Positions 1 to 64,000 of a stretch of DNA of 64,000 nucleotides are shown in pieces. The stretch is from the NCBI GenBank assembly GCA_018266075.1, contig JAFEBB010000002.1:124001-188000 (forward strand), given 5' to 3'. The notes beneath the pieces are model-generated. The model did not search any database. It worked only from the letters and a program-made list of their open reading frames with translations, and had not been told where the DNA came from. Origin of the DNA: Deltaproteobacteria bacterium. GTDB taxonomy: Bacteria > Myxococcota > Myxococcia > Myxococcales > SZAS-1. Position 1 is the stretch's first letter, and every line of letters begins with the position of its first letter. Both the position numbers and the translations under genes were made by a program.

Positions 1-860
1 ATGGTGTTGCCGCAGCCGTCGTCGGCGGTGGTGGAGCAGCTGTTGAGCTGGGCGCAGGTCTTGGGCGTACAGCAGCTGTTGCTGTGGCAGATCTCGCCGC
101 TCGCACAGGTGCCCGCGCAGTTGATGGTGTTGCCGCAGCCGTCGCTCGCCGTCGCGGAGCAGCTGTTGAGCTGGGCGCAGGTCTTGGGCGTGCAACAGCT
201 GTTGCTGTGGCAGATCTCGCCGCTCGCGCAGGTGCCCGCGCAGTTGAGGGTGTTGCCGCAGCCGTCGCTCGCCGTCGCGGAGCAGCTGTTGAGCTGGGCG
301 CAAGTCTTGGGCGTGCAGCACTTGCCGGTGCCGGTGTCGCAGATCTCGCTGCCCGAGCACGGGCTCGCCGAGCAGTCGATGGTGTTGCCGCAGCCGTCGC
401 TGACCACGCCGCACGCCGCGAGCTGGGCGCAGGTCTTGGGGGTGCAGCACTTGCCGGTGCCGGTGACGCAGATCTCGGCGCCCGTGCACGGGTTGGCCGA
501 GCAGTCGACGCTCACGCCGCAGCCGTCGTCCACGATGCCGCAGGCGTTGAGCTGGGCGCAGGTCTTGGGCGTGCAGCAGGTCTGCGTCGACGTCTGGCAG
601 ATCTCGCCGCCGGTGCACGAGCCCGAGCAGTTGATGGTGTTGCCGCAGCCGTCGCTCGCCGTGGCCGAGCAGGTGTTGAGCTGGCCGCAGGTCTTGGGCG
701 CGCAGCACTTCTCCGTCGAGGTGTCGCAGATCTCGCCGCCGGTGCAGGAGCCCGAGCAGTCGTGCGGCTTGCCGCAGCGGTCGACGGCGTTGTTGCTACA
801 CGTATTGAGGTCCGCGCAGGTCTGCGGGCTGCAGCAGGCGCCGGCGTCGGTGATGCAGAG
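1..860 (-). repeat. Tandem 123-129 bp coding repeats
   Basis: A conserved word (agctgggcg or a one-base variant) recurs at 46, 169, 292, 421, 550, 679 and 808. The spacings are 123, 123, 129, 129, 129 and 129 bp, all multiples of three. The units nearest the edge are almost identical in DNA. They encode the 41-43-residue Cys-rich modules of the gene above. Confidence 0.85.
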
Positions 861-1943
861 CTCGCCGGGGCCGCAGTTGTTGCTGCAGTCGAGCGTGCCG
901 CCGCAGCCGTCGGAGATGGTGCCGCACACGTCGCCGGCGTCGGCCTCGGCGCAGCTGCCGAAGGGCTTGCACGTCTGACAGATGCCGTCCTGGCAGACGA
1001 GCGGGTCATCGCAGCCGCCGCAGTCGAGCGCGGTGCCGCAGGCGTTGGAGGAGCTGCCGCAGCGCTTGCCGCCGCCGTCGAGCACGCACGCCGGGGGGAT
1101 CGCCGTGCCGCAGGTGCCGGTGTGCTCCGCGCCGCAGGTGAGCCCGCTCGGACAGGTGCCGCAGTCCAGCGTGCCGCCGCAGCCGTCCGACCAGGTGCCG
1201 CAGTCGTAGCCGAGGTCCGCGCAGTCCTTGTAGTGGCAGCGCGTGCAGGCGTGGGAGACGGCGTCGCACACGCCGCCGTCGCCGCCGCCGTCGGGGAGGC
1301 CGCAGGTGCCGCAGTCCAGCGTGCCGCCGCAGCCGTCGGGGTAGGTGCCGCAGGTGGCGTTGAGCGCGTCGCAGGTGGCGGGCTCGCAGGGGCCGCAGGT
1401 GTGCGTCTGGCCGTTGCACACGCCGCCGTCGCAGAGGCCGCAGAACACGGCGCCGTTGCACTGGTCGAGGATGTAGCCGCAGGTCGCGCCCGAGTACGCG
1501 CAGGCGTCGGACGGCAGCTGGCAGGAGTGCGCCACCGCGTCGCAGACGTAGGGCGCGGTGCAGGTGCCGCAGTCCAGCGTGCCGCCGCAGCCGTCGGAGT
1601 AGCTGCCGCAGCCGGCGGGCAGCTGCGGGCAGGTCTTGCGCGTGCAGCTCACGCAGGTGTTGGTGCCGGGATCGCACGCGCCGCCGTCGCAGGTGCCGCA
1701 GGTGAGGATCCCGCCGCAGCCGTCGGAGAGGGTGCCGCAGGTGGCGTGCTGGCCTTCGCAGGTGTGCTTGACGCAGCCGCCGTCCCCGCTGCCGCCGTCG
1801 TGGTGGCCGCCGTCGCCGCCGCCGCCGCCGGTGGTCGCGCCGCCGTCGAGGTCGTGGCCTGCGGGCGACTTGCTGCACGAGCAGCCTGCGCCGAATGCCG
1901 CCGCCACCAAACCCAGCGCCGCGAGGAAGCGCACCGTGCGCAT
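1..1943 (-). CDS. Cys-rich tandem-repeat lipoprotein, 3' end beyond the window
   Basis: I translated this minus-strand gene from the sequence; it starts with ATG at 1943 and stays open to base 1, so its C-terminus is missing (at least 647 residues are present). The first 21 residues form a lipoprotein signal ending in A-G-C (Cys21), followed by a Gly/Asp/His-rich spacer. The rest is a chain of Cys-rich modules. The first half has irregular modules with the motif DGCGGTLDCGTC. The part nearest the edge has regular 41-43-residue modules with the pattern PKTCAQLN..C, DGCGNT..C and GEIC. Modules of this kind are common in myxobacterial secreted proteins and are presumably disulfide-stabilised surface domains; no enzymatic residues are seen. 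The function is unknown. The strongly periodic shadow frames on the other strand come from this repetition. Confidence 0.82.
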   Translation of the reverse strand, partial: MRTVRFLAALGLVAAAFGAGCSCSKSPAGHDLDGGATTGGGGGDGGHHDGGSGDGGCVKHTCEGQHATCGTLSDGCGGILTCGTCDGGACDPGTNTCVSCTRKTCPQLPAGCGSYSDGCGGTLDCGTCTAPYVCDAVAHSCQLPSDACAYSGATCGYILDQCNGAVFCGLCDGGVCNGQTHTCGPCEPATCDALNATCGTYPDGCGGTLDCGTCGLPDGGGDGGVCDAVSHACTRCHYKDCADLGYDCGTWSDGCGGTLDCGTCPSGLTCGAEHTGTCGTAIPPACVLDGGGKRCGSSSNACGTALDCGGCDDPLVCQDGICQTCKPFGSCAEADAGDVCGTISDGCGGTLDCSNNCGPGELCITDAGACCSPQTCADLNTCSNNAVDRCGKPHDCSGSCTGGEICDTSTEKCCAPKTCGQLNTCSATASDGCGNTINCSGSCTGGEICQTSTQTCCTPKTCAQLNACGIVDDGCGVSVDCSANPCTGAEICVTGTGKCCTPKTCAQLAACGVVSDGCGNTIDCSASPCSGSEICDTGTGKCCTPKTCAQLNSCSATASDGCGNTLNCAGTCASGEICHSNSCCTPKTCAQLNSCSATASDGCGNTINCAGTCASGEICHSNSCCTPKTCAQLNSCSTTADDGCGNT

Positions 1944-2042
1944 CGCCAACTCCCAAGTAAGCCCCGCAAAGAGTCTAGCCCGAGCCCGCGCGACCACGGC
2001 AGCCACGATGTGGGTCCGAAATGTTTGGCAGTGGTGAAATCG

Positions 2043-2402
2043 CTACCGCTTCTTGCGTCGCGCGGCGGGCTTCTTCTTGGCCGTGCCCAGCGCGTAGCTC
2101 TCGGTGAAGAGCGCGCGGAGCAGCTTGGCGCTGGGAATGCCCGAGCCCGGGATGAGCAGCGCCTCGGGCGCGCGCGGGTAGCGGGTGATCCGCGGGTCGC
2201 GATCCAGCCAGTGCTCGGCGTGCGCGGGCTCGAGCTGCACCGCGAGCACGCCCTCGCCGTCCGCGTCGCGCAGGGTGGCAAAGAGCTTGCCGCGGGCCTT
2301 GAAGGCGATGCTGTCGAAGTGCGTGCCTTCGGTGGCGTCGGGGAGGGTGGGGAGGAGCTTGCGGAGCTCCTTCAAGATCGACGCGTGGGTGAGCTTGGGC
2401 AT
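2043..2402 (-). CDS. MmcQ/YjbR family protein
   Basis: This 119-residue protein resembles the MmcQ/YjbR family, small cytoplasmic proteins with a CyaY-like fold often described as DNA-binding. Family-like features are an N-terminal helix rich in Leu, the segment EGTHFDSIAFKARGKLFATL, and a C-terminal block beginning near SAKLLRALFTESYAL. The tail is strongly basic (KKKPAARRKKR), which fits nucleic-acid contact. I chose the ATG at 2402 because translation further upstream is low-complexity shadow sequence. The gene lies 7 bp downstream of the tethered lipoprotein gene on the same strand, so the two may share a transcript. The true role of the family is not settled. Confidence 0.8.
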   Translation of the reverse strand: MPKLTHASILKELRKLLPTLPDATEGTHFDSIAFKARGKLFATLRDADGEGVLAVQLEPAHAEHWLDRDPRITRYPRAPEALLIPGSGIPSAKLLRALFTESYALGTAKKKPAARRKKR

Positions 2403-2409
2403 GGTTGCG

Positions 2410-3732
2410 TCAGAGCGCGGACGTGCTCGCTGCGCCGACCCAAAGATCGCTGGCGATGGACTGCAACAGGCATCCACTTCCGTCGAGCGTGCTGACCTGC
2501 ACGATGTTGCCGGCGTGCGAGAAGCCGAAGACGTCGGTGCCGTTCGTGGCGATGCCGTAGAGGCTGCCGTAGCTGGTGTGGGCGGCGTCCGAGCAGGTCG
2601 GCGCCTTGACGATCTGGCCAATGACCGACTGGATCACGGCCTGCGTCCCCGCGGTCGCCACCAGGCTGAGATCGATCTCGACGAGCGTGTCGGTGGTGCT
2701 GCAGCCCGTGGCGCTGGGCGGGTTGGGGCAGTCGCGCACGGTGGCAAGGCCCACGTTGCTTCCATTCCTGGAGAAGAAGGCGATGTCGCCCGAGAGCTCC
2801 CAGGGCTTGCCCGCATTCGCGTAGGTGTTGCCGTGGCCGTCGTTCGCCGGGACGGTGCCGAACGTCCCGTGCTGCGTGAGCTGGACACTGCCCGCGACGA
2901 TCTCGAGCGCCCAGAGCTCTCCGGCCGTGTCGGCCGCCACGAGCACCTCGCTGTTGGGATCGATCACGCCTGCGGGGGCGAAGGTCAGCCCGTAGAAGGT
3001 CGCGCTGCCGGCCGGCAGCGCATAGGTGGCCGCGCAGTGGACGGTCCCCGGTGCGCTGGAGATGTCGAGTTGGTACACGTCGTGCGCGCTGACGGCCCAC
3101 AGCTCTCCGGCTGCATTCACGGCGAGGTCGATCATGGCCGTGTCCTGGCCCGCGCCGCCGATGCAGTCGAAGGCGCCAAGCGCGGTGGGCGCCACTGCGG
3201 GCTGGCTCGAGTCGAGCTCGAAGAGGTTGGTGTTGGTGTGCGCGTAGATCGCGATGCCCGTTGTTCCGGACGAGCCGCTGCTTCCCGAGCTGCTGCCGCT
3301 CGAGCTCGATGCGGTGGAGCTGCTGCCGCTCGAGCTCGACGAACCCGAGGTCCCGCTGCTCGAGCTCACCGTCGACGACGAGCCGCTGCTCGAGCTCACA
3401 GTCGACGACGAGCCGCTGCTCGCGGAGCTGCTGGACGAACCCGTCGACGACGCGCTGCTGCTCGCCGAGCTGCTGGAGGAACCCGTCGACGACGCGCTGC
3501 TGCCCGTGCTGGCCGCGCTGGAGCTTCCGGAGGTCGACGTCGCGGACGAGGCCGAGCTCGTCGAGGCTCCGGTGCCCGTGCTCGCGCCCGATGCTGCGGT
3601 TCCCGAGGTGCCGGTGCCGTGGGCGCCCGCGCCGGTCGAGCTCGAGCTCGAGCTGGAGGTGCTCGCCGATGAGCCGCAACCCAAAGCGAACGCGAGGGTC
3701 ACGAGGAAGAGGGCCGAGAGGTTGCGCAGCAT
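2410..3732 (-). CDS. Ser-rich tethered lipoprotein with a propeller-like C-terminal domain
   Basis: The 440-residue product begins with a lipoprotein signal peptide ending ALGC (Cys19). Residues ~20-165 are almost only Ser, Thr, Gly and Ala and form a flexible tether. The remaining ~275 residues have regularly spaced beta-type segments such as LWAVSAHDVYQLD, LWALEIVAGSV and the final YGIATNGTDVFGFSHAG, as in WD/NHL-like propellers that follow a quantity along a chain. No catalytic motif is visible. The protein is probably anchored in a membrane with its folded domain held away from the surface. It is one of about a dozen similarly built lipoproteins here. Confidence 0.85.
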   Translation of the reverse strand: MLRNLSALFLVTLAFALGCGSSASTSSSSSSSTGAGAHGTGTSGTAASGASTGTGASTSSASSATSTSGSSSAASTGSSASSTGSSSSSASSSASSTGSSSSSASSGSSSTVSSSSGSSSTVSSSSGTSGSSSSSGSSSTASSSSGSSSGSSGSSGTTGIAIYAHTNTNLFELDSSQPAVAPTALGAFDCIGGAGQDTAMIDLAVNAAGELWAVSAHDVYQLDISSAPGTVHCAATYALPAGSATFYGLTFAPAGVIDPNSEVLVAADTAGELWALEIVAGSVQLTQHGTFGTVPANDGHGNTYANAGKPWELSGDIAFFSRNGSNVGLATVRDCPNPPSATGCSTTDTLVEIDLSLVATAGTQAVIQSVIGQIVKAPTCSDAAHTSYGSLYGIATNGTDVFGFSHAGNIVQVSTLDGSGCLLQSIASDLWVGAASTSAL

Positions 3733-3919
3733 GGGTTCACTCCGTGTGCGACGACTCCCTTAGCAGAACCGGAGCCCAGGTCGTGGGAAACGACCACGCC
3801 ACCATTTCCCCCCGCCGCCAAACCGCCAATCGACAACTCGAATCGAGCAACACATTGCCACACGCGCCGATAACGAGTGCTGTCCGCGCCACCTGCGCGG
3901 GACATCCCAGGAGATCACC

Positions 3920-5569
3920 ATGGCGCGGACGCTCGCCCTCGCAGGCGTGGGTGCACTCGTGTTGTCGCTGGCGGCCTGTGGCACCGGCAAGCTCGAGGCT
4001 GGCACCGCTGGAACCCACCTCGACGCGGAGACCGGCGACATCACCGGCGGCATTTGCCCCGGCTCCGACACCGTTCAGGGCATCGACGTCTCCGAGTTCC
4101 AGGGCGGCATCAACTGGGGCGCGGTGAAGGCCTCGGGCATGACCTTCGCCATCGCCCGCGTGGGCGACGGCAGCTACCAGGACCCCACCTTCGCGGGGAA
4201 CTGGTCGGGCATGAAGAGCGCGGGCCTCATCCGCGGCGCGTACCAGTTCTTCGAGCCCGGCGAGGACGCCACCGCGCAGGCGAACGACGTCATCGCCAAG
4301 GTCGGTCGTCTCGGCGTGGGCGACCTGCCAGTGATGCTCGACATGGAGGTCACCGGCGGCCAGTCGCCTGCGACGATCACCGCCAAGATCCACACCTGGG
4401 TCGACGCCATCACTGCGGGCACGGGCAAGAGGCCCTTCATCTACACCGGCGCGTACTTCTGGGACGGCAACGTGAAGAGCAGCGACTTCGCCTCGCTCGC
4501 GCTCGACGTGGCCTGGTACGGCACCAACTGCCCCGGCGTGCCCAACGCCTGGGCCGCGAGCGGCTGGACGTTCCACCAGTACACCTCGACGGGCCGCGTG
4601 GGCGGCATCTCCGGCAACGTGGACGTGGACCTCTTCAACGGCTCGCTCTCGCAGCTCCAGGCCTTCGCCGGCGGCGGCTCGGGCAGCGTGGGCAGCGGCC
4701 TGCGCGCGGTGGCCTTCCAGGCCAACACCACCGACCTCTGGACCGTCATCAACGGCGCGGCCACCGACTGGAGGCTGGGCATGATGCCCGGCACCAGCCC
4801 CGCCATCTGCGTGCTCGCCAACGGCGGCTACGAGGTCGCCTTCCAGGCCAACACCGGCGACCTCTGGACCGTGGGCAGCGCCGGCAACACCGACTGGAAG
4901 CTGGGCATGATGAAGGGCTCCAGCCCGAGCATCACCGCGCTCGCCGGTGGCGGCTTCGAGGTCGCCTTCGAGGCGAACACCACGGATCTCTGGACCGCGG
5001 GCTCGGCCGGCGTCACCGACTGGAGGCTGGGCATGATGAGCGGCACCAGCCCGAGCATCGCGGGCCTGCCCGGCGGCGGCTTCGAGGTCGCGTTCGAGGC
5101 CAACACGACGGACCTGTGGACCGCGGGCTCGGCCGGCACCACCGACTGGAAGCTCGGCATGTACAAGGGCACCAGCCCGGCCATCACCGCGCTGCCCAGC
5201 GGCGGCTTCGAGGTCGCGTTCCAGGCGAACACGACGGATCTCTGGACCGTGGGCAACGCCGGCAACACCGACTGGAAGCTGGGCATGATGCCCGGCTCGA
5301 GCCCGAGCATCGCCGCGCTGGCGAACGGCGGCTTCGAGGCCGCGTTCGAGGCCAACACCACCGACCTCTGGACGGCCGGCACCGCGGGCGTGAGCGACTG
5401 GAAGCTGGGGATGATGAGCGGCACGAGCCCGAGCATCGTGGCCCTGCCGGGGAGCGGCTTCGAGATCTCCTTCGAGGCCAACACCACCGATCTCTGGACC
5501 GTGGGCAACGCGAACTTCACCGACTGGAAGCTCGGCATGTACAACGGCACCAGCCCCGCCGGCGGCTAG
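3920..5569 (+). CDS. GH25-type lysozyme lipoprotein with seven C-terminal repeats
   Basis: The 549-residue protein has a clear lipobox (LAAC, Cys20). Residues ~50-245 match glycoside hydrolase family 25 (N,O-diacetylmuramidase), which cuts the MurNAc-GlcNAc bond of peptidoglycan. The hallmarks are GIDVSEFQ (Asp56), MLDMEV (Asp141, Glu143) and NVDVDLFNG near the domain end. From residue 262 seven copies of a 42-residue repeat follow, each with AFQANTTDLWTVG and DWKLGMM; the last is truncated. Seven beta-rich repeats of this length suggest a lectin-like beta-propeller. The SD is good (aggaga, 5-8 bp before the ATG). The lipid anchor suggests the lysozyme works on the cell surface, either in wall remodelling or against prey or competitors. 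The enzyme assignment is firm; the propeller is inferred. Confidence 0.93.
   Translation: MARTLALAGVGALVLSLAACGTGKLEAGTAGTHLDAETGDITGGICPGSDTVQGIDVSEFQGGINWGAVKASGMTFAIARVGDGSYQDPTFAGNWSGMKSAGLIRGAYQFFEPGEDATAQANDVIAKVGRLGVGDLPVMLDMEVTGGQSPATITAKIHTWVDAITAGTGKRPFIYTGAYFWDGNVKSSDFASLALDVAWYGTNCPGVPNAWAASGWTFHQYTSTGRVGGISGNVDVDLFNGSLSQLQAFAGGGSGSVGSGLRAVAFQANTTDLWTVINGAATDWRLGMMPGTSPAICVLANGGYEVAFQANTGDLWTVGSAGNTDWKLGMMKGSSPSITALAGGGFEVAFEANTTDLWTAGSAGVTDWRLGMMSGTSPSIAGLPGGGFEVAFEANTTDLWTAGSAGTTDWKLGMYKGTSPAITALPSGGFEVAFQANTTDLWTVGNAGNTDWKLGMMPGSSPSIAALANGGFEAAFEANTTDLWTAGTAGVSDWKLGMMSGTSPSIVALPGSGFEISFEANTTDLWTVGNANFTDWKLGMYNGTSPAGG
4703..5566 (+). repeat. Seven 126-bp coding repeats
   Basis: Residues 262-549 of the GH25 gene consist of seven head-to-tail 42-residue units. 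The sixth residue alternates between Gln and Glu (AFQAN/AFEAN), and the GTSP/GSSP turn is kept in every unit. The last unit stops after 36 residues. The DNA copies are diverged but in register. Confidence 0.92.
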
Positions 5570-5974
5570 TCAGCGCCAGCCGCGCGCCTCGACGAGCGCG
5601 GCCACGCGAGCTCGAAGCTCGTCGCGAATCTGCCGCACGCGATCGATCGGCTGGCCCTTCGGATCCTCGAGGGGCCAGTCGTCGCGTTCCAGGCCGGGCA
5701 CGACCGGACAGGCGTCGCCGCAGCCCATGGTGATGAGCAGCGTCGCGCCTTCGGCGAGCCCGGTGGTGAGCCGCTTCGGCTGCGCGCTCGCGAGATCAAT
5801 CCCCACCTCGCGCATCGCGTCGACGACCTCGGGGTGCACGCGAGGACCCGGCTGCGTTCCGGCGGAGAGCGCTCGCGCGCGCTCGGGTGACGCGAGCGCG
5901 TTGAAGAACGCGGCGGCCATCTGCGAGCGCCCGGCGTTATGGACGCAGGCGAAGATCACCGTCGACGGCTTCAC
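5570..5974 (-). CDS. arsC: Arsenate reductase, thioredoxin-coupled type
   Basis: This 134-residue protein belongs to the low-molecular-weight phosphatase-like arsenate reductases, which reduce arsenate to arsenite using thioredoxin. The P-loop CVHNAGRSQ supplies the nucleophile Cys10. The two resolving cysteines Cys85 and Cys89 lie in TMGCGDACP, the spacing known for this class. I chose the GTG at 5974 because it overlaps the aqpS stop as GTGA and starts four residues before the first beta strand. A longer reading from 6028 adds only an Arg/Ala-rich extension. It is the third gene of a coupled arsR-aqpS-arsC operon, so arsenite made here would leave through the channel encoded just upstream. 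Confidence 0.93.
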   Translation of the reverse strand: MKPSTVIFACVHNAGRSQMAAAFFNALASPERARALSAGTQPGPRVHPEVVDAMREVGIDLASAQPKRLTTGLAEGATLLITMGCGDACPVVPGLERDDWPLEDPKGQPIDRVRQIRDELRARVAALVEARGWR

Positions 5975-6663
5975 GGCGCGGGCTCGGGGACGACATCCGT
6001 TGACGGCCGCGCAACCGGCGCGAGCCACGCGAAGAGCGCCGTGGCCGCGAACGCGCCCGCGAGCTGCGCAGCGATGAAGCCGGGCGCGTCAACCGGCCGG
6101 ATGCCCGCGAAGGTGTGGGTCGCCGCGCGCGCGAGCGTGACTGCGGGGTTCGCGAACGACGTCGACGACGTGAACCAGTACGCCGCCACGATGTACGCGG
6201 CGACCGCGAAGGGCACCGCCTTCGGCCGCGAGCGCGCGCAGCCCCAGATTGTCGCCAGCAATCCGAACGTGGCGATGAACTCGCTGAAGAGCTGTGCGGG
6301 CCCGGCGCGCACGTGCTCGGAGGCGACATAGAGCGGCTCGCCGAACATCACGTGCGCCGCCGCAACGCCCGCGAACGCACCCACGAGCTGCGCGGCCAGA
6401 TACCCCGGCACCTCGCGCCACGACACGCCGCCTTGCCACGCATCGGCGAGCGTCACCGCGGGATTGAAGTGCGCGCCCGAGGTCGGTCCGAAGGTGAGAA
6501 TCAGCGCGACCAGCCCCGCGCCCGTGGCCAGAGAGTTCGCCAAGAGCGCCACCGCGTCGGTGCCCCCGTCGAGGCGCTTGCCCATGATCCCCGAGCCGAC
6601 CACCGTTGCCAGCAGCAGCGCCGTGCCCACGCCCTCGGCAACCGCCCGACGCGCGGGGCTCAC
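5971..6663 (-). CDS. aqpS: AqpS-like aquaglyceroporin (arsenite channel)
   Basis: A 230-residue major intrinsic protein with six hydrophobic segments and the two half-helix motifs HFNPAV (Asn67) and FANPAV (Asn172). Ordinary aquaporins have Arg right after the second NPA. Here it is Val, which opens the selectivity filter and is also a feature of Sinorhizobium AqpS, the channel that replaces ArsB in the arsR-aqpS-arsC-arsH operon. The start GTG at 6663 overlaps the arsR stop (GTGA), and the gene end overlaps arsC in the same way. The likely role is downhill export of arsenite formed by ArsC. No arsB, arsP or acr3 gene is present in the window. Confidence 0.93.
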   Translation of the reverse strand: MSPARRAVAEGVGTALLLATVVGSGIMGKRLDGGTDAVALLANSLATGAGLVALILTFGPTSGAHFNPAVTLADAWQGGVSWREVPGYLAAQLVGAFAGVAAAHVMFGEPLYVASEHVRAGPAQLFSEFIATFGLLATIWGCARSRPKAVPFAVAAYIVAAYWFTSSTSFANPAVTLARAATHTFAGIRPVDAPGFIAAQLAGAFAATALFAWLAPVARPSTDVVPEPAP

Positions 6664-7025
6664 GCGCACGCTCCCGGGCCACGAACCTTCAAGAGCCGCT
6701 CCACGTCGCGGCGAAGCACGTCGCGCTTGGCGAAGCTGCGCGCGAGGCTCTGGAGCTGGCTCTGGCTGAGCAAGTCGGGGTGCTTCGCGAGCAGGAAGTA
6801 GACCCAGCTCCCTTCGCGGCGCCGCTCGAGCACGCCCGCATTGACCAGGATGCCCAGCGCCCGCGAGGCGTTCGGTTGCGTCAGCCCGAGCGCTTCCTCC
6901 ACGTGGCACACGCAAAGCTCTCCGTGCGAGAGCAGGGCGACGATGCGCACGCGCGTCTCGTCGGCCAGGGCCTTGAAGACGCGGGTGAGCGGCGCGACGT
7001 CGAGTTGGGCGCGGGCGGATCGCAT
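6660..7025 (-). CDS. arsR: ArsR family metalloregulator
   Basis: This 121-residue winged-helix repressor has the ArsR layout: FKALADETRVRIVALL, then ELCVCHVEE holding Cys38 and Cys40, and the recognition helix TQPNASRALGILVNAG. The Cys-x-Cys pair matches the arsenite site of E. coli ArsR, but its third cysteine is absent here. Cys120 at the C-terminus is the only other cysteine and could be the third ligand (inference). It is the first gene of the ars operon and probably represses it until As(III) binds. The ATG at 7025 lies six bases downstream of an 18-bp palindrome, which supports autoregulation. Confidence 0.94.
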   Translation of the reverse strand: MRSARAQLDVAPLTRVFKALADETRVRIVALLSHGELCVCHVEEALGLTQPNASRALGILVNAGVLERRREGSWVYFLLAKHPDLLSQSQLQSLARSFAKRDVLRRDVERLLKVRGPGACA

Positions 7026-7030
7026 GGAGA

Positions 7031-7048
7031 CATGCAGATATCCGCATG
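7031..7048. promoter_or_regulatory. Candidate ArsR operator
   Basis: The sequence catgcagatatccgcatg is an 18-bp palindrome with a single mismatched pair. It lies six bases upstream of the arsR start codon and 22 bases past the end of the LysR gene. ArsR/SmtB repressors typically bind such AT-centred inverted repeats over their own promoter. The assignment is by position and symmetry only. Confidence 0.6.
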
Positions 7049-7069
7049 CCGGGTTGTCCGCAAGCCCCG

Positions 7070-7972
7070 TCAGTTTGCCCGTGCGAGCTCCTTGGCGGCA
7101 TCCACGAACGCGCGCAGCGCCGGCGAGCTCTGGGCGCGGCTGGGGAAATAGAGGAAGAAGCCGGGCACCGTGGGCGCGTAGTCCTCGAGCACGATCTCCA
7201 GCTTGCCCTTCTGGATGAGCTCGGCGGCGCCGAGCTCTGGCACGTAGGCGAGGCCCACGCCGCGCTCGGCGAGCGTCAGCCGGAGCGCGCTGTCGTTGGC
7301 GATGACGCCGCCGCGCACCGGAATCCGCCACGTGCGCCGGCCGCGCTCCAGCTCCCAGGCGTAGAGCGCGCCCGTGGTCTGCGAGCGCAGGCCGATGCAG
7401 TCGTGCTGGAGCAGGTCTTCCGGACGCTGCGGCCGGCCCCGACGCGCGAGGTACCTCGGCGCGCCGACAATGAGGAAGCGGAAGCTCTCGGTGAGCCGCA
7501 CCTGCACCATGTCGCGCTCGATGGACTCGCTCAGCCGCACGCCTGCGTCGTAGCCCTCGCCGATGAGATCCACGAGCCGCTCTTCGACCACGACCTCCAC
7601 TTCGACGCGCGGATGGCGGACGCGGAACCCGGGCAGCACCGGCGTGAACAAGCCCAGCGCCGAGCGCGGCACCGAGAGCTTCACCCGGCCCACGAGCTCG
7701 CCGGGCTGGGCCGAGACGTCCTGGAGGGCGGCGTCGAGCTGGCCGAGCGCGGGCCCGGCGCGCTCGACGAGGCGTCGACCCGCGTCCGTGAGCGCGACGC
7801 TTCGGGTGGTCCGGGTGAAGAGCACCACCCGCAGCGCTCCCTCCAGCTGCTTCACCGACTGGCTCACCGCCGAGGGCGACACGCCCAGCTCGCGCGCCGC
7901 CGCGGTGAAGCCACGGAAGCGGGCGACCGTCAGGAACACGTTCAGCGAGGGGAGGAGCGCGTTGGGGACCAT
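7070..7972 (-). CDS. LysR family transcriptional regulator
   Basis: The 300-residue protein has a typical LysR N-terminal winged helix (FLTVARFRGFTAAARELGVS, then PSAVSQSVKQLE) and a periplasmic-binding-protein-like effector domain from about residue 90. The subgroup containing EERLVDLIGEGYDAGVRL is often linked to oxidoreductases. It is divergent from the aldo/keto reductase gene; the 133-bp gap holds a perfect 7-5-7 inverted repeat containing a T-N11-A LysR box. The most likely job is control of that reductase and of its own synthesis. The effector cannot be predicted. Confidence 0.93.
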   Translation of the reverse strand: MVPNALLPSLNVFLTVARFRGFTAAARELGVSPSAVSQSVKQLEGALRVVLFTRTTRSVALTDAGRRLVERAGPALGQLDAALQDVSAQPGELVGRVKLSVPRSALGLFTPVLPGFRVRHPRVEVEVVVEERLVDLIGEGYDAGVRLSESIERDMVQVRLTESFRFLIVGAPRYLARRGRPQRPEDLLQHDCIGLRSQTTGALYAWELERGRRTWRIPVRGGVIANDSALRLTLAERGVGLAYVPELGAAELIQKGKLEIVLEDYAPTVPGFFLYFPSRAQSSPALRAFVDAAKELARAN

Positions 7973-7995
7973 GCGCCGAGGCTACTCTTTGAGAT

Positions 7996-9083
<1,088 letters not shown>

Positions 9084-9186
9084 GTCGCTGCGCGAGCGAG
9101 CGGGAGGGCGCCCGGGGGAGCTTGCCATCTCGACGAGGGGTTCCCACCTGCGTGGTGGACCGTCGTGTCGAGAGGCAGGCCAAAAC

Positions 9187-9768
9187 ATGGAACCCGTTCG
9201 CAAAGACAGCATGGAAGTTGGACGCACCAAGGCCGCTGCGTGGGGCCTGCCCTTCATTCTGGGATTGCTCACGTCGCTGCTCGGCATCTTCTGCCTCATC
9301 GCCGCGTACGCCGCGGGCGTGGCGGCGGTGATGGTCGCGGGCGTGCTGCTCATCGTGGGCGGCTGCTTCGAGATTGGCTTTGGCTTCGGGCACCGGCGCG
9401 AAGGGCTGCTGCTCCCCGTGCTGAGCGGCATCCTGTCGATCGTGGTGGGCTTCCTCGTGCTGCGACGGCCAGCCGTGGGCATCTCCGCCGCGGCGCTGGT
9501 CATCGCGTGCTACTTCTTCGCCAGCGGCTTGTTCCGCGGCATCACCGCCGTCGCCGACCGCTTCGCCAACTGGGGCTGGGATTTCGCCTATGGCGTGAGC
9601 GCGGTGATCCTCGGGGTGATCATCCTCGCGAGCTGGCCGCAGTCGTCGGCGTGGATGGTGGGCACGCTGGTGGGCATCGAGCTCCTCTTCCGCGGCGGCG
9701 CGCTGATGGGCGACTCGACCCGGCTGCGCGCGCTCATGCGTCACCGCGAGCCCACCGCGCTCACCTGA
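9187..9768 (+). CDS. HdeD/DUF308 family membrane protein
   Basis: The 193-residue protein has six hydrophobic segments arranged as two similar halves, the pattern of the HdeD (DUF308) family. Characteristic stretches are GVLLIVGGCFEIGFGF and LSGILSIVVGFLVLRRP. E. coli HdeD is linked to acid resistance at high cell density; elsewhere the role is unclear. I used the ATG at 9187, since upstream sequence translates to Arg-rich non-membrane residues. It precedes the YihY/BrkB gene by 11 bp, so the two are probably co-transcribed. Confidence 0.88.
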   Translation: MEPVRKDSMEVGRTKAAAWGLPFILGLLTSLLGIFCLIAAYAAGVAAVMVAGVLLIVGGCFEIGFGFGHRREGLLLPVLSGILSIVVGFLVLRRPAVGISAAALVIACYFFASGLFRGITAVADRFANWGWDFAYGVSAVILGVIILASWPQSSAWMVGTLVGIELLFRGGALMGDSTRLRALMRHREPTALT

Positions 9769-9779
9769 GCCGCTGGAAG

Positions 9780-10778
9780 ATGAGCCTTCCCGGCCTTCGG
9801 GGTGTGTCGTTCAAGGCCTTCGCGAAGGGGCTCTGGCAGAGCGTGTCCGAGGCGGCGCTGCCGGACTCGGCTGCCGGGCTCACCTACTACCTGCTCTTCG
9901 CGCTCTTCCCGTTCCTGACCTGCCTGGTGACGCTCGGCGCGTACCTACCCCTCGGTCACCCGGAGGACCAGCTCGTGGGGCGGCTCCAGGGCGTGGTGCC
10001 GCCGGCCGCGCTGAAGATCATTCACGACCAGCTCTACTCGCTGCTTCACCGCACGCGGCCGCAGCTCTTCACCTTCGGTCTGGCGCTGGCCATCTACACG
10101 GCCTCGCGCGCGGCGAACGCGTTCCGCAAGGCGCTCAACCTCGCCTACGACGTGCAGGAGTCGCGGCCCTGGTGGCGCACGGAGCTGGCCTCGCTGCTCT
10201 TCACCGTGCTCGCCGTGGTGTTGCTGCTGGTGGCCACGGCCATGCTCGCGGCGGGGAGCAATCTCGGCCTGTGGGTCGCGGGCAAGCTCCACATCGATCG
10301 CGAGTTCCAGGTGGTGTGGTCGTGGCTGCGCTGGCCGTCGACGGCGCTGCTGGTGATGCTCCTCACCGCCTTCGCCTACCGAACGCTGCCCGACGTGCAG
10401 CAGCGCTTCCGGTTCGTCACGCCGGGCACCGTGCTCTCCACCGTGCTCTGGCTGGTCGCGGCGTGGGGCTTCACCTTCTGGGTAAGCCACTTCGGCAGCT
10501 TCGACATCACCTACGGCTCGCTCGGCGCGGTGATCATCTTGCTCACGTTGCTCTACCTGAGCGCGTACGTGTTCCTGCTCGGCGGGCACGTGAACGCGGT
10601 CATCGAGCACCTTTCCGCCGAGGGAAAAGCGCCGGGCGCGCGGCGCTTCGGGGAGCGTGCGCCGCCGCTGCAGGATCGGCCGAGCGCCGCGCCGCCGGGC
10701 GCTCTCGATGTCGCTGCGGTGGCCACCCGCGCGCGCGCGCGACTCGAAGCGGAGCGCGCCGCGCAGCGACTGCACTGA
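9780..10778 (+). CDS. YihY/BrkB family inner-membrane protein
   Basis: The 332-residue product carries the YihY/BrkB domain from ~15 to 285 with six transmembrane helices. Recognisable signatures are AAGLTYYLLFALFPFL near the N-terminus, FTFGLALAIYTASRAANAF in the middle and SFDITYGSLGAVIILLTLLY towards the end. Family members are polytopic membrane proteins, some once called ribonuclease BN in error; their transport or structural role is unresolved. The last ~45 residues are polar and Ala/Arg-rich and cytoplasmic. The ATG at 9780 has a ggaag SD. A hairpin 33 bp after the stop may end the transcript. Confidence 0.92.
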   Translation: MSLPGLRGVSFKAFAKGLWQSVSEAALPDSAAGLTYYLLFALFPFLTCLVTLGAYLPLGHPEDQLVGRLQGVVPPAALKIIHDQLYSLLHRTRPQLFTFGLALAIYTASRAANAFRKALNLAYDVQESRPWWRTELASLLFTVLAVVLLLVATAMLAAGSNLGLWVAGKLHIDREFQVVWSWLRWPSTALLVMLLTAFAYRTLPDVQQRFRFVTPGTVLSTVLWLVAAWGFTFWVSHFGSFDITYGSLGAVIILLTLLYLSAYVFLLGGHVNAVIEHLSAEGKAPGARRFGERAPPLQDRPSAAPPGALDVAAVATRARARLEAERAAQRLH

Positions 10779-10810
10779 CGATGGGCCCGGCCGTTCGCCC
10801 GAAGACACGA

Positions 10811-10842
10811 GAACGCCACTCGGACAAATCCGAAGGGCGTTC
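10811..10842 (+). terminator. Hairpin, possible terminator of the HdeD-BrkB transcript
   Basis: Two 14-base arms (10811-10824 and 10829-10842) pair with 12 matches around a caaa loop. The outer seven pairs, gaacgcc with ggcgttc, are perfect. Only a weak T stretch follows, so termination may be inefficient or need Rho. Confidence 0.45.
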
Positions 10843-10868
10843 TATGGGATGGTCCCCAGGGGAGTCCC

Positions 10869-11003
10869 ATGCGCGAACTGGATCGCAACTCGATGGCGGA
10901 CGTCGCTCGGCTGGTGCGGGCGCTCGCGGAGTACGTGGCCACCACGGCCTCGGCCTTCGTGGTCGAGACCGCGCTCCGCGCGCTTGGAAACCGGACGACC
11001 TAA
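10869..11003 (+). CDS. Possible 44-residue protein
   Basis: A short reading frame starts with ATG at 10869 behind aggggag, a good SD five bases upstream. It predicts a Leu/Ala-rich amphipathic helix (ADVARLVRALAEYVATTASA) with no signal peptide, cysteines or known motif. Its TAA overlaps the convergent stop of the 11000-13162 gene. It may be a real small protein or a chance frame. Its composition is helix-like and less Arg/Pro-rich than typical shadow frames here. Confidence 0.35.
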   Translation: MRELDRNSMADVARLVRALAEYVATTASAFVVETALRALGNRTT

Positions 11004-13162
11004 GGGCGAGGCACGCTGAACACCGCGCCGGTGCCGCCGGAGATTTCGATCCAGTAGATGGCGGTGGCGTCGACGGCCACGTTCCAGGCGGAGCTCCGAC
11101 CGTCGGCGTTGTAGGTGATGCCGCCGTCGGGATCCACGGTGAGCACGGCGTTGTTGCAGGCCACGAACAGCTGCGAGCTGTCGAGCACCATGCCGCTCGG
11201 CTGGCAGGTGAGCTGCACCAGCGTGGAGACGCGGCCGCCATCCGCGTTGATGTTGGTGGGGAAGGTGAAGATCTTGTCCGCCGAGGCATCCGACCAGTAG
11301 ATGAGGTTCGCGTCGACCGCCATGCTCTTCACGTAGAGGTTGCTCCCGGAGTTGGCGAAGCGCTGCGCGGTTCCGCCGCCGGCCGGCACGCGCCAGATGC
11401 CGTCGCCGGCCGCGAAGTAGACGTACTGGTCGTCGGCGGTGACCGCGGTGATGGTGTTGCTGTTGGTGGCCAGCGAGATCGCGCCGCCATCGACCGGCGA
11501 GGCGTACACGTTCGTGTCGCTGTTCCAGTAGGCCACGCCGTTGCGCGCGACGATCGTTCCCCAGAAGCCCGCGCTCTGAGCGCCGAGCTGCAGCTCGCCG
11601 CCGCCGTCGGCCATCACCCGACCGGCGCCCTCGCCGTTGTACTGGATGTCGGACCAGTACACGTAGGTGCCGTCCGCGGCGGCCTGCCCGCGGCCCACGC
11701 CCAGGCTCACCTTCGAGCCGCCCGCCTTGGGCAGGTATTCCACGCCGCTGCTGGCAATCCAGTAGAGGTTGGTGTCGTCGACGGCGAGGCCCAGCGTGCT
11801 GCTGCCGCCCCAGTAGATCCCCGAGGTCACCGGCGTCGGACAGGCGGTGCCGTGCACCTCGCAGCCGTTGCCTCGATAGAGATCGCAGTCGATGTAGCCC
11901 GGGTCGCACGACGCGTAGTCGCAGCTGCCCTGGTAGCAGCTCGCGACCGCGTTCGCGATGCCGCCGCAGTACAGCTCGCAGCCGTTGGTCGCCTGGCCGT
12001 CGCAGTCCACGTAGCCCGCGTTGCAGGTGCCCACGCCGCACACGCCGTTGTGGCAGGTCGCGGTCTGCACCTCTGATTCGTTGCTCGCGCAGTCCATGCA
12101 GCCCGAGCCGCAGTGGGTGGGATCGTTGTCGACGTCGTAGCAGGCCCCGCCGCACGACGCCTCCGGTGCCACGCAGCCCGTGGAGCCCGTGCTGCCGCTC
12201 GTGCCGGTGGTGCTCGTCGTCGTGCCTGACGTCCCCGTGGAGCCCGTCGAGCCGCTCGACGCGCTCGAGGTCGTCGCCGGGAGCTCGCACCACCAGTCCG
12301 GGTAGCTGCAGCTGTTGTTGCAGGCGCTGCCGCCGCAGCTCTTGGCGGGGTAGCCGCTGTCGCAGGTGCAGCTCCGGTTCGCGCCGCAGCTGGAGTGGGT
12401 GGGGCAGTAGTAGGTGCCGGCGGAGTCGGGGCAGGCCACGGTGAAGTTCGCCGCACCGCAGACGCCCGCTTGCCGGGGCGCGCACCAGTAGTCGGGCGCG
12501 GTGCACTGGCCGGTGCAAGCCACGCCCTCGCAGCTCGCGGAGTAGTAGCCGTCGGCGCAGTTGCAGCCGCCGGACACGCAGGTGCTGTGCGCCGGGCAGG
12601 TCGCGCCGCCGCTGCAGGTCACGGTGAAGTTGTTCGCGCCGCACGAGCCGGTGCTGCCGCCGGTGGTCCCGGAGCTGGTGCCCGTGGTGCCGCTGGTCGT
12701 GCCGGCGCCGCAGCGCGAGATGCGTGTGGCCGTCCAGGTGCCGCTGTCGTTGACCGGGCCGAGCGGCGAGTCGAAGTTGGCGGTGAGCGTGCCGCTCGCG
12801 CTGTCCGCGGTGCCAAAGGTCCCATTCCCCTGGCCGCTGCCGGTGTACTGCGCGGAGTAGCTGCCGCAGCCCTGGGCCTGGCCGCTGAACGTCCACGCGG
12901 TGCCGGAGACCTGGCCGCTCAACGGGATGGGGAACGAGCAGTCCCCGGCGTTGTTGAGCATGGTCCACTCGGTGCCCGCGACCTGGCTGATGGCGCCGCC
13001 GTGGATGGTGACCTGGGTGGCCACGCCGTCGGGCCGGAGGACCTGCCAGGTCTCGGTGTCGCAGTTGCTGCTGGTGCTGCCGCTGGAGCTGCTCTTGCTG
13101 CCGCCGCTGCCGGTGCAGGCGAGCAGGGTGGTCGAGAGCAGCAGGCACGCGAAGCGTCGCAT
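11000..13162 (-). CDS. Large Cys-rich lipoprotein with a C-terminal beta-propeller
   Basis: The 720-residue protein starts with MRRFACLLLSTTLLAC, a lipobox at Cys16, after a strong SD (ggaggg). Three parts can be seen. Residues ~20-150 are a beta-rich domain beginning at CDTETWQVL. Residues ~165-460 hold Cys-rich modules (for example CADGYYSASC, CDSGYPAKSC and CNAGYVDCDG) with Ser/Thr/Gly linkers between them. From ~470 repeated segments such as GLAVDDTNLYWIAS, YVYWSDIQYNG and VDANLIYWSDAS occur, typical of YWTD/DUF5050-like propellers. It is a plausible surface adhesin or sensor; no enzyme motif is present. Confidence 0.88.
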   Translation of the reverse strand: MRRFACLLLSTTLLACTGSGGSKSSSSGSTSSNCDTETWQVLRPDGVATQVTIHGGAISQVAGTEWTMLNNAGDCSFPIPLSGQVSGTAWTFSGQAQGCGSYSAQYTGSGQGNGTFGTADSASGTLTANFDSPLGPVNDSGTWTATRISRCGAGTTSGTTGTSSGTTGGSTGSCGANNFTVTCSGGATCPAHSTCVSGGCNCADGYYSASCEGVACTGQCTAPDYWCAPRQAGVCGAANFTVACPDSAGTYYCPTHSSCGANRSCTCDSGYPAKSCGGSACNNSCSYPDWWCELPATTSSASSGSTGSTGTSGTTTSTTGTSGSTGSTGCVAPEASCGGACYDVDNDPTHCGSGCMDCASNESEVQTATCHNGVCGVGTCNAGYVDCDGQATNGCELYCGGIANAVASCYQGSCDYASCDPGYIDCDLYRGNGCEVHGTACPTPVTSGIYWGGSSTLGLAVDDTNLYWIASSGVEYLPKAGGSKVSLGVGRGQAAADGTYVYWSDIQYNGEGAGRVMADGGGELQLGAQSAGFWGTIVARNGVAYWNSDTNVYASPVDGGAISLATNSNTITAVTADDQYVYFAAGDGIWRVPAGGGTAQRFANSGSNLYVKSMAVDANLIYWSDASADKIFTFPTNINADGGRVSTLVQLTCQPSGMVLDSSQLFVACNNAVLTVDPDGGITYNADGRSSAWNVAVDATAIYWIEISGGTGAVFSVPRP

Positions 13163-13229
13163 CGAACCCTCCCCGGGGTCGTCCGATGCGACGATCAAAT
13201 CAGGCCTGTGGGGTTCACCACAAACGCGG

Positions 13230-15194
13230 CTATCGCAGCTTCTCGATCGAGAAGTTGCGGTACGCGTACGTGCGCGTCTCGCTGGCGGGGCCCACGTCCT
13301 TGACCTCGATGACGAACGCGTCGGTCAGGTACGCCGAAAGCGACTGGCCCGTGAGCACGACCTCACCCGAGCCGCTGAAGTTCTTCCCCGTGCTGTCGGT
13401 GTAGCCAGGGAACTTCATGGTGCGGATCGTGGTCAGGCCCGTGCCGTTGAAGTACGAGAGCACCAGCTCGCTGAACCGAGCCGTCGAGGCCACGGTGCCC
13501 GACACGTCGTAGTAGTAGCGCAGCCGGATCTTGTCGTTGATGGAGTCGAAGGAGAAGGTAAGACCTGACTGCATGACCGTGCCGAGCTCTGCGGGCGAAG
13601 TCCCGTCGACACCCGTGAAGCCATTCACGCAGGGCACGTAGCTCACGCCATTCCCCGCCCCAATGGCCACTGCGGTGCTGGTGGCATCGTCGAACACGCC
13701 GATCGCCCCGCTCTGCGGCACGACCTGGAGCGCGTCGATGTACGAGGTGCTGTTGGCGGGCACGGTCACGAAGGGCCGCATGTAGACCGTGTTCGAGGGG
13801 AATTGATTGTAGGTCTGGTTCGAACTCGCGCTGAAATCCTCCGAATACGGCACCCAGGAGCCGAAGCCACCGGTGGTTGCCGAAACCAGGCCAAGGTAGG
13901 TCCCAGAGCCGTCGTACGCGGCGAGACCGAAGCTGAAGATCGTGCCGTTGGGAAGGAGGCCCTCGAACTTCACGGTGTAGCTGCCGGAGCTGGCGTCGAC
14001 GGGGAGCAAGTCGCCGTACGTATAGGTCGCAGCGCTCGAGGTGGTGTTCACGAACTTGAACGAGTTCGGGCCTTCGGCATGCGTGCTCGAATCGATGGAG
14101 ATGGTGGCCGTGCCGCCAGGGCTGATCACCGACCACCGCGTGAGGTCATTGTAGAAGTCCACGAGGCTGGGGCCGCGCGGGATCGCGGTCGCGCCTGAAA
14201 CGATGTTGCCGAGCCGCGTTACGTCGGCGGAGCTCTCGAAGCCGCTCACGCTCGTGGTCGCATTCGCGTGCGTGTGATCGCTGCGCGAGACCGTGGTCGC
14301 GCTGCCGTTGCCGCCGAAGGTCACCGCGAGCGGGCTCGACGACGAGCCGGTGCCGCTGAGGCCCGCGCTGGTGGCGACGTTCGGGAGCGGGCCGGTCGGG
14401 CCGGTCGGACCCGTGGGGCCGGTCGGGCCGGTAGCGCCCGTGGCGCCGGTGGGACCGGTCGCGCCGGTGGGACCGGTCGCGCCTGTCGCACCGGCAGGAC
14501 CCGTGGGACCGGTCGCGCCGTTCGCGCCGGTGGGACCGGTGGGGCCGGTCGCACCCGCAGCGCCATTCGCGCCAGCGGGACCCGTCGGACCCGTGGGACC
14601 GATCGCGCCCGTGGGACCCGTCGGGCCAGTCGGACCCGTAGGACCATTCGCGCCCGCAGGGCCGGTGGGGCCGACGGCGCCGTTCGCACCCGCAGGACCC
14701 GTGGGGCCCGTTGGACCGCGCAAGCCCGTGCTCGGGCCGACCCAGTTTCCGTTCGAGTCGATCACCTGGACGCCGTTGATCTCCAGGCCGATGGCGTTCA
14801 CGGTGCCGCCGTTCACGTCGCGGGCCATGATCGCGTAGGGCACGGACTCGACGGGCTGGCGCGGGCTGAGCGCGCCGCCGTTCACCCAGATCTCCAGGTA
14901 GCGCTCGGTGCCGTCGAAGAGGTTCGTGGGGAACGGATCGCCCGCGGTGGTACCGAGATCGACCGAGTAGTTTCCGTCGACGACTGTCACCGCGAAGCTG
15001 TCGCTCCACAAGGGCAGCGCGCCGCCGGTGGAGTTGGCCCAGATGTCGAAGGTGAAGTTCACCGAGCCGTTGACCGGGTTGCCCTGCGCGTCGAGCAGGT
15101 GGCCCACGTAGGTCATGCGCTGGGGCACGTCGGCCGAGGCGGCCGTCGCGGCGAGCATCAGGCTGGCGATCACGAGTCCGCGCAAGATTCTCAT
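13230..15194 (-). CDS. Secreted collagen-like protein
   Basis: The 654-residue protein has a Sec signal peptide ([20 protein letters not shown], cleaved near residue 22). Residues 25-150 are a beta domain that starts [19 protein letters not shown], a module seen at the head of many myxobacterial secreted proteins. Residues ~157-269 form about 37 uninterrupted Gly-X-Y triplets, mainly GPT, GAT, GAN and GPA, so a collagen triple helix is expected. The ~380-residue C-terminal part is beta-rich and probably acts as the trimerisation or binding head. Thr-rich triplets recall Bacillus BclA, where such Thr are glycosylated. It is encoded 27 bp downstream of a tether-only lipoprotein gene on the same strand, so the two may form one surface structure. 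Confidence 0.88.
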
Positions 15195-15221
15195 GCGTCA
15201 CTCCGGGTGCTGCGATTCGGT

Positions 15222-15923
15222 TTAGCGGGGCGCGACCACGGACCCCTTGTTCTGGAACTGGCTGTTCTGCATCACCGGGCCCACGAGCGGCGGGCCGAGG
15301 ACGCCCACGTTGGTGAACTGTGCGTTCGTCATCGGCTCGCTGATTGCCCCGCCCGCCGCGAACGTCCCGGCCGAGGTGTAGGCCGCGCTGCCGGTGGTGC
15401 TGCTGCCGGTGCTGCTGCCGCTGCTGGAGCCGCTGGAGCCGCTGGACGACGCCGACGTTCCCGTCGACGCGCCCGAGCCGGTGGAGCCGCTGGTGCTCGT
15501 CGATGCGGTGGTGCTGCCTGCGGTCGTCGACCCGGATCCGGATCCCGAACTCGCGTTGGATGCCGAGCCGCTGCTGCCCGAGTCGGAGGCGCTCGACGTC
15601 GGGCTCGTGCTCGTGGACCCGGATGTGCCCGAGCTGCTCGCGGTGCTGCCGCTGGAGGAGCCGGTGCTGCTCGACGCGCTCGACGACGACGTGCTCGACG
15701 ACGACGCGCTGGTCGAAGTCTCGGTGCCGGTCGAGCCCGAGCTGCCCGTCGACGCCGCGCCGGCGGAGCCCGAGGCCTGACCCGTGGTGGAGCTGGCGGT
15801 GGTGCCGGTGGCGTGGCCGGTCGAGCCGGAGCTGCCCTGGCCGGAGCCGCCGCTCGAGCAGGCCGAGGCCGCGAACAGGAGAACTGCGAATGGGGAAATC
15901 GGGAAACGCACGGGCGAGGGCAT
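15222..15923 (-). CDS. Short lipoprotein made almost entirely of tether
   Basis: A lipoprotein signal ends SAC (Cys22). Of the 233 residues, about 22-180 are an uninterrupted Ser/Thr/Gly/Ala tether. Only the last ~50 residues are normal sequence, with a repeated theme (MTNAQFTNVGVLG and MQNSQFQNKGSV). There is no room for a catalytic domain. It may be an anchor or adaptor for another surface protein, most obviously the collagen-like product encoded 27 bp downstream. Confidence 0.8.
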   Translation of the reverse strand: MPSPVRFPISPFAVLLFAASACSSGGSGQGSSGSTGHATGTTASSTTGQASGSAGAASTGSSGSTGTETSTSASSSSTSSSSASSSTGSSSGSTASSSGTSGSTSTSPTSSASDSGSSGSASNASSGSGSGSTTAGSTTASTSTSGSTGSGASTGTSASSSGSSGSSSGSSTGSSTTGSAAYTSAGTFAAGGAISEPMTNAQFTNVGVLGPPLVGPVMQNSQFQNKGSVVAPR

Positions 15924-16039
15924 TCAACTCTATTAGAAGGTTGGAGGTCAAACGACTGGGAGTGCGCCCGCTCGGTGCGCCGAGCCTTGCCCCACGCGGC
16001 CGCGCGACCCAACTCGCGATGCGGGAGACCCGCGCCCGC

Positions 16040-17704
16040 ATGACCGACGACGACCAGCGCGCTGCCCGCGAGGCGCAGCTCTTCCCCAAGCTCTCCGAGG
16101 GGCAGCTGGCACGCCTGGCCTCGCACGGGACGCGGCACGCCGTGCGCTCAGGCGACGTGGCGGTGGAGCAGGGGGATCCGTCGCCGGGCATGCGCGTGGT
16201 GCTCCAAGGCTCGCTGGAGATCCTTCGACCGGGGCCGCTCCGCGACGATCCCGTGGCCGTGGTTCGACAGGGCTCTTTCACGGGCGAGGTGAGCGCGCTC
16301 GCCGGGCGGCCGAGCATGGTGCGCATCCGCGCCCAGGAGGACAGCGAGCTCCTGGTCGTGGACGCCGACTCGTTGCGCCGCCTCGTCCGCGACGACCCGG
16401 AGCTCAGCGACGTGCTCCTGCGCGCGTTCATCCTCCGCCGCGTGGAGCTGCTCTCGCGCGGGCTGGGCGACGCCACCCTCATCGGCTCGCGGCACTCCGC
16501 GGACACGCTCCGGCTCCAGGCGTTCCTCACCCGAAATGCGCAGCCGTACACGTACCTCGACGTCGAGCGCGATCCCGATGTCCAAACGCTGCTCGAGCGC
16601 TTCCACGTGCACGTGAACGACGTGCCGGTGATGATCTGTCGCGGCACCGTGGTGATGCGAAATCCCAGCGACGACGACGTCGCCGCGTGCCTGGGCTTCG
16701 ATGCGGCCACGCACGTGGAGCGCGTGCGCGATCTGGTGGTCGTCGGCGCCGGGCCGGGCGGCCTGGCGTCGGCGGTGTACGCCGCGTCGGAGGGGCTCGA
16801 CGTGCTCGTGGTCGAAGGCGAGGCGCCCGGCGGCCAGGCGGGCACCAGCTCGCGCATCGAGAACTACCTCGGCTTTCCCACCGGCATCTCCGGACAGGAG
16901 CTCGCGGGCCGCGCCTTCAACCAGGCCCAGAAGTTCGGCGCGGACATCATCGTGGCCCGCCGCGCGATGCGCATCGACTGCGGCGGCGACGGCCTCCACG
17001 CGCTCACCCTCTCGAGTGGGAAGGTGGTGCGCGCCCGCGCGGTGATCATCGCCAGCGGCGTGCGCTACCGGCAGCTCGCGGTGCCTGGGGTGGAGCGCTT
17101 CGAGGGGCTCGGGCTGCACCACAGCGCCACCGCGCTCGAGGCCAGGCTCTGCGCCGGCGAAGAGGTCGTCGTCGTGGGCGGCGCGAACTCCGCGGGCCAG
17201 GCCGCGGTCTTTCTCGCCGAGACGTCGCGGCATGTGCACGTGCTCATCCGCGGCGAGGGGCTCTCGTCGACGATGTCGCGGTACCTGGTGCGGCGCATCG
17301 AGGAGAACCCGAAGATCACCCTCTGGGAGCGCTCGGAGATCGTGGGCCTCGAGGGCGATGGCCAGCTTCGTCAGGTGCGCTGGCGAAGGGCGAACGGCGC
17401 CATCGAGTCGCGCGGGGTGAGCCACGTGTTCCTGATGATCGGCGCCGATCCGAACACCGATTGGCTGCGCGGCTGCGTGAGGCTGGACGAGAAGGGCTTC
17501 GTGCTCACCGGCAGCGACATTCCGCCCGACGATCTCGTGCGCGATCACTGGCCCTTGAAGCGGCCGCCGTTCCTCTTCGAGACCCAGCGCCACCGCGTGT
17601 TCGCGGTGGGCGACGTGCGCGCGGGGAGCGTGAAGCGCGTGGCGGCCGCGGTCGGAGAGGGCTCGGCGTGCGTGCAGGTGGTGCACCGCGTGCTCGCCGA
17701 GTGA
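16040..17704 (+). CDS. cNMP-binding FAD-dependent oxidoreductase, thioredoxin reductase-like
   Basis: The 554-residue protein has three domains. Residues ~10-130 are a cyclic-nucleotide-binding-type beta barrel (VVLQGSLEILRPG, SFTGEVSALAGRP). Residues ~155-225 look like a thioredoxin fold (TYLDVERDPDVQTLLERFHV, then cis-Pro in VNDVPVMI) without the usual Cys pair. Residues ~235-554 are a two-dinucleotide-fold flavoprotein like thioredoxin reductase, with VVVGAGPGGLASAVYAASEG for FAD, VVVGGANSAGQAAVFL for NADPH and FAVGDVRAGSVKR at the end. The CxxC of true thioredoxin reductases is missing (HHSATALEA at that place), as in other members of this fused family. The electron acceptor is unknown. 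An alternative ATG lies at 16019. Confidence 0.92.
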   Translation: MTDDDQRAAREAQLFPKLSEGQLARLASHGTRHAVRSGDVAVEQGDPSPGMRVVLQGSLEILRPGPLRDDPVAVVRQGSFTGEVSALAGRPSMVRIRAQEDSELLVVDADSLRRLVRDDPELSDVLLRAFILRRVELLSRGLGDATLIGSRHSADTLRLQAFLTRNAQPYTYLDVERDPDVQTLLERFHVHVNDVPVMICRGTVVMRNPSDDDVAACLGFDAATHVERVRDLVVVGAGPGGLASAVYAASEGLDVLVVEGEAPGGQAGTSSRIENYLGFPTGISGQELAGRAFNQAQKFGADIIVARRAMRIDCGGDGLHALTLSSGKVVRARAVIIASGVRYRQLAVPGVERFEGLGLHHSATALEARLCAGEEVVVVGGANSAGQAAVFLAETSRHVHVLIRGEGLSSTMSRYLVRRIEENPKITLWERSEIVGLEGDGQLRQVRWRRANGAIESRGVSHVFLMIGADPNTDWLRGCVRLDEKGFVLTGSDIPPDDLVRDHWPLKRPPFLFETQRHRVFAVGDVRAGSVKRVAAAVGEGSACVQVVHRVLAE

Positions 17705-17711
17705 GCTCCCG

Positions 17712-19163
17712 CTAGCGGCAGCTGTTCGAGATGCAGCTCAAGCCCGACGAGCTGCAGTCGAAGCAGGTGCGGCCGGTGCCGCCGCAGGTGCTGTCGCTGG
17801 TGAGCATGCACGAGCCGCCCACGGGATCCGTGCAGCAGCCCGAGCCGCACACCGGCGGGTCGCCATTCTGGCCGTCGCCGCACTGACCGCCGCAGTAGTT
17901 GTACGCGTCCCAGCCCGAGCCGTTGGGGCAGGTATGCACGCAGAAGTTGTTCCCGAGCTGGTCGGGCTCCGCGCAGTGGTTGTTGCCCGGGCAGGTGCCT
18001 CCGCCCGAGCAGAGCCCGCCGCACTGACCGGAGGCGTTCGGCGGCGCCTCCGTGGGGCAGCTCGACGCGCAGTAGCCCCAGCTGCGGGTCACGTCGCCGC
18101 TGGCGGTGACGTCGCAGTAGCCGCTCTGGCAGTCCGCGCCCGTCGTGCAATAGCCGCCGCACATGTTCGACGTGTTCGGCGGCGAGCCCGCAGGGCAGCT
18201 CAGCACGCAGCCGCCCGCGCTGTGGTTGTTCCAGCCGTCGCAGTAGCCGCTCGCGCAGGCGTTGCTGGTGCTGCACGCGCCGTAGCAGGTGTTCTGGCTG
18301 TCGGGCGCCTCGTTGCTGTTCACGCAGCTCAAGAAGCAGTGGTTGCCGTTGAGGGCGATGGTGTTGCAGAGGCCGTAGGGGCAGAGCTGGCCGACGGTGT
18401 CGGGCGTGCAGGTGCCGCCGCAGGTGCCGTCGGTGCCGATGCCCTGGCCCGAGGGACAGGACTCGCAGAGGTTGCCCTGGATTACCTCGTGCGCCGGGCA
18501 CCCGGCCACGCACTGGCCGCCGTTCACCACCACGTCGCAGTAGCCCGTGAGGCAGGCGTCCTGCTGGGTGCAGCCGCCGCCGCACACGCCCACGCTGTTG
18601 TTGGTCCAGCCGTTCGGGCACGACGGGTCGTAGCAGAAGCCGTTGCTCGCATCGCTGCACTGGCCGGTGACGCAGGTGAAGCCGCTGACCGAGCCGCACT
18701 GGCCGCCGCAGATGCCGTTGTTGTTCGGCGTGAGGCCGGTGGTGCAGGTCGCGGCGCAAACGTAGTTGTCGCAGACCAGCGTCGACGTGCAGAGCGCGTT
18801 GGCATTGCACGCGTCGCCGAGCCCGCCGCCCGTGCCGCCGCTGCTCCCGGACGACGCCGTGCCGGTGGAGCCCGATGAGCCCGTCGCGGTGGACGTCGTG
18901 CCCGAGCTGGAGCCCGTCGAGGACGTCGAGCCGGTGCTGGTCGAGCCGGCGGTGGACGCGCCGGAGCTGCTCCCGTGCGAGCCGGTGGTGCTCGCCGCGC
19001 CGCTGCTTCCGTTGGAGGAGCCCGCGCTCGCGCTGGCCGTGGTGCTGCTGGTGGAGCCGGCCGCGGTGGCGCCGCTGCCGCTGCTCGAGGCCGACGACGA
19101 GGTGCTGCTCCCCGAGCAGCCCGCAAGAACTCCCAATCCCACGACCACGACGAGCGCGCGCAC
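17712..19163 (-). CDS. Tethered Cys-rich repeat lipoprotein
   Basis: I start this 483-residue lipoprotein at the GTG at 19163, which has ggagga four bases upstream and gives the signal VRALVVVVGLGVLAGC (Cys16). A Ser/Thr/Gly tether fills residues ~17-110. The remainder is a chain of Cys-rich modules of ~45 residues with CGGxC and GYCD signatures (for example ACLTGYCDVV and DCQSGYCDVT), ending CFDCSSSGLSCISNSC. These are likely small disulfide-bonded knobs on the surface. No known enzyme signature is seen. The gene is 79 bp downstream of another tethered lipoprotein gene. Confidence 0.85.
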   Translation of the reverse strand: MRALVVVVGLGVLAGCSGSSTSSSASSSGSGATAAGSTSSTTASASAGSSNGSSGAASTTGSHGSSSGASTAGSTSTGSTSSTGSSSGTTSTATGSSGSTGTASSGSSGGTGGGLGDACNANALCTSTLVCDNYVCAATCTTGLTPNNNGICGGQCGSVSGFTCVTGQCSDASNGFCYDPSCPNGWTNNSVGVCGGGCTQQDACLTGYCDVVVNGGQCVAGCPAHEVIQGNLCESCPSGQGIGTDGTCGGTCTPDTVGQLCPYGLCNTIALNGNHCFLSCVNSNEAPDSQNTCYGACSTSNACASGYCDGWNNHSAGGCVLSCPAGSPPNTSNMCGGYCTTGADCQSGYCDVTASGDVTRSWGYCASSCPTEAPPNASGQCGGLCSGGGTCPGNNHCAEPDQLGNNFCVHTCPNGSGWDAYNYCGGQCGDGQNGDPPVCGSGCCTDPVGGSCMLTSDSTCGGTGRTCFDCSSSGLSCISNSCR

Positions 19164-19242
19164 GATGTCCTCCGACGAACGACCGGAGGCTAACAGAAAC
19201 TTTCCAGAGTTCCAGGGCCCAGGGCGAGTTCCAAACGGGCGC

Positions 19243-21126
19243 TCACGGCCCGAGCTGCGTGAACAACCCGTAGTGATCGCCCGAAGGGGTGTCCGAAATG
19301 ACCTGCAGGTAGTAGCTCCCCGCCGAGAGCTGGGTGTCGAAGGTGGTGGAGTAGCTGCAGCTGAAGACGCAGCTCGAATCGCCAGGCGCGCACTGCAGCG
19401 GCGCGCTGCCGCAGCTCGACGCATCCGTCAGCACCAGATCGGCATAGTCGTTGGTGTTGAGCGTGGCGTGGAAGTGCATGCTGCTCGGGACATCGATTCT
19501 GAAGTACGCGCCGCTCGCGTCCGGGTAGTGCACGCCGCCGCCGTCGCCCTGGCAGGAGGAGATCGTGGCCGGCGGCTGGGTGAACGGCTGCTGCGTGAAG
19601 GCCTGATATTCATGAGTGCCGGGTTCAATGATTGCCGCGCTCGCACAATCGATATTGCCGGCGGGTAGTTCATAGAACGAGGTCTGGAGCTGCGCGGGCG
19701 CGCCGGTTTGCGAGAACACCACCGCGAGCGGCCCGCTGAGCTCGTTGGAGTTGTCGACGTAGATGCCTGCATCGGAGCCATCGTCGGCGACGCAATAGGA
19801 GCCGTAGCCTTCGCCCAGACAGCCAGGCTCGCGCACCTGCACGGCGACATCCGGCGGGCCCACGATCCGCACCGCGAGTGGATTCGCCGCGGCCGGGAGC
19901 CGGAAGACCTGGCGATAGCCAGCGTCGCCGCCACAGCCGATGGGGTTCACACCCAGGCCGCCGTCGAAGATCACCGTGAACGTGCCCGAGGGGAGCACCG
20001 GTCCATCGGCCACGCACACGAGCGACGGATCCGGCTCGGGCTGCTGGGTCGCGCCCGTGGTGGGCTCGAGGTGCGTGTACAGCGCGTAGCTCCCGCCGGT
20101 GAAGGCCGAGTTGGGATCGGCCACGATGGCCAGTCGGTAGTCGCCGGGCTGAAGCGTGGTCGCGAGCTGCGTGAAGATGTCGGGCGAGAAGCTGCCTTGC
20201 TCTTGCGACGGTGCACACTGCGTCGGCGCTGCGGTGCAGCTCGCGCCGTCGATGAGCACGAGATCCGCGTACGGATCCGAGCGCAGCTCCGCCGTGAAGT
20301 TGCTCGCCACATCGACGTGGAGCGCGAACCACACGCCCTGTAGCGGCGAGACCGCGGTGTCGAAGTAGCTCCCGCCGTCGAGCGACGCGCAGCTCGGCGA
20401 TGGCGCCGGCACGCTGAAGCCGTTGAGCACGTTGCCGTGGCTCTCGGTGTCCACGCCGGTGAGCGCCACCGCGTGCGCGCAGTCGATCGCGTCCGTCGGA
20501 TTCAGCTCGTGTCGCACCACCGCCGGCGCGTCGACGCCATCTGCCGACTCGAACGAGACCACGTAGTCGCCCGGTGTGAGATCCGTGAACGTGTCGCTGC
20601 CGCACGAGAGCGGCGCCGACGCGCAGCCGGGGACCGTCACCACGGCCGTCGCGCCGTTCGCGACGTGGAGGTGCAAGCGCTCGGCGATGTCGAGGTGCAG
20701 CGTGTAGCTCGTGCGGAACACCGCGCTGCCGCTGCACGCGCCGGCCGGATCGCCGAGCGTGCCGCCGAAGCTCACGGTCAGCGGACCGGTGGGCAGCGGG
20801 TCGGTCGCGCTGGGGCAGGCGAGGGTGACGCCCGTGGTGCCGCTCGTGCCCTGCGTCGACGACGTGCTCGAGGTGCCATTGCTCACCGACGTTCCCGTCG
20901 ATGAACCGCCGAGCGTTCCGCTGTTCGTGCTCGATGGGCCGTTCGTCGAGGTCGCGTTCGTGGTTGACGTGCCCGAGGTCGAGGAGCCGTTGCCCGATGT
21001 CGACGTGCCGCTGGTCGCGCCGTGCGTGCTCGTGCCGCTGGTGCTCGAGCTCGAGCTCGACTTCGAGTGACACGCAGCCGCGAGGCATGCCGTCGCCGCA
21101 ATGATCCCCGTCGAGAGTGCGCGCAT
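19243..21126 (-). CDS. Tethered lipoprotein with repeated PPC-like beta domains
   Basis: The 627-residue protein has a lipoprotein signal ending LAAAC (Cys19) and a Ser/Thr/Gly tether to about residue 95. The rest consists of beta-sandwich units of ~110-130 residues. Each contains a phrase like LTPGDYVVSFES, LQPGDYRLAIVAD or LSAGSYYLQVIS and conserved DYADLVL or DPYADLVL segments. This is the pattern of bacterial pre-peptidase C-terminal (PPC)-like domains, often found on secreted proteins as binding modules. No catalytic domain is present, so it is probably a surface-binding protein. Confidence 0.85.
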   Translation of the reverse strand: MRALSTGIIAATACLAAACHSKSSSSSSTSGTSTHGATSGTSTSGNGSSTSGTSTTNATSTNGPSSTNSGTLGGSSTGTSVSNGTSSTSSTQGTSGTTGVTLACPSATDPLPTGPLTVSFGGTLGDPAGACSGSAVFRTSYTLHLDIAERLHLHVANGATAVVTVPGCASAPLSCGSDTFTDLTPGDYVVSFESADGVDAPAVVRHELNPTDAIDCAHAVALTGVDTESHGNVLNGFSVPAPSPSCASLDGGSYFDTAVSPLQGVWFALHVDVASNFTAELRSDPYADLVLIDGASCTAAPTQCAPSQEQGSFSPDIFTQLATTLQPGDYRLAIVADPNSAFTGGSYALYTHLEPTTGATQQPEPDPSLVCVADGPVLPSGTFTVIFDGGLGVNPIGCGGDAGYRQVFRLPAAANPLAVRIVGPPDVAVQVREPGCLGEGYGSYCVADDGSDAGIYVDNSNELSGPLAVVFSQTGAPAQLQTSFYELPAGNIDCASAAIIEPGTHEYQAFTQQPFTQPPATISSCQGDGGGVHYPDASGAYFRIDVPSSMHFHATLNTNDYADLVLTDASSCGSAPLQCAPGDSSCVFSCSYSTTFDTQLSAGSYYLQVISDTPSGDHYGLFTQLGP

Positions 21127-21276
21127 CGTGACCTCCGAGCTCTCGATGCTAGCGGCTCGACTTCCGAGAACAACGTACGGGGATCACACCGCACACCGCC
21201 ACGACGCGTCACGAAATCGGCGTGCGCGGAGAATTCTGGCGCGACGAGCTGCACGAGCGGCTTCTGACTTATCTTC

Positions 21277-22347
21277 ATGAACGTGAAGCCGCGCTCGCCA
21301 GCCAGACAATGCTCGATGCGCAACGTCGTCGGCAGCGTCGCGGGGCTGATGATCCTGGGGTGGATGCTGACCACGCCCCGGTCCATCGCCTCGGGTCGCG
21401 CGCTTGCGGCCACGCCCGCGGTGCCGCTCACCTGCGGCGACGCGCTGCAAGGGCGCTCGCCCGCCAGCGTGCATCCGGTCGAGGTGAGCGTGTCCAACGA
21501 CTCGGCGACCCGACTCGAGCTGATGTGGATGAACTTCAGAGGCCAGCCGAAGTCGTACGGCTTCATCGCGCCCCACGAGACGCGCGCGCTGCAGACCTAC
21601 GCCGGACACGTGTGGGTACTCGAGGATCCGCAGGGCAAGTGCACGCGCGCGTTCGCCGCCGGCGAGCCCGCGGTTCCTGCGCGCGACACCACGCCGGTGA
21701 CCTGGAACAGCGAAGAGTCGAACGGAATTACCTATGTGTTTGCCTCGAAGGTCTCAGGCGTGGCGCTTCAGCGCGCGAAGTACATCGTGGACCACATGCT
21801 CGAGGGCCTGCCCGCGATTCGCGCGAGCATGGCGAAGCGCAAGTTCAAGGTGGAGATCATCGCCAAGGATCAGGTGCTGTCGGACTTGCCCGACTATGCG
21901 TCACTCAAGGGAAAGCGCACCCGCGACGGCAGGGACTTCGACACCGGCACCCGCGGTCTCGGTGGCGAGGAGATGTGCTCCATCGGCGAGGAGAACCTGC
22001 TCTGCCTCTCCGAGCAGCCCTATCGCGACGAGGACATTTTCATTCATGAGTTCTCGCACAGCATCAAGTCCAACCTCGCGCGCGAGGACAGCGCCGCCAT
22101 CGACGCCGCGTTCGAGGCCGCCCGCGACGCGTCGGTCTACCCGAGCGGCATTTATATGATTCGTGATTCTCAAGAGTACTGGGCCGAGGGCACGCAGGTG
22201 TTCTTCGCCGCCACGCGTCGCTCGGACGTGAACGGCGGCTTCAACACCCGCGAGCGCTTGCAGGCTCACGATCCCAGGCTCTTCGAGTTGCTTCAGCGCA
22301 TCTACGACAAGGACGATGTTGCGCCGGCGAAGGGCTGCCGGTACTGA
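21277..22347 (+). CDS. VHL beta-domain zinc metallopeptidase, secreted
   Basis: A 356-residue protein with an N-terminal hydrophobic segment (VVGSVAGLMILGWML) that probably directs export. Residues ~68-130 resemble the von Hippel-Lindau beta domain: SNDSATRLELMWMNFRG, YGFIAPHETRALQTYAGHVW. Residues ~165-356 contain IFIHEFSHSI, an HExxH zinc site (His257, Glu258, His261). It is followed 40 residues later by SQEYWAEGTQVFF, whose Glu (300 or 304) is the likely third ligand. Cys234 and Cys243 flank the site. The reaction is predicted to be peptide hydrolysis outside the cell; the VHL domain is probably a binding module. Another in-frame ATG at 21316 gives a shorter signal peptide. Neither start has a strong SD. 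Confidence 0.88.
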   Translation: MNVKPRSPARQCSMRNVVGSVAGLMILGWMLTTPRSIASGRALAATPAVPLTCGDALQGRSPASVHPVEVSVSNDSATRLELMWMNFRGQPKSYGFIAPHETRALQTYAGHVWVLEDPQGKCTRAFAAGEPAVPARDTTPVTWNSEESNGITYVFASKVSGVALQRAKYIVDHMLEGLPAIRASMAKRKFKVEIIAKDQVLSDLPDYASLKGKRTRDGRDFDTGTRGLGGEEMCSIGEENLLCLSEQPYRDEDIFIHEFSHSIKSNLAREDSAAIDAAFEAARDASVYPSGIYMIRDSQEYWAEGTQVFFAATRRSDVNGGFNTRERLQAHDPRLFELLQRIYDKDDVAPAKGCRY

Positions 22348-22349
22348 CG

Positions 22350-23882
22350 CTACGCCCGCTCGAAGTGCGCCACACGCACGGTCTTCTCGCCCACCGTCAC
22401 GCGCCACACGCGCTGGAGCGTCAGGTGATCGGGCTCGGCCTTCCAATCGAGCAGGTAGATCCGCACCGCGCCGGTGGTGACGTCATTCTCGACGTCATTG
22501 GAGACGGTCTTGAGATCGGAGGTGATGATCGAGCGCGCGGTCCCGTCGGTGTAGGCGATGAGCTCTTCCGCGGTGGTGTTCACCGAGTCGCGCTCACCCA
22601 CCGTGACCGACACCAGCCGATAGATGCTGCTCGGCGCCTGCAGCGAGCCCTGCACCCAGAGCCCGCGCGTCTCGGAGCGCATCATCCGTTCGGCCATGCA
22701 GGGCTGTTCCACGGCGTCATTGCACACCGCCTGGCAGTTGCCGGGCATCAGGTTTCCCTGTGCGTCGCTCACCTCGAAGCAGGACATCACCTGCTCGCGG
22801 TGCAGCAGCGGCTTGAGCGCGGCCTCGCAGCGCGCCACGCAATCCGGGATCTGGGTGCCCGCGCCCACCAGGTCACTGATCACGTTGGCGGCGTCGGCCA
22901 CGTCGTCCTTGGAGCTCGGCTCGAACAGCGCCAGGTCCTTCGTGGCCAGGTAGCCCAGGCTGGAAGCGAAGGCCTTGTCGGCGCGCGCGGCGCTGGCGAG
23001 CGCAGCTCGTCGACTGCCGAGCCCGGTCACGGTGGTGGAGATGCGCACCGCGTGCTGACGCAGCGACTTGTCGCGGCCCTTCTCCCAGGCGGTCGTTGCC
23101 GCCAGCGCGCGCTGCATCACGTCGCGCAGCGCCGCCGGGGCTTCCACGCCCGAGAGCGCCTTCGCCCCGCTCGTCCCCGGGGCAATGGCGAACTTGCCGT
23201 CCTGCGCTTCGGTGTAGCGGGGCGCGAGCTGCACCGCGCTCTTCGACTGTCCCGCTGCCGCGGCCGCCTTGCGATCGGCCACGAACGCGCGGATCTGCTC
23301 CGCGGCGCGGGCTTCGACGGCCGCGTTGTACGTGTCGTCGCCATCGACGTAGACCTGCACGTCGCTGATGCAGAGGTCGTCGTACTTGGTGCCGGCGTAG
23401 GCGCTGATCACGGTGAGCCGCACGCCTTCGACGGAAGCCGGAACCGGCAGCTCCACCTTCTGCCAGCCGAGCACGTTCTGCAGCTCCACCTCTACGGGCC
23501 TTCCGCCCGGACCGACGGCGCCCTCGGTGCGAACCAACGGATCCAACCGGATCTTGCGCGGGCGCGCGTTGGCCTCGAAGAGCGCCTGCGACTTTTGATA
23601 ACCGCTGCGGATGAAGACCTTGAACGCGCGCGCCTTCTTGAGCGCCGGGCCGTACCACGACAGGGCCTCGCCCTCGCCCGGGCCGGCCACGCCCTCCACC
23701 CAGGCGGTGGCCGGGTCGTCATCGGCTGCGTAGAGCGGCAGGTAGTTCTGCTCGAACTTGTTCCACCCGTTGGAGAGGAAGCTGGACGCGTCCATCTGGC
23801 GCGGCTGGAGGCGCTTGAAGCCGCCGGGGTCGGGCTGGAGCACGGGCGCGGCGCAGAGCGCGAGGGCAAGCAGGGCGGTCAT
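22350..23882 (-). CDS. Secreted protein with an N-terminal NADase-type glycan-binding/discoidin-like domain
   Basis: The 510-residue protein begins with a short signal peptide (MTALLALALCAAPVLQ). Residues ~30-175 resemble discoidin-like domains called NADase-type glycan-binding: ASSFLSNGWNKFEQNYLPLY, DDDPATAWVEG, AFKVFIRSGYQKS and ISDVQVYVDG. The remaining ~320 residues have six cysteines, several paired as CVARCEA and CQAVCND, and no motif that I recognise. The start overlaps the stop of the pentahaem cytochrome gene (ATGA), so the two are translationally coupled and probably act together in the periplasm or at the surface. Confidence 0.85.
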   Translation of the reverse strand: MTALLALALCAAPVLQPDPGGFKRLQPRQMDASSFLSNGWNKFEQNYLPLYAADDDPATAWVEGVAGPGEGEALSWYGPALKKARAFKVFIRSGYQKSQALFEANARPRKIRLDPLVRTEGAVGPGGRPVEVELQNVLGWQKVELPVPASVEGVRLTVISAYAGTKYDDLCISDVQVYVDGDDTYNAAVEARAAEQIRAFVADRKAAAAAGQSKSAVQLAPRYTEAQDGKFAIAPGTSGAKALSGVEAPAALRDVMQRALAATTAWEKGRDKSLRQHAVRISTTVTGLGSRRAALASAARADKAFASSLGYLATKDLALFEPSSKDDVADAANVISDLVGAGTQIPDCVARCEAALKPLLHREQVMSCFEVSDAQGNLMPGNCQAVCNDAVEQPCMAERMMRSETRGLWVQGSLQAPSSIYRLVSVTVGERDSVNTTAEELIAYTDGTARSIITSDLKTVSNDVENDVTTGAVRIYLLDWKAEPDHLTLQRVWRVTVGEKTVRVAHFERA

Positions 23883-24997
23883 CGTTTCTCCTCGGGGTTG
23901 GCGAGATATCCAGACTGCAGGAGCACGCGTGAAGCTTCGGCGGGCAGCATTCCGTCGGCCTCTTGCTGCAGCGAGACCAGGTGCATCACCAGCCGCCAGG
24001 CGATGAGCGGCGGATCCTGGAGCGGCAGGGCCACGCGCACGGGCACGCCGGGCTGGAGCCGATGATCGCCGGTCACGGTGCGGTGCGGCGACGCTTCACC
24101 CGGTGCCTGCGCGTCGCCGAGCGTGCGTCCGAAGCGGGCGAGCACGATCGGCTTCTCGAAGAGCGGATCCGCGGCGGCTTCGACGGTGAGCCAGCGCATC
24201 ACGTCGCCGGTGGGCAGCGCGTGTCCGGCGCCGCGCGCCTCGAGCACGAGCGCGCCTGGCTGGGGGCGAACCGCGATCGCCGCCGCCAGCGCGTCAGGAC
24301 GTCGCACGCCGCCGAATGCGTGATCGCCGCCGCCGTGGCAGTCGAGGCAGCCGCGCGCGTCGCCGGTCTTGGCCTGCCACGCGGTCCACTCGCCGAACGT
24401 GTCCTGCTGCGCGGGCGCGGCCGTGAGCGAGGAGATCTCGCCGTCCGCGCCGTGGAGCGCGAAGCCGAACTCATGGCACTGCGCGCAGAGCTTCGAGCCG
24501 CCGGCGTGCGGGCTGACCTCGAGCGCGTGGGGCGCGTCGGCGCTCGCGTGGGCGGCGGTCACGGCATGGTGCCCGGCGTGGCATGCGGCGCAGGTGACGC
24601 CCCGTTCCTCGGCCGGCGCGTTCGGATCGATGGGGCCGGCGCTCAGGTCGCGGGCCAGCGGCGCGTGGCAGCGCAGGCACCACGTCGGATCGTCGGCGGT
24701 GAGCGCAGCCTGAAATACGAAGTTCGTGCGCGCGGTGGCGTGGCCGCTCTGGGCCCAGGCCCTGGCTTCGTCGGCGTGGCACGACGCGCAGCGGACCTGC
24801 GACCAATCCTCCAAGCCGGGCGCGACGGGACCGAGCCGCGGCGCCGCGAGGCCCTTGGGAAAGCGCGGGCTGGTCGCATCTGGACGGGTGCCGTCGACGA
24901 CCGCAGCGCCGAGCAGAATTGGAGCGAGGGCGAGCGGCCACAGCGCGGACGCGAGGCGGCGGCGGAACGCGAGAGCTCTGGCGCGCGGGTCGGACAT
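23879..24997 (-). CDS. Pentahaem cytochrome c
   Basis: This 372-residue protein has a hydrophobic N-terminal segment (LALAPILLGAAVV) after a basic leader and is probably exported and membrane-anchored. It has five c-type haem attachment sites: CASCH, CLRCH, CAACH, CAQCH and CLDCH, all in residues ~70-225. This resembles the cytochrome c554 / multihaem family that relays electrons in the periplasm. The C-terminal ~140 residues are beta-rich without haem motifs. I prefer the ATG at 24997 over a TTG at 25018. Its stop overlaps the next gene as ATGA. Confidence 0.9.
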   Translation of the reverse strand: MSDPRARALAFRRRLASALWPLALAPILLGAAVVDGTRPDATSPRFPKGLAAPRLGPVAPGLEDWSQVRCASCHADEARAWAQSGHATARTNFVFQAALTADDPTWCLRCHAPLARDLSAGPIDPNAPAEERGVTCAACHAGHHAVTAAHASADAPHALEVSPHAGGSKLCAQCHEFGFALHGADGEISSLTAAPAQQDTFGEWTAWQAKTGDARGCLDCHGGGDHAFGGVRRPDALAAAIAVRPQPGALVLEARGAGHALPTGDVMRWLTVEAAADPLFEKPIVLARFGRTLGDAQAPGEASPHRTVTGDHRLQPGVPVRVALPLQDPPLIAWRLVMHLVSLQQEADGMLPAEASRVLLQSGYLANPEEKR

Positions 24998-25144
24998 GAC
25001 GCGGACATCGACGCCCAATGCCGGCGCCGTGCCCGGACTCTACGCCAGGGATCCCCGCCCGCCGACGACTCAGGCGAGGTGACGCCCCACCGCGACCGCG
25101 GTCATCGACCGCATCGACACTTCGATCTCCGCCGCGTCGGGACG

Positions 25145-25318
25145 TCACGCCCGCGCGACGCGATCGCCGTGCCGCTCGCGGAGGTGCCGCGCGACGACCG
25201 ACACCAGCCAGGCGCGTCCGCGCAGCACCGAGCGCGCCGCGCGCGTCGTCGACCAGGCGCACAGCGGACAGCGCGCCACCTGCAGCTCCGCCGCTGGGTT
25301 CTGCGATTGGATATCCAT
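25145..25318 (-). CDS. Possible 57-residue zinc-finger-like protein
   Basis: A short minus-strand frame starts ATG at 25318, behind a G-rich SD (ggcgggggccc). It carries the potential zinc ligands CPLC and HLRERH, about 26 residues apart, in a basic protein with helix-forming sequence between them. This spacing is looser than a classical C2H2 finger. Too short for confident family assignment, but the ligands and the SD make it more than a random frame. Confidence 0.5.
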   Translation of the reverse strand: MDIQSQNPAAELQVARCPLCAWSTTRAARSVLRGRAWLVSVVARHLRERHGDRVARA

Positions 25319-25474
25319 GGGCCCCCGCCTGTGGACAGCGTCTCGACTATCACGCCGCGCCAAGCGCAGTGTTCGCGGCCGCTGCAGACGTCGCGAAAAC
25401 GTCACATGCGTCGAGGCGTCGCGCAGGTAGGTTGCGCGCGGCCCAACACGCAAGACCTCCCTGACTCGATGGCC

Positions 25475-25507
25475 AACGCCTCGCCCTTGCGGCGGGGCGT
25501 TCTTTTT
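25475..25507 (+). terminator. Strong intrinsic terminator on the plus strand
   Basis: Arms aacgcctcgcc (25475-25485) and ggcggggcgtt (25491-25501) form an 11-bp stem with one G-T pair and a cttgc loop. The stem is followed by tcttttt. All neighbouring genes are on the minus strand, so the transcript it ends is not explained by any gene listed here. Confidence 0.68.
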
Positions 25508-26934
25508 CAGGGGCAGACGTGCGCGCCGAGGTCGCTGAAGTCGGTGTCCACGAACGCGGTCCAGCCTGAGCTCGCGGGATCGAACGGCGAGGCCACGTCC
25601 ACGCGGCCCGACGCACCGCATGCGCGGCGGAGGTCGTGGTTGAGCGTGTTGGTGACGGAGTCGCCCCAGTAGCCGGCGTTCGGGCGCGTGCCATCGCCGA
25701 TGGAGTCGAGGATCGTCGAGCCCTGTGCGAGCACGATGGTGTCGTCTCCATTGAATCCGGCGACGCCCGAGAAGACCTCGCACGGCACGCCCGCGTCCGT
25801 CGTGAACTGCGCGTTGCACACCACCAGCGTGGCCCCGGAACCGAGCGAGCCAGCGTCGGATTGAAAGGCGAGCGTCGCGGTCACGCCGCCGTCCGCCGCG
25901 AGCACGCCGTTGCTCGACAGCCGGATCTCGTAACCGCGCAACGCGATCGCGCTCGCGGTCGGGTTGTAGAGCTCGAGCGCTTTGTTGTTGGCCTCGCCCT
26001 CGAGGTACTCCGAGAACATCAAGTCCGTTCCCCCCGCGCCCGTGGTGCCGGCGGTGGAGGTCGCGCTGGAGCTCGAGCTGCTGGAGCTTCCCGTCGTCGA
26101 CGCAGTCCCGGTGGACGCGCCGCTCGAGCTGGACGACGTGCCGCTGCTGGAGCTGCTGCTCGACGTGCCGCTGCTGCTCGACGTGCCGGTCGTGGTGGTG
26201 GTGCTGCTGCTCGAGCTGCTCGACGTGCCGGTCGTGGTGGTGCTGGTCGTCGTCGTGGTCGAGCCCGTGCGGCCGGTGGTGCTGCTGGACGACGACGTGC
26301 TGGTCGCCGCGGACGCGACACACTGACCCGCCTGGCAGACCTCGCCCGTCTGGCACTGGGTGCTGGTGGTGCAGGGGCCGCATTGACCCGGATTGCCGGG
26401 CTCGCACACGGGCGCCAGCGTGCCGTGGCAGTCGAGGTTGTTGCTGCATCCGGCGACGCACACGTGGGCCTGGCAGATGAAGGCCTTCACGCACTCGTCG
26501 TTGCTCGCGCAGCCGGCGTCGGGCTGTGGCGCGCCGCAGGTCGAGCCCAGGCAGGCCTCGGCGCCGGGGCACTCGGAGCGATGGGTACACGACGCGCCGG
26601 TCGAGCCTGAGCTTCCACTGCTGGCAGCGGTGCCGTTGCTGCCGCTCGTGCCGCTGCCGGAGGTCGTGGCGCTCGTCTCCACGCAGGCGCCGGAGGCGTC
26701 GCAGATTGTGTCCGCCGGGCACTGCATGGGCCGCACGCCGCGACAGCTCCCGCAGCGTCCGCTGATGCAGAACAGATCGTTCGCGCCGCAGTCGCTGGAG
26801 GTGGTGCAGGCGCTGGTTCCGCTCGTGCTGCCGCCGCCCGCATCGTGCGAGCCCGTGGTGTGCGCCGTGCTCTGTGTGCCGCCGCAGGCCAACAACCCGA
26901 AGCTCAATCCAACCGCCATCAACGACCGACGCAT
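25507..26934 (-). CDS. Lipoprotein with Cys-rich modules, a long tether and a lamin-tail domain
   Basis: I start this 475-residue lipoprotein at the ATG at 26934 (gagga SD; signal MRRSLMAVGLSFGLLAC, Cys17). Residues ~40-225 contain Cys-rich modules (SDCGANDLFC, DECVKAFICQ, TQCQTGEVCQ) separated by Ser/Thr/Gly linkers. Residues ~230-320 form a nearly pure Ser/Thr/Gly tether. The C-terminal ~150 residues match the lamin-tail domain: LMFSEYLEGEANNKALELYN, LRGYEIRLSSNG and LDSIGDG. Bacterial lamin-tail domains occur on secreted and surface proteins and probably bind other molecules. No enzyme domain is visible. Confidence 0.88.
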   Translation of the reverse strand: MRRSLMAVGLSFGLLACGGTQSTAHTTGSHDAGGGSTSGTSACTTSSDCGANDLFCISGRCGSCRGVRPMQCPADTICDASGACVETSATTSGSGTSGSNGTAASSGSSGSTGASCTHRSECPGAEACLGSTCGAPQPDAGCASNDECVKAFICQAHVCVAGCSNNLDCHGTLAPVCEPGNPGQCGPCTTSTQCQTGEVCQAGQCVASAATSTSSSSSTTGRTGSTTTTTSTTTTGTSSSSSSSTTTTTGTSSSSGTSSSSSSSGTSSSSSGASTGTASTTGSSSSSSSSATSTAGTTGAGGTDLMFSEYLEGEANNKALELYNPTASAIALRGYEIRLSSNGVLAADGGVTATLAFQSDAGSLGSGATLVVCNAQFTTDAGVPCEVFSGVAGFNGDDTIVLAQGSTILDSIGDGTRPNAGYWGDSVTNTLNHDLRRACGASGRVDVASPFDPASSGWTAFVDTDFSDLGAHVCP

Positions 26935-27030
26935 TGTGGTCCTCGCCCGCCCCGGCCCCGCCGTGCAGCGGGCTTCTACACCCAGCATGTGACGGAATTG
27001 AGGCGTTGGCGATGAGTGCGGCCTCATCCT

Positions 27031-28260
27031 TCAATGCAGCGCCAGCTTCGCCAGCTCGAACACCGTGAACGCGAGGCTGCCGATCACCGCGAGCACCGCC
27101 GGATATCCAATCGCGCGCGAGAGGCCTGGGTGCCGGTCCACGAAGCGGCCCACCTCGCCCACCATGCGCCGGGTGGCGGTGAGATCGCACACCACGTCGC
27201 CGAGGCCGTCGCGCGCGCGCCCGACCGCTTCCACCATCTCCGCCGCGGTCTGGAAGCGCTTCGCGGGCTCCTTCTGCGTGCCATGCACCGCGACGCTCAG
27301 GTACCCCAGCGGCGCCGGCGGATACTTCGTGTAGTCCGCGAGCCGATGCGAGATCGCCTGCGTCTTCACGCCGGCGAGCACGTCGGGAAGCTCGGTGCGG
27401 TTGGCCAGGTAGTGCTCCAGCGTCATCAGCTCGTGGAGCAGCACGGTCACGCTGTAGAGATCGGTGCGCGCGTCCTCGAGATCGTGGCGGCCGTCGGCCT
27501 GCTCCGGCGCCATGTACATGGGCGTGCCGATGATCGAGCCGGCCACCGTCTCCATGGGCCGCGGCGCCGACGTCTCGCCTTCGGCCGTCGTCTCGCGCGC
27601 GCCGAACATCTTGGCCACGCCCCAGTCCATGAGCACCACTTCGCCGTGCTTGCCGACCATCACGTTGGCCGGCTTCACGTCGCGGTGGACGATGCCCCGC
27701 GCGTGCGCGAACGCCAGCGCATTCAAGATGCCGATGACCAGCTCGGCGCGGCGCTCGAAGGGAAAGCGCGCTTCGTAGCTCGGATCGCGCGCGCGGAGCT
27801 TCTCGATGATCTGCTCCAGCGTCTCGCCATCGAGGCGCTTCATCACGAAGAAGTAGCGGCCCTGCTCGTCGAGGCCCACGTCGTGGATGGGCACGATGTT
27901 GGGGTGCTCCAGCTTGCCGACGGTGCGGATCTCCTCCACGAACCGCGCGATCCCCGCGTTGCCCGCCAGCTCGGCGTGCAGGTACTTCAGCGCGACTTCG
28001 CGATCGATGTCCTGGTCGCGGCCGAGCACCACCTCGCCCATGCCGCCCCGGCCGAGCACCTCGCTGAGGTGGTAGCGGCTCTTCTCGTGGTGCACCAGCG
28101 AGCCCATGTCGAAGCTGGGCAGCACGGTGGTGCGCGCTTGCGTGGTGCGGCCTTGCGCAAGGGTCGTGCTCTGCGCGGACATCACGGTGTCCGCTTTGCC
28201 CGCGGACATCAGGGTGGCGTCGATTCCGTTCACCGGGTTCTGCGTGGAGTTCTCCGGCAT
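27031..28260 (-). CDS. Membrane-anchored Hanks-type Ser/Thr protein kinase
   Basis: The 409-residue protein is a eukaryotic-like kinase with catalytic domain ~62-340. The key residues are the glycine loop GRGGMGEV, Lys92 in VALKYL, the catalytic loop HRDVKPAN (Asp194) and APE in MYMAPEQADG. The metal-binding DFG is DWG here (212-214). The N-terminal ~60 residues are Thr/Ser-rich, possibly an autophosphorylation region. A hydrophobic C-terminal helix (AIGYPAVLAVIGSLAFTVFEL) anchors it, leaving only ~7 residues after the helix, so it lacks an extracellular sensor. Such kinases are abundant in myxobacteria and govern development and stress responses. Confidence 0.94.
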   Translation of the reverse strand: MPENSTQNPVNGIDATLMSAGKADTVMSAQSTTLAQGRTTQARTTVLPSFDMGSLVHHEKSRYHLSEVLGRGGMGEVVLGRDQDIDREVALKYLHAELAGNAGIARFVEEIRTVGKLEHPNIVPIHDVGLDEQGRYFFVMKRLDGETLEQIIEKLRARDPSYEARFPFERRAELVIGILNALAFAHARGIVHRDVKPANVMVGKHGEVVLMDWGVAKMFGARETTAEGETSAPRPMETVAGSIIGTPMYMAPEQADGRHDLEDARTDLYSVTVLLHELMTLEHYLANRTELPDVLAGVKTQAISHRLADYTKYPPAPLGYLSVAVHGTQKEPAKRFQTAAEMVEAVGRARDGLGDVVCDLTATRRMVGEVGRFVDRHPGLSRAIGYPAVLAVIGSLAFTVFELAKLALH

Positions 28261-28389
28261 GGCGCGCTCCGGGGCACTTCCATGAGCCTAACGCGTCGGG
28301 CGCGCGCGGACAGCGACAGGGCGTCCATTCGTGACGAAGGTCACTCGGGTTTGCACTTCTTCACCGCGGGTTGACGGCTCGAGCGTCCC

Positions 28390-29778
28390 TCAGCCCAGCG
28401 GCGCCACCCGCGCGGCCCAGGGCATCGCCAGCTCGAGCTGCCGCGAGACGGAGAGCACCACGTCGTCGGCGAACGGCCGCCCGGCGATCTGCAGCCCCAT
28501 GGGCAAGCCCGCGCGGTTCAGCCCGAGCGGCACGTTCGTCGCCGGCTGGCCGGTGACGTTGAACGCCGCGGTGAAGGCGCCGATGCGCGCGGCGTCGGCG
28601 AAGGCCTCTGCCGGCGGTCGATTCGCGAAGGCCCCGATCGCTGGCGCGGCCACCGGCGTCGTCGGCGTGAGCCAGAGGTCCGCATCCCCGAACGCGGAGA
28701 GGAAGCGGGCCTCGAGCGCGCGCCGCCGCTCCTTCGCCAGCCCGCGCGGCAAGGCCTGGCCTCCCTCGACCAGCCAGCGGGTGATGGGCTGCGCGAGCGA
28801 CCAGCGAATCAGCGGGACGCTCGCGATCAAGTGCTGCCACACGGGCAAGAACTCCTCGAGCGTGCACTCGGGGAGCGTGCCCGGCTCCACCGCGTGACCC
28901 AGCCCCTCGAGCACCCGGGCGGCGCGCTCCACGGCCTCGGCGATCTCGGGATCGGTCTGGCCGAGGGGCGAGCGCGTGACGAAGCGGACCTTCAAGCGCG
29001 GCGGCGTCTTCATCGAAGAAGCGCGGTACGGCTGCACGGGAGGCGTGGCCCAGTGGGGCCGGCCCACGTCGAGGCCCGCGAGGACGTCGAGCATCGCCGC
29101 CGCGTCCTCCACCCCGCGGGCGATGGGACCGCTGGTGTAGATGACCTCCTTGTCCGGCTGGGCGAAGGCGTTGGGTACGCGGCCGCGCGAGGGCTTGATC
29201 CCGAAGAGGTGGCAGAACGACGACGGCCCGCGAATGGAGCCGCCGCCGTCGGAGCCCTGCGCGATGGGCAAGAGGCGCGCCGCGACCGCTGCCGCCGCGC
29301 CGCCGCTCGACCCGCCCGGGCTGTGGCCCAGGTTCCAAGGATTGCGGGTGGGCGCGTGCGTGTCCGGCTCGGTGACGGGCATCGCGCCCAGCTCCGAGGT
29401 CGCCGTCTTGCCCAGAATGACGAAGCCGCCGCGACGCACCGCCGCCGTGGTGCGGTCGTCGATGGGAAGAATGAGCGGGATCATCCCGCGCGAGCCCATG
29501 CGCGTGCGCGACCAGCGCACCACGTTCAGGTCCTTGATGGCGGTGGGCACACCGTGGAACGTGGGCAGGTCCTCTCCGCGGCGGAGCGCGGCGTCCTTGG
29601 ATCTCGCGGCGGCGAGCGCGCGCCGCTGGAAGAGAGAAACGAAGGCGTTGAGCCTCGGGTTCATCCGCTCGATGCGCTCGAGGTACGCGCGCGTCAGCTC
29701 TTCGCTGGAGATCGACCTGGCGCGGATGAGCGCGGCCTGCTCGAGCGCGGTGGCGGCGAAGACGTCATTCCAGCCCAT
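28390..29778 (-). CDS. Amidase signature family enzyme
   Basis: The 462-residue enzyme belongs to the amidase signature family, hydrolysing amide bonds through a Ser-cisSer-Lys triad. Lys lies in GVPTAIKDLNV, the cis-Ser in SPGGSSGGAAAA and the nucleophilic Ser in GSDGGGSIRGP. The conserved PTTPVAAPAIG and FNVTGQPATNVPLG segments are also present. The length fits the family. The start is the ATG at 29778; a longer frame upstream is unrelated. It lacks GatB/GatC partners nearby, so it is more likely a catabolic amidase than the tRNA amidotransferase subunit. The substrate is unknown. Confidence 0.94.
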   Translation of the reverse strand: MGWNDVFAATALEQAALIRARSISSEELTRAYLERIERMNPRLNAFVSLFQRRALAAARSKDAALRRGEDLPTFHGVPTAIKDLNVVRWSRTRMGSRGMIPLILPIDDRTTAAVRRGGFVILGKTATSELGAMPVTEPDTHAPTRNPWNLGHSPGGSSGGAAAAVAARLLPIAQGSDGGGSIRGPSSFCHLFGIKPSRGRVPNAFAQPDKEVIYTSGPIARGVEDAAAMLDVLAGLDVGRPHWATPPVQPYRASSMKTPPRLKVRFVTRSPLGQTDPEIAEAVERAARVLEGLGHAVEPGTLPECTLEEFLPVWQHLIASVPLIRWSLAQPITRWLVEGGQALPRGLAKERRRALEARFLSAFGDADLWLTPTTPVAAPAIGAFANRPPAEAFADAARIGAFTAAFNVTGQPATNVPLGLNRAGLPMGLQIAGRPFADDVVLSVSRQLELAMPWAARVAPLG

Positions 29779-29826
29779 GGCCCTGGAGGTACCACAAGGA
29801 GGGGGCCCATGGGTTAGCGTCGGGCC

Positions 29827-30525
29827 ATGTACACGTGTCCGATGTGCAAGCAGTCGCTCGCCGCGAACGAGGGCGCGTGTGACTGGTGCGCGGTCCAGCT
29901 CGCGCCCGGCACGCACGGCGTACCGGAGGCGGTGCTGCCGCCGATTCATCCCGGCAGGCGCATCGCCATCCGCGACTTCACCCATGCGCCGCTGCCCACG
30001 CTCTCGGGGCGCGATTTCAAATGGGACGACGGCGATCGCACCGAGGCCCACCACCACGGCGTGCTGCTCACCTTGAACGACGGCATCCGCCGCTTCAGCG
30101 AGCCCTACCTCCGAATGCGCGACGGCGTGGTGCGCCTGATGTTCGACGTGCTCGATGCCAAGACGCGTGTTCGGGTGGTCGCCCGGAAGCAGGACATCGG
30201 CGACGCGGCGCTCTGGTACGAGCTCTCGCTCTGGTGCGACGAGCGGACGTTTCGCCTCTCGCGCTACTTCACCAGCAAGCACCTCAGCGACGGCACCGAG
30301 CTCGCCAGCGGCAAGCACCCCGTGGTCCGTGGCGTGGGCGAGACCAACGTCCTCGAGCTGCGCGTGCAGGGACCGACGATCGAGGGCTGGGTGAACGGCT
30401 CGCGCGTCTGCGCCACCCACGACGCCGCGCTGGGCATCGGCGCCGTGGCCATCGCGGCGGGGACAGACGAGAAGCAACGGCGGATCCTGTTTCGCAGCTT
30501 CGAGGTGATGGAGGTGGCGCCGTGA
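29827..30525 (+). CDS. Zinc-ribbon plus lectin-like beta-sandwich protein, first copy
   Basis: This 232-residue protein opens with a zinc ribbon (CPMC and CDWC, 13 residues between the pairs). The remaining ~185 residues are beta-rich with LWYELSLWCDERTFRLSRYF and VGETNVLELRVQGPTIEGWVNGSRV. Such a sequence resembles concanavalin-like (DUF1080-type) domains. There is no signal peptide, so it is cytoplasmic. It is followed by a paralogue with a 4-base GTGA overlap. The function is unknown. Confidence 0.85.
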   Translation: MYTCPMCKQSLAANEGACDWCAVQLAPGTHGVPEAVLPPIHPGRRIAIRDFTHAPLPTLSGRDFKWDDGDRTEAHHHGVLLTLNDGIRRFSEPYLRMRDGVVRLMFDVLDAKTRVRVVARKQDIGDAALWYELSLWCDERTFRLSRYFTSKHLSDGTELASGKHPVVRGVGETNVLELRVQGPTIEGWVNGSRVCATHDAALGIGAVAIAAGTDEKQRRILFRSFEVMEVAP

Positions 30526-31184
30526 ACCCGCGCGTCCTCAAGTGTCCGCTCTGCGGCGCGCCGCTCACCTTCCGCGCGCCGTTCTGCGCCTACTGCCGAA
30601 ACCCCGTCACCTGGGACCGCGACGTCGTCATCCAGCGCGGCACGCCGTTCTTCGAGCTCGACTTCCGCCAGGACAAGCTGCCCGGCTGGTCGGCGTCGAA
30701 GCCCGGCAAGGACGGGACGAAGGTGTTCATCGAGAAGGCCGACTGGCAGAACTACGGCACCTTCGAGCCCAAGGTCCGCGATGCGTGCATGGTCATCCGC
30801 GGCGTGGCCACCGATCCTCACGGCCACTTCGGCGTGCGCGCGCGCATCAGCGGCGAGGGCGACGGGCACGCGGACTACAAGCTGCGCGTCTATCCGCAGA
30901 CCCGCTCGTGGAAGCTGGAGCGCGAGATCGCCTGGGGCAAGGACATCGAGATCGACGTGATGGTGCCGTGGGAGCACGCGCCGGTGATCGCCGACGTGGG
31001 CCAGCCGAATGAAGTCGAGCTGCGCCTCGCGGATGCAGTGCTGCAGGTGTCGGTGAACGGCCAGCGGCTGACCACCATCTTCGACGCAGGCTTCGGCTTC
31101 GGTGCGCTGGGTTGGGTGGTGGGCTCGCTCGACGCGCCGGCGACGGTGATGCTGCTGTCTGCAGCGGCGTATCGCGCGATCTGA
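30522..31184 (+). CDS. Zinc-ribbon plus lectin-like beta-sandwich protein, second copy
   Basis: This 220-residue protein has the same architecture as its neighbour: a zinc ribbon (CPLC and CAYC) and a ~180-residue beta domain with FELDFRQDKLPGWSAS, HADYKLRVYPQTRSWKL and VGQPNEVELRLADAVLQVSV. The GTG start overlaps the stop of the first copy, so translation is coupled. The two copies share design but have diverged strongly, which indicates an old duplication. They might form a hetero-oligomer (inference). There is no export signal. Confidence 0.86.
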   Translation: MNPRVLKCPLCGAPLTFRAPFCAYCRNPVTWDRDVVIQRGTPFFELDFRQDKLPGWSASKPGKDGTKVFIEKADWQNYGTFEPKVRDACMVIRGVATDPHGHFGVRARISGEGDGHADYKLRVYPQTRSWKLEREIAWGKDIEIDVMVPWEHAPVIADVGQPNEVELRLADAVLQVSVNGQRLTTIFDAGFGFGALGWVVGSLDAPATVMLLSAAAYRAI

Positions 31185-31206
31185 GAAGTTCTAGAATCGC
31201 CCGGCC

Positions 31207-32991
31207 ATGGCCAACCCGCTCCTCAGCGACCGCGACGTCGACTTCCTGCTCTACGAAGTCCTCGACGCCCAGCGCCTGGCGCAGCTCCCGCACTTCGCCG
31301 ACCACAGCCGCGAGACGTTCGACTCGTACCTGGGCAACTGCCGCCGCTTCGCGCGCGAGCAGCTCTGGCCCAGCTACCGCGCGCTCGACGAGAAGCCGCC
31401 GCAGCTCCTGGACGGTAAGGTCACGGTGCATCCGCTGCTGCGCACGCTGTTGCCGCAGCTCCGCGAGCTCGGCGTGATCTCCGCGTCGCAGCCGGTGGAG
31501 CTCGGCGGTGCGCAGCTGCCGCTCACGATCGCCACGGCGGCGACGCTCTATCTGATGGCCGGAAACCTCTCGGTCTACGGCTACGCGGGGCTGACCAGCG
31601 GCGCGGCGCACTTGCTCTCGACGTTCGGCGACGCGGCGTTGCGCGCGCGCTACCTGGCGCCGATGCTCGAGGGCTCGTGGACGGGGACGATGGCGCTCAC
31701 CGAGCCGCAAGCGGGCTCGAGCCTGGCCGACGTGCGCAGCCGCGCCACGCCGCACGGCGATCACTTCCGCATCTCGGGCCAGAAGATCTTCATCTCCGGC
31801 GGCGACCACGACCTCGCCGAGAACATCATCCACATGGTGCTCGCGCGCATCGACGGCGCGCCGCCGGGAATCAAGGGCGTGAGCCTCTTCCTGGTGCCCA
31901 AGTTCCGCGCGGGCGCGAACGGGCTCGTGGCCAACGACGTCAGCGTGTCGGGCCTGATTCACAAGATCGGCTGGCGCGGCTTGCCCAGCGTGGCCTTGAG
32001 CCTGGGCGAGCAGGGCGACTGCGAGGGCTGGCTGGTGGGCGAGCCGAACCGCGGCATCTCGCACATGTTCCAGATGATGAACGAGGCGCGGATCATGGTT
32101 GGCGCCAACGCGGTGGCCACGGCGTCGGTCGCGTTTCATCAGAGCCTCGCGTACGCGCGCGAGCGTCCACAGGGCCGCGGGCTGACCAGCAAGGACGCCG
32201 CCAAGCCGCAGGTGCCGATCATCGAGCACGCCGACGTGCGCCGGATGCTGCTGCGTCAGAAGGCGATCGTCGAAGGCGGACTCGCGTTGATCCTCTCGAC
32301 GGCGCACTTCGCAGATCTCGCGGAGCACGCGGGCGACGGCGAGACGCGCGCGCGTGCACAGTTGCTGCTCGACTTGCTCACGCCGGTGGCCAAGAGCTTT
32401 CCTGCGGAGAAGGGCTTCGAGTCGAACGCGCTCGCGGTGCAGATCCACGGCGGCTACGGCTACTCGAGCGAGTACCTGCCAGAAGCGTGGCTGCGCGACC
32501 AGAAGCTCAACTCGATCCACGAAGGCACCACCGGCATCCAGGGGATGGATCTCCTGGGTCGAAAGGTCGTGGCCCAGGGCGGCGCAGCGTTGGTGGCGCT
32601 GCAGGAAGAGGTCGCGCGGACGTGCGAGCGCGCGGAGAAAGCGTGCGTCGACGCGGCGTGGATTTCGGCGATTCGCGAGGCGATGGAACGCATCGGCGCG
32701 CTCACCATGGAGCTCGCGCAGCGCGGCCTCGGCGGCGACGTCGACGGGATGATGCGGCACTCCGCCGACTACCTCGAGCTCTTCAGCGTCTTCATCATCG
32801 GCTGGCAGTGGCTGGAGCTCGCGGCGGTGGCGCGCGAAGGGATGCGGCGAAGTGCCTCGGAGTACTACGAGGGGAAACTGGCCGCCGCGCAGTACTGGAT
32901 TCGAACCGAGCTGCCGCGGTTGGAGCCGCTCATCGCGCTCTGCCGCGAGAACGAAGACAGCTATGCGCGCATGAAGCCCGAGTGGTTCTGA
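31207..32991 (+). CDS. Acyl-CoA dehydrogenase, long (~600-residue) type
   Basis: The 594-residue FAD enzyme has the acyl-CoA dehydrogenase core: GTMALTEPQAGSSLADVRSRA in the flavin-binding domain, ISGQKIFISGGDHDLAENI in the middle and IHEGTTGIQGMDLLGRKV near the catalytic Glu. The ~130-residue C-terminal extension identifies the long subfamily, which includes DmdC-like 3-methylthiopropanoyl-CoA dehydrogenases and fatty-acyl-CoA dehydrogenases. It introduces a trans-2,3 double bond into an acyl-CoA. It is convergent with the quinone oxidoreductase gene. No other beta-oxidation gene is adjacent, so the substrate remains open. Confidence 0.95.
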   Translation: MANPLLSDRDVDFLLYEVLDAQRLAQLPHFADHSRETFDSYLGNCRRFAREQLWPSYRALDEKPPQLLDGKVTVHPLLRTLLPQLRELGVISASQPVELGGAQLPLTIATAATLYLMAGNLSVYGYAGLTSGAAHLLSTFGDAALRARYLAPMLEGSWTGTMALTEPQAGSSLADVRSRATPHGDHFRISGQKIFISGGDHDLAENIIHMVLARIDGAPPGIKGVSLFLVPKFRAGANGLVANDVSVSGLIHKIGWRGLPSVALSLGEQGDCEGWLVGEPNRGISHMFQMMNEARIMVGANAVATASVAFHQSLAYARERPQGRGLTSKDAAKPQVPIIEHADVRRMLLRQKAIVEGGLALILSTAHFADLAEHAGDGETRARAQLLLDLLTPVAKSFPAEKGFESNALAVQIHGGYGYSSEYLPEAWLRDQKLNSIHEGTTGIQGMDLLGRKVVAQGGAALVALQEEVARTCERAEKACVDAAWISAIREAMERIGALTMELAQRGLGGDVDGMMRHSADYLELFSVFIIGWQWLELAAVAREGMRRSASEYYEGKLAAAQYWIRTELPRLEPLIALCRENEDSYARMKPEWF

Positions 32992-32994
32992 GCC

Positions 32995-33978
32995 TCACGC
33001 TACCGTCACGACCACTTTCCCCACGGCCTTCCGGTCCGCGAGCTGGCGGATCGCTTCGCCGCCGCGCGCCAGCGGGAACGTGCCGCTGATGAGCGGCTTC
33101 ACCTTGCCGGCGCGCTTCAACTCGAGGAGCTCGGCGAGGTCCTGCTTGAAGTGCTCGGGCTCGCGCGCGGTGTAGGCGCCCCAGAAGACGCCGACCACCG
33201 AGCAGCTCTTCAAGAGCGTCAGGTTCACCGGGAGCTGCGGGATGGTCCCGCTGGCGAAGCCGATGACCAGCAGCCGTCCGCCCCAGGCCATCGCGCGCAG
33301 CGCTTCTTCGGTCTGCGTGCCGCCCACGGGGTCGTAGACGACATCCACGCCGTCGCCGTGGGTCGCGGCCTTGAGCGCGTCCTTCAACTTCTGGTTCGAC
33401 GTATTGATGAGCACGTCGGCGCCATTGGCTTTGCACACTTCGAGCTTGGCGTCGGTGCTCGCGCAGGCAATGACCTTCGCGCCCATCGCCTTGCCGAGCT
33501 GAACCGCGGCCAGCCCCACGCCGCCTGCTGCGCCGAGCACGGCGAGCGTCTGCCCCGACGAGAGCCCGGCGCGTCGATTCAGCGCGTAGTACGTCGTGCC
33601 GTAGGCGATGAGAAACCCCGCGGCCTCGGCGTCGGTGAAGCTCGCGTCGGGGAGCTTCACCAGCTGAAAGCTCGAGACGCAGACCTCTTCCGCGAGCATG
33701 CCGTACACATTCATCGCGACCACGCGATCGCCAATCGCGAGACCGGTGACGCCTTCTCCCAGCGCGATGACGCGGCCCACCGCTTCGCCGCCCGGCGCGA
33801 ACGGGAGCTCGGGCTTGAATTGATATTTACCTTCGATGATCAGCGTGTCGGGGAAGTTGATACCCGCGACCAGAACCTTGACGAGTACCTCGCCGCTGCC
33901 CGGCTTGGGCGAAGGCAGACCTTCGGTGAGGACCAACGACTCCGGCGGACCGAGCTTGGTGCACAGCAGCGCTTTCAT
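32995..33978 (-). CDS. Zinc-independent quinone oxidoreductase (MDR superfamily)
   Basis: The 327-residue protein matches NADPH:quinone oxidoreductases of the medium-chain reductase superfamily. The N-terminal catalytic domain contains VLVAGINFPDTLIIEG and PFAPGGEAVGRV, without the Cys zinc ligands of alcohol dehydrogenases. The nucleotide fold has LGAAGGVGLAAVQLGKAMGA, followed by VVYDPVGG. It likely reduces quinones or enones using NADPH. The start overlaps the stop of the YcaQ-like gene (ATGA), so it is translationally coupled to it. Confidence 0.94.
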   Translation of the reverse strand: MKALLCTKLGPPESLVLTEGLPSPKPGSGEVLVKVLVAGINFPDTLIIEGKYQFKPELPFAPGGEAVGRVIALGEGVTGLAIGDRVVAMNVYGMLAEEVCVSSFQLVKLPDASFTDAEAAGFLIAYGTTYYALNRRAGLSSGQTLAVLGAAGGVGLAAVQLGKAMGAKVIACASTDAKLEVCKANGADVLINTSNQKLKDALKAATHGDGVDVVYDPVGGTQTEEALRAMAWGGRLLVIGFASGTIPQLPVNLTLLKSCSVVGVFWGAYTAREPEHFKQDLAELLELKRAGKVKPLISGTFPLARGGEAIRQLADRKAVGKVVVTVA

Positions 33979-35204
33979 CGTGAAGCTCCTTGTTTCAAGT
34001 TCAGCTCGACGCGCGACGCTCCGAGCCATTCGGCCATCTTCTCGACGGCGCGTTCCACGTCGCGCCCGCGCGTGCGCGTGGGTCGAACGCCGGGCTCCCA
34101 CCAGACACGCTTGAACGCGAGCGTGTCCTGGTCGCGGTGAAGCTTGCCGTCCGCGCGCCCGACGAGCTGATCGCCCTCGAGCATGGGCAAAACGTAATAG
34201 CCGAACTTTCGCTTCGGCAGCGGCGTGTACGCTTCGAATGTGTAATCGAAATCGAAGAGCCGCTGGGCGCGCGCGCGATCGCGAAGAACGGGATCGAAGG
34301 GGCAGAGGAGCCGAGCTCCGCTCGGCGCGTCCGGTAACGCGCGGGCGAGCCGCTTCCATCCGGGCCGCGCGAACGCCGACGTCAGCCGCTTGCCGTCGGC
34401 CGACGCCACCTCCACCAACTCCAGGCGACCCGCGGCCAGCTCACGCTTACACCACGCGCTCGCCTCGGCGGCCTCGACGCTGTCCCAGAACTGCGAGAGC
34501 TCGCGCGCGGTCGCGATGCCGAGCCGCGAGAGCGCTTCGTCGCAGGCCCAGTCGACGTGCGCGTCGCGCGCGGGCATGGGCGCGCGGTGGCCTTCGGGGT
34601 GAACGCGCTCGGCGAGGTCGTAGACCTTCTGGAAGCCGTCGCGCCGCGCGATGGCCAGCTCGCCCATGCGCCAGAGCATCTCCAGCGCGGCCTTCTGTGG
34701 CTTCCAGTTCCACCAGCCGGATTGGACGCCCTTGCGCTCGTCCTCGAAGTCCTGCGAGCGCAGCGGGCCTTCTGTTTCGATGCGCTCGAGCACGTGCGCG
34801 AGCGTCTGCTCGGGATGCTTGCCGAGCGCGTCCTGCAGCCACTTCGACGGCTTCGCGAGCCGTGCGCGGCTCCGGGCGAAGCGGTGCTTCCAGTGCGGAT
34901 ACCAGACGCTGGGAATGAGCGACGCGTCGTGCGTCCAGTGCTCGAAGAGTGCGCGCTCCCCCTCGACGAGCTGGGTGAGCTGCTCGGGCCGATAGCGGTG
35001 CAGCCGCGCGAAGAGCGTGAGGTGCTGGGCGCGCTGGACGACGTTGATCGAGTCCACCTGCACGAAGCCGAGCGCGCGGACGAGCTTGCGCGTGGCCGCG
35101 AGCGAGCCTGCGCGTTCGGGGTCGTCCAGCAGCCCCTGGGCGCCGAGGAGCATCTTCCGGGCAAGCGATGCGGGGACGCGCTCGGGCTTTCGGGTGGTGG
35201 TCAT
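33975..35204 (-). CDS. YcaQ-like winged-helix DNA glycosylase
   Basis: The 409-residue protein belongs to the HTH_42 family (YcaQ/AlkX), winged-helix DNA glycosylases that unhook interstrand crosslinks and bulky alkylated bases. The signature Gln-x-Asp is present in FVQVDSINVVQRAQHLTLFAR. Other family segments are FEHWTHDASLIP, LLCPFDPVLRDRARAQRLFDF and YYVLPMLEGDQLVGRAD. I start at the ATG at 35204 (MTTTRKPER). The gene is followed by, and overlaps, the quinone oxidoreductase gene, so both may serve in defence against reactive quinones or alkylating agents (inference). Confidence 0.93.
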   Translation of the reverse strand: MTTTRKPERVPASLARKMLLGAQGLLDDPERAGSLAATRKLVRALGFVQVDSINVVQRAQHLTLFARLHRYRPEQLTQLVEGERALFEHWTHDASLIPSVWYPHWKHRFARSRARLAKPSKWLQDALGKHPEQTLAHVLERIETEGPLRSQDFEDERKGVQSGWWNWKPQKAALEMLWRMGELAIARRDGFQKVYDLAERVHPEGHRAPMPARDAHVDWACDEALSRLGIATARELSQFWDSVEAAEASAWCKRELAAGRLELVEVASADGKRLTSAFARPGWKRLARALPDAPSGARLLCPFDPVLRDRARAQRLFDFDYTFEAYTPLPKRKFGYYVLPMLEGDQLVGRADGKLHRDQDTLAFKRVWWEPGVRPTRTRGRDVERAVEKMAEWLGASRVELNLKQGASR

Positions 35205-35263
35205 CGCGAGCGACGAATGTAGCGCCTGCACCCGCGCGCTGCTGGATTTGCGAAGATGCGTCC

Positions 35264-35884
35264 GTGTCCGACGACCTCGAGCGCTATCGGGAGCAGCATA
35301 AGAAGCGGCTGAGCCACATGCCGTGGCTCTACTTCACGCTCTCCGAGAAGCACCGCGCGTGGGCCACCGCGTGGCAGGAGGAGGTCCAGCGCGAGCTCCA
35401 GGCGGTGGAGACGATCACCATCGAGCCTGGCTGCTTCATCGCGCCCGAGGCCGCGATCTTTGGCGAGGCCAACAAGCCCATCCGCATCGGCGCGGGGGGC
35501 AGCATTGGGGCGGACGCGTTTCTGCGCGGCCCGATCGTGCTCGGCGCGAACGTGAGCGTGAACCCCTCAGCGCGACTCGACGGCGGCGCGGTAGGCATCA
35601 CCATCGGCGCGGGCACGCGGATCGCGAGCGGCGCGTGCCTTTACGCCTTCGACCACGGCATCGCGCCCGACCGCGAGATCCGCGTGCAGCCCGTGACCTC
35701 GCGCGGGATCACCATCGGCGCCGACGTGTGGATTGGCGCGAACGCCTGCATCACCGATGGCGTGACCATTGGCGATCACGCGGTCGTCGGCATGGGCGCC
35801 GTGGTCACGCGCGATGTGGAACCGTGGATGATCGTCGGCGGCGTGCCGGCCAAGGTCATCGGCGATCGGCGGACCAAGCGCTGA
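35264..35884 (+). CDS. Left-handed beta-helix (hexapeptide) acyltransferase
   Basis: The 206-residue protein carries isoleucine-patch repeats (AIFGEANKPIRIG, GITIGAGTRIASG, GITIGADVWIGANACITDG, VTIGDHAVVGMGAVVTRDV) that form a left-handed beta helix. The ending MIVGGVPAKVIGDR is typical of the maltose/galactoside O-acetyltransferase branch. The helper His is in YAFDHGI. It probably transfers an acetyl group from acetyl-CoA to a sugar or glycan precursor. The start is the GTG at 35264; the upstream extension looks non-coding. Confidence 0.9.
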   Translation: MSDDLERYREQHKKRLSHMPWLYFTLSEKHRAWATAWQEEVQRELQAVETITIEPGCFIAPEAAIFGEANKPIRIGAGGSIGADAFLRGPIVLGANVSVNPSARLDGGAVGITIGAGTRIASGACLYAFDHGIAPDREIRVQPVTSRGITIGADVWIGANACITDGVTIGDHAVVGMGAVVTRDVEPWMIVGGVPAKVIGDRRTKR

Positions 35885-35908
35885 CGCATCGGAGCGTCGG
35901 GCGCTCGC

Positions 35909-36799
35909 TCAGGGCGCGAAACAGGTGAACGCGAGTCCGTCCAGGGTCGCGGGCACGGGCACGCGAACGGTCGCGGTGAGCGTGTTTCCCGAGCCGTCGT
36001 TGAAGCTGCCCACGCTCGTGTAGGCCGCGCCGCCGTCCGTGGGCGCCGTCCAGGCGAACTGCACCGTCGCGGTCGCACCGTCGAGGCCGAAGCTGAGAGA
36101 GCCGTTTCCGCTCCGGCTCTGGCTGAAGGCGAGCAGGGACCGCTGCGCCGCGCCCGCCGGCGAACCGTAGAAGATCGATCGACCGCCGTTGGTCGAGCTG
36201 TCGTCTGCGCTCAGGGGCAGGGTGGAGAGCAGGATGTCGCCGTTGGAAATGTCCGCGAGGTACTCCACCACGTTGGGCGTGTTCACCACGGGCATGCTGG
36301 CCACGGTCGAGGCGTCGACGAGCTGGAGCGGGGTCACACCCGCGTCGGGCTGGCCGAGGAAGTCGCGCGTGCCTGCGGGGGCGAGCGCCATGGCGTCGGC
36401 GGTTCCGCTTGCGGTCTCCACCAGCAGCGCCCCGGCACCGCCGCCGTCGGCCTGTGCGTAGTTGAAGTCGAACTCGTCGTTCCCCATCTGCCCGCTCCCG
36501 AGCACCACCTGGCGATAGAGCGTGCCGTTGCTGGAGATGAAGAGGCCCGCGTTCGCGTCCACGTAGAGCGTGCCCTGCGCGTCCCGGCCCACGCCGATGA
36601 TCGTTCCGAGGGTGATGGGTTTGGGCGCGAGGGGATCGCACGACGCTGTGGCCGAGCTGCCGGAGCTTCCACCGCTGGAGCCGGAGCCGCCTGTGCTCCC
36701 GGCGCTGCCGGCGTCGGTGCTGGATGACGAGCCGGTGCAGCCCAGGGCCGCGGCGAAGAGGGCCGCGAGGGACACCGAGAAGAGAAAGGCGCGGTCCAT
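35909..36799 (-). CDS. Tethered lipoprotein with a beta-propeller-like domain
   Basis: The 296-residue lipoprotein has its lipobox at Cys21 (AAALGC) when started at the ATG at 36799. A short Ser/Gly tether (~22-52) precedes a beta-rich domain with LGTIIGVGRDAQGTLYVDAN, GLFISSNGTLYRQVV and VVEYLADISNGDIL. These resemble propeller blades. No catalytic motif is visible. It is convergent with the acetyltransferase gene. Confidence 0.82.
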   Translation of the reverse strand: MDRAFLFSVSLAALFAAALGCTGSSSSTDAGSAGSTGGSGSSGGSSGSSATASCDPLAPKPITLGTIIGVGRDAQGTLYVDANAGLFISSNGTLYRQVVLGSGQMGNDEFDFNYAQADGGGAGALLVETASGTADAMALAPAGTRDFLGQPDAGVTPLQLVDASTVASMPVVNTPNVVEYLADISNGDILLSTLPLSADDSSTNGGRSIFYGSPAGAAQRSLLAFSQSRSGNGSLSFGLDGATATVQFAWTAPTDGGAAYTSVGSFNDGSGNTLTATVRVPVPATLDGLAFTCFAP

Positions 36800-37013
36800 G
36801 AGAGAGCCCCGACGAAGATGAAATACTCTAGCCTTGGCGCGCTTCGACCGTGGAGGTCCGAGGCGCGCCGAGGCGTTCGGGCCGGCACCCCGGCGGGTCT
36901 GTGCGACTGGCATCTCACGCCACTCTCACTGTTCGCTCACGCCAAAACCGACAACGCACGGAACGATCGCTCGCAGCCATCGACACTCCTCGCACCAGCC
37001 AACGAGGGCAGCG

Positions 37014-37754
37014 ATGACTTCCGTGACCCGCAAGCCGCACAGCACCTTCAAGACCGTCGACCTCAACGTGAAGAGCTTGCCGCTGATGAAGCAGTCGCAG
37101 GTGGAGCACGACATCCACCGCGCGACGAGCGAGGGCAGCATCATCGCCTGGCAGGAGATCTCGCCGGCGCGCTACCGGCAGGCCATCAAGGACCTGCCGA
37201 AGGACTGGGCGAGCTACACGCCGCACGACAAGGGCGGCCTCCCCATCGAGGATCCGATCTCCTGGAACACGAAGGAGTGGACCCAGGTCGACGCGGGCTT
37301 CAAGCGCACGCACACCGGCAAGGCCAAGGTGTCGCCGAACCGGTACGTCACCTGGGTGAAGCTGAAGAACAAGGAGACGCGTCAGACCATCGTGCGAATG
37401 AACACGCACACCGTCTCGGCCGGCTGGAGCCACAAGCCCGGCGGCGTGAGCGACCGCGCGTGGCGCCAGGAGAAGTGGCACGAGCACATGGCGATCATGA
37501 AGCGGAGGGTGGCCCACTTCGAGAAGCAGGGTTACCCGGTGATCGTGAGCGGCGACTTCAACCGCAACCACGACAAGGTGCTGGGCAACGAGGTCCGCTA
37601 CGACAGCGGCCTGCGCGCCCACACCCACGGCGCGTCGACGCTGGACTACATGATGAGCAGCCGGAACAAGGAGCTGAAGAAGCTCGGCTTCCGCGTGGAT
37701 GATCACTTCGCGTCGGATCACAACGCGCTGATTGGGACGTACGAGCTGAAGTAG
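37014..37754 (+). CDS. Endonuclease/exonuclease/phosphatase (EEP) family protein
   Basis: The 246-residue protein shows the EEP superfamily motifs in order: LNVKSL near the start, IIAWQEIS with the metal-binding Glu, NTHTVSAGW, GDFNRNHD and the catalytic SDHNALIGTY at the end. EEP enzymes cleave phosphodiester bonds in nucleic acids or phosphoinositides using Mg. At 246 residues it is a minimal domain. No signal peptide is apparent from the ATG at 37014, which has a gaggg SD. The substrate is unknown. Confidence 0.86.
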   Translation: MTSVTRKPHSTFKTVDLNVKSLPLMKQSQVEHDIHRATSEGSIIAWQEISPARYRQAIKDLPKDWASYTPHDKGGLPIEDPISWNTKEWTQVDAGFKRTHTGKAKVSPNRYVTWVKLKNKETRQTIVRMNTHTVSAGWSHKPGGVSDRAWRQEKWHEHMAIMKRRVAHFEKQGYPVIVSGDFNRNHDKVLGNEVRYDSGLRAHTHGASTLDYMMSSRNKELKKLGFRVDDHFASDHNALIGTYELK

Positions 37755-37774
37755 AAAGACCGGGTCGCCTCACC

Positions 37775-38449
37775 TCAAGCGAGCTGCACGTAGATGTTGC
37801 AGCCGTCGGTGCAGACCGGGATCGAGGTGAGCGGAACCGTCGCCGGGCCTTGAAGGACGTTCCCGTAGAAGTCGAAGCCAGAGCCGTGGCAGTTGCAATA
37901 GAGGAAGTTCCGGTTGTGGTTGCTCATGGGGCGCACGCTGCAGCACTGGTGCGTGCAGCCGGTCGAGAGCGCGGTGAACGTGCCTGCGGTCGGCTGCAGC
38001 ACCACGAACTGGCTGTAGGGCGCACCCGGCGCGCTGCACTGCTGATCGGTGAAGCGCGCGTCGCTATAGATCTTGCCGCCGCCGAGCGGGATGTCGCCCA
38101 CCGGGATCACGAAGGTGTTGGCGTCCTGGGTGCACGCTGTGCTGCAACCGGTGGTGCCCGTCGAGCCCGAGCCCGTCGCTCCCGTGGACGCCGAGCTGCC
38201 GCCGCTCGTGCTGGTGTTGATGGAGCCGCCGTTGGTGGTGCCCGTGAACCCGCCCTGGCTGGCGCCGGTCGTCGTCGAACCGGCCGTGGTCGTGCCCCCG
38301 GTGGCGCCTGTCGTCGAAGAGCCGTCGGGGCTCGAGGCGCCACAGCCGACCGAAGGAAGGGCGACGACCGCGCTCAGCAAGGCGCCGCCGCGCAGCAGCT
38401 TGCGCCGATCCAGCTCGGCGCGGAGCAGCAACATCCATCGGGAACCCAT
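37775..38449 (-). CDS. Tat-exported Rieske [2Fe-2S] lipoprotein
   Basis: The 224-residue protein has a twin-arginine signal (DRRKLLRGGALLSAVVALPS) and a lipobox at Cys36, so it is folded in the cytoplasm, exported and lipidated. Residues ~40-100 are a Thr/Gly/Ser tether. The Rieske site is CTHQCC and CNCHGSGFD, giving the Cys-x-His and Cys-x2-His cluster ligands and the two Cys for the stabilising disulfide. Rieske proteins pass electrons between quinols or oxidases and cytochromes. A divergent monohaem lipoprotein gene lies 229 bp away. No cytochrome b or oxygenase partner is present here. Confidence 0.89.
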   Translation of the reverse strand: MGSRWMLLLRAELDRRKLLRGGALLSAVVALPSVGCGASSPDGSSTTGATGGTTTAGSTTTGASQGGFTGTTNGGSINTSTSGGSSASTGATGSGSTGTTGCSTACTQDANTFVIPVGDIPLGGGKIYSDARFTDQQCSAPGAPYSQFVVLQPTAGTFTALSTGCTHQCCSVRPMSNHNRNFLYCNCHGSGFDFYGNVLQGPATVPLTSIPVCTDGCNIYVQLA

Positions 38450-38678
38450 CGCGTGCCCTCGCCTCGTGGTTGGTGACTGAGTTGTTCAACGGGCAGCGCG
38501 CGAAAACGTGGCGCGCCGCGAGGCGACTCCATGAAACTTCGCAAGGACCCTCGCGCCCCGCGCGGGTCGCGGGTGATCGGTCGCGCGCATCCGCGGGCCG
38601 GCTTCTTCGTTTCTTCAGAGTGGGCGGCGTGAGGCCGCTCCCGGCCGGGCCCGTGCGGCCGGAGTCGTCGAGGACAAC

Positions 38679-39056
38679 GTGACATCGCAACGTGAACGAC
38701 GCGGCCGCGACACGGCCGTCGTGGGATTGCTCTGCGCCATCGCGCTGCTTTGTGCCGCAGTGCTCTTCTTGCCGGGCTGCGGCGGCGGAGTCGGCCCGGG
38801 CGGCTTGGGATCTTCCGGTGGCCTGGGTGACGGCGGCTCGAACTGCGGCGCCGACACCTGGAACAGCTTCGCCCAGGGCTTCTTCGCCACGAACTGTGGC
38901 GGCTGCCACGGGTTCGCGTCGTCGAAGTCGGGTGTGAACGGTCAGGCAGGAGCGATTCGGTCGCGCATCGACTCCGGCTCCATGCCACCCGGCGGCGGCG
39001 TGAGCAGCGCCGACATCGACCGCATCGACAACTGGATGGATTGCGGAGCGCCCTGA
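38679..39056 (+). CDS. Monohaem cytochrome c lipoprotein
   Basis: The 125-residue protein starts with GTG at 38679 after a gagga SD. It has an N-terminal hydrophobic stretch with a lipobox-like LPGC (Cys34) and a Gly-rich tether. A class-I c-type haem site CGGCH follows in FATNCGGCHGF, with a candidate Met axial ligand in SGSMPPGG. It resembles the small cytochrome c domains of myxobacterial lipoproteins. Probable role: periplasmic electron transfer, possibly with the divergent Rieske protein. Confidence 0.8.
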   Translation: MTSQRERRGRDTAVVGLLCAIALLCAAVLFLPGCGGGVGPGGLGSSGGLGDGGSNCGADTWNSFAQGFFATNCGGCHGFASSKSGVNGQAGAIRSRIDSGSMPPGGGVSSADIDRIDNWMDCGAP

Positions 39057-39060
39057 TCGC

Positions 39061-39870
39061 TCACGGGCTCGGCAGCGTCCCGACGTTCGATATGGCCACC
39101 GGCGTTGCCGGCGCGCGCCGCAGCGTCAAGACGAGCGCCGTGGCAGCGGCAGCGAAGATCAGCAGCGAGAGGAACTGGCTCGTCGACAGCACGCCGAAGA
39201 CGAACCCGCGCACCGGATCGCCGCGAAAGAACTCGATCACGAATCGGATGACTGAGTAGGCGAGCGCGTAGGTGAGCGCCAGCTGTCCGTCGAAGCGCCG
39301 CTTGGGCGCCAGGCGAAGGAGGAACGTGAACAGCACCAGCTCGCAGAATGCCTCGTAGAGCTGCGTCGGGTGGACCGGCACGCCGCGCAGCGCGGGATCC
39401 ACGGCGCCGGAGGTGAAGCGAACACCCCACGGCAAATCGGTGGCGCGGCCGTGGCAGCAGCCCGCGAAGAAGCAGCCCAGCCGGCCGATGATGTGCACGC
39501 CCGAGAGGCAGGCGAGCAGGATGTCGAGCGAGGCCACGACGGGCAGCTTCCGCCAGCGCGAGTAGACGACCGCGACCAGGCCGCCGAGCAGCGGTGCGCC
39601 GAGGAAGTCGAGCCCGCCGTCGCTGAGCGCGAAGACCTCCATCGGGTGCGCGCTGAAGTACGTGCGGTTCACGATCACGAAGAGCAGCCGCGCGCCGGTG
39701 ACCGCGCCCGCGATGGCCCAGAAGGCGAGGTCGTAGAGCGCGCTCGCGGGCTGGCCATAGATCGGCGCCAGGTGCCGGAGGATGGGAATCAGCATCAGCG
39801 CGCCAATGCCCATCGCCAGGCCGTAGCTCGTGACCGGGTGGCTGCCGATGTGGAAGAGCACGGGGTACAT
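39061..39870 (-). CDS. lgt: Prolipoprotein diacylglyceryl transferase
   Basis: The 269-residue multi-pass membrane enzyme transfers diacylglycerol from phosphatidylglycerol to the lipobox cysteine, the first step of lipoprotein maturation. Signatures include GGLDFLGAPLLGG, the conserved GRLGCFFAGCCHG block and VHPTQLYEA. The seven hydrophobic segments fit the E. coli enzyme. I start at the ATG at 39870; a TTG seven codons upstream is possible. The window encodes over a dozen lipoproteins that need this enzyme. Lgt is usually housekeeping, but myxobacteria can carry extra copies, so this may not be the only one. Confidence 0.95.
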   Translation of the reverse strand: MYPVLFHIGSHPVTSYGLAMGIGALMLIPILRHLAPIYGQPASALYDLAFWAIAGAVTGARLLFVIVNRTYFSAHPMEVFALSDGGLDFLGAPLLGGLVAVVYSRWRKLPVVASLDILLACLSGVHIIGRLGCFFAGCCHGRATDLPWGVRFTSGAVDPALRGVPVHPTQLYEAFCELVLFTFLLRLAPKRRFDGQLALTYALAYSVIRFVIEFFRGDPVRGFVFGVLSTSQFLSLLIFAAAATALVLTLRRAPATPVAISNVGTLPSP

Positions 39871-39942
39871 GGCGATCCGCGTATAGCTCAAGGGCGGCGT
39901 GAGGAGAAAGGCGCTGCGGGCTGCCGGGCGCTTGCTGGCTTC

Positions 39943-40638
39943 CTAGGTTCGCCGGTCGCGCACCTGCAGCGTCCCGGTCATCCGCGAACCGATGAGCTCG
40001 AGCACGGCGTCGAGCTGCACCTGAAGCGATGCGGGCTCCGGCAAGTTCCTCGCTGCGAGGAGGACCCGATTCTCGAATTCATCGAGCAGCACCACGCGAA
40101 CCTCTGGGAACGGCGCCCCGACGCTGCGCTCGATCGCGATCCAGTTCCGCGACGGACTGGGCAGGAGATTGAAGACCGCCAGCCCTCGCGCCGACAGCTT
40201 CCGCGCGATCAGCTTGGGCAAGACGTCGAACGACACATCGGGCTTCTGCACGTCGCCGTCTTCGAGCTGCATGGAGAGGTCCTCGACGATGCACGGCTGG
40301 CGTCGCCGCTGCCTTCGCATGAAATCGACCGCGTCGGTGCGGGTGACGGAGACGTCGCCGGCCCAGGCGCGCGCGTGTCGCTGGAAGAGCCGCGCGCCAG
40401 TGAGATCGAGATCGATGCCGTGCACGCGGTCGTCGCGGCCGAGCGCGCGAAGCGGCGCGATCATCCCGCCCGCCGCGAAGCCGAGGAGCGTGACCTCGTC
40501 GCCCCCAGAGAGCGCTGCCAGCGCGGCGGCGAGGACATCAAAGACGCTGTGGGTCGGCCCAGGGCGCACGGGCAGCTCGCTGATGACGTGGCGTCCGTGC
40601 ACGAGGCGGACGCTGCCGCGGGTCTTCCGCGTCTTCAT
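39943..40638 (-). CDS. Spermidine synthase-like methyltransferase-fold protein
   Basis: The 231-residue protein has a Rossmann-type core resembling polyamine aminopropyltransferases: EVTLLGFAAGGMIAPLRALG for the nucleotide-binding loop, VHGIDLDLTGARLFQ for the acidic residue after strand 2, and a second strand pair further on (FDVLPKLIARKLSARGLAVFNLL). The GGG-like loop is degenerate (GFAAGG), so the enzyme activity is uncertain. It is 12 bp downstream of the oxyR gene and so probably co-transcribed with it. The start may be the GTG at 40647. Confidence 0.78.
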   Translation of the reverse strand: MKTRKTRGSVRLVHGRHVISELPVRPGPTHSVFDVLAAALAALSGGDEVTLLGFAAGGMIAPLRALGRDDRVHGIDLDLTGARLFQRHARAWAGDVSVTRTDAVDFMRRQRRRQPCIVEDLSMQLEDGDVQKPDVSFDVLPKLIARKLSARGLAVFNLLPSPSRNWIAIERSVGAPFPEVRVVLLDEFENRVLLAARNLPEPASLQVQLDAVLELIGSRMTGTLQVRDRRT

Positions 40639-40650
40639 GGTGGGCACCGA

Positions 40651-41568
40651 CTACCTCGAAGCCGACTGCGGGTACGCGTCCTTCATCAACTGCGCCAACT
40701 TCCGCAAGCTCTCGGCCAGCGGCGAGCCCTTGCGCCAGATGAGCGCCAGCGTCCGTGCGGGCGAGGTCGCGAGGGGACGCAGCGTCAGGTTGGCCGCGCG
40801 CCTCTCCGTGGGCGCCGCGAGCTCGGGCAGGAGCGTCACGCCCGCGCCGCCTGCGACCATCTGCGCCAGCGTCGCCAGGCTCGTCGCGCGGAACTCGAGC
40901 TCGTGGACGTGCGCCCGCTGGCAGAACGCCAGCGCCTGGTCGCGAAAGCAGTGCCCTTCGTCGAGCAGGAGCACGTCCTCGTCGCGCAGCTCGGAGAGGT
41001 GCACCGGGCCGCGCCCCTTGGAGAGCGGATGGTCGGCCGGCGCCGCCACCACGAACGGATCGCGCGCGAGCACCGCGTGCTCCACGTCGCCAACTTCTGC
41101 CTCGAGCGCGACCACCGCGGCGTCGAGGTTGCCTGCTTGCAGCGAAACCACGAGATCGGCCGTCTTCTCTTCGCTCCAGGCGAGCATCAGCTTGGGCAGC
41201 TTGCGGCGAACGAGCGGAGTCACCCGCGGCAGCAGATAGGGCGCGACGGTGGGAATCACGCCCAGTCGCAGCGTCCCACTCAGCGGCTCGCCGAGCAGCC
41301 GGGCCGCCTCGGCGAGGTCGTCCGCTTCCACGAGGAGCCGCCGGGCGCGCGGCAGGAGCGTCTCGCCGGCCGCCGTGAGCAGCACCCGTCCGTGCCCGCG
41401 CTCGAAGAGCACCGCGCCCAGCGCCGCTTCGAGCTGGGCGAGCTGGGCGGACAGCGCCGGCTGGGAGACCGCGCACGAGGCCGCCGCCTTGCGAAAGCTC
41501 AAGGTCTCCGCGACGGCCACGGCGTACTGGAGCTGCCGCAGCGAGAAGGGGTGGGGCGCGTGGCGCAC
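40651..41568 (-). CDS. oxyR: OxyR-type peroxide sensor
   Basis: The 305-residue LysR protein is OxyR: the effector domain has GHCFRDQALAFC, in which Cys207 and Cys216 keep the nine-residue spacing of the E. coli Cys199/Cys208 switch. FRATSLATLAQMV follows directly as in OxyR. The N-terminal helix-turn-helix contains LSFRKAAASCAVSQPALSAQ. It is divergent from dps, a classic OxyR target. It should activate antioxidant genes after H2O2 oxidises Cys207. The GTG at 41568 begins just before the HTH; no other start is better. Confidence 0.95.
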   Translation of the reverse strand: MRHAPHPFSLRQLQYAVAVAETLSFRKAAASCAVSQPALSAQLAQLEAALGAVLFERGHGRVLLTAAGETLLPRARRLLVEADDLAEAARLLGEPLSGTLRLGVIPTVAPYLLPRVTPLVRRKLPKLMLAWSEEKTADLVVSLQAGNLDAAVVALEAEVGDVEHAVLARDPFVVAAPADHPLSKGRGPVHLSELRDEDVLLLDEGHCFRDQALAFCQRAHVHELEFRATSLATLAQMVAGGAGVTLLPELAAPTERRAANLTLRPLATSPARTLALIWRKGSPLAESLRKLAQLMKDAYPQSASR

Positions 41569-41569
41569 G

Positions 41570-41606
41570 ATAGCTCCCGGTTATCGACTCCATCTAAACG
41601 ATGTCT
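41570..41606. promoter_or_regulatory. Candidate degenerate OxyR site between oxyR and dps
   Basis: Read against ATAG-N7-CTAT-N7-ATAG-N7-CTAT, the intergenic region gives atag (41570), ttat (41581), atct (41592) and gtct (41603). That is good agreement in the first half only. The position right at the oxyR start favours autoregulation and dps control. Confidence 0.35.
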
Positions 41607-41669
41607 TGGCCGTATCGCCAGCAGAAGCGCACGCTCTCACCCGTACGCAAACGAAGAACGGAGAGACCC

Positions 41670-42152
41670 ATGACCTCGAAAGAACGGACGATGGACATCG
41701 GCATCGACGCGAAGGCGCGCAAGCAGATCGTCGATGGGCTCGCGCGGCTGCTGGCGGACACGTACACGCTCTATTTGAAGACGCATAACTTCCACTGGAA
41801 CGTCACCGGGCCGCAGTTCCAGACGCTACACTTGATGTTCGAGACCCAGTACACGGAGCTGGCGCTGGCGGTGGATCTCATCGCCGAGCGGATCCGCGCG
41901 CTCGGGCACCCGGCGCCGGGCAGCTACGCGGCGTTCGGGGCGCTCTCGAGCATCAAGGAGGAGACCGGCGTGCCGCCCGCGACGGGGATGATCGAGCAGC
42001 TGGTCCAGGGCCAGGAGGCGGTGGTGCGAACCGCGCGCGAGATCTTCCCCGTGGTCGACGCTGCGCACGACGAGCCGACCGCGGATCTGCTCACCCAGCG
42101 CATGCAGGTGCACGAGAAGACCGCGTGGATGCTGCGCAGCTTGCTGGCGTGA
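41670..42152 (+). CDS. dps: Dps ferritin-like DNA protection protein
   Basis: The 160-residue protein has the Dps ferroxidase signature [14 protein letters not shown] (His39, His42) and [18 protein letters not shown]. Dps dodecamers oxidise and store iron using H2O2 and can coat DNA. The start at 41670 has a ggagag SD. It is divergent from oxyR with 101 bp between, so induction by peroxide is likely. Confidence 0.95.
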
Positions 42153-42272
42153 CGAAGGCGCGCTCGCGACGAAAATCTCAGACCGCTCCCGGATTCCTGA
42201 GGTGCGCGCGGTCGCACGGCCCAGTATCTAGGCGCGATTGCGCGCGGCACCGCACTTGCTGGAAGGTGCGAC

Positions 42273-43160
42273 ATGCGCACCCTCGCCTTCGGCTCGCTGG
42301 CCCTCGCCCTCGCGGGATGCTTCGTCAGTCCGGGTGATCGCAGCGGCTCGACGACCGGCACGTCGGCCACCACGGCGGCGAACGGAACCGGCGCGACCTC
42401 CGGAACGGGCTCGACCGCCGCGGCCAGCAGCACCTCGTCCAGCACCGGGGCCTCGAGCAGCGGGAGCAGCACCGGCGGCTGCGTGGTCGACTCCGACTGC
42501 CACCGGTCGGGCCCCGACGAGTGCAACATCTGCACGGACATGCGGCTGGTCTGCGATCAAGGCGCGTGCGTGTGTGCGTGCCAGGTCGGCTCGAGCTCGG
42601 GAACGAGCAGCAGCTCGGGCTCCACCGGCAGCAGCTGCTGGGGCGATGTGGACTGCCCGCCCGTCGCCGGCGTGAGCCAATACTGCGACATCGCCGTCTC
42701 CGAATGCGACGGCAACCTCGGCGCGGTCACGCCATCGCCGGGCGTGTGTCACCGCGACTGCGTCGACGGGAGCTGCACCTGCACCCGCGATGACGACTGC
42801 CCGATCTTCGGCTGCGACACCACGCGAGGACAGTGCAACGTGGGCGGCGTGTTCTGTCCGAACGCGCCGCCGTGTCCCGACGGCTGCACCGACTCACACC
42901 TCGCCGTGGTGGTGTGTCCCTTCTGCCTCTGCAGCGCGTGCCCGGAGCCCGATGCGGGAGGCGATCCCTGCGGCGGCTGCAGTGCGGGTTTCACGTGCTG
43001 TGGCGCCCAAGGTGGCGTGGTGCTGATGGACGGCGGCGGAGCGGGCGGGCCGAGCTACGCGTGCCACGCGCTGGAGGTCGACGGCGGGTGCCCGCCGGGC
43101 GCGATCTGCGCGGAGTCGTCGACGGGGATGATCGAGAGCTGCAACTTCTACTACCCGTAG
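42273..43160 (+). CDS. Tethered Cys-rich lipoprotein
   Basis: The 295-residue lipoprotein has the lipobox LAGC (Cys16) and a Ser/Thr/Gly/Ala tether to ~70. The rest has about 38 cysteines in irregular modules such as DECNICTDMRLVCDQGAC, DCVDGSCTCTRDDDC and CGGCSAGFTCCGAQ. A good SD (ggaagg) precedes the ATG at 42273. The cysteines and Asp/Gly loops suggest small disulfide or metal-binding knots. Function unknown. Confidence 0.82.
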   Translation: MRTLAFGSLALALAGCFVSPGDRSGSTTGTSATTAANGTGATSGTGSTAAASSTSSSTGASSSGSSTGGCVVDSDCHRSGPDECNICTDMRLVCDQGACVCACQVGSSSGTSSSSGSTGSSCWGDVDCPPVAGVSQYCDIAVSECDGNLGAVTPSPGVCHRDCVDGSCTCTRDDDCPIFGCDTTRGQCNVGGVFCPNAPPCPDGCTDSHLAVVVCPFCLCSACPEPDAGGDPCGGCSAGFTCCGAQGGVVLMDGGGAGGPSYACHALEVDGGCPPGAICAESSTGMIESCNFYYP

Positions 43161-43178
43161 CCGCGTGAGGCGTCCGCG

Positions 43179-44534
43179 TCAGTAGCGGCGAGGAAACGCC
43201 TGCCAGCCCTCGGACTGGAGGCGGCCGCCGCGGACCAACAGGATATTTTGGAATTGAAAGATCGCGTCGCCTTCGCGCGGGTGTTGAAAGATCCAATCGC
43301 CTGGCGAGATCGAGAGCGAGCTCGGCCCCACCATCCATGACTGGTTGGGGACGAGGTTCTCGTTCTCGGGGTCGTTCACGAGCGGCGCCTCGTCAACACC
43401 GAGCGGCCATACGAACTCCGCTGCCCAACCGCCGCCGTAGATGGTGAAGCTCTTCTGGTCGCTGTTGGTGGTCTCGAGCGGCTTGGTGACCACCGGCAGC
43501 ACCACGGAGTCGTAGGTGGCCAACACCGGCGTGGCGATGAAGCTCGCGGGTTTCAAGTTGCCAATCAACGTGCCCGGGTAGGCCGCCGGTCGGAGCATGC
43601 CGCCGCCGGCTGCCACATCGTTCACCGGTCCAACCCGATCTTTGTAGAGCGGAAAAGTCGCGCTCCCGCCGCTGTTGAAGACGAGGTCGTCGCTCACGAG
43701 CCCTGCGAACTGCGCGTGCAAGACATCCACGAACGATTGATAAGTTTGAGTGACGGTCTTGAAGGTCTGTCGAATGCTCTCCTCTTCGAGCCCGGGCGCG
43801 GCGGGCACGTTCGCGACGTGGCCGTCGTAGCCCAGGATTCCCGCGAAGCGAATGGCGCTGGGGTTGGCAGTGAAGACGCTGAGCACCGCGGGCAGGTCGC
43901 TCGGCGTGCGAACGCCGCCGCGGTGCAGCCCGACGTCGACCTCCACGCCGACCTGGAGCGTCACCGACAGGCTCGTCGCCAAGGTCACCAGCTCCCGGGC
44001 GCGCGCCGGCGTATCGGCCAGGAACCGCACGCGCTGAACGACGCCGCCCAGATCCTGCGCGGAGTACGTGTGGAGGAACTGGATGACCGCGGCGATGGGT
44101 TGCGGCTTGCCGACCATGACCTGCGCGTTGGGAAACGCTGCCAGGATGGCCGGCAAGAACGGCAGGTGCAGGACGAGGAAGCGATCGACGCCGGTTCTGG
44201 TATTTATATAATTGAGTACGTCGATCGAGGGGAGCGACTTCTCGACGATGCGGTAGCGGTCCTTGCCGATTGCGCCCACGATGGCGTCCGCGTTCGCGTC
44301 GACGCGGTCGAGGTCGATGATGATCTGCGGCGTCCCGAAGCCGGCCGCGGTCAGGTCTTGCGCGAGCTGGCTGAAGTACGCTCCATCCGGCATTCCCGGC
44401 GTGCCGGCGGCGCACTTGTCACCGCTCTCGGTGGCGCCACTTGCAGATTCGCAGGTAACGCTCGGGGCGCACGACACGGTGGAGAGCGCACCCGCCGCTG
44501 CGAACGCACCTTGAAGAAATGCGCGTCGTTTCAT
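43179..44534 (-). CDS. Exported fold-type III PLP enzyme (alanine racemase/D-amino-acid aldolase-like)
   Basis: Started at the ATG at 44534, the 451-residue protein has a Tat signal (MKRRAFLQGAFAAAGALS) and a Cys22 that could be lipidated. The mature part resembles fold-type III PLP enzymes such as alanine racemase-like D-threonine aldolases and D-serine dehydratases. IIIDLDRVDANADAIV is followed by RIVEKSLPSID with the probable PLP-Lys99. Later segments are VGVEVDVGLHRGGV, FAGILGYDGHV and, at the C-terminus, GDWIFQHPREGDAIFQF. Its location outside the cytoplasm suggests action on D-amino acids in the wall or medium. The specific reaction cannot be told. Confidence 0.85.
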   Translation of the reverse strand: MKRRAFLQGAFAAAGALSTVSCAPSVTCESASGATESGDKCAAGTPGMPDGAYFSQLAQDLTAAGFGTPQIIIDLDRVDANADAIVGAIGKDRYRIVEKSLPSIDVLNYINTRTGVDRFLVLHLPFLPAILAAFPNAQVMVGKPQPIAAVIQFLHTYSAQDLGGVVQRVRFLADTPARARELVTLATSLSVTLQVGVEVDVGLHRGGVRTPSDLPAVLSVFTANPSAIRFAGILGYDGHVANVPAAPGLEEESIRQTFKTVTQTYQSFVDVLHAQFAGLVSDDLVFNSGGSATFPLYKDRVGPVNDVAAGGGMLRPAAYPGTLIGNLKPASFIATPVLATYDSVVLPVVTKPLETTNSDQKSFTIYGGGWAAEFVWPLGVDEAPLVNDPENENLVPNQSWMVGPSSLSISPGDWIFQHPREGDAIFQFQNILLVRGGRLQSEGWQAFPRRY

Positions 44535-44550
44535 GATGGCCGCGGCTCCC

Positions 44551-45168
44551 TCAAAAGATCCCCGAGATGCCGACCGAGTTGGGGCCGATGCTGGGCACCA
44601 CGCGAAGTGCAAGGCGATGGGGTTCGAGCTCGACGGCAGGCTTCAGCCGGGTATGCGAAGACATTTCATAGCCCGCCATGGCGCCGAAGATGGGAAGTGT
44701 TCCGGCGATCATCAGCGTGGCCTGCGTGCTCTTGATCCCGAGGAGGCCGGCCGCGGCGCCGGTTCCCGCCGCGCTGCCAATCAACGTCCAGCCGAAAGAT
44801 CCATCGCCGCCCATCGCCCGACCGCCGAGCCAGACGCCGGGCGCGGTGCCCAGCGCCCCGACGGCAGTGCCAATCCACAAGCCGGCTCCGGCCTCGTGGC
44901 CCGAGGCGACATCGACGCTCAATCCGGCGTACGCACCCACCACCTCGGAGGGCACGCCGATGCCGGCACCCAGCAGGAACTCGACGCCCATTCGCCCCGC
45001 GCGCAGCCCCAATGCGGCGCGGGTGCTGAGGTTGTCATCCCAGGGTTGGGGCAGGAGGGTTGGCTTCTCCGGAGCGCTCGGCGGATTGGCTTGCGCGCTG
45101 GGCACGTCCTCGGCCCAGGCGGCGGTTGAAAGGCACAAACTCAAAAGTATCCAACTCAGGAGTCTCAT
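44551..45168 (-). CDS. Secreted or outer-membrane-associated protein of unknown function
   Basis: The 205-residue protein has a signal peptide (MRLLSWILLSLCLSTAAWA). Gly/Ala-rich stretches (LLGAGIGVPSEVVGAYAGL, GAAAGLLGIKSTQATLMIAG) alternate with short polar turns. The protein is composed like small outer-membrane or glycine-zipper proteins. The ATG at 45168 has a gggggac SD. It is 16 bp upstream of the exported PLP enzyme gene, so they form an operon and may work together at the envelope. Confidence 0.74.
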   Translation of the reverse strand: MRLLSWILLSLCLSTAAWAEDVPSAQANPPSAPEKPTLLPQPWDDNLSTRAALGLRAGRMGVEFLLGAGIGVPSEVVGAYAGLSVDVASGHEAGAGLWIGTAVGALGTAPGVWLGGRAMGGDGSFGWTLIGSAAGTGAAAGLLGIKSTQATLMIAGTLPIFGAMAGYEMSSHTRLKPAVELEPHRLALRVVPSIGPNSVGISGIF

Positions 45169-45403
45169 GGGTCCCCCAATCACCGTACGCATGAACGTCG
45201 AGCCGGTTTCGCATGCGGTCGGGACCCTGATGCAATCGATGTGCGAGCCCGGTTTCACCAGGGGTGCGGGTCGGGGCCTCATCAGGCGAGGGCGCCAGCC
45301 GCACGATTCCGCGTTTCTGACTCGATGAGCTCGCTGACGCAGCGCGTTCGGATTGCGGAGGCTGTCAGAAATTGGTCGCGACCACGGTTGAGATCGGGCG
45401 CCG

Positions 45404-47704
45404 TCAGTTCGCCGCGCGCTTGTGCAACAGGCTCTCCACCATCTCCAGGAGCGAGTTGAGGTCGATCGGCTTGGGCAAGAACGCATCGAACCCGGCGCTC
45501 AGCGCGCGCTGGTGATCGTCGTTGTGCGCAAACGCCGTGAGCGCGAGCGCAGGAATGCTTCCCGATACTCCCGCAGCCTTCCGGAGGCTGCGCACCAGCT
45601 CGTAGCCGTCGCGGCCGGGCAGGGCGATGTCGGAGATGAGCAGGTCGAAGCGGTCCTTCTGGAGCTGCGCCTCCGCCTGCTCCGCGCTCTCCGCCACCGC
45701 CACCTGCGCGTTGAAGGCCTCGAGCAGCTCCGCCACCATCGCCCGCGAGTCGGCGTGATCCTCCACCAGCAGGATGCGCGAGCCGCGCAGGTCGGGTGTG
45801 TCGTTGGCCGCGTCGGCTGCTGGCCGCTCCGGCGGCTCCGCGCTGGCGCCGAGGCGTGGCAGGCTCACCGTGAACGTGGCGCCCCGACCCTCGCCCTCGC
45901 TCGACGCGGCGATGGTCCCGCCGTGCAACGCCACCAGGTGCTTGGCGATGGCCAGGCCCAACCCGAGGCCGTCGCGCCCGCGCTCGGTGCCCGTCTCCGC
46001 TTGGCGGAAGCGCTCGAACACGTGCGGCAGGAACTCGGGCGAGATGCCCTGCCCGTTGTCGGCGACGGTGAGCTCCAGGTTCGGGCCGGAGTTGGAGAGC
46101 GTCACCGTGACCTTGCCCTGCTCCGGCGTGAACTTGAGCGCGTTGGTGAGGAGGTTCCAGACCACCTGCTGGATGCGCTCGGCGTCGGCCTTCGCCCGGT
46201 GCGCGCCCGGGGCGATGACCTTCTCGATCGTCACCTCGCGCTTGGACGCCAGCGGCTGCACCGATTGGATCGCCGCGTCCACGATCTCGCTCACCTCGAG
46301 CGGCTCGAGCTGCACGCGGATCTTGCCCGCGAGGATGCGCGAGACATCGAGCAGGTCGTCGATGAGCTTCTTCTGCGCGGCCGCGTTGCGCTGAATGATC
46401 GCCGCGGCCTGCTGCTGGCGCGCGGGCGAGAGCGCCACCCGCCCGAGCATGTGCGCCCAGCCGAGGATGGCCGTGAGCGGGGTGCGCAGCTCGTGCGACA
46501 CCACGCTCAAGAAGTCGTCCTTCACCCGGTTGGCCTGGTGGGCCTCGGCGAGCAGCCGCGAGTTGTCGGCAGCGAGCGCGGCCAGGCCCGCCAGCTTCTG
46601 TGCTGTCACCAGATCGAAATCCGTATAGCGCCGCTGCGATTCCGCCATCACCAGCGTCAGCGCGCCGATCACCCGACCTCGCGCGATCAGCGGCACCACG
46701 ATGCTGGAGTGGGGATCCAGCGAGCGGAGCACGTCCTTGGTGGCGTCGTCGTAGGGCGCGTCGTCGATGAGCTTGCGCGGCACCTCGCGGCGGAACTCGG
46801 GCTTGCCCGTGGCCATCACCCGCGCGAACGCCGAGAGGGCCTTGCTGCCCTTGGCCATCTTCTCCTCGAGCTCGTGCAGGAGCAGCACCTTCGCCGGATC
46901 CGCGTGCTCCATCGCGATGCGCGTCGCGCGGCCGGTCTCGTCGAGCATGTCAATGGCGCACCAGTCGGCCATGGCCGGCACCGCGAGCCGCGCCAGCACC
47001 GAGAGGGTGACCTGGTGCTCGAGCGGCGAGGAGAGGAGCACCGCGGCGTCGCGCAGGAAGGTCTCGCGCTCGAGCAGGGCGTCGCGCAGCCCGAAGTCGC
47101 GGCGGCTCAGCACCAGGAGCCCGAGCACGAGCAGCGCCTGCAAGATCGACGCGCCCAGCGCCACCACCATGCTCCGGCGCGCCACCTGCGACGCTTGCTG
47201 CTCCTGGCTGGCAAAGGACGCGTCGGTCTCCTGCAACATCGCGTCCAGCAGCTCGCGGATCTGCCGCATGAGCCGCTCGCCCTGGCCAGAGCGCACCTGA
47301 AGCAGCGCGTCGTCCTTCTGGCCGTGCTCGGCGAGCGTCACCGTCTGGCGCAGCTCCGCCATCTTCTCGTGGGCGAGCCCGGCGAGCGCGAACGCCTGCG
47401 AGACCTGAGCGGGGCTGCCGCGGACCAGATCGCCCACGCGCGCGAGCTCGGGGTCGAGCCGCGCCTCCGCGTCTTGGTAGGGCTGGAGGTAGCTCGCATC
47501 GCCGCTGACCAGGTAGCCACGCTGGCCGGTCTCGGCGTCGGTGAGCGTGCCTTGCACGTCGGCGAGCGCCTGGTGCACGTGCATGCTCTGGCGGATGGCG
47601 AGGCCAACCTGGTCGCGCGCGCGAACGGCCTCCCACTCCGTGACCCCGAGCGCGAGGGCCACCGCGAGCGCGACGGCGAAGGACACCACGATTCGTGTGG
47701 GCAT
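45404..47704 (-). CDS. Hybrid sensor histidine kinase, CHASE3-GAF-HisKA-HATPase-REC
   Basis: The 766-residue kinase begins with a transmembrane helix (VVSFAVALAVALALGV) and a CHASE3 periplasmic sensor with LTDAETGQRGYLVSGDASYL. A second membrane helix lies at ~180-200. A GAF-like domain follows to ~385. HisKA carries FLSVVSHELRTPL with the phosphorylatable His404, and HATPase_c has NLLTNALKF and GLGLAIAKHLV. A C-terminal receiver (~655-766) has ILLVEDHAD and the phosphate acceptor Asp in LLISDIALPG. It perceives an external signal and phosphorylates its own receiver; the partner regulator is not adjacent. Confidence 0.95.
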   Translation of the reverse strand: MPTRIVVSFAVALAVALALGVTEWEAVRARDQVGLAIRQSMHVHQALADVQGTLTDAETGQRGYLVSGDASYLQPYQDAEARLDPELARVGDLVRGSPAQVSQAFALAGLAHEKMAELRQTVTLAEHGQKDDALLQVRSGQGERLMRQIRELLDAMLQETDASFASQEQQASQVARRSMVVALGASILQALLVLGLLVLSRRDFGLRDALLERETFLRDAAVLLSSPLEHQVTLSVLARLAVPAMADWCAIDMLDETGRATRIAMEHADPAKVLLLHELEEKMAKGSKALSAFARVMATGKPEFRREVPRKLIDDAPYDDATKDVLRSLDPHSSIVVPLIARGRVIGALTLVMAESQRRYTDFDLVTAQKLAGLAALAADNSRLLAEAHQANRVKDDFLSVVSHELRTPLTAILGWAHMLGRVALSPARQQQAAAIIQRNAAAQKKLIDDLLDVSRILAGKIRVQLEPLEVSEIVDAAIQSVQPLASKREVTIEKVIAPGAHRAKADAERIQQVVWNLLTNALKFTPEQGKVTVTLSNSGPNLELTVADNGQGISPEFLPHVFERFRQAETGTERGRDGLGLGLAIAKHLVALHGGTIAASSEGEGRGATFTVSLPRLGASAEPPERPAADAANDTPDLRGSRILLVEDHADSRAMVAELLEAFNAQVAVAESAEQAEAQLQKDRFDLLISDIALPGRDGYELVRSLRKAAGVSGSIPALALTAFAHNDDHQRALSAGFDAFLPKPIDLNSLLEMVESLLHKRAAN

Positions 47705-47848
47705 GCGGGGAACCCGACGGCTCGAGCTGACGCCGACTTCCCCCAGCGCGCAATCTAGCGATGCCGGAATTGGGTGCCAGTGCGTGCGGCGCGCGGCGTC
47801 GGGAGCCGCACAGTCGTGAAGCTTGCGGAGAAGCACCCCTTCGTGGCG

Positions 47849-48178
47849 TCAGCCCGCCCACGGCTCGCCGCAGTGGGGACACATTCGCGCGCGCTCGGCC
47901 TCGGCCTCATCCACGCGCTCGTAGCAGGTCGTGCAGGTCTTCAGGACGCGTGCGGGTGCGCCGCCTTCCACGCGCATCGGTGCCACCGCAGGCCGCGCCG
48001 CGGCGAGTGGCTCGGGCATGGGCATGCCTCGCGACCAGATGAGCTCGAGCTCGGGCTCGGAGCTCGACGGCGTCGCGCCCTCCACCACCGGCACATCCGC
48101 GAGCTTGGCGGCGTCGGGGACGGTGAGCGGCTCGACGGGCAGCGCGACGAGGATGAGCCCAAGGGTCACGTGGATCAC
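47849..48178 (-). CDS. Small zinc-ribbon protein with an N-terminal hydrophobic segment
   Basis: A 109-residue protein starts MIHVTLGLILVALPVE, a short hydrophobic leader, and ends with a zinc ribbon CTTC and CPHCGEPW, ~15 residues apart. Between them is an Ala/Pro-rich spacer. The FNR-type box at 48291-48304 lies ~113 bp upstream and could regulate it. The ligands are clear; the family is not recognised. Confidence 0.6.
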   Translation of the reverse strand: MIHVTLGLILVALPVEPLTVPDAAKLADVPVVEGATPSSSEPELELIWSRGMPMPEPLAAARPAVAPMRVEGGAPARVLKTCTTCYERVDEAEAERARMCPHCGEPWAG

Positions 48179-48290
48179 GCCGTCTCCTGGCGCTGGCCGC
48201 GCACGAGCCTACGGGATCGGGAACGCTCACGTTGGGTGAAAGAGGATCTCTCCCAAACCTGCGAACTCGATCCCTTCTTGAGGGCAGACC

Positions 48291-48304
48291 CTGATCATGA
48301 TCAA
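48291..48304. promoter_or_regulatory. FNR-type box, 13 of 14 to TTGAT-N4-ATCAA
   Basis: CTGATcatgATCAA matches the FNR/Dnr consensus except at the first base. It lies between the zinc-ribbon gene (minus) and the mannosyltransferase-like gene (plus), 35 bp before the latter's ATG. Placed as a class-II site (centre at -41.5), the transcript would start almost at that ATG, which would be leaderless; a class-I or repressor role is also possible. Confidence 0.6.
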
Positions 48305-48339
48305 GGCGCGCGAGGAAAGCTGGGCGCAAGCTGCCGTGC

Positions 48340-49617
48340 ATGGTTGCTCCCACCGTCACGCCGTCCGCTGAGCCGCTCGCCGCGTCCTCGGCGCACCCCG
48401 CGCTGCGCCCCGCGATCACGGCGGCGTGGGCCTGGCTGCGCGTGCACGGCCCCATCTCCGCGCTGCTGATCGTGGGCGCGGCGCTGCGCAGCTTCCGGCT
48501 CGGCGAGGTGAGCGGAATGCTCATCGGCGACGAGTGCTGGTACGTGCAGGACGCCCGGGTGATCCTCGGCTTGCCGGTGATGCTCAAGAACCTGCCCGCG
48601 GCGCCGCTGAGCGGGCTGGACCCGAACTCGGAGCACCCGCCGCTGGCCAAGCTGATCATGGCCGGCTCGATGCGGCTCTTCGGCAACACGGAGATCGCCT
48701 GGCGCATCCCCAGCGTGATCCTGGGGACGCTCTCGATCCTGCTGCTGTACGCGATCGTGCTGCGTCTCGGCGGCTCGCGGAAGCAAGCGTGGCTGGCGGC
48801 GTTCGTGCTGGCCTTCGAGAACCTCTCGTTCATCCACGGCCGCATCGCCATGCTCGACATCTACGTCGTCGCGTTCGTGCTGCTCGCGACGTGGCTCTAT
48901 CTCACGAGGCGCTTCGAGCTCGCGGGCGTGGTCTTCGGCGTGGCGGCACTTTGCAAAGTGAATGGTCTCTTTGGCCTGGGGGCGATGCTGCTCTACGACC
49001 TGGTGCGCGCGCGCAGGCACCTCTGGCCGATTCCCTGGCGCTGGCTCTGGCCGCGCGCGCGGGCGGTGATCTTCGCGCTCGGCTTCTTCCTGCTCGGGCT
49101 GGGCGCGCTCGATGCGTACTGGACCGAGTACCGCAGCCCATTCGCGCACCTCTCACACATGTTCAGCTACCACGCGAGCCTCAAGCACGTGGGCCGCCCC
49201 GAGGGGAACGAGAGCACGCCCGGCGACTGGTGGCTCAACGGCGGCGCGTTCAACTACATGACCTGGACGCAGACCGTGAACGGCGTAAGCAAGTACACCG
49301 TCTTCCGCGCGGCGATGAACGAGTACGTCATCTTCGCGGCGCCCATGGCGCTCTTCTATGCGGCCTGGCGCGCCTGGAATCGCTCGCGGCTGGGTGCTTT
49401 TGCGGTCGCCTCGCTCATCTGCATGTTTGGCCCGATGTTCGCAGCCTGGGTACTTGCAGATCGCAAGTCCTACATTTTCTACATGGTGCCTTCGGTGCCG
49501 GCGATCGCCTGTGCCATTGCGCTCATGGCGCCCAAGCTCCCTCGGCCGGCGCAGTGGGGCTTCGTGGTGGCGGTGCTCTACGCCTACGCCTTCAACTTCC
49601 CGTTCAAGTACCTCTGA
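48340..49617 (+). CDS. PMT-family (GT39-like) protein O-mannosyltransferase candidate
   Basis: The 425-residue polytopic membrane protein has about ten hydrophobic helices. The first loop carries the Asp-Glu pair of the PMT/GT-C family (MLIGDECWYVQDAR, followed by NSEHPPLAKL). GT-C enzymes use polyprenyl-phosphate sugars outside the inner membrane; PMT members transfer mannose to Ser/Thr of exported proteins. The conserved loop LSHMFSYHASLKHVG also fits. The TPM-domain gene follows at seven bases. An FNR-type box is located 35 bp upstream. The window's many Ser/Thr-rich tethers would be natural acceptors, but substrate and sugar are inferred. Confidence 0.9.
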   Translation: MVAPTVTPSAEPLAASSAHPALRPAITAAWAWLRVHGPISALLIVGAALRSFRLGEVSGMLIGDECWYVQDARVILGLPVMLKNLPAAPLSGLDPNSEHPPLAKLIMAGSMRLFGNTEIAWRIPSVILGTLSILLLYAIVLRLGGSRKQAWLAAFVLAFENLSFIHGRIAMLDIYVVAFVLLATWLYLTRRFELAGVVFGVAALCKVNGLFGLGAMLLYDLVRARRHLWPIPWRWLWPRARAVIFALGFFLLGLGALDAYWTEYRSPFAHLSHMFSYHASLKHVGRPEGNESTPGDWWLNGGAFNYMTWTQTVNGVSKYTVFRAAMNEYVIFAAPMALFYAAWRAWNRSRLGAFAVASLICMFGPMFAAWVLADRKSYIFYMVPSVPAIACAIALMAPKLPRPAQWGFVVAVLYAYAFNFPFKYL

Positions 49618-49624
49618 GTGTGAA

Positions 49625-50257
49625 ATGAACCTTCGACTATCGATGTACACATTCGTGATGTGCGCGTCGGGGATGGTCGTGGAGTGCCCTCCTGCGCTCG
49701 CCCAGGACATCCCCGGCATCAACGGGCACATGACCGATCCGGATCGCCGACTTAGCGACGCGGACAAGAAGGCCATCGAGGATCAGTTGAGCGGGCTCCA
49801 GGAGGAGACGCACGTCGACATCGCGGGATGGGTGACCCACGCGGCCGACAATCAAGTGGAGGAGCTCGGCGCCCGCGCCTACCGGCAGTGGAACATCGGC
49901 AAGGCCTGGGACAACGGCGTCTTCTTCGTGATCCCCGCGACGGGTCGCGCGCACCTCATCGTCGATCGTGCGCGGCCCGAGCTCACCGCGGCGGAGCAGG
50001 CGCGCGTGCTCGCGGCCGACCGACCGGAGGCGCCGCTGGCCACGCGGCTCAACGCGCTCGCAGACACCGCGGGCTCGCTGGTGAAGGCCAAGGTCTTTCA
50101 CGCGCGGCCGCCGGGGCCCAAGGACGGTCGGCGCGCGCTCGCCTACGGCGCGGGAGCGGTGGCGATGGCATTGGGATCTGGGCTGTTCGGGCGGAGGAAG
50201 CGCCGCCCCTCGGCCGGGAGCAGCCGGAGAGAGGAGGTGCACCGTCCCCTGGCATGA
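49625..50257 (+). CDS. TPM-domain membrane protein
   Basis: The 210-residue protein has a signal peptide and a TPM (TLP18.3/Psb32/MOLO-1) domain from ~35 to 160: GHMTDPDRRLSDADKKAIED, AYRQWNIGKAWDNGVFFVI and a C-terminal helix (AYGAGAVAMALGSGLF) followed by basic residues. TPM proteins occur at bacterial and thylakoid membranes, with uncertain and possibly phosphatase or assembly roles. It starts seven bases after the mannosyltransferase-like gene, so both belong to one transcript. Confidence 0.85.
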   Translation: MNLRLSMYTFVMCASGMVVECPPALAQDIPGINGHMTDPDRRLSDADKKAIEDQLSGLQEETHVDIAGWVTHAADNQVEELGARAYRQWNIGKAWDNGVFFVIPATGRAHLIVDRARPELTAAEQARVLAADRPEAPLATRLNALADTAGSLVKAKVFHARPPGPKDGRRALAYGAGAVAMALGSGLFGRRKRRPSAGSSRREEVHRPLA

Positions 50258-50266
50258 AGTTGAAGT

Positions 50267-50899
50267 TCAGCTCTCGGAGCCGCGCGCCAGCTGTTGGAGG
50301 GCGGGAATGTCGCGGGGCGCGTGCGGGGCTCGCGCATCCACGAGCCCGCGTTCCACCAGCCGGCGCAGGCTCCGGGAGTACGTTTCGGGCCGCATGTGCA
50401 GCATGCGCGCGATGGCCGTCTTGGTGAGCTTCACCGGTGGCGATGCGGCGCGCTCGAGCAGAAAGCGGCTCACGCGCGCCAGACACTTGCCGCTCTGGTC
50501 ATGTCGGTCGGATTGACTCGCGGCCTGCTCGTCGAGCGAGAGTTCCATCATCGCGCGCGCGGGGCTGAGCGCGTCGCCGACCCAGTGCTTCAGCGCGTCG
50601 ACGGAGAGCGTGCACAACTTCACGGGCGTGAGCGCGACAGCTCGCGCGCACGCCGTCCCGCCGCGGAGCGCCTCGGCGCCGAGCAGCGAGGTGGGGCCGC
50701 GCACGGACGCCGGGCCGCTGGACGGCTCCACCGACACCAGGCCTTCGCGAACGAAGAGCAGCCGGTCTGCGACCTCGCCCTCGTGAGTCAGCGTGGCGCC
50801 GGCGGCGCGGGAGATGGGCGACCACGGACAGCGATTCGGCGACGACGCTTGACCGAGGATGCACGCGGTGCACTGCGACACGGGGCGCTTGAAGCTCAT
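50267..50899 (-). CDS. Crp/Fnr-family regulator with FNR-like recognition helix
   Basis: The 210-residue protein has a cNMP-like beta barrel and a C-terminal HTH (KLTKTAIARMLHMRPETYSRSLRRL). The recognition helix contains Glu172-x2-Ser175-Arg176, the FNR signature that reads TTGAT half-sites. The N-terminus has cysteines at 10, 13 and 24, with Cys84 and Cys96 later, so it may carry an oxygen- or NO-labile Fe-S cluster like FNR, although Cys spacing differs. It is encoded directly after, and overlapping, the PLP decarboxylase gene. Three matching boxes lie in this neighbourhood. Ligand and cluster state are inferred. Confidence 0.93.
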   Translation of the reverse strand: MSFKRPVSQCTACILGQASSPNRCPWSPISRAAGATLTHEGEVADRLLFVREGLVSVEPSSGPASVRGPTSLLGAEALRGGTACARAVALTPVKLCTLSVDALKHWVGDALSPARAMMELSLDEQAASQSDRHDQSGKCLARVSRFLLERAASPPVKLTKTAIARMLHMRPETYSRSLRRLVERGLVDARAPHAPRDIPALQQLARGSES

Positions 50900-52662
50900 C
50901 GCGACACCGCCCGGCGCAACGGCGCGTCGCCCGCGAGGCCGCGCAGCGTGGAGAGCAGCTCGCGTTCGAAGTCCACGTTCATCTCCTTCGAGTCGAAGAA
51001 GGGGTTCATCATGCAGAGGCGCAGGAGCACCAACGCGTCGGTGTCGCGGACCATCCCCAGTTGGCCCAGCACGGCATCGAGGTACGCGCCGTAGCGCGTG
51101 GTCGAGAGCTCGGTGCGCGAGACGATGAACGGCCCGCCGGCGCCCGGCGCGAGCGCTTCGAATGCACGCTCGGTGGCCGCGTTCGCCTCCGACAGCCGCT
51201 GTCCGTCCCTCGCGATGAAGATGCCCAGGATGTTCGACTCCGCGTGCGGCACCACCCGCAGCGGGCCGCCGAGCGCCCGAAGTCGGTGTTCGAGTCGCTG
51301 CTTGATGCGCACGGTGCGCCCGAGGATTCGTCCGTAGCCGTCGGCGTTGAGCCCGATGGTGCGCGCGGTGAGCCAGGTCGCGACGGCGCCCGCTGCCGAG
51401 CGCGAGCCCTCGAGCGTGAACGGCCCCTTGTCGCGCGAAGGATCGAACTGGAGATACGGCCCGCCGAAGCTGCGCGTCTGGTCGTCAGCGCCGCGCCGCA
51501 CCAGCAACGCACCCGAGGCGAACGGCACGTAGCCGAGCTTGTGCGGATCGAGGGTGATCGAGTCGGCGCGGCGGAGCGCGCGCAGCGCCCGCGTGGTCTC
51601 GACGGAGAGCGGCGAGGTGCCCTGCTTGTCGAGCGTGCAGAGGAGCCCGCCGTAGGCGGCGTCGACGTGGTGCCAGAGGTGCAGCCCGCGCTTGGCGCGC
51701 CAGGTGTCGAGCAGCGCCTGCACCTCGTCGATGGGATCGACAGCGCCGAGCTCCGTGGTCCCCGCAACCGAGACCACCATCAGCACCGGCCGCGCTTCCC
51801 GCTGCGCGCGCTCGAGGAGCTGCGAGAGGTGCGCGACCGAGAGCTTCCCCGTTGCGTCGAGCTCGATGTGCCAGAGCGCTTCGTCGCCGAGCCCGAGCAG
51901 CGACGCGCCCTTCGTCCAGCTGTAGTGGTGATGCTGCGGCACGAGCAGCACCGGCCCGCGGAACGGCTCGTCGAACACCTGCGCCAGCGCGGCCGTCGCT
52001 TGCCACGGGCCCTGGTCCGCGAAGTTCCAGCGCCGCAGCGCCGCAGCCGGCGGCGCGCCGAACCGCCGCCAGCCCTGGTGCGCTGCTTCGAACAAGCCGA
52101 GCTGCGTCCCGTGCGCGAAGCGCCGCTGGGCGCCCGCCGCGAGCCACGACGCCAGCCGCGCGCGCGCCCGAATGAGCGCCTCCAGATTTGCGACGGTGCC
52201 GCCCGAGGTGAAGTGGCCGTGCCCCGTGCGCAAGCCGACCGCCGCGAGCAACGCGCGCACCGCTTCGTCCTCGAGCTGCGTGCCCACCCGCGACGACTCG
52301 CCGGAGATGTTGTTCGGGTTGTGCAGCAAGGCCACCAGGTGCCCGAAGAGTGCGGGCAGCGAGATCTCGCTGAACATGTGGCCCACGTAGCGCGGCGAGA
52401 ACTTGGGCAGCTCGTCCTCGAAGCGCGCCAGCAGCTCGCGCAGCGCGGCCTCGGCGCGCGCGCGGCGGGCCTGGAACTGCGGCGAGCCCACGTCGCGCAC
52501 GCTGATGGCGCGCCCGTCTTCGGGATGCAGGTGGCGGCGCCAGGCGAAGATGGACTGCAGCACTTCTGTCGCGAGCGCCTGCACCCACGGCCCGTTCTCG
52601 GCTTGGGGACCGAGGAAGAAGCTCTTGGTGGCCACGTCGGCCGGCTCGCAGCGTTGGCTCAT
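50896..52662 (-). CDS. Group II PLP-dependent amino-acid decarboxylase
   Basis: The 588-residue protein belongs to the pyridoxal-dependent group II decarboxylases (glutamate, aspartate, aromatic amino acids). PLP sits on Lys375 in SITLDPHKLGYVPF. Other signatures are PQHHHYSWTKGA with the cofactor-stacking His, HFTSGGTVANLEAL, VSVAGTTELGAVDP and HVDAAYGGL. The N-terminal ~85 residues are a longer extension than average. The start is the ATG at 52662; longer readings add only shadow sequence. The product amine cannot be told from sequence. It is coupled to the Crp/Fnr gene by ATGA. Confidence 0.93.
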   Translation of the reverse strand: MSQRCEPADVATKSFFLGPQAENGPWVQALATEVLQSIFAWRRHLHPEDGRAISVRDVGSPQFQARRARAEAALRELLARFEDELPKFSPRYVGHMFSEISLPALFGHLVALLHNPNNISGESSRVGTQLEDEAVRALLAAVGLRTGHGHFTSGGTVANLEALIRARARLASWLAAGAQRRFAHGTQLGLFEAAHQGWRRFGAPPAAALRRWNFADQGPWQATAALAQVFDEPFRGPVLLVPQHHHYSWTKGASLLGLGDEALWHIELDATGKLSVAHLSQLLERAQREARPVLMVVSVAGTTELGAVDPIDEVQALLDTWRAKRGLHLWHHVDAAYGGLLCTLDKQGTSPLSVETTRALRALRRADSITLDPHKLGYVPFASGALLVRRGADDQTRSFGGPYLQFDPSRDKGPFTLEGSRSAAGAVATWLTARTIGLNADGYGRILGRTVRIKQRLEHRLRALGGPLRVVPHAESNILGIFIARDGQRLSEANAATERAFEALAPGAGGPFIVSRTELSTTRYGAYLDAVLGQLGMVRDTDALVLLRLCMMNPFFDSKEMNVDFERELLSTLRGLAGDAPLRRAVSR

Positions 52663-52788
52663 GTCGCGCTCTCGATGGTGGCCCTCCGGCACGTGTTGCA
52701 TTCGCAGTGCCGACGTCGCCCGCCGGGAGGGCGGGCCAGGGCGCGCAAACGGTGCCCGTGAGCGTCGATCGAACGCAGGCCCTGCGCG

Positions 52789-52802
52789 CTGATCGGGATC
52801 AA
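52789..52802. promoter_or_regulatory. FNR-type box, 13 of 14 to TTGAT-N4-ATCAA
   Basis: CTGATcgggATCAA lies in the intergenic region between the decarboxylase-regulator operon and the hemolysin III gene. A class-II position would set the hemolysin III transcript start about 22 bp before its ATG. For the decarboxylase it lies 127 bp upstream, which would permit class-I action or autoregulation. Confidence 0.65.
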
Positions 52803-52858
52803 GATCTCGGCCTACACGCGTGACCCCGCGATGACGCGCGCAGCGCGACGCTTGGCGC

Positions 52859-53506
52859 ATGCACACCACCATCGCTTCGACCCCCCTCACCAAGCCGCTC
52901 ATGCGCGGCTGGTCGCACCTCGGCGCGTTCATGGCTGCGCTCGTGTACGGGACGCTCTTGCTGGAGCACGCGCGGGCCGGCGCGCGCGGCTTTGCCGCGA
53001 CCTACGTGGCCTCACTGCTCACGCTCTTCGGGACGAGCGCGCTCTACCACTGCGCCTTCTGGAGCGTGGCGGCGCGGCGCGTTCTGCGGCCGATCGATCA
53101 CTCGGCGATCTTCGTGCTCATCGCGGGGACGTTCACGGCGTTCGCGGCCGCGCTCGACACACCGCACGCGCGCGGCTTGCTGTGGGCCGGTTGGACCGCG
53201 GCGCTGCTCGGAGCGGCGCGCGCCATCTTCTGGCATTCGGCGCCGAAGAAGCTGGTCGCCGCACAGAGCGTGCTGACGGGCTGGCTGGCAGCGGCGTTCG
53301 TGCCTGCGCTCGCCCACGCGCTGCCTGCGAGCTCGCTCGTGCTGATTGGTCTGGGCGGCGCGCTCTACACCTTGGGCGCGATGATCTTCGCCTTCCGGCG
53401 CCCGAACCCGTGGCCGCGCGTGTTCGGGTTCCACGAGATCTTTCACTTGCTGGTGATTGCCGGCGCGGCGGCGCAGTTCGCGGCGGCGTGGCGGGTGCTG
53501 ACCTGA
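52859..53506 (+). CDS. Hemolysin III / PAQR family membrane protein
   Basis: The 215-residue protein has seven hydrophobic segments and the family's metal-ligand motifs: SALYHCAFW early, RPIDHSAIFVLIAGT in the middle and FGFHEIFHLLVIAGA near the end. The His residues coordinate zinc in the PAQR family. E. coli YqfA and Bacillus hemolysin III are relatives; lytic activity is doubtful, and roles in membrane fatty-acid fluidity are proposed. Possible FNR-type control from the box at 52789. Confidence 0.92.
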   Translation: MHTTIASTPLTKPLMRGWSHLGAFMAALVYGTLLLEHARAGARGFAATYVASLLTLFGTSALYHCAFWSVAARRVLRPIDHSAIFVLIAGTFTAFAAALDTPHARGLLWAGWTAALLGAARAIFWHSAPKKLVAAQSVLTGWLAAAFVPALAHALPASSLVLIGLGGALYTLGAMIFAFRRPNPWPRVFGFHEIFHLLVIAGAAAQFAAAWRVLT

Positions 53507-53511
53507 GCGGG

Positions 53512-54237
53512 TCACTCCGCCGACGCAAGCTCCAACTCGAGCGCGCGCAGAAGCAGCAGGTCGTTCCAAATGCACGTGGTGGATGAGGTCGATCTCCAGG
53601 GCCTCGAGTCCCTGAGGCATGAGCGGGTAGCTGGTGCAGGCGCCGTTCGGGATTGCGTAGCCGCTCGTCAGCCGACGCAGCTCCGCGAGAATCTCTCCCG
53701 CGGCGTCTTGCTGCACCGACATCGCCCGGATGGGGTTGGCGATCTTGCCGAATGGCGGCGTCGCCATCATCGTCCCCGACTCGCGCGCGAGCTCCAGCGC
53801 CGCGATGTACGAGAAGAGCACCCGCTCCTCGCGGATCAGGTGCGGCTCCATCTCCGCGTAGAGATCTTCGAAGCGCGCGCGCACCTGCGCCAGCTCGGGG
53901 TGCAGCGCCCCGTGGCCGCGGTGGACCCGCTCCACCAGAGGCGCCAGCCGCTCGAGCTCGCTGCGGGTGAAGGTGGGGTGCATCTCGAGGATGAAGTCGA
54001 TGAGCGCGCCCAGCGTCGCCTCGCTCCAGGAGGGCATGGGCGCGGCGAGGCCTTCCTGCATTTCGTCGTGCAGCTCCTGGAGGACGCTCCGCTGCGCCGG
54101 CCGCCGCCTCGCAGGCCGCGATCAAGCTGCGTCCGTCGCCACAGCAGTCGTCGAGGTGGTGGACTGTCGAGGCCCCGCACGGCAAGAGGGTGCGGCACCA
54201 ACAGCTCGCGTAGCGGGATTTGGAGCGCGATGTCCAT
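53512..54237 (-). pseudogene. RIC (ScdA/YtfE-type) di-iron Fe-S repair gene, broken by three frameshifts
   Basis: Read in three frames, the locus gives a complete RIC protein: MDIALQIPLRELLVPHPLAV (frame A), HHLDDCCGDGRSLIAACEAA (frame B), then ELHDEMQEGL, a helix with FILEMHPTFTRSELERLAPL, EPHLIREERVLFSYI and IHHVHLE (frame C), and finally NDLLLLRALELEL to TGA at 53512, back in frame A. Breaks lie near 54166, 54087 and 53563. RIC proteins repair Fe-S clusters damaged by NO or peroxide. The start has a perfect ggagg SD and a perfect FNR box upstream, so regulation remains intact while the coding sequence is lost. Sequencing error is a remaining alternative, but no nearby gene shows shifts. 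Confidence 0.85.
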
Positions 54238-54305
54238 GGCGCCTCCAGGTTGGGCGCGCTCGATCGGGGGCTCATCCAACATGGGGCGGAGCGGCGCGCG
54301 CGTCC

Positions 54306-54319
54306 TTGATCGGAATCAA
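54306..54319. promoter_or_regulatory. Perfect FNR/Dnr box
   Basis: TTGATcggaATCAA matches the full consensus. A class-II position (centre -41.5) places a minus-strand start near 54271, 34 bp before the RIC start codon. The box also lies 180 bp upstream of the divergent PAS histidine kinase gene. Confidence 0.78.
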
Positions 54320-54498
54320 CGTCCGGGCCTGTCGCTCGACCTCGCTTGGGTTCAAGCGTCTCGGCGACATTCTGCGAGTGCCGCTTCGCCTCCTGCACTT
54401 CCGCTCGATCGAGCGCCGGCAATAGCCAAGCTCCACCTCACACTGATACAAAATCCGCCATTGCCTGCGAGCGCAGCGCATCTCGGACACGACGAGAC

Positions 54499-56004
54499 GT
54501 GACGGACCACGAGCAACCCTCTCAAGCCGCCTTCGAGCTCTCCTTCCGGACCCTGGCCGACAATGCGCCGTGGGCCATTCTCCTCCTCGACGACGACCGG
54601 ATCGCCTACGCCAACGCCGCCGCCGCGAAGCTGACCGGCCGCGCGTCACGCGAGGCGCTGGTGGGCGCGTCGGTCGCCTCGATCTTCCATCCCGAGGACG
54701 CCGCCGAGGCCGCCGACTGGCTTCGCAGTGACGCCGCCGTCCTCGAGAAGCCGCAGATTCACCGGCTCGTCTGGCCCGGTGGCGAGGTCCGGCAAGTGGA
54801 GACACGGGCGGTGGCCATGGCCGCGCCGGCGAGCCACGCCCGAGCGGTGATCCTCAACGACGTCCACGAGCAGTGGCGCATTCGCGAGCAGCTCGAGCGC
54901 ACCGAGCGCCTGGCGTCTCTGGGGCGCTTGGCTGCGGGCGTGGCCCACGAGATCAACAACCCGGCCGCGGCCATCATGGGCAACGTGACCTTCGTGCTCG
55001 AGGAGCTCGAGGGGCGGAGCCTGAACGCCCAGATCTTCGACGCGCTCAACGACTCGCTGGAGGCGGTGCGTCGCATCGCCAAGATCGTGCATCAGCTCAA
55101 GCTCTCCACGCGCTCGGCGACCGTCGGGGCGCCGCTGAGCCCGGTCTCGGTGCTCGGCGCGGTGAACACGGCGGTGCGGCTGCTCGCGGTGACCGCCACC
55201 GAGACGACGGTGGAGGTGGACATCGCCGACGACCTCCGCGCCCTCGCCGACGAGGTGTTCCTCGGCCAGGTGCTCAACAACCTGCTCACCAACGCGCTCC
55301 AGGCAGCGCGGCCCGGAGCGCCTCCGCGCGTGACGGTTCGCGCCCGCGTCGACGCCGAGCGCGTCTACATCGAGGTGGAGGACCAGGGCACGGGCATGGA
55401 CGAGGTGACGCGCAAGAAGATCTTCGAGCCGTTCTTCACCACCAAGCCGGTGGGCCAGGGCACGGGCCTGGGGCTCTCGGTCACCCAGGGGCTCCTCCGC
55501 ACCATGGGCGGCGAAATCTCGGTGGAGAGCGAGCTCGGACAGGGGAGCCGCTTCACCATCGACCTCAAGCGCGCGGAGACGGCGCCCGTGGTTCCCGTCG
55601 CTTCGAAGGAAGCCGAGCTGCCCGATCCCCCGCTGATGCTCTTGATCGACGACGACCCCTTGGCAGGTCGCGGGATCGCCCGGCAGCTGCGCGACCAGTT
55701 CCACGTGATGCTCGTCGAAGGCATCGAGCCGGCGCTGGAGTTCATCGCCCACAACACGCCCGACATCATCCTCTGTGACGTGGTGATGCCCGACGGCGGC
55801 GCGGAGCGGTTTCTGGAGCTGATTCGCGAGCGGCACCCGGAGCTGGTGAGCCGCGTGGTGATCACCACCGGCGAGGCCACCAACGCGGAGCACCAGGCCT
55901 TCGTGGAGCGGGCCACGAACCCGATGGTGGCCAAGCCGCTGAGTCGCAGCCGGCTCAACGCAGTGTGGAAGCAGGTCAAGCCCGAGGACGGCGACTCGAA
56001 CTAA
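54499..56004 (+). CDS. Soluble hybrid histidine kinase, PAS-HisKA-HATPase-REC
   Basis: This 501-residue kinase has no membrane segment. A PAS domain (~15-125: RTLADNAPWAILLLDDDRIA) precedes HisKA with LAAGVAHEINNPAAAIMGN (His150) and HATPase_c (NLLTNALQAARPG, GQGTGLGLSVTQGLL). A C-terminal receiver (~375-500) has LMLLIDDDPLAG, ILCDVVMPDGG and VAKPLSRSRL. PAS-only cytoplasmic kinases often sense redox or small molecules. I used the GTG at 54499, which has a weak SD. It is divergent from the broken RIC gene across a perfect FNR box. Confidence 0.93.
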   Translation: MTDHEQPSQAAFELSFRTLADNAPWAILLLDDDRIAYANAAAAKLTGRASREALVGASVASIFHPEDAAEAADWLRSDAAVLEKPQIHRLVWPGGEVRQVETRAVAMAAPASHARAVILNDVHEQWRIREQLERTERLASLGRLAAGVAHEINNPAAAIMGNVTFVLEELEGRSLNAQIFDALNDSLEAVRRIAKIVHQLKLSTRSATVGAPLSPVSVLGAVNTAVRLLAVTATETTVEVDIADDLRALADEVFLGQVLNNLLTNALQAARPGAPPRVTVRARVDAERVYIEVEDQGTGMDEVTRKKIFEPFFTTKPVGQGTGLGLSVTQGLLRTMGGEISVESELGQGSRFTIDLKRAETAPVVPVASKEAELPDPPLMLLIDDDPLAGRGIARQLRDQFHVMLVEGIEPALEFIAHNTPDIILCDVVMPDGGAERFLELIRERHPELVSRVVITTGEATNAEHQAFVERATNPMVAKPLSRSRLNAVWKQVKPEDGDSN

Positions 56005-56039
56005 CTTAGGCCGATTCCGCGCTGGACGAAGCCAACGCG

Positions 56040-56315
56040 CTACTTGGATTCGGTTTCTTCGTAGGTGGCCAGGTACTCGAAGGCAGGACGGCGCCCGGCG
56101 GCGCGCGGGCTCGCGGGAAGAGGCCGCACCACGATCGGCCGGACCGCGCCATCCTCGAGCACCACGCACTCCTTCGGCCGAATCGGCAGCATCAACGGCG
56201 AGCTGAAGGCGAAGCCGCCCGGCTCGGATGGCGCGTTGCCGGACTTCTTCTGCGGCTCGAAGCGCCGCCTGATCTCGACCTCCACCGACTCACCGTCCAC
56301 TCTCACCGTTGCCAT
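56040..56315 (-). CDS. Hypothetical 91-residue protein
   Basis: The ATG at 56315 has an aagga SD. The product is small and cytoplasmic, with N-terminal beta hairpin MATVRVDGESVEVEIRRRF and proline-rich middle. No cysteines or known motif. It stands between the kinase gene and a secreted propeller-type gene and may be independent. Codon pattern fits the surrounding genes. Confidence 0.65.
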   Translation of the reverse strand: MATVRVDGESVEVEIRRRFEPQKKSGNAPSEPGGFAFSSPLMLPIRPKECVVLEDGAVRPIVVRPLPASPRAAGRRPAFEYLATYEETESK

Positions 56316-56382
56316 CCGAAGTCCTTTCCGAGCGAGGAGGAAACGCCCCCGCGGCGCTCCCTCCCCGGTCACGCTTTGCTTC

Positions 56383-57534
56383 TCAGTGCCCGAGGCACGC
56401 CTCGTTCGGCACCACCGCCGTCACCAGAAACGGCGGCTGCAGTTCGTCCTGCGAAAGGGCCGGGTTCAACCCGGCCAGGCGGTACTCCTGGTCGCTGGTC
56501 ACGAGCAGCTCGCGCGTCCCGAAGAGCGTGGGCAGCCAGGTGAGCCCGACGGGGAAGTTGAAGAGCGTCGGGTCATCGCCCACCACCTCGCGCGCGCCGG
56601 TCTCGACGTCGATGCGGATGACGCGCAGGTGGAACGGATCGCCCACGTAGGCCCAGCGATCGGTGGGCTCACCGGTGGGGAACGCGAGCCCCTCCAGCGC
56701 CTCGAGGGTCCCGGCCGGCCGCGCGGATACGGTCTGGATGTCGCTGGCGCGGGCCCCGGGCGTGCGGCTCTGGTCGAGGAGCGTGGCCACCGGCACCTTG
56801 TAGAGGCCGCCTAGGCAGCTGCTGGTGAAGTAGAGCTGGTCGCCGCGCTTGGCCAGCGAGTTGATGCCCGGCGCGAAGCCCGGGTCGAAGGGCACGTTGC
56901 CGATGGTGATGGCCGGCATGCCGCAGCCGCCGAGCGCAGGCAGGGGCACGGCCGGATTGTCGGGGAAGATGCCCGGCGTGATGGAGCCGTCGCCGTGCAC
57001 CAGCCACAGGCCGCCGATCACCGACTCGCTCACCACGTACAGGTCGGGGCTCACCACCTCCACGTCCTCGGCGAAGATCACCGGCAGCCCGTCGAAGCGC
57101 ACCGAGCGCTCCAGCGTGGCCGAGAACTGCCGGGTGCGGGCGTCGTAGCTGTAGCTGTAGTCGTCGACGCTGGGGATGGAGGGCGACACCGGGCTGGGAA
57201 AGCCGCCCGAGTCGAGCAGCACCAGGTGCCCCGGGCGCGGGACGCGGACCACGAACGGCAGCCCGAACCCGCCCGCTGGGGCCGGCAGCTCGGCGATTTC
57301 ACTGCCGGTGAAGCGATCGAGCACGCTCACCTTTCCCGCGAGGGGTAGGGCGATGAAGACCAGCCGCTCGTCAGCGGCGATGCCGTGGGGCAGATCGTTC
57401 AGCGCGGTATAGACGAAAGAGGTGTCGCCGCCGTGGTCGGGCCCCGAGTGTCGGGAATCCGCGCGTGCCGCGGACCCTGCGAGGACCACCACCAACCCGA
57501 GCCAGCTCAGCATCCGCGCGCCTTCACGCACCAT
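56383..57534 (-). CDS. Secreted beta-propeller-like protein
   Basis: The 383-residue protein has a signal peptide (MLSWLGLVVVLAGSAARA) behind a perfect gaggagg SD at the ATG at 57534. The mature part is built from repeated beta segments such as PHGIAADERLVFIALPLAGK, FVVRVPRPGHLVLLDSGG, DLYVVSESVIGGLWLVHGDG and EGLAFPTGEPTDRWAYVGD. They resemble SMP-30/NHL-type propellers. It has only a few cysteines and no lipobox, so it is likely free in the periplasm. Function unknown. Confidence 0.85.
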   Translation of the reverse strand: MVREGARMLSWLGLVVVLAGSAARADSRHSGPDHGGDTSFVYTALNDLPHGIAADERLVFIALPLAGKVSVLDRFTGSEIAELPAPAGGFGLPFVVRVPRPGHLVLLDSGGFPSPVSPSIPSVDDYSYSYDARTRQFSATLERSVRFDGLPVIFAEDVEVVSPDLYVVSESVIGGLWLVHGDGSITPGIFPDNPAVPLPALGGCGMPAITIGNVPFDPGFAPGINSLAKRGDQLYFTSSCLGGLYKVPVATLLDQSRTPGARASDIQTVSARPAGTLEALEGLAFPTGEPTDRWAYVGDPFHLRVIRIDVETGAREVVGDDPTLFNFPVGLTWLPTLFGTRELLVTSDQEYRLAGLNPALSQDELQPPFLVTAVVPNEACLGH

Positions 57535-57656
57535 GACTGCCTCCTCGTGCCTGGTTCATCCCCCCGTGCTCCGCTCTTGTGTTCGCTCTTGCCGTCTCCT
57601 CGTCTTCGTCAATCGGGTGAACCTGCGTTGATCCAGATCTGCGCCGGACGGCTGCG

Positions 57657-60173
57657 TCAGCCGGCCTTCATCAGCGAGGGATCACTGAAGGACACGTCCT
57701 GGACCACCTGGCCCAGGATCTCGGCGTTGAAGTGATCGGTGAGCTGCACGTAGGCGCACTGCGGGAGCTGCACGGCGCCCAGCCGCGTCTTCTCCACCTC
57801 GGCGTCCATGCCCAGGTCGAGGTGGCGCAGCCCGAGCTCCTTGGCGCGCAGGATCGTCCGCCAGAGCAGCTGCCGGTACACGCTCACCTCGCGCTGCACG
57901 CCGTCGAGGCCGCAGGCGAAGGCCACGTAGCGGTCGCCGTTGATCAGCGACGCCCCCATCGCAACGGGGCGGCCGTCGGCGGGGCCACCGTGCTGCGGCA
58001 GCAGGTGGAGGGTCTGGATCTCCCAGCCCGGCGTCTCCCAGAGGCGCTCGAAGATGTCGCTCGGCAGATCGAAGGTGTTGAGCCGGAGCTTGCGCTGCTT
58101 CACGTTGCGGTACAGCTCGTAGAACTGCGTGAACTGCTCCGCGCTGGGCGGGTCGCCGCCTGCGCGCCAGATGCGGGTCACGAACTGGTGCTGCACCTCG
58201 AGGGCGTCGGCCCGCACGCGGCGGCGGGTGCGTTGACCGAGGGTCTGGAGGAAGTCGGCCTCGGTCTTCCACTCGCCCAGGTTCAAGGTGTGGCTGGCGA
58301 GCATGGGCATCTTCACCAGGCCGTGGGCGAGCAGGTACTCGGCGAGCTCGGGGTCCGGGTCGGGCAGGTCGCGGAGCACCAGCAGCTTGGAGCCGCCCAC
58401 CTGAAGGATCTGGCCCGCCTCGTGGAGGATGAGGTCCATGGCGGTGCGCCAGGGCGCGCTGCGGTCGAGGTAGAGGTGGTTGCCCTCGCTGAGCAGGCTG
58501 CCCATGGCCACCACGCGCGAGGTGAGGAAGTACGGGTCCTGGGCGCGGCGCTCCTCGATGCGGCGCGAGACGTCGGCGCGCATGAGCATGTCGTCCTTCC
58601 AGAGCGCCTCGCTGAAGAACGTGGCCGCGATGGGCCGGCCGGCCAGGCGCACGATGAAGTAGTGGAAGGTCCAGTTGCTCTCGGCCTCCTTCCGACCGCG
58701 GAAGGTGTCCTCCAGCATCGCCAGCTGTGCGGCGGGGAAGGCGCCGCGGTGGCCCAGCAGCCGGTCCCACTCGGCGCCGTCGAGCTCGCGGATGGAGGTG
58801 GCGTACTCCAGCCGCAGATCGACCTCCGCCGGCATGCCCTCGACGCGCGGGCTCGCGCTCGCCGGCTGGTCCAGCTCGAACACCCGCTCCAGCTTGCGCC
58901 GCTGCTGCCGTGCGGCGAGCTTCTCGCGGTACGAGAAGAGCGCCTCCACCATCTCGCGGGTGGTCTCCGCCTCGTCGAGCGCGAACGGGTAGTGGTGGGC
59001 GATGGCCTGGGCCAGCGCGGTGAGGTCCTCGAAGGTGTGGTGCCGGGTGAGCGAGACCCGCAGCCCGCTGCGCTTGAGCGGGACGGCCGGGTAGGTGGCC
59101 ACGCTCACGTAGAAGCCCTCGCTCATCAACCGGCGGATGAGCGCGTGGGCGACCTTGAGCGGCCCGGTCTTGATGAACAGGATGGGCGCCAGGTTCTGCT
59201 CCAGCAGCGGCATATCGCGCGCGAGCAGCTCCTGGTTCAGGTGCCGCACGCGATTCGCCAGCTCGGCCTGCATTTGGTTGATCTCGGGCGTGAGGTGGAT
59301 CGACGCGCTGGCGTCGATGGCGCCGAGCATGGGCGGCTGGATCGGCCCGCAGAAGGCGAGGGTGGAGGCGCAGAGCCGCAGCCGGTGGCGGAGCTCCTGG
59401 TCCGGCGTGACCAGGCAGCCGCCGCTGGCCGCGAAGGCCTTGTTCAGCGAGGTGGCGAGCACCATGCGCGGGTGGAGCGGCATGCGCGAGAGGTGCACGC
59501 CGCGGCCGTTCTCGCCGGCGATGCTCATGCCGTGGGCGTCGTCGACGTAGAGATGCAGCTGCTCGTAGCGGTTGAGCAGCTCGGTGAGCGCGGCGACGTC
59601 TGGGAGGTCGCCGTACATGCTGTAGACGCCGTCAATCATGTGCCAGACCTTGCGGTGGGTCTGACGCAGGGCCTCGATGCGCTTCTCGAGCTCCAGGTAG
59701 TCGCCGTGGCGCAACAGCTCCACGTGGCAGCCGTTGGCGCGCGCAAGGGTGGCCCCGAGCTGCACCGAGTGGTGGACCTGCTGGTCCAGGATGATCGCGT
59801 CCTTCTCCTGGGCCAGCACCGGCACCGCGCCCAGGTGCCCCAGGGTGGTGCTGCTGGTGAGCAGCGCCGGGTTGCCGAAGAGCGCGCTCAGCTTCTCCTC
59901 GAGGGCGGCGTACGGCGGCGCCGAGAGGTACGCGCGCGAGGCCGAGAACTGGCTGCCGTAGCGCTCGGTGGCGCGGATGATCCCCGCGCGGATGCGATCG
60001 TCCACCTCGAGGCCCAGGTACGAGCAGGAGCCGAAGGAGATCAGCGGCCGCCCGCCCAGGACGATCTGCCTGCCGTTGAGCGGCTGATCTTCCACGTCCC
60101 GGAACATCAGCCCCGTCTGCCGACCCACGGTGAAGACGTCGAAGACCGTACCCTGCAGCTCGGAAGCTTCCAT
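57657..60173 (-). CDS. Alpha-oxoamine synthase fused to a GNAT-type acyltransferase
   Basis: The 838-residue protein has two enzymes. Residues 1-410 are a PLP-dependent alpha-oxoamine synthase of the BioF/Kbl/SPT/CqsA superfamily: ISFGSCSYLGL, YGSQFSASRAYLS, YVDDAHGMS and TSLNKAFAASGG with PLP-Lys245. Such enzymes join an amino acid with an acyl-CoA and release CO2. Residues ~445-838 are a GNAT/DUF482-like domain of the FemAB fold (FHYFIVRLAGRPIAATFF, HLDLGMDAEVEKTRLG). The fusion suggests synthesis of a long-chain amino-ketone followed by N-acylation, for example a sphingolipid-like lipid or CAI-1-type signal. It is divergent from the DUF2378 gene. Product unknown. Confidence 0.94.
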   Translation of the reverse strand: MEASELQGTVFDVFTVGRQTGLMFRDVEDQPLNGRQIVLGGRPLISFGSCSYLGLEVDDRIRAGIIRATERYGSQFSASRAYLSAPPYAALEEKLSALFGNPALLTSSTTLGHLGAVPVLAQEKDAIILDQQVHHSVQLGATLARANGCHVELLRHGDYLELEKRIEALRQTHRKVWHMIDGVYSMYGDLPDVAALTELLNRYEQLHLYVDDAHGMSIAGENGRGVHLSRMPLHPRMVLATSLNKAFAASGGCLVTPDQELRHRLRLCASTLAFCGPIQPPMLGAIDASASIHLTPEINQMQAELANRVRHLNQELLARDMPLLEQNLAPILFIKTGPLKVAHALIRRLMSEGFYVSVATYPAVPLKRSGLRVSLTRHHTFEDLTALAQAIAHHYPFALDEAETTREMVEALFSYREKLAARQQRRKLERVFELDQPASASPRVEGMPAEVDLRLEYATSIRELDGAEWDRLLGHRGAFPAAQLAMLEDTFRGRKEAESNWTFHYFIVRLAGRPIAATFFSEALWKDDMLMRADVSRRIEERRAQDPYFLTSRVVAMGSLLSEGNHLYLDRSAPWRTAMDLILHEAGQILQVGGSKLLVLRDLPDPDPELAEYLLAHGLVKMPMLASHTLNLGEWKTEADFLQTLGQRTRRRVRADALEVQHQFVTRIWRAGGDPPSAEQFTQFYELYRNVKQRKLRLNTFDLPSDIFERLWETPGWEIQTLHLLPQHGGPADGRPVAMGASLINGDRYVAFACGLDGVQREVSVYRQLLWRTILRAKELGLRHLDLGMDAEVEKTRLGAVQLPQCAYVQLTDHFNAEILGQVVQDVSFSDPSLMKAG

Positions 60174-60379
60174 TGGCGGACTCTCCTATTGTCCGCGAGA
60201 CTAGTAACTCGCTTCATGTCAGATCAATCAGTTTTAATTCGACAACCATTCATCGCTGACACTGGAAGAGGATGCGTTCTATGGGACAAACGTTCTATGC
60301 TCGGGTTTGCTGACCTGCATGGACTGATGGAGGCGGCGATTTCGTTGGGGGGTTGGGCCCAGCCAGAAAGGCAGTTCCC

Positions 60380-60970
60380 GTGACCGACCCGAGTCCAAGT
60401 CCCGTCGCCGCGAGCCCGGCTTCGCGCGAGGGCAACCTCGAGTTCCAGAACACCATCGAAGGCGTGCTGATCCGCACCTTGGGCTCCAAGCTCAACGCGG
60501 AGCTGCGGGCCAAGCTCCGCGAGGCGGGGCTCGATCTCGATAAGAAGTTGCTCCCGGCCTACCCGGCGGCCGACTTCCACCGCTGGGTGTCCATCGCGGC
60601 GGAGTACGTCTATCCGGGGGTCAGCGGCAGCGAGGCCGTGCGCCTCTTCGGGCGGCAGTCGCTGGTGGGCCTGGGCGAGACGATGATCGGCAAGGCGATG
60701 AAGCTCTCGCTGACGCTCATTGGGCCGCGGCGCGCGCTTCAGCGCGCAGGTCGCTCGTTCCGCTCGAACAACAACTACATCGTGGTGCAGTCGCGGGAGC
60801 TCACGCCCACCTCGATGGAGCTGGTGTTCAACGAGGTCCACAACCTGCCGAGCTACTACCAGGGCGTGCTCGAGGGCGCGTGCATGCTCATCGGGGCGAA
60901 GCAGTGCACCGTGCGTCTCGACTCCATGCTCGGCAACGGCGCGCGGTTCGTTGCCGAATGGGAGGCCTGA
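60380..60970 (+). CDS. DUF2378/TIGR02265 family protein
   Basis: The 196-residue protein matches the DUF2378 family: LEFQNTIEGVLIRTL near the N-terminus, YPAADFHRWVSIAAEYVYPG, LFGRQSLVGLGETMIGKAM and YYQGVLEGACMLIGAK at the end. The family is paralogous in myxobacteria and nearly absent elsewhere; its function is unknown, though V4R-like folds are suspected. It lies divergently from the alpha-oxoamine synthase fusion with 206 bp between, in an AT-richer stretch with a repeated cgttctatg. The GTG at 60380 has an aaagg SD. Confidence 0.92.
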   Translation: MTDPSPSPVAASPASREGNLEFQNTIEGVLIRTLGSKLNAELRAKLREAGLDLDKKLLPAYPAADFHRWVSIAAEYVYPGVSGSEAVRLFGRQSLVGLGETMIGKAMKLSLTLIGPRRALQRAGRSFRSNNNYIVVQSRELTPTSMELVFNEVHNLPSYYQGVLEGACMLIGAKQCTVRLDSMLGNGARFVAEWEA

Positions 60971-61041
60971 GGCCACCCGTTCCCGTCCTGCCCGGGGAAG
61001 GGGCGTCTGGCGGATACCGCCCCCGCGCAGACACGGGGGAA

Positions 61042-62370
61042 CTACGGGCAGGACTCCTGCGCTGGCGTCGCGGGCAGCGGCTGCTGATTGAAGTCGAAGG
61101 CGTCCATGAGCGATCCGGCCACGTCGTCGCGGGCGCGCGGGTCCTTGGCGTGGAGACTCCCCACCGCGCCCGGCGCGCCGAAGAGCTCCTCGATGAGCCG
61201 CGGGATGCTGGCCTGCTCGGTCACGCCGTGGAACACGCCCTTCTTCGCGTACGGCGAGACGATGATCGCCGGCAGCCGGAAGCCCAGCCCGTAGGGATGC
61301 GTGGGATCGCAGCCGTACTGCGCCGGCGGCGGGACGTTGTCGTAGAAGCCGCCGAAGTCGTCCCAGGTGATGATCACCGCGGCGTGCGACCAGTACTGCG
61401 AGTTGATGATGTCGTTGGTGAAGTGTGTGGCCCAGGTGTCGCTGGCGCACATCGAGAGCGGCGGGTGTCCGCTGCTGAAGTCCTGATCCACGAGCCAGAC
61501 CACGTTGGGCAGCGTGCCCGCCGCGATGTCCTGCTCGAACTCGTCGTAGGTGGCGACGTTGCTCCACCCGGGCCCGTCGCGGATGGGCTGGACGGCGTCA
61601 AACATGGTCCACACCACCGAGCCGAGGTTCCCGAAGTTGATCCCGGTTCCGTAGAACTTCCAGGTGGTGCCCGACTTCAGCGTGTCGGGCGCGCTGGGGA
61701 TGTTGAAGCAGGGGAACGGCGTGTCGACGGCGCACGTGGTCTCGTTCTCCACGTTGACCGTGGTCGTGAACGGATCGTCGCAGCCCCAGATCGGCAGCGG
61801 AAGGTTGGCGATGTGCGAGTCGGGGCTGTCCTCCGCGCCGCCCGCCTGCGCCGCGAGCGTGAAGAGGTGGCCGGGGAAGCTCGGGCCCAGCATCGAGGAG
61901 AAGAACTGGTCGGCCAGTTCGTAGTTCGACGCCAGGCCCCAGAAGCCGGGGATGCTCTGCGCGTTGTATTGAATGAAGGCCTCGTCGCCGTACTGCTGAC
62001 GGTCGCTGTTGTTCACCCAGCCATCCATGGCGCCGCCGTTCCAGTCGGCCAGCGCGCAGTCGTGGGTGTGACAGAGGTCGTGCGCGGGCGCGTCGGGGGC
62101 GTTTGGCGCGTCGATGGTGACGCCGTTGGGGAACGTCCACTTGGTTCCGCCCGTCGCGCCCGGGAACGAGCCGAACATCGAGTCGAAGGTGTGGTTCTCC
62201 AGGACGATGATCACCAGATGATCAATGGTCCCTGGCGGATCGCCGCCCGTCGAGCCGGTCGTGCCTCCGGTGGAGCTGGCTTGCTGGACCGTCGTGAACG
62301 GGGGCGCGGACTTGTTGCAGCCGATGAGCGCCAGGGCGGCGATGAGACCGAGGCGAGAGAGAGTTCGCAC
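61042..62370 (-). CDS. Phospholipase C/acid-phosphatase-type phosphoesterase lipoprotein
   Basis: The 442-residue lipoprotein has the lipobox LIGC (Cys18) and a short Ser/Thr/Gly tether. It belongs to the phosphoesterase family that includes phospholipase C and AcpA: ENHTFDSMFG with the catalytic residue, DGWVNNSD, WSHAAVIITWDDFGGFYDNV and SPYAKKG. These metal-dependent enzymes release phosphate or phosphoalcohols. A surface phosphoesterase may serve phosphate scavenging or membrane attack on prey. The length and motifs are complete. Confidence 0.92.
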   Translation of the reverse strand: MRTLSRLGLIAALALIGCNKSAPPFTTVQQASSTGGTTGSTGGDPPGTIDHLVIIVLENHTFDSMFGSFPGATGGTKWTFPNGVTIDAPNAPDAPAHDLCHTHDCALADWNGGAMDGWVNNSDRQQYGDEAFIQYNAQSIPGFWGLASNYELADQFFSSMLGPSFPGHLFTLAAQAGGAEDSPDSHIANLPLPIWGCDDPFTTTVNVENETTCAVDTPFPCFNIPSAPDTLKSGTTWKFYGTGINFGNLGSVVWTMFDAVQPIRDGPGWSNVATYDEFEQDIAAGTLPNVVWLVDQDFSSGHPPLSMCASDTWATHFTNDIINSQYWSHAAVIITWDDFGGFYDNVPPPAQYGCDPTHPYGLGFRLPAIIVSPYAKKGVFHGVTEQASIPRLIEELFGAPGAVGSLHAKDPRARDDVAGSLMDAFDFNQQPLPATPAQESCP

Positions 62371-62758
62371 GGAGACTCCGGGCGGCGCGCAACGGGCCGT
62401 GCGGAAATCTCTGCAGTGACGAGGCGATCAGGAAGGGGCTGAGACTCCATTCCTGACGTCCCGGTCTTCGTGCGCGGTGGGAAGTTCGGGATCCTGGCGT
62501 CGCTGCGCGGCAAGGACGGCGGTCGCATGCCGTCACTCAGCGCGTAGATTTCTGCACCTCCGACTCTCGAGGTGCAGATGGCGCTTGGGCTCGCCGACAT
62601 TCGTCAGGCACTGCAGACCGCCGAGAACCTCGAGCTCCGACCGGTGGCCACGGAGGCGCAGGTTGCGGCGTTCGAAGCCGGCCCGGGCATGTCCATCCCC
62701 GACGGGGAAGGGGCCGGGGGATGGGGCTTGGGAACTCCGGAGCGGAATCCGCTCGGCC
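62371..62758. other. 388-bp gap with no confident gene
   Basis: The gap upstream of the phosphoesterase gene contains a perfect 10-bp inverted repeat and a plus-strand frame starting GTG at 62572. Its start, ALGLADIRQALQTAENLEL and RPVATEAQVAAFEA, recalls the first helices of SMI1/KNR4 domains, but the frame then changes character and runs into the opposite gene. I see it as a possible truncated remnant and otherwise see nothing. Confidence 0.4.
62551..62578. repeat. Perfect 10-bp inverted repeat
   Basis: Arms tctgcacctc and gaggtgcaga are exact complements, separated by cgactctc. No T run follows on either strand, so it is a possible operator or recombination relic rather than a terminator. 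Confidence 0.5.
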
Positions 62759-63526
62759 TCAGCCGACGACGTAGTAGTGCGCGTGGGCCGCGCCGGCGCC
62801 GACGAACCGCGAGCTGAGCGGGCCATCGCCGTAGTTGGTGGTGCCGGCCTGGCCGGTGCGGATGCTGCCGTTCGCGCCGGTGCCGATGACGGCCGCGATG
62901 TGCCCGTGGCCGCCGCTGGAGAGGTTCGAGGTGGTGACGAAGACCGCCTTGCCCGACGCCGCGAGCTGTCCCGCCTGGGCCGCGCTCACCTCCTGGACGC
63001 CGTTGCCGCTCCGCGCCGCCGCCGCGAGCTGCTGGTACTGCTCGTGCGCGTTGCCCGCGAAGAGGCGCTGGACCTGAGGCGTGTTGCCCAGCATCTGCGC
63101 GGCGTACGCGGCCGCAAACTGGTTGCAGTGGGTGACCCCGCCGCGCGGCTGCAGGTCCGAGCGACGCGCGAGCTGCGAGGTGATGGCCAGCTCGCGCGCG
63201 TTCACGCCCTCTCCGGCGCGCGCCGGGGTCGTGCCCGAATCAAAGCCGTCGGTCTGGAGGCGGCTCTGGGTCGCGCTGGGCGCCGACTGGAGGGCGGCCG
63301 CGGTCTTCGCGTCAACCGTGCCCGTCTGCGGGAGGTGATTGGCGGCCTGGAAGCTGCGCACGGCGCGGGCGGTGTTCGGGCCGAACTGGCCGTCGATGGC
63401 GCCCGGCGAGAACCCGGCATCCGTCAGCCTCTGCTGGACCTGGCGCACCGAGCTCGACATCGAGAGCGACCGCGGCGGAAGCACCAGCGAGTTCAGCGAG
63501 GAGGTCGAGTCGAACGAGACGGGCAC
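62759..63526 (-). CDS. Peptidoglycan-binding protein with a Cys/His hydrolase-like domain
   Basis: The 255-residue protein starts GTG at 63526 (ggag SD). Residues ~25-80 are a PG-binding-1 domain (VQQRLTDAGFSPGAIDGQFG, NTARAVRSFQ). Residues ~125-255 contain THCNQFAAAYAAQML (Cys134) and SSGGHGHIAAVIG (His207/209), the order expected for papain-like (NlpC/CHAP) cell-wall hydrolases. There is no signal peptide. It could be an effector exported by a dedicated system, or a lysis protein. The catalytic assignment is a prediction. Confidence 0.86.
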   Translation of the reverse strand: MPVSFDSTSSLNSLVLPPRSLSMSSSVRQVQQRLTDAGFSPGAIDGQFGPNTARAVRSFQAANHLPQTGTVDAKTAAALQSAPSATQSRLQTDGFDSGTTPARAGEGVNARELAITSQLARRSDLQPRGGVTHCNQFAAAYAAQMLGNTPQVQRLFAGNAHEQYQQLAAAARSGNGVQEVSAAQAGQLAASGKAVFVTTSNLSSGGHGHIAAVIGTGANGSIRTGQAGTTNYGDGPLSSRFVGAGAAHAHYYVVG

Positions 63527-63648
63527 GTGCGCTCCGGGGTGATGAATGGGTTTTCCTGGGGCGCGGCGAAAGGTTGCGTACCGAAAATGGGCAACGTCAC
63601 GAGCAACACCGTGACGATTGCAGGCCTCGCGCGACCGCTGGGCGCGCA

Positions 63649-64000
63649 TCAAGCGCTGAGCGAGAGCGGGAGGACCACGGAGAAGCAGGCGCCGGTGCCG
63701 GGTGCGCTCGTGACCTGGACCCGGCCACCGTGCGCCTCCACGGCTTGCCGGGTGATCCACAGTCCCAACCCGAAGCCGCCGTAGTGGTGCTTGGAGATCG
63801 CGCGCTCGAAGCGCTCGAAGATGCGCTTCTGGTCCTCCGGCGCGATGCCGATGCCGTGATCCCGGACGATCAGGGTGGCTTCCGTGGGGCTCCGACACGT
63901 CTCGACTTCGATCGGCTGACCCTTGCCGTACTTGATGGCATTGCCCAGGAGGTTGGTGACGACCTGCTCGAGCCGCAGCCGGTCCCAAGATCCCGGGACC
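63649..64000 (-). CDS. Histidine kinase, C-terminal part only
   Basis: The minus-strand frame ending TGA at 63649 remains open to base 64000, so the N-terminus is outside the window. It encodes a HATPase_c domain with the N box (VVTNLLGNAIKYG), G1 (RDHGIGIAPEDQKRIFERF) and G2 (YGGFGLGLWITRQAVEAHGG). The sensor and HisKA parts cannot be seen. Confidence 0.94.
   Translation of the reverse strand, partial: VPGSWDRLRLEQVVTNLLGNAIKYGKGQPIEVETCRSPTEATLIVRDHGIGIAPEDQKRIFERFERAISKHHYGGFGLGLWITRQAVEAHGGRVQVTSAPGTGACFSVVLPLSLSA

What the first reader, a model, noticed from the sequence alone, without database searches (positions are those of the whole stretch)
21277..22347. VHL-type beta domain on a bacterial zinc metallopeptidase
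Residues ~68-130 have the pVHL beta-domain pattern; an HEFSH metallopeptidase follows. In animals VHL recognises hydroxyproline. Here the domain is exported and could bind modified or specific prey proteins.
Basis: partly seen in the sequence, partly recalled or inferred. Interest (0 to 1): 0.62.

Follow-up and report, generated by a model that had tools for sequence, protein, structure and literature searches.

The report
VHL-fold domain on exported bacterial protease
A soil-type bacterium (probably a myxobacterium) encodes an exported zinc protease that carries, next to its catalytic part, the same small fold with which animal cells read hydroxyproline in oxygen sensing; the pairing recurs in at least three bacterial phyla, so this fold was probably a detachable protein-binding module on bacterial exported enzymes.

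Summary
Window 21277-22347 (+) encodes a 356-aa protein with a likely signal peptide, a genuine VHL beta domain (Pfam PF01847, E 3.9e-10, twice the cut-off; the predicted structure matches pVHL at about 1.5 A over 77 columns) and a C-terminal HEFSH zinc-peptidase domain. By profile, the peptidase family is closest to Pro-Pro endopeptidases and ATLF-like domains. All five side chains of the human hydroxyproline pocket are present (W84, Y94, T107 for Ser111, H111, W113). The pVHL alpha (elongin) domain is absent. It is not a one-off: I found eight VHL + same-family peptidase fusions in three phyla, in both domain orders, and the peptidase tree rejects a single origin. About twenty more VHL domains sit on S9/DPP-IV-type peptidases. 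Bacterial VHL domains are catalogued in Pfam, and one paper discusses one, but I found no description of this pairing. Most likely it is an exported endopeptidase whose VHL module docks a proline/hydroxyproline-containing polypeptide. Binding and cleavage are inferred, not shown. The pocket is lost in six of the other seven fusions, which weakens a universal hydroxyproline role. 'Prey' targeting has no support. New variant of a known kind.

The parts
21277..22347 (+). 356-aa exported VHL-peptidase protein (whole ORF, stop included)
   Evidence: GC3 0.87 in this frame
21277..21411 (+). N-terminal export signal (residues 1-45; hydrophobic core about 16-32, possible cleavage near ALA-A 43-46; start may be ATG 21277 or the in-frame ATG at 21316)
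   Evidence: mean Kyte-Doolittle 2.08 for VVGSVAGLMILGWML; by inspection, no signal-peptide predictor was available
21454..21666 (+). VHL beta domain (Pfam 60-119; strands in the model 67-128)
21526..21615 (+). Hydroxyproline-pocket residues W84, Y94, T107, H111, W113 (human W88, Y98, S111, H115, W117)
   Evidence: alignment; pocket defined in PMC9528729
21433..21642 (+). Cys53 and Cys122, candidate disulfide flanking the VHL domain; the same 69-70 spacing occurs in L031, L033, L034, L062
21703..22314 (+). ATLF/Pro-Pro-endopeptidase-like metallopeptidase domain (about residues 143-346)
   Evidence: profile A4 against PDB chains: PPEP/Zmp1 E 6e-6, ATLF-like 9g0j 1.4e-5
22045..22059 (+). HEFSH zinc-binding and catalytic motif (H257, E258, H261)
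22153..22155 (+). Y293, counterpart of the PPEP-1 oxyanion Tyr178
   Evidence: alignment; PPEP residues from PMC12828418
22174..22176 (+). E300 (EYWAEG), third zinc ligand, counterpart of PPEP-1 Glu185
   Evidence: alignment

Best explanation
It is an exported (periplasmic or secreted) zinc endopeptidase of the ATLF/Pro-Pro-endopeptidase-like gluzincin group, with an N-terminal VHL-fold module. The VHL module works as a substrate-docking domain, much as a carbohydrate-binding module does on a glycosidase. It holds an extended stretch of polypeptide that contains a proline-type residue, most likely 4-hydroxyproline, in the W84/Y94/T107/H111/W113 pocket, so that the HEFSH site cuts the same polypeptide nearby. 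Likely substrates are proline- or hydroxyproline-rich extracellular proteins (plant or algal wall glycoproteins, collagen-like proteins, or a modified bacterial surface protein). Shown by computation: both domains, the pocket side chains, the catalytic set H257-E258-H261-Y293-E300, and the recurrent independent pairing. Inferred: export, peptide binding, hydroxyproline preference and the substrate class.
For: VHL fold by Pfam and structure. All five pocket side chains are kept in P0001. In 40 Pfam-found bacterial VHL domains the five pocket positions are five of the six least variable columns (W88 40/40, Y98 36/40, T/S111 38/40, H115 38/40, W117 38/40). The peptidase profile matches Pro-Pro endopeptidases at 6e-6, and the catalytic His-Glu-His-Tyr-Glu set is intact. 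The same pairing occurs in L032, L101, L102 and L109 (Verrucomicrobiota) and L061, L076 and L077 (Acidobacteriota), with VHL at either end. Trees reject one origin for the fusions (AU p 0.014 and 0.029; P0001 with L101/L109 p 0.0026). Twenty further VHL domains sit on S9/DPP-IV-type peptidases, a family known for cutting after proline.
Against: Pocket conservation is partly a detection bias. Of 12 VHL domains found only with a bacterial profile, one keeps all five residues, and six of the seven other peptidase-fused VHL domains have lost at least one. In L077 the peptidase motif is intact while the pocket is gone. VHL domains also occur on sulfatases, caspase-like proteins, a kinase and AraC-type regulators, so the module is not tied to proteolysis. 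The S-loop Trp/Tyr and the Glu-Glu tandem typical of PPEPs are not evident in P0001, so Pro-Pro cleavage cannot be claimed. The peptidase half was not modelled with confidence.
Confidence: 0.42

Rival explanations
1. The VHL-fold module is a general extracellular docking domain whose ligand is something other than hydroxyproline, such as a plain proline-rich peptide, a glycan or an envelope component. It localises many kinds of exported enzyme, and the peptidase is one user.
For: The module is found on S9 peptidases, sulfatases and caspase-like proteins, as stand-alone exported proteins and in tandem. The pocket is eroded in many members.
Against: In P0001 and 31 of 40 Pfam-found domains exactly the hydroxyproline-contacting side chains are kept, including the polar S/T111 and H115 that bind the 4-hydroxyl in pVHL.
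Confidence: 0.3
2. The VHL domain is a structural or autoinhibitory pro-domain of the peptidase, and its pocket holds a loop or linker of the same protein.
For: The domain lies directly between signal peptide and catalytic domain, as pro-domains do.
Against: It occurs at either end of the same peptidase family, VHL-less homologues are common, and the module is found alone or on unrelated proteins.
Confidence: 0.12
3. It is a processing protease for the cell's own surface protein, as PPEP-1 is in C. difficile, with hydroxylation supplied by the cell's own prolyl hydroxylase.
For: The peptidase is PPEP-like, and one 2OG-FeII oxygenase gene is present in the genome.
Against: That oxygenase is on another contig, matches only the broad superfamily (35-38 bits) and is not shown to be a prolyl hydroxylase. 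The gene has no linked surface-protein operon.
Confidence: 0.1
4. It is an ordinary secreted scavenging protease, and the VHL domain is a neutral passenger.
For: The gene is rare: five VHL genomes of 195 in the phylum by Pfam, eight of 193 by the bacterial profile.
Against: The same pairing was made repeatedly, and the pocket and fold are kept at high divergence.
Confidence: 0.06

Closest known systems
pVHL (von Hippel-Lindau tumour suppressor) beta domain, Pfam PF01847
   Same: Fold (rmsd about 1.5 A over 77 columns in the model) and the five hydroxyproline-contacting side chains, with Ser111 replaced by Thr.
   Different: No alpha domain and therefore no elongin/cullin link; exported; Cys pair; fused to a peptidase; ligand untested.
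Pro-Pro endopeptidases PPEP-1/Zmp1, PPEP-2, PPEP-3 and ATLF-like domain proteins
   Same: Profile-level homology, HExxH, counterparts of Tyr178 and Glu185, and the GLGG segment.
   Different: Single Glu (Q299-E300 instead of Glu-Glu), no S-loop Trp/Tyr visible in the alignment, extra VHL module; cleavage specificity unknown.
Peptidase_M90 (MtfA), Pfam PF06167
   Same: Weak resemblance over the HExxH-to-end region (10-12 bits).
   Different: Below the family cut-off (26.2); MtfA is not an exported VHL fusion.
Bacterial VHL-domain protein of Litorilituus sediminis (EMK97_00595, PMC9002001)
   Same: Exported bacterial protein with a VHL beta domain.
   Different: No peptidase partner noted in the passages read; the paper reads it as a tumour suppressor from bioinformatics alone.
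VHL-bearing S9/DPP-IV proteins of Verrucomicrobiota (L035-L056 here)
   Same: VHL module joined to a bacterial peptidase.
   Different: Serine peptidase of unrelated fold; the VHL lies ahead of the propeller match.

Membership tests
VHL beta domain (PF01847) | Score above the curated cut-off | tested here: met
   40 bits against 21
VHL beta domain (PF01847) | pVHL beta-sandwich fold | tested here: met
   Top 50 PDB neighbours of the model are pVHL chains
VHL beta domain (PF01847) | Hydroxyproline pocket W88, Y98, S111, H115, W117 | tested here: met
   W84, Y94, T107, H111, W113; Ser111 is Thr
VHL beta domain (PF01847) | Binding of a hydroxyproline peptide | not testable with these tools
   Needs ITC or peptide array
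pVHL E3-ligase receptor | C-terminal alpha domain / elongin BC box | tested here: not met
   No further Pfam VHL-type match; the region after the beta domain is the peptidase
Gluzincin metallopeptidase | HExxH plus downstream Glu ligand | tested here: met
   H257 E258 H261 and E300, conserved in the active homologues aligned
ATLF (PF07737, peptidase M34 group) | Score above the curated cut-off | tested here: not met
   P0001 16 bits against 27.4; relatives in A4 reach E 3.4e-7
Peptidase_M90 (PF06167) | Score above the curated cut-off | tested here: not met
   10-12 bits against 26.2
Pro-Pro endopeptidase (PPEP) | Catalytic HExxH, oxyanion Tyr, zinc Glu | tested here: met
   H257/E258/H261, Y293, E300 by alignment
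Pro-Pro endopeptidase (PPEP) | Glu-Glu tandem at the zinc Glu | tested here: not met
   Q299-E300 in P0001
Pro-Pro endopeptidase (PPEP) | S-loop Trp or Tyr that contacts substrate prolines | tested here: inconclusive
   Segment GKRTRDGRDFDTGTRGLGG holds no Trp or Tyr, but the loop alignment is uncertain
Pro-Pro endopeptidase (PPEP) | Cleavage between two prolines | not testable with these tools
   Needs a peptide-library assay

The most novel reading that the evidence does not exclude
P0001, with both pocket and active site intact, would be a minimal 'read hydroxyproline, then cut' enzyme, a one-chain analogue of pVHL-directed proteolysis.
Probability: 0.15. Interest if true: 0.85.

Novelty: new variant of a known kind. 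Interest (0 to 1): 0.5.

Why it matters
pVHL is known as an animal oxygen-sensing protein, and what the fold did elsewhere is hardly studied. A repeated, independent joining of the fold to exported bacterial peptidases, with the hydroxyproline pocket kept in this protein, turns the origin of hydroxyproline reading into a question that can be tested with one small soluble protein. If binding holds, it also offers a natural module for hydroxyproline-bearing proteins such as collagen and plant or algal wall glycoproteins.

Tried and rejected
Relatives in viral contigs: none. A first VHL alignment and the peptidase alignment were too divergent for pattern searches. A genome scan with a three-row VHL alignment gave five loci, from Verrucomicrobiota, Acidobacteriota and cyanobacteria. 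Folding P0001 without homologues gave no usable model (pLDDT 32), so the structural confirmation rests on the alignment-guided model. Rejected: membership in M90 or ATLF by Pfam score; a role as an E3-ligase receptor (no alpha domain); an operon-based function, because neighbours on both sides run on the other strand and no promoter or terminator pattern was found. I first read the pocket conservation as strong; a bias check showed that domains found without the animal-based model keep it far less often, so I lowered the claim.

Full report
Observation. Window 21277-22347 (+) is a 356-aa ORF. Its third codon positions are 87% GC, while all overlapping frames lack that signature, so it is the coding frame. 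Residues 1-45 look like an export signal: a hydrophobic stretch at 16-32, then ALAATPA (by inspection, no predictor at hand). Residues 60-119 match Pfam VHL with 40 bits, E 3.9e-10, against a cut-off of 21, and match solved pVHL chains directly at 2e-5. It is the only VHL domain found in the genome, and the same search rings in 0 of 14 control genomes.

Fold. AlphaFold2 with four VHL rows from the search for related loci gives a beta sandwich at residues 67-128, with pLDDT mostly 90-95. Foldseek against the PDB returns only pVHL chains in the top 50, at about 77 aligned columns and about 1.5 A where the alignment stays within the domain. Without homologues the fold is not recovered. No alpha domain follows.

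Peptidase. HEFSH is at 257-261. Aligned homologues from the same phylum, Verrucomicrobiota, Acidobacteriota and rhizobial plasmids mostly share HExxH, a Tyr (293) and E-Y-W/F (300). A profile of eight such domains finds Pro-Pro endopeptidases (PPEP-1/Zmp1) at 6e-6 and another ATLF-like protein at 1.4e-5. Pfam ATLF is reached by relatives (3.4e-7) but not by P0001 itself (16 bits against 27.4). From PMC12828418 PPEPs have HEXXH, an oxyanion Tyr, a zinc Glu within a Glu-Glu tandem, and an S-loop Trp or Tyr. P0001 has the HExxH, the Tyr and the zinc Glu, lacks the tandem (Q299-E300) and shows no aromatic Trp or Tyr in the S-loop segment. It is a relative with an intact active site and unknown specificity.

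Pocket. The hydroxyproline site of human VHL is W88, Y98, H110, S111, H115 and W117, with the hydroxyl held by S111 and H115 and H110 acting through its backbone (PMC9528729). P0001 has W84, Y94, T107, H111 and W113. Among 40 bacterial VHL domains (38 from the Pfam searches and two added), these five are five of the six least variable of 58 columns. Because the Pfam model is partly built on animal VHL, I repeated the count with 12 domains found only with a bacterial profile. One of the 12 keeps all five, and overall 32 of 52 do. P0001 is in the group that keeps the pocket; the family as a whole does not always do so.

Recurrence. VHL domains are rare: 5 of 195 genomes of the phylum by Pfam and 8 of 193 by the bacterial profile; 21 of 388 and 23 of 258 in the phylum of a Verrucomicrobiia genome; 4 of 396 and 4 of 257 in the phylum of a Terriglobia (Acidobacteriota) genome. 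This peptidase family is rare too (11 of 195 genomes). Yet they are joined in P0001, in L032, L101, L102 and L109 (Verrucomicrobiota) and in L061, L076 and L077 (Acidobacteriota). L101, L102 and L109 have the order of P0001 (signal, VHL, peptidase); the others have VHL at the C-terminus. In L061 and L076 the HExxH motif is lost (REFAI, RQLAI), so these are probable pseudo-enzymes. L102 is the most divergent member and its place is unsure. A maximum-likelihood tree puts the P0001 peptidase with VHL-less relatives from its own phylum (94/97). An AU test rejects all fusions as one clade (p 0.014 with five fusions, 0.029 with eight) and P0001 with the same-order L101/L109 (p 0.0026). The pairing was thus probably made more than once. 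Twenty further VHL domains sit on S9/DPP-IV-type peptidases, and others on sulfatases, caspase-like proteins, a kinase and AraC-type regulators (the last by inspection only).

A Cys pair 69-70 residues apart flanks the VHL domain in P0001 and in L031, L033, L034 and L062, fitting an oxidising, exported setting and linking this VHL to cyanobacterial, alphaproteobacterial and acidobacterial ones rather than to that of L032.

Mechanism. The best-supported picture is a docking module plus protease on one chain, with the pocket likely to hold a proline-type residue. Shown: domains, residues, recurrence. Inferred: export, binding, hydroxyproline preference, substrate. The one 2OG oxygenase of that superfamily found in the genome is on another contig and matches only the broad family, so an endogenous hydroxylated target is not indicated. 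Extracellular foreign hydroxyproline proteins are the simpler guess. Prey targeting is not supported by anything found.

Known or new. A bacterial exported VHL protein has been discussed once (PMC9002001), and VHL domains in bacteria are detected by the Pfam model. Literature searches for VHL with metallopeptidases, Verrucomicrobia or VHL-domain-containing proteins gave nothing on this pairing; the library holds open-licence papers only. I rate it a new variant of a known kind.

Noticed in passing
L022, L080, L081 and hits H26-H55: VHL-less homologues of this peptidase lie on conjugative plasmids of legume-nodulating Rhizobium (about 50 records) and of Paraburkholderia phenoliruptrix (pSYM), near nodA in L022 and L081; some are annotated 'glycoside hydrolase'. 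This could be an exported nodulation-linked protease.
   Followed up: partly
L061:610-1737 and L076:700-1737: Acidobacteriota peptidase-VHL fusions with HExxH lost (REFAI, RQLAI): probable pseudo-peptidases that keep the VHL part.
   Followed up: partly
20 loci within L035-L056: Verrucomicrobiota S9/DPP-IV-type peptidases carry a VHL domain, mostly just ahead of the DPPIV_N propeller match (at the C-terminus in L049); a widespread architecture with no report found.
   Followed up: partly
L058:1-1818 (-): Tandem array of about five divergent VHL-like repeats in one exported protein (ORF 1663 aa in the genome).
   Followed up: no
L104:1471-2676 (-) and L110:1086-2300 (-): AraC-type regulator-like sequences (by inspection) with a C-terminal VHL-like domain whose pocket is lost: a possible intracellular use of the fold.
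   Followed up: no
L030:1424-4177, L078, L060:1441-3003 (-): VHL domains at the C-terminus of caspase-like proteins (one with a ricin lectin domain) and of a Ser/Thr kinase in Acidobacteriota.
   Followed up: no
window 22350-23882 (-): Neighbouring gene with an F5/8-type-C-like domain (PF25302, E 2.6e-17), followed by a multihaem cytochrome gene at 23879-25018 (-).
   Followed up: no
window 17712-21126 (-): Two large exported, low-complexity Ser/Thr-rich lipoprotein-like genes (570 and 627 aa) without Pfam families.
   Followed up: no
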